Part shown: piece by piece, positions 1-21,746 of the stretch | How the letters are laid out: each line of letters begins with the position of its first letter | Numbering within the stretch: the stretch's first letter is position 1 | Source of the DNA: a virus | Length of the DNA: 21,746 nt | Direction: 5' to 3' (one strand) | IMG/VR virus record: IMGVR_UViG_3300010388_000286 | Span: 1-21,746 of that record | Position numbers and translations under genes: made by a program | The notes under the pieces: model-generated | What the model was told of the DNA's origin: nothing | The model's database searches: none | Seen by the model: only the letters and a program-made list of their open reading frames with translations

Positions 1-2550
1 ACCAGTAGTTGCAATTGTGTTGAATACGTTTGCAGTAGTAACACCGGTTGATGTTGCAATAGTAACAATACCGGCTGAGCCGTTACTATTAATTGTTAAT
101 GTACTATTTGCGCTAGTTGCTCCAATATTAACACTTGCACCTGCTGCACCTATATTAAATGTTCCAGTAACACTAGTAAAAATATTAGCAATTCCAGTAG
201 TTACATCAGTAGTTAAATTTATAGTTCCTGCAGGAGTGCTAGATAATTTTAATGTATTTCCAGAAACTGCGCCGCCAAGTGTTGTTGTAAGTACAGATGA
301 AGTATTAGTGCCAATAGTAACACCTGTAGTAGTTGAGCCACCGACAGTAATTGATGACGCAGAACCTAATACAATACTTGGTGTTAATACTGCAATATTG
401 TTGATATAATAGTTTAACGAAGCGCCTGCAATATTAATACTGTCGGATAAATTCCAATAACCAGTGTTTGTAGAACCAACAGATCCAATTGCTGACCATA
501 AAATTGTTTTATTTGATGCGCCTAATAATGTTATACCACCGCCGCTAGCAGTAGTATCAGTTGCATTACCAATTACTATAGTTGCACCGGTTGCTGTTCC
601 TGTACCAGTAAGTACAGCACTTAACGTAATTTGAGTTGCGCTGTCAATTGTTAACACAGTTGTACTTGCAGGAAGTGTTACCGATGCGCTTCCTGTAAGA
701 CTTGTTACAGAAGAACCAACAATAATGTTAACGGTACTTGATAAATTTGTAACTACCGCTGATCCAGCTGACACATTCCCAGTTGGAGAAACTGTAGCAA
801 CTGATCCTAGTTCAATATTTTTGTCATCAACTGTTAGTGTTGATGAATTCATAGTTGTAGTAATACCGTTAACTGTTAAATTTCCAGTAATAATAGTATC
901 TGACCCAACATATAATTTTTTAGCAATAGCAGCTCCGCCTGCAACCATTAATGCACCTACTGTGCTTGAGGATGCATCAGTTGTTGAACTAACAGTAGCA
1001 GTAGATGTCACTGTTAACGTGTCACCAACATATAATTTTTTAGCAATAGCAGCTCCGCCTGCGACGGTTAATGCGCCGCCTGTAGTGCTGTTAGTTGCAT
1101 CAGTTGTTGAACTAATAGTTGTAGTAGCGCCAACTGTTAAATCAGTGCCAATATTTACTTTTTTAGCAATAGCAGCACCACCAACAACCATTAATGCACC
1201 TGCTGTACTTGAGGATGCATCAGTTGTTGAACTAACAGTAGCAGTAGATGTTACTGTCAACGTATCACCAATATAAACTTTTTTAGCAATAGCAGCACCG
1301 CCTGCAACAGTTAATGCGCCGCCTGTAGTGCTGTTAGTTGCATCAGTTGTTGAACTAATAGTTGTAGTAGCGCCAACTGTTAAATCAGTGCCAATATTTA
1401 CTTTTTTAGCAATAGCAGCACCACCAACAACCATTAATGCACCTGCTGTACTTGAGGATGCATCAGTTGTTGAACTAACAGTAGCAGTAGATGTTACTGT
1501 CAACGTATCACCAATATAAACTTTTTTAGCAATAGCAGCACCGCCTGCAACAGTTAATGCGCCGCCTGTAGTGCTGTTAGTTGCATCAGTTGTTGAACTA
1601 ATAGTTGTAGTAGCACCAACTGTTAAATCAGTACCAACATATAATTTTTTAGCAATAGCAGCACCACCAACAACTGTTAATGCTCCGCCAGTTGTACTGT
1701 TAGTTGCATCAGTTGTTGAACTAATAGTTGTAGTAGCACCAACTGTTAAATCAGTACCAACATATAATTTTTTAGCAATAGCAGCACCACCTGCAACCAT
1801 TAATGCACCTACTGTGCTTGATGATGCATCAGTTGCAGTTGGTATAGATAACGATCCATAAATTGTAGTTGCAGTAGTTGTACCGCTAGTGCCAAGTACA
1901 GTTGTATTTGAACCTAATCCAATTGCATTAGCACCAATTACAACTTCGTAAGTGTTACTAGTAGCTGACCCAATAGTTCCACTACCTACGTAAATGTTAT
2001 TTGATCCAGTAGTATTTGCAGTAGTGTGTACAGAATCGCCGTATCCTGCTCGATAACCTAATGCAGTATTATTAGTTCCGCTAGTGTTTGATTGTAATGC
2101 AGCAACACCGTAACTAGAATTATAACTTCCATCAACATTATTATACATTGTTGATGTACCAAATGCTGCATTATCACTACCAGTAGTAGTAAATACTAAT
2201 GAGCCGTAACCAAACGCATTATTGTTTACAGCAGTTGATTTTCCTAACGACTGTGAACCAACTGCAGTATTATAATTACCGATTATATTTGCATGTAACG
2301 CATATGGTCCTATTGCAACATTATCATGGCCGTCGGTATTTACATCGAGGGTGTTTGGTCCAACTGCAACATTATAAGTACCGCTTACATTTGATTTAAG
2401 CGATTTCCAACCAACTGCTACGTTTGCTCCAGCAGCTAACGATATATTACCTGCACCTCTACCTACAGTAATACCGTTAATCGTAAGATCTTTAGTAAAA
2501 TAAAGTATTTTATGGGTAGCGTCTTTTAAAGACGGTAGATTTGGTCGCAT
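1..2550 (-). CDS. Fibre/adhesin protein with YadA-like head repeats and GGAAIAK tandem repeats (C-terminus outside window)
   Basis: The minus-strand frame opens at an ATG (2550-2548) and has no stop down to base 1, so at least 850 residues are present and the C-terminus is missing. The ATG shares one base with the TAA stop of the 139-aa gene, suggesting translational coupling. Residues 1-30 form a lead-in ending DLTINGITVG. Residues about 43-170 carry six or so 22-24-residue repeats of the form GxxNxAxGxxAL, the pattern of trimeric YadA-type head repeats. Residues about 240-550 hold eight 40/41-residue units containing GGAAIAKK and YVG. A module with NLTVNG then VDDKNIELG follows, shared with the 2172-aa protein, then a Thr/Ser/Gly-rich beta region. 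The likely role is a trimeric virion fibre or adhesin. No catalytic motif or intramolecular chaperone domain is visible, though one could lie beyond the edge. The structural call is strong; the exact place in the virion is unknown. Confidence 0.85.
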   Translation of the reverse strand, partial: MRPNLPSLKDATHKILYFTKDLTINGITVGRGAGNISLAAGANVAVGWKSLKSNVSGTYNVAVGPNTLDVNTDGHDNVAIGPYALHANIIGNYNTAVGSQSLGKSTAVNNNAFGYGSLVFTTTGSDNAAFGTSTMYNNVDGSYNSSYGVAALQSNTSGTNNTALGYRAGYGDSVHTTANTTGSNNIYVGSGTIGSATSNTYEVVIGANAIGLGSNTTVLGTSGTTTATTIYGSLSIPTATDASSSTVGALMVAGGAAIAKKLYVGTDLTVGATTTISSTTDATNSTTGGALTVVGGAAIAKKLYVGTDLTVGATTTISSTTDATNSTTGGALTVAGGAAIAKKVYIGDTLTVTSTATVSSTTDASSSTAGALMVVGGAAIAKKVNIGTDLTVGATTTISSTTDATNSTTGGALTVAGGAAIAKKVYIGDTLTVTSTATVSSTTDASSSTAGALMVVGGAAIAKKVNIGTDLTVGATTTISSTTDATNSTTGGALTVAGGAAIAKKLYVGDTLTVTSTATVSSTTDASSSTVGALMVAGGAAIAKKLYVGSDTIITGNLTVNGITTTMNSSTLTVDDKNIELGSVATVSPTGNVSAGSAVVTNLSSTVNIIVGSSVTSLTGSASVTLPASTTVLTIDSATQITLSAVLTGTGTATGATIVIGNATDTTASGGGITLLGASNKTILWSAIGSVGSTNTGYWNLSDSINIAGASLNYYINNIAVLTPSIVLGSASSITVGGSTTTGVTIGTNTSSVLTTTLGGAVSGNTLKLSSTPAGTINLTTDVTTGIANIFTSVTGTFNIGAAGASVNIGATSANSTLTINSNGSAGIVTIATSTGVTTANVFNTIATTG
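901..1833 (-). repeat. Eight-unit tandem repeat array (40/41 codons per unit) inside the fibre gene
   Basis: Translated on the minus strand, eight consecutive units start DASSST or DATNST, contain GGAAIAKK, and (except the last, partial unit) end SSTT. Two subtypes are seen: one with TDLTVGATTTI and one with DTLTVTSTATV. From the third unit onward they alternate, giving a dimer period of 81 codons (243 nt). The last unit runs into an NLTVNG/VDDKNIELG module. The repeats probably form a regular beta shaft. Confidence 0.92.
1067..1614. repeat. Perfect 243-nt-period tandem duplication (305 nt identical)
   Basis: Bases 1067-1371 are identical, including synonymous sites, to bases 1310-1614. The first differences appear at 1066/1309 on one side and 1372/1615 on the other. 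The period is 243 nt (81 codons), so the reading frame is kept. Identity at silent positions points to a recent duplication or ongoing homogenisation of the array. Confidence 0.95.
2041..2424 (-). repeat. YadA-like head-repeat segment of the fibre gene
   Basis: This stretch encodes about six degenerate 22-24-residue repeats with the spacing N-x-A-x-G-x-x-[AS]-L, for example NVAVGPNTL, NVAIGPYAL, NTAVGSQSL and NTALGYRAG. The pattern matches left-handed parallel beta-roll head repeats of trimeric adhesins. Repeats are degenerate at DNA level, unlike the downstream array. Confidence 0.75.
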
Positions 2551-2969
2551 TAGTAGTCCATCCCGCGAGCTGTAATTACTACCCCAGATGCTGCAGTTAC
2601 ACTAATCGCTGCATATAATCTGTCATTAGCTTTTAATCTCAATGGATAGTCTTCTGTATAATTTGTAAATGTTGATAAGTTAACTGCTGAAGAAGTACTT
2701 AACGTTTGTGCTGGTAATAATATAGAATCAAGTAATCTTGCAACAGCACCGGTGCCGTCTGATGCAATAAACAAGTAAACTACAGTTGCAGCAATCGTTG
2801 CTCGTGGAATAGCAGTAATTGTAGTAACTAATGACCCTTCTGCACCTGCAGTAAAAATTAATCCTAAGTTAGTTACTGTATCAGATGTAATTCCGCCTGT
2901 TGCAGTTGTTAATACAATGTTTGAATTGTTTACCGTTTGTGCAAACGGTGCTGTAAAAGTTTTTGCCAT
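2550..2969 (-). CDS. Small beta-rich virion protein, 139 aa
   Basis: The complete frame starts at the ATG at 2969, preceded by an AGGA ribosome site, one base after the stop of the 2172-aa gene. Its stop overlaps the start of the next fibre gene (TAATG), so the three genes look translationally coupled. The protein is beta-rich with no signal peptide or membrane segment. Features are an N-terminal MAKTFTAPFAQTV, a central VVYLFIASDG strand and a C-terminal RLKANDRLYAAISV followed by VVITARGMDY. Small phage structural proteins with YLFIS-DG and L-AGDRLY segments are common in tailed phages and usually lie among tail or fibre genes. The 114-aa protein (13664-14008) has a comparable LANGDRLIA segment near its end and may have a similar fold. 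The function is unknown; a fibre-associated cap or joint protein is a guess. Confidence 0.75.
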   Translation of the reverse strand: MAKTFTAPFAQTVNNSNIVLTTATGGITSDTVTNLGLIFTAGAEGSLVTTITAIPRATIAATVVYLFIASDGTGAVARLLDSILLPAQTLSTSSAVNLSTFTNYTEDYPLRLKANDRLYAAISVTAASGVVITARGMDY

Positions 2970-2970
2970 A

Positions 2971-5900
2971 TTATATTCCTGTGTATGCTAATCTGTATGC
3001 GTGTAATTGTGCAAGCGTATCAACTGGAGCACTTACCCATCCGGTGCCAGTTGACGTTAAAATATTCCCAGCTGCTCCAGGAGTAGTTAAACCTGTGCCG
3101 CCGTGTGACGCTGATATTGTGTTAGCCCAAGTCGGAATGCCTCCGCTTACTGAAAGAACAGTTCCGGCTGATCCAATTGCTAATTTTGTTAAAGTAGATG
3201 CGTCACTAGCATACAATATATCACCTGCAGTGTACGCCGAAGTTCCAGTTCCGCCTTTTGATATTGGTACTGCTTTATCTAAGTTATCAGGATTTAATAA
3301 GTATGTTGAATCAAGACCGTCAATTGACCCTGCATCAATAACACCTGATTTAATCAGTACCTGACCGGCACTTAAACTATCACCGGCACCTACTGAAAAT
3401 TGCAAGGTATTAAAACTTGCAACACCTAATGTTGAATAATTTCCAGTTCCGCCTGTCTTATTAACACTATTTATATCAACAATTAACTCACCATATTTAG
3501 CACTAGTCCCAGACCCAACAATTGATAATGCAGGATTAGTAGATTGAATACTAATTACTGCAGTTGACCATGTTGAATCACCTCGTAAAAACGTTTCACT
3601 ATTTGCAGCACCTGCCGACGCTAATCGAGAAGTAGGTAACACACCGGAAACAATGTTTGATGCATCAAGACTAGATGTTGATATTAAACCCCAACTTGTT
3701 TCATTACGACTACTAGTGTTTACAAATCCAATAATGTTAACACGATCGTGTAATACTGAACATGATCCCGAACCTTTCGATGTAATATTCACTGCAGTAA
3801 TAGTTGCGCCATTTATACTTATAATAGCGTCAGTACGGAATGAATGTAATGTAAATGAGTTTGCAGTAACTGACCCTACAAAAAATGTTGATCTATCAGC
3901 AACTCGTACACCGTTATTATAAAATAACGTTGGTCCTGCTAATGTAATTGCATCACCTGATACTAATCCGTGACCATTTACATATAATCGATCATTGTCT
4001 AAGTTAGCTGCATGAATTTTAAGATAATGCGCACCTGTAGAACTACCATTATTAAAACTAACTATATTGTTTAACGAGTAATCATGATGTAATTCAATTA
4101 CATCAGCTGAAATTCGTTTAATATAATATGATATCGATTGCAAACCACCAATTGGAATATTTACAGATGAATCGTATATGACAGGATCACCATTAGCAAA
4201 CCCGTGATTTACAATAGTTATTCGATTTAATGAATAGTCAACACCGCCACCGTTGCTAATTAAATCTGCATTAAACGCATACGCAGTTATTTCTGATAAT
4301 GTAATTGTATGAATACTACTTAAATTATCATTAATGAAATCTGGTGATCCTGCTGATCCAAAGAACGAACTACCTGAAATAAGATTAACATACAATCTAT
4401 TTTCAAAACTAAGTGCAGTAATACTAAACAAGCTACCTGTACCACCTAAGTACATGTTTAACGCAGTTAAAATATCGCCTGTTGTGTATCCCGTACCACC
4501 ACGTATTAAGTCAACTGTAGTTACTAATCCTAACGTAACTGTAATATTTGCATACGCACCTGATCCAGTGCCTGTTGACGAAACTAACGGAACATTAGTG
4601 TAAACACCTGACGTATAACCGCTGCCATTAATAATAGTAGAGTTATTAACTGATGTTAACACTCCATACCGTACTTCAGTTACTTCACCTTGCGAATGGT
4701 TGTTTACTGCAGTTACAATAGATCGAACTGTACCTGTAGTAGTAACTGGTGTTATGAAAGTTAATGTAGCAGATGTAGTTCCGGCAATTGATGTACTTTC
4801 TGGGAATGTTACAGTAAATGTCCTAGGATCAACTGACATATTAACTGCACTAATAACAGAACCTAACGGTAAACCTCCTCCAAACACATAATCGCCTACA
4901 TGAATAGTACCTGTTAAACTAGATTGTGGAATACTACCGGTTGTATTAAGTGACGAGGTTGCTGCATCAATTGTTCCAGTTACTGATGCGCTATATGCTG
5001 CATACGTAGTTGATGCTCCACTATTTGTATACATAAATCGTGTACTAGAAATAACAGTTGGATATGAAGTTCCATTATATTCAACATTAGTTGAAGTAGT
5101 TGCAACTTGAGAAACTGCAGTTAAATCGTGTACTTCATTAGTAGTAACATATACTACGTTATTAAATCGTAATATTGATGCAATCGAACAAATAGTGTAA
5201 GAATAAGTAATGCCAGTTGGTATAACTACATACTGACTTGCAGTTGATGATCTTAAAATATGGTTATCAGTAACCTTTGCTGTTGCACTAACTGATGAAC
5301 AATACACTGCAGTGTTTGTTGTACTTGGTGTTGCATCTCCTGCAATCGTTAACGTATGTAAAGCGTTAGTATCAAAAGATATTGCAAATGTTTCATATGT
5401 ACTAGCAACTAAAATATTAGTCGTATTAGTAACACTACCTTTTAAAATACCAGTTGCCCCTGAGGTTAATTGGACAATAGTTGCTCCGTCAGCTGCAGTA
5501 ATTGGTAAGTTTAAAGTTAACGTTACTGTTTGAAATTCTTCTGAACTTGAGTCACCTGCTAAAAAGTCAATTGCAGGAATGTTGTCAACTGCAGATAACC
5601 TTGACATGTACCCGTATGTTATAACAGACGATACTGCTCGTTGTGTTGGTATTAAATCGCTGTTAAGTTGACCTACTGAGTTCAATTGAACCATTGCGCC
5701 GGGGATCGCGTTTGTACTAACGCTCTTATCAATAAAGTTTCCAAGTCTGTCTTGTAAATAAGACCAAATTGCTAACTGTGTAGTAATATTGTTATCAGAT
5801 GCGCCGCCGACTTCGTTTTCACCTAAACCTGGATCGTTACTAATTGAGTTAATTTGGATATCACTAAACGACAATTTTAATACCGATAACTCACTTACTG

Positions 5901-8900
5901 TAACAGTGTTTTTGAAAACAATGTTACCGGTTCTGTTATATGCAGTAATAAAGTCACCGACTTTAAAGTCACCAAGTTCGTTAGTTCCTGATGAATAAAC
6001 TCGACCAGTTCCTTCTGCAACTTGTTCTGTTGCTACATCAGTTTGTCCTCCGTTTTCAGGTAATGCGTTATAGTCGATACCTGAACCTGAATACTCCCAA
6101 GTGTGACCAGATGAGTTAACAATACTTGGTCTATGGAAGAAAATCTTTTTGCCAGGTAATGAACTAATATTATCTAACGCGCCGCCGATTAATGTCGGAA
6201 CAACAGCAAATGTACCAGTATACAGATCGGATCGATTAACTATTGCGTTAACTGCAACACTAATAAGAGTTGACCCTGCTTTTGTAATAAGAGAAGAACT
6301 TGAGAATAAATTTCGTATTTCTGTACCGTTAACTGGAACTTTATCAATACTAACTATTAATGTATTAGGTGCAGTATATTTGTATACATACGCTCGGTTT
6401 GCACTGCCTGATGTTATACCTTCAATTGCTTGGCCAGCTGTAAATGTAAACGTATTTGAAGTTAATGTAAGAGTTTGATATTTGTTATGAGAATCTGATA
6501 ATGTGCCTACTACCATTTCATAATCATGTTTAACAAACCCATGAATGCCTGTTCCGATTGTATTAATTTTAACTATAATTGCTAACGAGTTATCTTGTGC
6601 TAATTCAAACTGTGTGTCAGATACATAAACAATATAATAATCACTACCTGTAAATAATCCACCAAGTGGAATATTACCGTTACTTGTATATGTTACTGAT
6701 GTACCGTTTGTAAAACCGTGAGGGGTGCTAGTAGTAAACGTGTTTGGTATTGCATCAGCCGACGTAGTAACCGCAGTAGCAGCATCAAATTGTACAGACA
6801 AATAACTTGCAGATTGAACTTTAAAATTAGAAGTTTCATCATTACCATTATAGTTTATATTAATGTATTCAGTTACAAACCCCGCAATCGCAGCTTTATC
6901 TACCACTAGCAAATTATATTGCGATACTAGATTAGTGTTACTTACCCATGATGTGTTTGGAGATATAACTATTGGTTCTAACCCCGAGTTAATTGATGTA
7001 TAAATTTCTTGAATTCTGTCTTTGGCAAAACTAACTGATTCAGTAGATCCGGCTTGACCGTCAATCTGTTGAGTAGCAGTATTACCGGTTGATCTTGTCC
7101 AACTAGAAACATTATCATCATTTGTAATAATAAATTCAATGATATTTTTTAAACGAGTTTGTGCAGCTAACGCTGCAGTCTTTTGGTTAGCCGGTTCAAC
7201 AAATGTTCCAAAGGTGTAATACATTCTAGAAACAACAATAGTTTCTAAATTTCCACCAGTTAATAAATCGTATTGTAATGCATCAACAATGTATCCTACA
7301 TCTCGACTGCACTGGTTACGTTGTACAAGAGTTAAGCTATTCCACAATGTTGAATATGCAGAACTTACATACGATGTAATTTCAGTTTGTAAGAATGATC
7401 TATTTAAGGCAACAAGTCTAGCTGCGTTTGCAAATCCAGGTGCTAAGTTTGTAGGAGTTGGCATAATTGCAGTAGGCAGCGGTGAAATAAGTTTAGTAGT
7501 TGGATCAATAGAGCCGTAAATAATTAAGTTAATAATAATATCCATATTACTACTAACTGATGCAACTGCAACAGGGTCTCCACCGATATTGTTAACTAAA
7601 TAGGTTTTTAAATAATTAAATGCATCTAAAGTAGCAGTTTTTTGAACGCCTAATATCAACGATGCTTGTGCTGAAAAATAAGTAATTGCAGCAGTTCGTG
7701 ATCTAAAATTAGATCCAAACATCATATCGTAGCCTATTGCATCAATAATAAATCCAATATCACGCTGGCATGTTTCTACTTTATACACAAGTTCATTGTT
7801 ATTGCGGATTCGAATTACAAATTGTTCAACTGGTCCATTTGGTCTTAATAAACCAATTGCAGTAAGATTGCTTATGCTTCCAACTGCTCCAACTTTAGCA
7901 ATTACACCTCTGTCATACATGTACGCAACTGGAGAATAACCAGACGATCTTAATGCGTACTTACCAAAGTTAGTAGCCGAGTTAGTAATAGATGCGTATC
8001 CACCACTTTGTGTATAAACACCGTTTAACAAAAAAAGTTGGAAACATGATACTAACTGAACATACGCACCGTTAATTATGCGCCATCCTGTACCGCCAAA
8101 GCTAATCATTGTAAACGCACTAGCAATCATTGATTTACCTTGAACAGGTGCAATACCTTCAGGATCAACTTCAACCTCAACAATGTTTTTTGGTACGTTT
8201 GGTGATGAAACTTTGTTGCCGTCTACTAACGCGCCATTACCGCCTAAGAAGCTAAGTATTGAAACAGTTTGTATATATGGCGATAATGTCATTATTGATT
8301 TTGATGTTGGTAGGTAAGTATACCCAACTCTAGAAGTTGTAGTATCCTCAACATCGTCAAATGCAATTGCATAGTCCCATGTAAACGACGGGACACCTGC
8401 ATTGTTTAATGCATCTCTAAAAGTAAAACCTGTTAAGTAACACCCGTTTCTAACTCTAAAAAAATCAACGTTTGGATTAAGTGGTCGAACAATACATGAT
8501 CTTAAACTATCGCCAGTAATAGTAACATTGTCAGGTATAATTATAGGATTGTCTTCTTTATAATCACCTGGAGCTAAATTAATAGCAATTCGCACATTGT
8601 TAACAACTTTAGCAGATGTATACACCATTGCAGATGCTAATTGACATGCTCTTTTAATAGTTTTAACTGGACTAGACACACCGTTGTTTGCGTCATCGCC
8701 TTTTTCTGCAGATACAAATATTCGATTACCGCCTTGATCGGAATCAATAAAATACATTTTCCCAACTTCGTTAACTGATAGCAGTTGTCCAATATCGCCT
8801 AACCCATCGGGTAATTCTAAATTATAGCTGCTTTCAATATTTGTTGGAGCTTTAATAGTTATAGTATTTGTACCATTTGACGATAATTCTGATAATGTAA

Positions 8901-9489
8901 TACTACCATTATTTTGAACATCTAATGATGTAAATTTACCAGAGCTGGCAGTTGTTGAACCGATTGGCGTATTTTGAATACTGCTAGCAATAAACGGTAC
9001 GTTACTAATCCATGCACCGGTATTAATATCCCATAATAATGTTTTATCACCGTCAGTGCCGCCTTTTAACGTAATGCCACCGGTATTTGCAGTTATATTA
9101 GTTGCGCCAAATATAGAGCCTAACTCGATATTTTTGTCATCAACTGATAGTGTTGTTGAATTAATAGTAGTAGTAACACCATTTACTGTTAAATTTCCAT
9201 ACACTGCAAGGTCATGTTTAATAACAGTTGCCCCGGATGTATTTCCTATGTTAATTGCAGTGGCTGCACCGGCAATGTTTAATGTTTCTGCCGCACCTGC
9301 AAAATTTACAGTAGTTGCAGCATTGTTGATTAAATCAAAACTAGTACTATTAGTTGTTAAAGATGTTTCAATATTTGGACTAGTTGATAAAACAAGATTG
9401 CCTGATCCAGTTGAAGTTGATGTACCTGTGCCGCCAACTTCAACTGCTAGTATTCCACTTTTTAGTAAATTCGAAAGGGTAATTGACAT
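2971..9489 (-). CDS. Giant mosaic virion structural protein with beta-helix domain, 2172 aa
   Basis: The start is the ATG at 9489 with an AAAGGA site 7 nt before it and a late-promoter octamer at 9523-9516. Modules in order: SGGTG-like and VDDKNIELG module (about 15-155); LELPDG linker (225-235); probable right-handed beta-helix (about 256-530) opening with FVSAEKGDDANNG and PVKTIKRA, the usual entry motif of such folds, then PGDY, IIIPDNVTITG and a long stacked-strand tract; two CxRDxGxIxDAxxYD segments (C574, C727); HGF-NG modules (924, 1762); HTWEYSGSGIDYNALPENGG (about 1129-1148), a motif I recall from marine T4-like structural proteins; two GSGYT-type segments (1622-1672); and a C-terminal KGGTGTSAYTAGDILYAS repeat. 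It is likely a large baseplate- or fibre-linked protein. The beta-helix could bind or cleave polysaccharide, but I see no confirmable active site. It is followed one base later by the 139-aa gene. Confidence 0.85.
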   Translation of the reverse strand: MSITLSNLLKSGILAVEVGGTGTSTSTGSGNLVLSTSPNIETSLTTNSTSFDLINNAATTVNFAGAAETLNIAGAATAINIGNTSGATVIKHDLAVYGNLTVNGVTTTINSTTLSVDDKNIELGSIFGATNITANTGGITLKGGTDGDKTLLWDINTGAWISNVPFIASSIQNTPIGSTTASSGKFTSLDVQNNGSITLSELSSNGTNTITIKAPTNIESSYNLELPDGLGDIGQLLSVNEVGKMYFIDSDQGGNRIFVSAEKGDDANNGVSSPVKTIKRACQLASAMVYTSAKVVNNVRIAINLAPGDYKEDNPIIIPDNVTITGDSLRSCIVRPLNPNVDFFRVRNGCYLTGFTFRDALNNAGVPSFTWDYAIAFDDVEDTTTSRVGYTYLPTSKSIMTLSPYIQTVSILSFLGGNGALVDGNKVSSPNVPKNIVEVEVDPEGIAPVQGKSMIASAFTMISFGGTGWRIINGAYVQLVSCFQLFLLNGVYTQSGGYASITNSATNFGKYALRSSGYSPVAYMYDRGVIAKVGAVGSISNLTAIGLLRPNGPVEQFVIRIRNNNELVYKVETCQRDIGFIIDAIGYDMMFGSNFRSRTAAITYFSAQASLILGVQKTATLDAFNYLKTYLVNNIGGDPVAVASVSSNMDIIINLIIYGSIDPTTKLISPLPTAIMPTPTNLAPGFANAARLVALNRSFLQTEITSYVSSAYSTLWNSLTLVQRNQCSRDVGYIVDALQYDLLTGGNLETIVVSRMYYTFGTFVEPANQKTAALAAQTRLKNIIEFIITNDDNVSSWTRSTGNTATQQIDGQAGSTESVSFAKDRIQEIYTSINSGLEPIVISPNTSWVSNTNLVSQYNLLVVDKAAIAGFVTEYININYNGNDETSNFKVQSASYLSVQFDAATAVTTSADAIPNTFTTSTPHGFTNGTSVTYTSNGNIPLGGLFTGSDYYIVYVSDTQFELAQDNSLAIIVKINTIGTGIHGFVKHDYEMVVGTLSDSHNKYQTLTLTSNTFTFTAGQAIEGITSGSANRAYVYKYTAPNTLIVSIDKVPVNGTEIRNLFSSSSLITKAGSTLISVAVNAIVNRSDLYTGTFAVVPTLIGGALDNISSLPGKKIFFHRPSIVNSSGHTWEYSGSGIDYNALPENGGQTDVATEQVAEGTGRVYSSGTNELGDFKVGDFITAYNRTGNIVFKNTVTVSELSVLKLSFSDIQINSISNDPGLGENEVGGASDNNITTQLAIWSYLQDRLGNFIDKSVSTNAIPGAMVQLNSVGQLNSDLIPTQRAVSSVITYGYMSRLSAVDNIPAIDFLAGDSSSEEFQTVTLTLNLPITAADGATIVQLTSGATGILKGSVTNTTNILVASTYETFAISFDTNALHTLTIAGDATPSTTNTAVYCSSVSATAKVTDNHILRSSTASQYVVIPTGITYSYTICSIASILRFNNVVYVTTNEVHDLTAVSQVATTSTNVEYNGTSYPTVISSTRFMYTNSGASTTYAAYSASVTGTIDAATSSLNTTGSIPQSSLTGTIHVGDYVFGGGLPLGSVISAVNMSVDPRTFTVTFPESTSIAGTTSATLTFITPVTTTGTVRSIVTAVNNHSQGEVTEVRYGVLTSVNNSTIINGSGYTSGVYTNVPLVSSTGTGSGAYANITVTLGLVTTVDLIRGGTGYTTGDILTALNMYLGGTGSLFSITALSFENRLYVNLISGSSFFGSAGSPDFINDNLSSIHTITLSEITAYAFNADLISNGGGVDYSLNRITIVNHGFANGDPVIYDSSVNIPIGGLQSISYYIKRISADVIELHHDYSLNNIVSFNNGSSTGAHYLKIHAANLDNDRLYVNGHGLVSGDAITLAGPTLFYNNGVRVADRSTFFVGSVTANSFTLHSFRTDAIISINGATITAVNITSKGSGSCSVLHDRVNIIGFVNTSSRNETSWGLISTSSLDASNIVSGVLPTSRLASAGAANSETFLRGDSTWSTAVISIQSTNPALSIVGSGTSAKYGELIVDINSVNKTGGTGNYSTLGVASFNTLQFSVGAGDSLSAGQVLIKSGVIDAGSIDGLDSTYLLNPDNLDKAVPISKGGTGTSAYTAGDILYASDASTLTKLAIGSAGTVLSVSGGIPTWANTISASHGGTGLTTPGAAGNILTSTGTGWVSAPVDTLAQLHAYRLAYTGI

Positions 9490-9515
9490 TTATAAATCCT
9501 TTATATAATTAAAAG

Positions 9516-9523
9516 TATTTATC
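9516..9523 (-). promoter_or_regulatory. Putative T4-type late promoter (GATAAATA)
   Basis: The minus strand reads GATAAATAC in the 47-nt gap between the 1027-aa and 2172-aa genes. Initiation about six bases downstream (near 9510) would leave a leader of roughly 20 nt holding AAAGGA and then the ATG at 9489. The arrangement of promoter, short leader, ribosome site and start is the most complete of the four copies. It could restart transcription for the distal fibre genes. Confidence 0.65.
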
Positions 9524-9536
9524 AGTAAGCGGGTAG

Positions 9537-12500
9537 CTATGTAAAGGTAGCAGTAGCTAGATCAAGAATTGCAGTCCATTTAATATTAGTTAAGATTTTT
9601 GCACCGGAAGATAGTTTAATTGCATTATTTGTTGAGTCTACTGACAGAGTTGGTGCAATTGCTAAGCCAATTGTGTTATCGATATTTGTAATTAATGACG
9701 ATACAATTGAAATGGTACCGTTGTTGTTTACTGCAGTACATCTAATAGTATAAGTTGCTACGTTAGCCGATGCTTGTTCTTTTGCAATAATTAATCCAGT
9801 AAAAATAATGCTTTCATCAATATCAAGTACTAATTGATTCGTTGGCCCTGGAATATCAGCATCAATTGTTAATGCATGAATTTCTTCACTTGAAGAAAAT
9901 ACTTGTAATACTAATTTGCCGTAACTTGAAATAGCACCTGATTGGTTAATAGTAATTGTAGTACCGTCAATACGCACACCACCTAGTGTTATGTCTGATG
10001 CAATCGGTAATGTATAAGCCGATGTTGCACTAAGAATACCAAAGTTATCAATCGATAATCCGCTACCAATTTTAACACCGCCTAACACGTTTGCCGATGC
10101 CATTGGTACAGAACTTAATTTGTTATTAAACGTATTCCAATCAACTGAACTTAAATATCCATTAACCGATGCTGACGATTTTAAAATGCTAATAATTGGG
10201 TCAGATCCGCTTGATGTTACTAACGGTAATGTTGCAATTACCGATCTTACAAAGTCATCAGTATTTAAAATACTGTTTGCATCAATTGATAATCCTGTCC
10301 CTACTCTAATGCCGCCAACCGTACTTGCTGAAGCGGTCGGAACAACTACTGCACCTGTAGAACTTAATATACCATTTGAATCAATGGTTAAACCTACACC
10401 TACTTTAATTCCACCTAACGTATATGGAGATGCAATTGGTACAGAACTTAATTTGCTGTTAAATGTGTTCCAATCAGTTGAACTTAAATATCCGTGTTGA
10501 ACTGCAGATGCTTGTTGAATGCTTATAGTAGGAGTTGTACCTCCACTAGATATAATCGGACTAGAACCAATTACAGAAAGAACTGCACCGGTTGTAGTTC
10601 CAGAAGTTACTGCGCTAATTACCCCTTGACTGTTAATAATAATAGTGTTACCGTCTACCCGGACTGCGCCTGCAGATGTAGTACTTGCTATCGCTAGGTG
10701 ATAATCCGATAACATGTTTGGAGTTTCTTGTATTTTCCAATTTGATTCAAACTCAACATATATAAATGTTACATACGCGCCAACAACATCTAAAATTACC
10801 GAAGTAGCGTCGTACTCAACTGTAGTATTTAATGATGGTATTACTGACACAGGATGTACATTAAAATACCCAGTAGCATCAATAATTCCGACAATACATC
10901 CGTCAACTGGATCTACTGGTAAATTTATAGAAAATGAACCACCTTGTGAATTACATCTAACTAGTTGCGCTTCTGTTGAGTTATACAACGATGTTTTTAA
11001 TGGAGTTGGCGTTAATCCTGATCCAACTTTATTCCAGCTGTTTCCATTGTATCCTTCGTAATTATTTGTATCGGTATTGTAACGAATGTTACCGGCATCA
11101 GGAGTTGCTGGGCGAGTTGATGTAGTGCCAACTGGAATAGTAAACGATGTCGATACATCAGTTGTACCAAAATGCACATCAGCAAGTGTTAACCCTGAAG
11201 ATGCTCGATTAAGAGCAATTTGTGTTGAACCAAGGTAGATTGATGAGTTACCTAATACGTTAGATGGTATAGTACCAGTTAAATTTGCAGCAGTTAAATT
11301 AGTTAAGTTTGCACCAGTTACGCTACCAAACAAACCAGACCATGTACCAGTTGTAATAGTTCCAACACTTGATAATGACGATAATGTAGTTTCGGCATTA
11401 TTAACTAACAACCCAGTAGTTGGCAATGTTACGCTAGTGTTGCCAGTTGTTGTTATTGATAATGTATTAGAGCCAACGGTAGTTAATGAAGAATTATCTG
11501 CAAGAGTTAGAGATGCTGTATTAATAACACTCGATATAATTACTTTGTTTATCGTAGTAGCAGTTGCATCTCCTAAGGTTGGTGCAACTAGTACTGGATT
11601 ATTTGATAATACTGCATGTGTAGTACCAGTACTTGTTGTAACTCCAGTACCGCCTGAAGTAACAGGCAATGGATTAGTTAACGCTAACGTAGGAATTGTA
11701 ATACTGTAGTTTCCAGAGAACGTTAAGTTTCCACCAAGTTCCCAAGTTTGCGCTGCTTGATTTTTAATATTTCCAGCAGCCATATACAATGCATAGTTAG
11801 ATGCTCCGTTCTCTGCGCGAGCATATAAACCAATATTTGCTCCTCCGGTATGAGGATCTTGAGAGTATCCTAATACGCCAATTGCAGATTGAGTATTACT
11901 TGTATCGGCAACATGTGCTTCACCGACAACGCCTCTAGATTGTGTAGTACTTGAAGTGTAAGCAACGCCATATATACCGACGCCATAAACATTAGTTGCA
12001 CCAGCAGTTGCTTCAGCTAATAACCCAATATTATGTGTTTCGTTCTGTTGAATTCCTTGCGCAGTATCTGAAATTATAATTTTTGCATTTGGAAATCTAG
12101 TTGTTGTTGCTTCAGTTCCAACAGTTATTAATGTAAAATTACCAGTTGACGGAGATGTATTACCGATTGATAAATTATTAATTGTACCGAGTGCACCAGA
12201 CGATATAGTAGTAGTACCAGTACCGGATGTAGTAAACGATTGATTTTTATTAGCAGCAGAGTTGAAAGATGTAGAACCCGACACTGTTAAATTGTAGGTG
12301 CTTTCAATATCTGTAGAAATGGTTAATTTACCATTTGCCGGAGTTTGAATTGTTAAATCACCAATACTAGATGAAATAGTATTAAGTTTAACATTAATGT
12401 TACCTATGTCAACTTCTGTACTTTTAATGTTTGTCGATCTTGTTATACCAGAAATGTCTAGTAAGTATGATGGGTTGCTAGTTCCAATACCAACTTTAAA

Positions 12501-12620
12501 ATTTTGAGGATTAGGGTCAGACACATTTAAGAATAACAGATCAGTTTCAAATGCTAGATCCTTGCCATTCCGCAGTAAATTTGCAGTTAAAAGTGGTCCT
12601 GAAATATTCCCAACAGCCAT
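9537..12620 (-). CDS. Fibre-like virion structural protein, 1027 aa
   Basis: The ATG at 12620 follows a strong AAGGAG site. The N-terminus MAVGNISGPLLTANLLRNG with DLAFETDLLFLNV is a start I associate with structural proteins of aquatic T4-like phages. Next come IGTSNPSYLLDISG, IESTYNL (also in the 2172-aa protein), a Gly-rich region with GVGIYGVAY and GVLGYSQDP (about 200-280), SGGTGVTT (322-329), a STRPATPDAGNIRYNTDTNN module (501-520, shared with the 332-aa protein), and VRCNSQGGSFSINLP (554-568) leading to a strand-rich VTFIYVEFESNW segment. Residues about 680-868 contain a 111-residue repeat with GYLSS-DWNTFN-KLSSVP. The last 130 residues form a different beta domain. It is probably a trimeric tail-fibre or appendage subunit. 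No enzyme motif is visible. Confidence 0.85.
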   Translation of the reverse strand: MAVGNISGPLLTANLLRNGKDLAFETDLLFLNVSDPNPQNFKVGIGTSNPSYLLDISGITRSTNIKSTEVDIGNINVKLNTISSSIGDLTIQTPANGKLTISTDIESTYNLTVSGSTSFNSAANKNQSFTTSGTGTTTISSGALGTINNLSIGNTSPSTGNFTLITVGTEATTTRFPNAKIIISDTAQGIQQNETHNIGLLAEATAGATNVYGVGIYGVAYTSSTTQSRGVVGEAHVADTSNTQSAIGVLGYSQDPHTGGANIGLYARAENGASNYALYMAAGNIKNQAAQTWELGGNLTFSGNYSITIPTLALTNPLPVTSGGTGVTTSTGTTHAVLSNNPVLVAPTLGDATATTINKVIISSVINTASLTLADNSSLTTVGSNTLSITTTGNTSVTLPTTGLLVNNAETTLSSLSSVGTITTGTWSGLFGSVTGANLTNLTAANLTGTIPSNVLGNSSIYLGSTQIALNRASSGLTLADVHFGTTDVSTSFTIPVGTTSTRPATPDAGNIRYNTDTNNYEGYNGNSWNKVGSGLTPTPLKTSLYNSTEAQLVRCNSQGGSFSINLPVDPVDGCIVGIIDATGYFNVHPVSVIPSLNTTVEYDATSVILDVVGAYVTFIYVEFESNWKIQETPNMLSDYHLAIASTTSAGAVRVDGNTIIINSQGVISAVTSGTTTGAVLSVIGSSPIISSGGTTPTISIQQASAVQHGYLSSTDWNTFNSKLSSVPIASPYTLGGIKVGVGLTIDSNGILSSTGAVVVPTASASTVGGIRVGTGLSIDANSILNTDDFVRSVIATLPLVTSSGSDPIISILKSSASVNGYLSSVDWNTFNNKLSSVPMASANVLGGVKIGSGLSIDNFGILSATSAYTLPIASDITLGGVRIDGTTITINQSGAISSYGKLVLQVFSSSEEIHALTIDADIPGPTNQLVLDIDESIIFTGLIIAKEQASANVATYTIRCTAVNNNGTISIVSSLITNIDNTIGLAIAPTLSVDSTNNAIKLSSGAKILTNIKWTAILDLATATFT
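10017..10589 (-). repeat. 111-codon direct repeat in the 1027-aa fibre gene
   Basis: Two units on the minus strand share PIIS-I, GYLSS-DWNTFN-KLSSVP and a following GG-KVG-GL-ID-GILS segment, offset by 333 nt (compare bases 10111 and 10444 onward). A third, partial copy of the GG-[IV][KR][IV] segment sits between them and another follows. The DNA copies have diverged at silent sites, so this duplication is older than the 243-nt one. Confidence 0.8.
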
Positions 12621-12633
12621 GTTATCTCCTTAT

Positions 12634-12647
12634 ACCGTTAATACGGT
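12634..12647 (-). other. Short inverted repeat in the leader of the 1027-aa gene
   Basis: ACCGT and ACGGT flank a four-base loop in the 43-nt gap between the 332-aa and 1027-aa genes, just upstream of the AAGGAG ribosome site. Five pairs give only a weak stem and no T-run follows on the minus strand, so it is not a convincing terminator. It may have no function. Confidence 0.3.
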
Positions 12648-12663
12648 TTTCCTATTTTAATTT

Positions 12664-13662
12664 TTACTTATCGAACCCATGCAACACAGTTACCGGTTTT
12701 CCGTACGGTACTGGAGATCCAAATTTTAAATAATATCCTGGGTTTACTTCACTTATATCAGTAATAGTAATTGCAGAATTGAGTGCTATGATAGCAGTTA
12801 TTGCAGTGTTTACAGTAATGCTGATTAACGCATTAGTAATTGGATGAGTTATATAACTCTGCACTCGTGTATTGTTAACTATATTTACATTTCCAGATAC
12901 TACTGCATTTGTTATGTCAACTGCAGGATAAATTGCAGTAGATGACGCTGCATCACCTGATACAGTTGCATTATCAGTAGTAATATTATCATACTTAACA
13001 GTAGACGTTGTACATTCTCTAACTGTATAAGTTCCGTTATAGCCAGTTGGTCTAAATCCAGAAACAATAATAATTGATCCTACCGCAAATGGAGGATTAG
13101 GTAGTGTATCAAACGTAATAGTAGCTCGTGTTCCGTTTCCAGTTGCTGAATTTGCTATTATGTGAGAGTTAAATGAAATTACTGTTGAACCACTTGAATT
13201 ATCTATAGTAGTGTGTCCAATATAAATCTCAGATGGGATTACAGGATCTTGAACAACTGTATAGTTTGTAGTTGCAATTTGAATTACTGATTCAACTATT
13301 ACTAAAAGATTTTGTGCTCCCCATGTTGCACCACTTTGTACAACAGATGGAGGTGCCGGATTTAACGGGCCAAAAAATACATTTTGACTGTCACCTGACC
13401 CTAAATTTTGTTGTGTAATACCAGTTGATTCTTTAAATCTTAAGCTGCGCCATACGCTTGCTTGATACACTTCAATTTCATTAGTAGTCGTATTGTATCG
13501 TATCATACCGTTTTTTGGTGATACTGGACGTTCTAAAGTTGTACCAGTAGGCAATGTTAGGTTATTAGTAGTAGTCATAACTACTGCATTTAACGCGTCA
13601 ACAGTTAAACGTTGATCCCATGGTGCTCTACGATTTAAAACTTGCTTACGTAAATATCTCAT
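12664..13662 (-). CDS. Fibre-like virion structural protein, 332 aa
   Basis: The ATG at 13662 lies one base after the stop of the 114-aa gene (TAA-C-ATG) with only a weak GGTAG upstream, so translation probably depends on coupling. The N-terminus is MRYLRKQVLNRRAPWDQRL. Residues about 36-75 hold a LPTGTTLERPVSP, NGMIRYNTTTNEIEVY, VWRSLRF module, close to the one in the 1027-aa protein. A segment with FFGPLNPAPPSVVQSG and TWGAQNLLVIVESVIQIATT follows. The C-terminus, LKFGSPVPYGKPVTVLHGFDK-like, reads as the closing strand of the same domain, with a Thr/Ser/Asn-rich stretch (about 145-300) between them that may be an insertion. The role is inferred as a fibre or appendage component; nothing enzymatic is visible. 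Confidence 0.78.
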   Translation of the reverse strand: MRYLRKQVLNRRAPWDQRLTVDALNAVVMTTTNNLTLPTGTTLERPVSPKNGMIRYNTTTNEIEVYQASVWRSLRFKESTGITQQNLGSGDSQNVFFGPLNPAPPSVVQSGATWGAQNLLVIVESVIQIATTNYTVVQDPVIPSEIYIGHTTIDNSSGSTVISFNSHIIANSATGNGTRATITFDTLPNPPFAVGSIIIVSGFRPTGYNGTYTVRECTTSTVKYDNITTDNATVSGDAASSTAIYPAVDITNAVVSGNVNIVNNTRVQSYITHPITNALISITVNTAITAIIALNSAITITDISEVNPGYYLKFGSPVPYGKPVTVLHGFDK

Positions 13663-13663
13663 G

Positions 13664-14008
13664 TTATACTACCAATGTGCTTAAAGTTATCACTAAGTTA
13701 GCGGGACTATCGCTTTTTGCAATAAGTCTATCGCCATTAGCTAATACAATTTTTTCTTGATCAAATGAAACAGTTTCGCCTGCAGGAATAGGCAAACCAT
13801 TTACAATTGTATGTTTGAGTTGTGTTAACGTTCCGGAAACTTCAACTGATGGAACTGCATACAAATATAAGTTTGTTTGTCCATCATTGGGACTATTTGC
13901 GTTAAATGGTGCGGTATTACACACAATAATAGTTGTAATAGCATTGCTATTAACGCTATCATATATTAGAGTGTTGCTTGTACCAATTGTAGAATTTGAA
14001 ATTGCCAT
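13664..14008 (-). CDS. Small beta-rich virion protein, 114 aa
   Basis: The ATG at 14008 has an AAAGGA site 6 nt upstream and lies 10 nt after the stop of the 309-aa gene. The next gene follows after one base. The protein is almost all predicted strand: AITTIIVCNTAPF, NLYLYAVPS, LPIPAGETVSFDQEKIVLANGDRL and a final SPANLVITLSTLVV. The IPAG-T--FD-EK--L-NGD pattern is one I recall in small structural proteins of aquatic phages, where the function is not established. The absence of a signal peptide and its place among fibre genes fit a virion decoration or fibre-junction protein. It resembles the C-terminal half of the 139-aa protein at 2550-2969, but the similarity is too short to claim homology. 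Confidence 0.72.
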   Translation of the reverse strand: MAISNSTIGTSNTLIYDSVNSNAITTIIVCNTAPFNANSPNDGQTNLYLYAVPSVEVSGTLTQLKHTIVNGLPIPAGETVSFDQEKIVLANGDRLIAKSDSPANLVITLSTLVV

Positions 14009-14018
14009 ATGTTATCCT

Positions 14019-14948
14019 TTAAAAAAGCATACTTAAAAGTACTGCTCTATTTTTAGCCACTAGTTCGTCATCAGATACTGCACTTTTGAAAAATATTCCA
14101 CTTCTACCTGGGCCTTCAGTAGTTTTTGAGTATATTTGTGTTTTACCTGAGATTGAAGACGGGCTTGAAGTTTGATCAGTTAACGATAAGATTGAATCAA
14201 TATTAACTGTCGTACCAGTATACGGTTTAATAGTATTAACATTCAATCCTGTAGATGTCACTGTAGCAATTTTTGTTGCACCTATAGACATCTCTATTGA
14301 AGTTAGTGTAGCTAAAACTTTTGATGCTTCGTTATCATCTACATCTCGTTTATATAGTTTATCAACATCTGCCATACCAACTGTTATAGTACCAGAAGTA
14401 ATATAAGATGTTACATATTTTTTAGTAACTAATGACTCGTCGGTAACTCGAGTTTGATATTCTTCACCATTATACGTTGAATTAACAATATTAATTACTG
14501 CGTTACTATTTCTTAAATCAAATTCAAGTGAGTTAGTGCCGTTATTTGAAATTGCCCTAAGTTCAGCAGAGTTTAATTTTAAGTTTGATAATGTATTAAT
14601 ATCGCCATTAGTAGTTCTTAGTAAAAATGAGCCAGCTGAGCGTGATGAAGTACCAGCATTATAGTATTCGTCAGTTTCACTAAACAGAAATTGTGCAGAA
14701 GCAGATTGGCTGCTAATTGTACCTCTATCAATCGCAATTCCAGATATCCCAAGTTTAATAGGAACGTTAATACCTGGACCTATCTCACCAGTGTTTAATG
14801 TAAAAATATTATCTGAAATAGTAGTATCTGTAGAATTAACAGTCGTTTGAGAACCTTTAACATCTACATTGCCTTTTAATACGATGTGATTTCCGGGTTG
14901 TACTTTTATTACATAATCACCTTGATCAACATTTACTATTCTTGTCAT
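14019..14948 (-). CDS. Fibre-like virion structural protein, 309 aa
   Basis: The ATG at 14948 is preceded by AAGGA and, just before that, by a GC-rich hairpin. The N-terminal MTRIVNVDQGDYVIKVQPG leads to a GNVDVKGSQTTVNSTDTTI then SDNIFTLNTGE module at about 28-55. This is the same design as the NLTVNG-TTT-NSTTL-VDDKNIELG module in the two large fibre proteins. Later are SAGSFLLRTTNGDI, NNGTNSLEFDLRNS and DESLVTKKYVTSYI, the last a short segment common in phage fibre proteins. The C-terminus, FFKSAVSDDELVAKNRAVLLSMLF, is amphipathic and could form a short terminal helix. It is probably a fibre or fibre-connector subunit. No enzyme motif is seen. Confidence 0.75.
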   Translation of the reverse strand: MTRIVNVDQGDYVIKVQPGNHIVLKGNVDVKGSQTTVNSTDTTISDNIFTLNTGEIGPGINVPIKLGISGIAIDRGTISSQSASAQFLFSETDEYYNAGTSSRSAGSFLLRTTNGDINTLSNLKLNSAELRAISNNGTNSLEFDLRNSNAVINIVNSTYNGEEYQTRVTDESLVTKKYVTSYITSGTITVGMADVDKLYKRDVDDNEASKVLATLTSIEMSIGATKIATVTSTGLNVNTIKPYTGTTVNIDSILSLTDQTSSPSSISGKTQIYSKTTEGPGRSGIFFKSAVSDDELVAKNRAVLLSMLF

Positions 14949-14964
14949 TTATATTCCTTAAAAG

Positions 14965-14982
14965 GAGGGCCTTGCGGCCCTC
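14965..14982 (-). terminator. GC-rich hairpin with GCAA tetraloop (weak terminator or processing stem)
   Basis: On the minus strand a perfect 7-bp stem GAGGGCC/GGCCCTC closes a GCAA (GNRA) tetraloop, 12 nt after the stop of the 320-aa gene. Only four T follow (CTTTTAAGG), so termination is probably partial. The ribosome site of the 309-aa gene begins directly after it, and no late-promoter octamer lies between, so readthrough is needed for that gene. Confidence 0.6.
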
Positions 14983-14994
14983 ACTTGTTTACTA

Positions 14995-15957
14995 TTAACC
15001 GTTTTCAATCTGTACTGTGCCTGTAACTGCAGTACTAAATGACCATGGCACTTGTTGAGCTACTCCATTAATTAATGGAAATTCATGACCGTTTGTACCG
15101 TAAGGGACAATAACTGCTTTATGTGCAGTTAATTTTTGAATATAATAAGTTTTAGTTAAACTATCAGTTGCTTTGATAGTCATTTCGCCAAGTTGAGCAG
15201 CTGCGCCGTCAGTTTTTAATTTAGCAATTACTGGAACAATTGGAGATACTCCTGTTGTATCAGATGTGTTAACTTTATAACGATCTTTTGAAACTTGTTT
15301 AACGATATCTGCTTGTTTAACACCGGATCCGGTATATGCATAAGCAATAATAGCAGAATCTGGGTTAAACCCTGAACCAGATGTTGCTGTGTTGTTAGTA
15401 GGTGATGTCATAACAACAGTACCTAGTACTACACTGCCACCAGATGCTGCAGCAGTCGGAACAGTTGTTGTATAACCTGAACCAGGAATAACTGTTACTG
15501 ATTTAGCACGGAATGTAACTGTAATTTCAGCGCCAGTACCAGAGCCGCCAGTTGCAACAATTTTTGCACCAGGTAATGCTTCAAAACTACCACGATTAGC
15601 AGCAGCATTTGTGAAGTTAACTCCGGATATAGATCCGCCGGCACCGATACCGGTAACATATGCAAGTGCTGATCCACCATCAGTTGATAATGTAATTAAA
15701 TCACCTGATGTATAACCGCTACCTGCAGTTGTAACTGCGCCAGTTAATGCTTCAGATGTAATAGTTGCAGTTGCAGCTATACCGCTTAATAAATCAGGAG
15801 CGCCAGTTAATGCAACTGTTGGACGAGTAGTATACGAACCTACTGTAGTAACAGGAATGCTTGCTACGCTTTTACCGCCGATGCCATCATCTGCAGTGTT
15901 GTTAGGTGCACCGACGTTACGGTTACCGAAATATTTTTTATTTAATGGACGTCCCAT
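14995..15957 (-). CDS. GSGYT-repeat virion structural protein, 320 aa
   Basis: The ATG at 15957 has a strong AAGGAG site 7 nt upstream and its own late-promoter octamer about 80 nt upstream. The N-terminus MGRPLNKKYFGNRNVGAP is short and basic, and I associate it with structural proteins of aquatic T4-like phages. The middle is Gly/Ser/Thr-rich beta sequence with AGSGYTSGDLITL (about 78-90) and PGSGYTTTVPTAA (about 158-170), motifs also found at 1622-1672 of the 2172-aa protein. The last 75 residues form a distinct segment (LGEMTIKATDSLTKTYYIQKL-like, then HKAVIVPYGTNGHEFPL). No capsid-fold signature is visible, so it is not an evident gp24 vertex protein even though it lies near gp23. It is likely an abundant late structural or decoration protein, judging by its strong ribosome site and promoter. 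Function unknown. Confidence 0.78.
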   Translation of the reverse strand: MGRPLNKKYFGNRNVGAPNNTADDGIGGKSVASIPVTTVGSYTTRPTVALTGAPDLLSGIAATATITSEALTGAVTTAGSGYTSGDLITLSTDGGSALAYVTGIGAGGSISGVNFTNAAANRGSFEALPGAKIVATGGSGTGAEITVTFRAKSVTVIPGSGYTTTVPTAAASGGSVVLGTVVMTSPTNNTATSGSGFNPDSAIIAYAYTGSGVKQADIVKQVSKDRYKVNTSDTTGVSPIVPVIAKLKTDGAAAQLGEMTIKATDSLTKTYYIQKLTAHKAVIVPYGTNGHEFPLINGVAQQVPWSFSTAVTGTVQIENG

Positions 15958-15986
15958 TTGATTTCTCCTTTTGACGTTTTATGTCA

Positions 15987-16023
15987 TACGCAGTGGGTAC
16001 TGCATAAGGTTGCGTGATGCAAC
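15987..16023 (-). other. Two consecutive stem-loops in the 5' leader of the 320-aa gene
   Basis: If transcription starts near 16032, the leader is about 75 nt. It holds a 5-bp stem GTTGC/GCAAC (16009-16023) and then an 8-bp stem with one G-T pair around GCAGT-ACCC-ACTGC (15987-16006). The ribosome site lies downstream and unpaired. The stems may stabilise the mRNA; no known riboswitch is recognised. Confidence 0.45.
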
Positions 16024-16037
16024 ACTTATTGACAAAG

Positions 16038-16045
16038 TATTTATC
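16038..16045 (-). promoter_or_regulatory. Putative T4-type late promoter (GATAAATA)
   Basis: The minus strand reads GATAAATAC at the very end of the 193-aa gene; the TAA stop of that gene is part of the motif. Initiation near 16032 would give a structured leader of about 75 nt before the AAGGAG site and ATG of the 320-aa gene. Confidence 0.6.
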
Positions 16046-16622
16046 CGTAGGTAATACCTAAGCCTATTTGATTTAGTAATACTAGATCTCGATGAGGATA
16101 TACTTGATTACTTCTAAAACTAATTGCAAAGCCAAAAGAACTATTAGCAATATCAGTACTAGTTAACGTAGTTCCCCACATATTATTAGAACCTCCGTAT
16201 ACATGTGTATCGCCAATAAGCGGCAGCAATGGGCTGTTATCCCCTGTATACATATTACTTTGCACAGGATCAACTGGACTAGCTTGATTGTCACCAAGGT
16301 ATACATTGTCACTGTTAATATTAATAAGTTGAATACGTAAATCTTCAATTCTTGACAGTCGGCGGACATCTAAGTATAATTCAATGCCAATTACAGGTAA
16401 TCCATTATCTGGAATATTAAGTCCTGTACACCACAACTCACTAGTGTTACTAAGAAATTTTTCCATCCATAAACCACTTATAGTGTATAATGGTTCTTTA
16501 CTCGAAGCATGATTATTTTGCGTTATAGTATTAGTAAAGTTCCAGCCGATTGAATCGTGTCCAGTAACTTCGTTGAACACAGTATGTTCAGTTATTTGTG
16601 TAGGAATATAAAAGTGTGTCAT
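16041..16622 (-). CDS. Unknown protein, 193 aa, probable virion component
   Basis: The frame starts at the ATG at 16622, four bases after the late-promoter octamer and without a ribosome site; the sequence before that is the gp23 terminator. The next in-frame ATG is near residue 53 and would remove a conserved-looking N-terminal half, so the first ATG is preferred and the mRNA may be leaderless. The protein is neutral, beta-rich and aromatic: MTHFYIPTQITEHTVF, WNFTNTI, LWMEKFLSNTSELWCTG, GIELYLDVRRLSRIEDLRI, then a DNSPLLPLIGDTHVYGGSN loop and a SFGFAISFRSNQVYPHRDL ending. A jelly-roll-like lectin or carbohydrate-binding domain is possible from the strand pattern, but I recognise no family. 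Its place between the capsid gene and the appendage genes suggests a head- or fibre-associated protein. Confidence 0.7.
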   Translation of the reverse strand: MTHFYIPTQITEHTVFNEVTGHDSIGWNFTNTITQNNHASSKEPLYTISGLWMEKFLSNTSELWCTGLNIPDNGLPVIGIELYLDVRRLSRIEDLRIQLININSDNVYLGDNQASPVDPVQSNMYTGDNSPLLPLIGDTHVYGGSNNMWGTTLTSTDIANSSFGFAISFRSNQVYPHRDLVLLNQIGLGITYG

Positions 16623-16626
16623 GATG

Positions 16627-16634
16627 TATTTATC
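16627..16634 (-). promoter_or_regulatory. Putative T4-type late promoter (GATAAATA), leaderless configuration
   Basis: The minus strand reads GATAAATAC immediately after the T-run of the gp23 terminator. Only four bases separate the octamer from the ATG at 16622, so initiation at the usual distance would fall within the start codon. Confidence 0.55.
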
Positions 16635-16636
16635 AT

Positions 16637-16661
16637 AAAAAAAGGGCTCAAAGAGCCCTTT
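16637..16661 (-). terminator. Rho-independent terminator after gp23
   Basis: On the minus strand AAAGGGCTC-TTT-GAGCCCTTT forms a 9-bp stem with a three-base loop (16641-16661), followed by a T-run down to 16637. It lies about 25 nt after the gp23 stop. It separates the capsid operon from the appendage genes and would also insulate the following promoter. Confidence 0.85.
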
Positions 16662-16686
16662 CTTATAAAATGTAGTTAAGTAATTC

Positions 16687-17853
16687 TTAGCTAAATTTAA
16701 CGTTGTTGTAGCTAATGCCTACTTTGCCTAAATAGTCAGCCGCGTTACCTAAAGATGACGCAGTGTTTGACAATTCAACATAACCATAACGTGTCATGAA
16801 AGAAACAACTGGTTCAAATGTTGATGGATCTAATACAACACCAGATGACATCAATGGAATGTAAGGGCAGTAAAACGCAGGAGCGTCTGATTCTGAACCA
16901 CCTTTGTAACCAATTAAGATTGAAGTGTTGTCTGTAGCATAGCTGTTTACATACACTTTCAATGAATTGTTCAATGTACCAACAAATTTAGTATTAGTTG
17001 GAGCTTCGAAAGTACCTTCAGTAGTACGAGCAAAAGCTGAAGTTGTTGCTGATTGCAAAATTGTTAATGCAAATGGAGAAACAACAGCATAGTTACCAGC
17101 ACCACGACGTGTACGTTGTGCAATCAAGTTGCTTACACGGTTGATTTGGATTGCTAATGCAGCGTGTTCGTCACCTACGAAAGTAGCTGTACCTGATACA
17201 GCAGCTTGGTCATAAGTTAAAACTTCTGTTCCAGCCAAGTTTAACAATGAAGCGATAATTTCTTGGTCAATCTCAGCAGTAATTTCTTGAGCCAAAGCAG
17301 CCATAATTTCTGCTTCAACGTCAATACCTTGTTGTGATTGAGCATCTTGAGCAGCTTCAAATGTCCAGCGAGCTGATAACTTACGAGTTTTCGCTTCAAC
17401 TGTTTGTTTCAAGATTTGAATGCTCATTTTTTTGCCTGCTTGTCCTTCTAAAGTTGCAGTTGAAGCAGCTTTTGCAGGTGAACTGTCGTTACCTGAATAG
17501 CTTTCTGCAATTTTGAATGGACTTAATGCTTCTTCGCCTGCTACTGTAGCAGATGAATTATCAGCATAACGTACACGCAATGTATGGATTTGGCCAACAG
17601 GACCAGTCATCGGTTGTACACCAACTAACTCGTTAGCAATAACGGTTGGCATTACACGACGGATTACAGGTAAAATTACACGGTTTAAAGTTGAAATGTT
17701 ACCAGCAGATGTTGCACCAGCAGTAGGAGATTCCATCAAATACTTACGTGTATTTTCAAGTGTTACGCCCATTACTGATTTTTTTGTGCCTTGCAAACCT
17801 TCTAACAATGCTTGCTTTGTTTCTGCCCAACGGCCATTAAGTAGTTCTGACAT
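16687..17853 (-). CDS. 23: Major capsid protein, T4 gp23-like, 388 aa
   Basis: The ATG at 17853 has a TAGGAG site 7 nt upstream. It lies after the scaffold gene as in T4. Recognisable gp23 features in order are VILPVIRRVMPTVIANELVGVQPM (about 58-80), GPVGQIHTLRVRY, the VEAKTRKLSARWTFEAAQDAQSQQGIDVEAE block with TAEIDQEI after it (about 152-200), RVSNLIAQRTRRGAGNYAVVSP, LKVYVNSYATDNTSILIGYKG, APAFYCPYIPL and PVVSFMTRYGYVE. The protein forms the hexameric shell and T4 gp23 is matured by gp21 at an (L/I)xE site. LME at residues 39-41 is a suitable cleavage site here. At 388 aa it is much shorter than T4 gp23 (521 aa), mainly because the region between the GPVGQ and AKTRKL blocks is reduced. It is followed by a strong terminator. 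Confidence 0.95.
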   Translation of the reverse strand: MSELLNGRWAETKQALLEGLQGTKKSVMGVTLENTRKYLMESPTAGATSAGNISTLNRVILPVIRRVMPTVIANELVGVQPMTGPVGQIHTLRVRYADNSSATVAGEEALSPFKIAESYSGNDSSPAKAASTATLEGQAGKKMSIQILKQTVEAKTRKLSARWTFEAAQDAQSQQGIDVEAEIMAALAQEITAEIDQEIIASLLNLAGTEVLTYDQAAVSGTATFVGDEHAALAIQINRVSNLIAQRTRRGAGNYAVVSPFALTILQSATTSAFARTTEGTFEAPTNTKFVGTLNNSLKVYVNSYATDNTSILIGYKGGSESDAPAFYCPYIPLMSSGVVLDPSTFEPVVSFMTRYGYVELSNTASSLGNAADYLGKVGISYNNVKFS

Positions 17854-17871
17854 CTAAATTCTCCTAAATTT

Positions 17872-18963
17872 TTATAGTCCAGCGAGGCGGCGGATATCGA
17901 TAATGTTTGATTCATCTTCGCTGCTGCGGGTATTGGAAACAGTTTTGTTTCCGGTTATTTCTTTAGCTTCTACAAGAGCTTGTCTTTTTTGTGGTGCTTG
18001 TTTACCAGAAAGTACAGCTGGTAAATATTTTTCAAAACTTTCATTAAGTCTTGAAGTTTTTACACTCGTCATCAATTCGCCCATAATTGAGCGTTGTTCA
18101 GCGTTCAGAGGAGATAACAACTCGCTCATAATTGCTTTTCTTTCTTGCGATTCTTTTAACGCAACGATTTCTGCTTGTTTGCTTTCTAATATTTTTTCAG
18201 CTTTGACAACTGCGTGTGCAGCTTCATTGATGGCCAAATCTTTCATGTCTATGACTTTGAGCAATTTTGCAGTTTCGGATTTTTCATTCAAGTAGCTCGA
18301 TTGATATTCAGCAGCAAATGCTTCGAATAACTTACGACCAAAATCTGTACGACGAGCTGATTCAATATCTTCTTTTAAAGAAGTAATTTCAGCATTTAAT
18401 GTTGATCCTACAATACTTTCAACCATTATAGCTGCACGTTTTACAAATTCTTGTTTTACTCGTTTGATTTCTTGACGACCTTCACGAATCAGACGAACTT
18501 TTGATTCGGCAACGTCTTTTTTATCTTTGTAGAACTCTGCAATTTCTTGTGCAAGAGCTTCTACTACGAAGTGTTCTAAAGTGCCAAATTTGTTTGCCAT
18601 TGACATTTGATCTTCGTGTAATTCTTTAACTTCTGAAGCTAATTGACGTGTAACAAATTTGTTAACAGTCTTTGCGCTTTCGGACATCTTTCTAGCAAAT
18701 TTAACTTTCATTTCTGCTAGTTGTCTACGATCATCAACAAATTCGCTTAGTTCACTTTGAAGTTGTTCAGAGATCATACGATCAACTGCTTCAACCATAG
18801 TGCTTTTATCATGCTCATATTTTTGAGCAAATTCTTCGCGTAGTTGTTCAGCAACTTGCATACGGTTTTCAACGATACGTTGTTCCCATGCTTGCTCAAT
18901 AGACTCTTTGATTTCTACCGAAACCACATTGTTTTCAAATAAAGTTTTTAATGCATCCAACAT
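17872..18963 (-). CDS. 22: Prohead core scaffold protein, T4 gp22-like, 363 aa
   Basis: The ATG at 18963 has a strong AAAGGAG site 6 nt upstream. The protein is highly charged and almost wholly helical, with long coiled-coil heptads. Residues about 20-70 (IEQAWEQRIVENRMQVAEQL, then EEFAQKYEHDKSTMVEAVDRM) and the following EFVDDRRQLAEMKVKFARKM match the style of gp22 in marine T4-like phages. Position between protease and capsid genes confirms the call. It should form the internal core of the prohead on which gp23 assembles, and then be degraded by gp21; several LxE sites are present. The tail from about 315 is a loosely ordered K/S/E-rich segment ending DESNIIDIRRLAGL. At 363 aa it is longer than T4 gp22 (269 aa). 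The stop is 18 nt before the gp23 start. Confidence 0.92.
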   Translation of the reverse strand: MLDALKTLFENNVVSVEIKESIEQAWEQRIVENRMQVAEQLREEFAQKYEHDKSTMVEAVDRMISEQLQSELSEFVDDRRQLAEMKVKFARKMSESAKTVNKFVTRQLASEVKELHEDQMSMANKFGTLEHFVVEALAQEIAEFYKDKKDVAESKVRLIREGRQEIKRVKQEFVKRAAIMVESIVGSTLNAEITSLKEDIESARRTDFGRKLFEAFAAEYQSSYLNEKSETAKLLKVIDMKDLAINEAAHAVVKAEKILESKQAEIVALKESQERKAIMSELLSPLNAEQRSIMGELMTSVKTSRLNESFEKYLPAVLSGKQAPQKRQALVEAKEITGNKTVSNTRSSEDESNIIDIRRLAGL

Positions 18964-18977
18964 GTGATTCTCCTTTA

Positions 18978-19604
18978 CTATTGGAGTTTGCTTATTATAT
19001 TTAATAAGCTCTCTTTGAGGTATTTTTGCGCCTTTGGATCTCCTCTAACTTCTTCCGCTATGCGAAAGGATTTAAGACCACCTTTTGTATTCATTAGATG
19101 TTCATAAATTGGTGTAGGGTAAGCTCCAGGAGCACTTGGTTGAGCTACCATATCAACTGTGATAATCTCAAAATCTGATACTTCACCAGATCCGCTATCG
19201 CTAACGTTACCAGATCCGCGTGAACTAACACCAAGTTTCACTCCGCTTTCTAACATTGTTTTGATCAATTGGCCCATAGGTGTTGGCAAAATTTTAAGTT
19301 TACCATACCCGTTTGGACCTTCCATCCACATGTTAGTTATCATATGCGAAACTCGGTCTAAATTAATTTTTAGATCATCTGGATGATCTACTTCTCCAAG
19401 CACAGAATAACCATTTTGAATCTGATCGTTGAGGGTCTTAACAGCCTTGCTAATCTCACTCACAGGATACACACGTTGATTTGCGTTACGGATACCACCT
19501 TGTATACAAATACCGCTCATATACAAGTTCTTTCCTTCCTTATCGTCAGATTCAACGATCATTTGCGCTTCGTTGAAGCTAAGGTTTTCTCGGAGATGTA
19601 ACAT
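18978..19604 (-). CDS. 21: Prohead maturation protease, T4 gp21-like, 208 aa
   Basis: This is a serine protease of the herpesvirus-assemblin-like fold that digests the internal core and trims capsid proteins. Visible landmarks are GGIRNANQRVYP (about 36-47, the NxNxRxYP motif), LGEVDHP with the probable catalytic His74, the NLDRVSHMI block, KLGVSSRGSGN with the probable nucleophile Ser127 or Ser128, and the FEIITVDMVAQPSAPGAY segment (about 145-162) with a candidate acidic partner Asp151. The length is close to T4 gp21 (212 aa). The ATG at 19604 is three bases after the stop of the core-protein gene and lacks a clear ribosome site, so translation is probably coupled. The gp22 ATG follows the stop after 14 nt. 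An AT-rich inverted repeat near 18989-19010 lies within its 3' end and may be incidental. Confidence 0.95.
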   Translation of the reverse strand: MLHLRENLSFNEAQMIVESDDKEGKNLYMSGICIQGGIRNANQRVYPVSEISKAVKTLNDQIQNGYSVLGEVDHPDDLKINLDRVSHMITNMWMEGPNGYGKLKILPTPMGQLIKTMLESGVKLGVSSRGSGNVSDSGSGEVSDFEIITVDMVAQPSAPGAYPTPIYEHLMNTKGGLKSFRIAEEVRGDPKAQKYLKESLLNIISKLQ

Positions 19605-19607
19605 AAA

Positions 19608-20471
19608 TTAGTTACTGCCTCTGCCAGGAATTAAGCTTCTTTTGTTAGGAGCTGATTCGCCTTTTCCTTTTTTCTCTGCACCATGGCCTGGTTCTCTTGT
19701 TTTAAATGCAGTTTTGCCAGCTTTACTGTCTTTACGGTTTTGAATTTTACCTAAACCTGCAGTTAAGTCTTGTGCAGATGGATTTAATAATCCGCCTTTT
19801 GTACCTTCGCCAACTGATGTGCCGCCAAATTTAGGAGCTACACCGCCCATGTCGTTATATTTAGGTTTGTTAAAAATACTTTTTGTGTTTGTGCCGTTGT
19901 CACCGTGTTTAGGTAATGCAACTTTGTTTACGTATTCAAACATGCTTTGGAATTCATTTTCTTCTTCGTCTGCGCCAAATTCATCACCACCTAGGCCTAA
20001 TTCATCATCGCCGCCTAATTCATCATCGCCGCCAAACATGTCGTCGTGTTCTGGTTCATCTTCTTCGCCAGCTAACAATTGTTCAAATTCTGATTTTAAT
20101 TCATCTAATGCATCTTCTAAATCAAGAACACGGTTTTCTAAATCACCTTCGCCTTCTTCATCGCCGAATTCATCATCGCCAAATTCATCATCACCGAATT
20201 CATCGCCTTCTTCGTCATCGCCAAATCCACCAAAGTCATCGCCTTCGCCTTCTTCGTCACCTTCTTCATCATCAAATTCGTCATCGCCACCAAACGCATC
20301 ATCTGCATCATCGGTATCGTCTTCTTCTTCTTCGAATTCTTCTGCTAATAATTTTTCGTAAATCTCACGCGATTTACCTACTACGATATTATGAAAAATA
20401 TCTTTTGCTGCATCGTGATCTTCATTGATCAACGCTTCAAGCATGGCTTCAAATTTGTTACGGTCAGTCAT
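19608..20471 (-). CDS. 67: Acidic prohead core protein, T4 gp67-like N-terminus, 287 aa
   Basis: The ATG at 20471 follows CAGGAG with 6 nt spacing. The first 45 residues, FEAMLEALINEDHDAAKDIF then VVGKSREIYEKLLAEE, resemble the start of T4 gp67 (MEGLIEAIKSNDLVAARKLF-like), and an acidic tail follows as in gp67. T4 gp67 is only 80 aa. Here residues 46-175 are dominated by Asp/Glu/Gly/Phe repeats of the EFGDDEFGDDEFGDEEGEGD type, interrupted by a short coiled coil (111-134). Residues about 185-287 form a Lys/Gly-rich basic tail ending KRSLIPGRGSN. The position between portal and protease agrees with a core protein. The proposed role is to link the portal-proximal core to scaffold, then be degraded by gp21. 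The gp67 call rests on the N-terminus and context; the extension is unexplained. Confidence 0.8.
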   Translation of the reverse strand: MTDRNKFEAMLEALINEDHDAAKDIFHNIVVGKSREIYEKLLAEEFEEEEDDTDDADDAFGGDDEFDDEEGDEEGEGDDFGGFGDDEEGDEFGDDEFGDDEFGDEEGEGDLENRVLDLEDALDELKSEFEQLLAGEEDEPEHDDMFGGDDELGGDDELGLGGDEFGADEEENEFQSMFEYVNKVALPKHGDNGTNTKSIFNKPKYNDMGGVAPKFGGTSVGEGTKGGLLNPSAQDLTAGLGKIQNRKDSKAGKTAFKTREPGHGAEKKGKGESAPNKRSLIPGRGSN

Positions 20472-20580
20472 GTTAATCTCCTGTGATAAATTTTATACAA
20501 GGCTGTCTTATATTTACACTACTTATAAAAAAGATTGTAAATATGGGGTCAAACCGGTGGTTTTTTAATATTTTAGATTT
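20472..20580 (-). promoter_or_regulatory. 109-nt gap upstream of the core-protein gene, candidate weak promoter
   Basis: This is the largest non-coding gap in the window. It contains the CAGGAG ribosome site (20478-20483), a one-mismatch late-promoter octamer TATAAGTA (20520-20527) that would give a leader of about 43 nt, and a 5-bp inverted repeat AAACC/GGTTT near 20550-20562. None is a strong match, so promoter activity is uncertain. Confidence 0.3.
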
Positions 20581-20832
20581 TTAAGCTGCAGGTGGCGGTG
20601 TTGAATACATTGCATTAACAAACGCCAGTTCTACTTCTTGTTCTAAAATATGAGCTTCACTGCTCTTACGTAATTCATTAATTTGTCTGAGAGACAATCG
20701 TGTTTTGCGTGTGTCATCTCGCTGCATTAACGAATTATCATTATCAGGATTATACCGCATATCACTTGCAACATGCCGTGTGTTAGGGTCAATATAAAAA
20801 AGTTCTCTAAGTATCATAATATTATTTATCAC
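20581..20832 (-). CDS. Small conserved-type protein between portal and core genes, up to 83 aa
   Basis: The frame can begin at a GTG (20832) overlapping the portal stop, or at an ATG (20817) giving a 78-aa protein MILRELFYIDPNTRHV. The ATG is attractive because the upstream codons coincide with a late-promoter octamer. The protein is polar and charged: a short N-terminal helix, MRYNPDNDNSLMQRDDTRKTRL, then a long helix (about 46-76) and a Pro/Ala end STPPPAA. Position corresponds to T4 gp67/gp68, so a minor core or portal-adjacent role is possible. I recall similar RYN-DND--RDDTRKTRL proteins beside the portal gene in marine T4-like phages, without an assigned function. I cannot show homology to T4 gp68. 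Confidence 0.7.
   Translation of the reverse strand: MINNIMILRELFYIDPNTRHVASDMRYNPDNDNSLMQRDDTRKTRLSLRQINELRKSSEAHILEQEVELAFVNAMYSTPPPAA
20823..20830 (-). promoter_or_regulatory. Putative T4-type late promoter (GATAAATA), leaderless configuration
   Basis: The minus strand reads GATAAATAA starting in the portal stop codon (TGATAA). Five bases separate it from the ATG at 20817, so standard T4 late initiation would begin on the A of that ATG. This copy has A rather than C after the octamer. Confidence 0.5.
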
Positions 20833-21746
20833 ATTGACGGTGGCATACCTGGTGCAGGTGCTGACGGTGGCATGCCTGCACCCATACCGCCCATTCCCGG
20901 ATCCATACCCATTCCCATATCAGCAGGAGCAGATAAATTTCCTGCCATTCCCAAGTCTCCCTCCATACCTGCTGCGGATAAACCTGCACTGCGTAGTTCT
21001 CCTGCGGCATCTGTATGTGTAGGTTGACCTTTACCTTGTTCTTCGCCCCATAATCTTTCGTTTTCTGCCATTTCATCTTCATTTAATCCTAAAAATCTTT
21101 TAAGTGCAAAGCGTTTACTCATATAAGGAACTGCTTGAATAGTGTTAAATGTATTAATTCTTTCTGAATCTAATCCTGCTTGACGAGCACTAGCAAAGTT
21201 CATTGGCGGATTAAACGCTAATTCAAATAAATTAGCATCAATATTCATTCCTCTTGAATACATATACATTTTAAATTCGTTTGTAAACACTTCCGTTATT
21301 AAACTTTGTAATCTTTCACAATATTTGTTAAACCGTAACTCTTGAATGTATGCAGTTCCTACACGACCGTCATTGAAACTTGCTTGTGAATCGTCTGCAC
21401 CTGTTGGTAAGTAGCTGCTCGGAATACGTAAACCGCGGAACAATTTGTTTGTAAAGAATTTTAAATCGTCAATTTCACCTAAATTAGTACCACCTGGCAA
21501 TGTATCAACTTTAGACCCTCGCCCTTCTGCAGTTTGTGGAAAGAAGTAGTCTTCGTTTATTGATAACGGATTGTATGCGCTGTCAATTACGTTCTGTCCA
21601 CCTCCACTTTGACTAGGAATTCTACGTTGATGTATCTCATTTTTAACTCTTTCTACAAACGCCATAGCTAAATGGCTTGGCATATTACCTACGTCAATGT
21701 GAAATACACGTCTTTCCGGAGCTCTTTGTATACGATAAATTAGAAT
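20829..21746 (-). CDS. 20: Portal vertex protein, T4 gp20-like (N-terminus outside window)
   Basis: The frame is open to the right edge. Translation before the first in-window ATG (21683) gives ILIYRIQRAPERRVFHIDVGN, the hallmark segment of T4 gp20, so the gene begins beyond base 21746 and that ATG is internal. The 305 visible residues include RVKNEIHQRR, the VDTLPGGTNLGEIDDLKFF then KLFRGLRIPSSYL block, a KYCERLQSLITEVFTNEFK helix, and YMSKRFALKRFLGLNEDEM near the end of the family domain. The portal is a dodecamer that nucleates prohead assembly, carries the packaging terminase and later joins the neck. The last 45 residues are a Met/Gly/Pro/Ala-rich low-complexity tail (GMGMDPGMGGMGAGMPP) not expected in T4 gp20. 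It overlaps the next gene by a few bases if the GTG start is used. Confidence 0.95.
   Translation of the reverse strand: MLIYRIQRAPERRVFHIDVGNMPSHLAMAFVERVKNEIHQRRIPSQSGGGQNVIDSAYNPLSINEDYFFPQTAEGRGSKVDTLPGGTNLGEIDDLKFFTNKLFRGLRIPSSYLPTGADDSQASFNDGRVGTAYIQELRFNKYCERLQSLITEVFTNEFKMYMYSRGMNIDANLFELAFNPPMNFASARQAGLDSERINTFNTIQAVPYMSKRFALKRFLGLNEDEMAENERLWGEEQGKGQPTHTDAAGELRSAGLSAAGMEGDLGMAGNLSAPADMGMGMDPGMGGMGAGMPPSAPAPGMPPSM

Follow-up and report, generated by a model that had tools for sequence, protein, structure and literature searches.

We find that the window, the 21,746-nucleotide stretch of viral DNA analysed here, encodes what is very probably a giant tail fibre or spike of a jumbo T4-like phage, in which a beta-helix shaft carries an inserted cassette of the bilin-binding-globin type, probably an adhesion or ligand-binding module. 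The open reading frame, its family, the predicted beta-helix, the predicted phycobiliprotein fold, the sequence homology, the conservation of the motif and the cassette positions were all computed (Table 1). We propose that the shaft contains one right-handed beta-helix, presumably trimeric by analogy with tailspikes, and that the cassette is a tandem pair of domains sharing ancestry with phycobiliproteins and their bilin-binding globin relatives. Since the cassette is inserted into the beta-helix, these domains would project, exposed, from the shaft, and their most likely role would be in adhesion or in binding a ligand.

Table 1. Features of the giant tail-fibre gene in the window
Feature	Position	Strand	Basis
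Giant tail-fibre gene, 2172 aa	2971..9489	-	Single unbroken ORF, ATG start; PHROG_5342; full-length relatives
N-terminal fibre modules, residues 1-185	8935..9489	-	GGTGT and VDDKNIELGS motifs
Beta-helix, first part, residues ~254-565	7795..8730	-	Structure model and fold comparison
Predicted phycobiliprotein-fold repeat 1, residues ~566-672	7474..7794	-	Helix before motif unrecognised
CQRD, residues 574-577, repeat 1	7759..7770	-	Aligned with bilin-attachment Cys-x-Arg-Asp
Predicted phycobiliprotein-fold repeat 2, residues ~680-834	6988..7452	-	AF2 model, fold match
CSRD, residues 727-730, repeat 2	7300..7311	-	Aligned with bilin-attachment Cys-x-Arg-Asp
Beta-helix, second part, residues ~884-1184, with HGF module	5938..6840	-	Structure model and fold comparison
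Conserved segment E, residues 1109-1317	5539..6165	-	First part overlaps second part of beta-helix
HGF-type module, second copies, residues 1722-1984	3538..4326	-	Module recurrence

An earlier sequence-only reading of this DNA had described a tail fibre or spike containing a right-handed beta-helix and a duplication of helical segments, encoded with other fibre modules in a single 6.5-kb frame, and in this it was right. The frame is uninterrupted from its ATG, and the profile of the PHROG_5342 tail fibre protein matches six stretches across the protein (E = 1.5e-178), which places it by sequence in an already known family, whose tail fibres are giant single proteins. Full-length relatives (L008-L012) share 55-64 % identity with it and homologues are found in 169 phage records, with those of Syn9 and Syn33 annotated as structural proteins. 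Searched against the PDB as a single sequence, the full-length protein had no match at E ≤ 1. Smaller details of the reading hold in part. The HGF module recurs (residues 883-1120 and 1722-1835), while the HGF string itself is present three times rather than twice (924, 983 and 1762); one GSGYT (1622) and one GTGYT (1665) are present, so that 'repeats' is a generous term. The VDDKNIELGS motif also recurs in the neighbouring ORF (1..2550).

Structure prediction of the monomer with a fold search, part of the check proposed with that reading, yields a beta-helix with tailspike-like matches. By structure comparison the predicted model has the right-handed, pectin-lyase-like fold, and its best matches are tailspikes, alginate lyases or epimerases and pectin methylesterases; the Pam1 tailspike (7eea) aligns at Z 19.4 over 233 residues (model range 69..999, corresponding to residues 254..1184) and lyases and other tailspikes at Z 16-18.7. 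The mean pLDDT of the model is only 68.6 over 1145 residues, with the core (residues 255-430) mostly at 84-94 per 10-residue block. The helix had been placed at about residues 256-530, where the model confirms it, but it is longer and interrupted, and the fold matches extend over residues 254-1184, spanning the helical pair. The right-handed beta-helix is common to the window fibre, Pam1 and other beta-helix tailspikes, whereas in comparison with the Pam1 tailspike no catalytic site was identified in the window fibre. We know of no phycobiliprotein-fold insert in Pam1 or other beta-helix tailspikes.

The duplication of the helical segments is real (residues 574-631 against 727-784 score 98, and none of 500 shuffles exceeded 50); what was overlooked is that these segments (residues 566-882) are, by predicted structure and sequence profile, of the phycobiliprotein (bilin-binding globin) fold. 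Like the beta-helix, this fold rests on an AF2 model, here with a pLDDT of 94.1 and a pTM of 0.92. Foldseek gives a probability of 1.00 for phycobiliproteins, and in a PDB structure search all of the best 50 matches listed are phycobiliproteins or their derivatives (Z 14.5-17.0), the best at Z 17.0 and 1.9 Å over 137 residues (model range 117..271, repeat 2). Repeat 1 seems to be without a helix preceding the motif. PF00502 scores 24.6 bits when the helical segment is scanned apart (curated cut-off 22.2), 16.7 bits with the whole 2172-aa protein and 27.6 bits with DSL-LC03; on single repeats it is weak, matching 13 of 54 (E ≤ 0.1), and gives no match to window repeat 2 by itself at E ≤ 0.1. 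A profile of the repeats retrieves phycobiliproteins in 36 of 38 PDB matches, and an hhalign comparison scores 48.8 over 101 columns, where none of 60 column shuffles exceeded 14.1. Across 16 whole cyanobacterial genomes the best-scoring matches are phycobiliprotein-sized ORFs, and seven of the eight retrieved loci contain phycobiliproteins. The repeats have the globin-like fold, the sequence profile and the CxRD in matching helix register in common with phycobiliproteins (PF00502: phycocyanin, phycoerythrin, allophycocyanin). They differ in being tandem and embedded in a phage tail fibre, whereas phycobiliproteins are free light-harvesting subunits of 160-180 aa. Because they lie inside the 2172-aa fibre, and not in a separate protein of ~160-180 aa, we consider them homologous domains and not a phycobilisome subunit.

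Among 323 non-redundant repeats, the motif retains Cys in 93 %, Arg in 86 % and Asp in 97 %, with the three residues together in 271 and Asp kept in all 303 repeats having Cys; in cyanophage repeats Arg is often substituted (54 % in that subset). Phycobiliproteins and BBAG-1/3 attach bilin through a CXRD motif, and the CXRD-bearing BBAG-1/3 proteins bind bilin without lyases (PMC10151467). The BBAGs (bilin biosynthesis-associated globins), likened here by description, are phycobiliprotein paralogues beyond light harvesting and, unlike the fibre-embedded repeats, are free proteins beside HO/pre-PcyA genes (PMC10151467). The conserved Cys-x-Arg-Asp suggests that a linear tetrapyrrole may have been the ancestral, and is possibly the present, ligand. 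The argument that CxRD is lost together and hence functional is not decisive, the Cys-less repeats being also degenerate at Tyr69, Ala65 and Thr85.

The modules had been thought to be split over separate proteins in marine T4-like phages. This is wrong for the five phages mapped (S-PM2, Syn1, P-HM1, DSL-LC03 and S-SCSM2R), where all lie within one protein of 3,161-3,676 aa; since these counterparts are likewise single proteins, the 'combined' giant is normal. The Kyanoviridae giant fibres (S-PM2p091, Syn1_101, PHM1_097, DSL-LC03 WJZ47903) have beta-helix segments, segment E, helical repeats and a single ORF in common with the window protein, which is shorter than their 3.2-3.7 kaa and has two repeats. 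Segment E is the most conserved piece among cyanophage homologues. The order of beta-helix segments followed by segment E, with helical repeats inserted, is the same, but the insertion place differs: after residue ~286 in DSL-LC03 and S-SCSM2R, ~390 in S-PM2, Syn1 and P-HM1, and ~565 in the window. The cassette varies from phage to phage in its copy number and in which of three beta-helix sites it occupies, and so behaves like a side module that can be moved. The gp23 of the window's virus, which is nearest to those of jumbo phages infecting heterotrophs, marks it as a jumbo T4-like phage, unlike the Kyanoviridae carriers.

Most T4-like cyanophages have the helical repeats, and so do environmental jumbo T4-like phages, to whose clade the window belongs; a phage proteome may contain up to dozens of copies, at present labelled simply tail fibre or hypothetical protein. 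A restriction to cyanophages holds for named isolates (372 records) and apparently not for the environment. psbA was found in none of the 33 repeat-bearing IMG/VR contigs searched, which are fragments. No homologue of the fibre was matched to a specific virion peptide. In S-CREM2 virion proteins, no repeats were found in the long tail fibre (286 peptides) or the other large tail or baseplate proteins tested, and S-CREM2 was therefore discounted as virion evidence.

One explanation for the closest folds being tailspikes, alginate lyases or epimerases and pectin methylesterases is that the beta-helix catalyses polysaccharide depolymerisation, with the helical pair as a mere spacer. We consider this decidedly improbable: a beta-helix fold by itself is common to non-enzymes, and large inserts interrupt the helix at differing places among relatives. 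Paired acidic residues in the groove had been anticipated, and several conserved D/E are present, yet none could be assigned to an active-site pair; the depolymerase activity raised in the sequence-only reading is unsupported, the likeness to lyases, epimerases and tailspikes being one of fold only. Even less probable is chance convergence, in which a helical bundle of separate origin would have arrived at both the globin-like layout and the CxRD of the repeats. The low pairwise identity in the structural alignments to phycobiliproteins (9-17 %) would be consistent with convergence, but three independent lines (sequence profile, structure and the register of the motif) point the same way, the PDB profile matches are nearly all phycobiliproteins, and the similarity outlasts masking of Cys-x-Arg-Asp (27.9, still above the shuffle maximum), so that chance convergence is already disfavoured.

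It is conceivable that the motif Cys covalently bears a linear tetrapyrrole, either host-made or obtained via phage haem oxygenase and PcyX/PebS, in which case the virion would be pigmented and the bilin would serve binding, light sensing, stability or photoprotection. The conservation of the motif and the lyase-free bilin binding of BBAG-1/3 (PMC10151467) argue for this possible but doubtful reading, as do haem oxygenase adjoining PcyX in the repeat-bearing contigs G016 and G021, the presence of repeats in 10 of 10 PcyX contigs of at least 128 kb, and the phage bilin genes themselves, whose purpose has been termed a mystery (PMC3037559) and whose role is still enigmatic (PMC11480375). However, the 10 of 10 is confounded, repeats being present also in 4/4 large gp23-selected contigs without reductase, and G016 was itself located via its repeats. 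No repeats were detected in Mosig (HO and PcyX), P-SSM2 (PebS) or S-PRM1 (PebS), bilin reductases are absent from many repeat-bearing phages, and the substitution of Arg in cyanophages counts against it as well; Cys-less repeats, having also lost Tyr69 and other residues, give no clear signal from co-variation. Some repeat-carrying T4-like phages have haem oxygenase and bilin reductase genes, and the link between the genes is not one-to-one: the pair is present in G016 and G021 and not in most repeat-bearing contigs, the window being a fragment. We claim no association by which a bilin reductase would predict repeats, given the reductase-free baseline, a clade common to at least 6 of the 10, and the three counter-examples above. 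The wider proposal that tail-fibre repeats would be chromophorylated with covalent linear tetrapyrroles, some via the phage's own haem oxygenase and PcyX/PebS, that virions would be pigmented and that the bilin genes would serve the virion and not host photosynthesis, we rate as rather unlikely.

The phycobiliprotein fold is familiar from light-harvesting antennae and from free globins that bind bilin. In the open-access literature we found nothing on tail fibres resembling phycobiliproteins, on phycobilisome domains in the tails of phages or on bilin binding by a tail fibre, and a phycobiliprotein-fold domain pair with a pigment-attachment motif inside a phage fibre beta-helix appears to be unreported. 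Automatic Pfam tags on some public-database entries are possible, as DSL-LC03 is above the PF00502 cut-off. Tandem modules of this predicted fold that keep the attachment motif, on the fibres of T4-like phages ranging from many cyanophages to environmental jumbo phages, would represent a new setting, and they give a structural identity to a repeated domain now labelled tail fibre or hypothetical protein. The repeats would be a concrete candidate acceptor for bilins from phage genes, and this suggests a testable reason for the presence of pigment-making genes in some phages.

The giant-fibre ORF of the window is intact (complement 2971..9489, 2172 aa) and lies on a 21.7-kb virus fragment from IMG/VR whose T4-type gene order on the minus strand runs gp20, small genes, gp21, gp22, gp23 and then a series of fibre genes. 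The giant protein has a match to PHROG_5342 (E 1.5e-178), a family whose annotation, 'tail fiber protein', makes a fibre function highly probable. Homologues were found in 169 phage records, almost all with cyanophage names. The sequence-only reading regarded a combined giant as surprising, a view that proved unfounded because the homologue in the cyanophages S-PM2, Syn1, P-HM1, DSL-LC03 and S-SCSM2R is also one protein, of 3161-3676 aa, so that a single giant is the usual form. As a gene, it is an unremarkable representative of a giant-fibre family that was already known. At 1-2550 (minus strand) an adjoining fibre ORF, truncated by the contig end, carries near-identical repeats of the type TISSTTDATNSTTGGALTVAGGAAIAKKLYVG.

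The first Pfam scan matched residues 570-654 to PF00502 (Phycobilisome) at E 0.0076, and the helical segment scanned apart scored 24.6 bits, above the cut-off of 22.2. DSL-LC03 matches the same family independently (27.6 bits), with 20.5 bits for P-HM1 and 15 for S-SCSM2R. An iterated repeat profile revealed the repeat in all cyanophage giants mapped and 626 repeats in the fetched loci, with a maximum of 20 per protein. One 6682-aa frame of the 399.8-kb phage contig G016 (G016:C1:104045-122824) holds dozens of repeats; a 4263-aa protein (locus L024, ORF at 7983) has at least 20 phycobiliprotein-fold repeats in a single frame.

We are highly confident that these repeats are homologous to phycobiliproteins and share their fold. 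Singly, 13 of 54 repeats match PF00502, and no other Pfam family matches more than one. A 54-repeat profile compared to all PDB sequences gave 38 matches at E <=10; phycobiliproteins account for 36 of them (best E 0.0022), and the engineered protein Smurfp for one more. Alignment of 323 non-redundant repeats to 75 phycocyanin subunits with hhalign yielded a probability of 95 and a score of 48.8 over 101 columns, compared to a maximum of 14.1 for 60 column shuffles and 11.6 for the reversed profile; with only CxRD masked the score was 27.9. Across 16 whole cyanobacterial genomes the top-scoring matches of the repeat profile were phycobiliprotein-sized ORFs, confirmed as phycobiliproteins in 7 of 8 fetched loci. 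For the predicted model of residues 564-882 (pLDDT 94.1, pTM 0.92), Foldseek gave probability 1.00 to phycobiliproteins and placed bacterial globin-coupled sensors below them. The 50 VIA-align matches listed consist entirely of phycobiliproteins and their derivatives; their Z of 14.5-17.0 exceeds the value of about 13 below which the tool cautions about helical bundles (top match 1.9 A over 137 residues). This identity of the fibre domain appears to be unreported.

Among the 323 repeats, the C-x-R-D motif has its Cys in 93 %, Arg in 86 % and Asp in 97 %, and 271 have all three. In the predicted model the motif cysteine of repeat 2 sits at position seven of its helix (model residue 164, helix 158-181). 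CXRD contains the chromophore-binding Cys of phycobiliproteins and of the bilin biosynthesis-associated globins BBAG-1/3, which bind bilin without lyases, while BBAG-2 lacks the motif (Rockwell et al., PMC10151467); by that published description, CXRD is common to BBAG-1/3 and the fibre repeats. Bilin binding by the fibre repeats is conceivable, and we consider it rather doubtful. In marine contigs L041, L035, L036, L038 and L043 many repeats replace the Arg (often C-x-D-D) and keep the Cys and last Asp.

The embedded beta-helix of the sequence-only reading is borne out by fold searches with a model of residues 186-1330, built on an alignment of the window and IMG/VR relatives (confidence mostly 84-94 in the core, overall mean 68.6). 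Beta strands span residues ~254-560 and 898-1130. Pectin methylesterases were top in Foldseek; in VIA-align the cyanophage Pam1 tailspike was top (Z 19.4 over 233 residues), ahead of alginate epimerases/lyases and further tailspikes at Z 16-18.7. As the aligned range (69..999) corresponds to protein residues 254..1184, both flanks of the helical region would form a single beta-helix in this model. Charged residues are conserved in the beta-helix region and no catalytic pair could be placed among them; the depolymerase activity proposed earlier is unsupported.

Segment profiles (N, C, D and E) for the beta-helix region served to map where the helical cassette lies. The same helix accepts it at three places, in 2 to 5 or more copies, and this tolerance suits a lateral, exposed module.

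Positions of the cassette and of bilin genes in repeat-bearing phages
Feature	Position	Carrier	Basis or remark
Cassette inside N	after residue ~286	DSL-LC03, S-SCSM2R	segment profiles
Cassette between N and C	~390	S-PM2, Syn1, P-HM1	segment profiles
Cassette after C	~565	window and close relatives	segment profiles
HO + PcyX-like reductase	L235:1688-2909	G016 (399.8 kb)	psbA-less, carries repeats
HO + PcyX-like reductase	L236:546-1761	G021	psbA-less, carries repeats

A consensus repeat searched against 50,697 phage records was present in 372 of them; apart from a single 'Marine' record, each bears a cyanophage name. No repeats were found in T4, 121Q, HTVC008M, P-SSP7, S-TIM5 or Vibrio phage 2.275. 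The window gp23 (16687-17853) is 66-70 % identical to those of jumbo T4-like phages, among them 121Q, Vibrio phage 2.275 and Sinorhizobium phage Phosso; judged by this gene, the window is a fragment of a jumbo-type phage, not of a typical cyanophage. These closest phages by major capsid protein infect heterotrophs. psbA is present in 0 of 33 repeat-bearing IMG/VR contigs, themselves fragments, versus 5 of 5 reference cyanophages.

In the two repeat-bearing contigs G016 and G021, a haem oxygenase (HO) gene overlaps a PcyX-like bilin reductase, and all 10 PcyX contigs of at least 128 kb have repeats. This link is suggestive only, because repeats also occur in 4 of 4 large gp23-selected contigs without reductase, the reductase used as query was itself taken from a contig with repeats, and repeats are not detectable in Mosig, P-SSM2 and S-PRM1, which have bilin enzymes. 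In Pelagibacter phage Mosig (L405), whose host is non-photosynthetic, HO and bilin reductase adjoin neck genes.

The purpose of phage bilin enzymes has been called a mystery (PMC3037559). In the portion of PMC11480375 consulted they are still enigmatic, binding to a bilin-binding globin (BBAG) is one named possibility, and a virion acceptor for phage-made bilins is not proposed. A phycobiliprotein-fold fibre domain makes a sharp, cheap experimental test possible.
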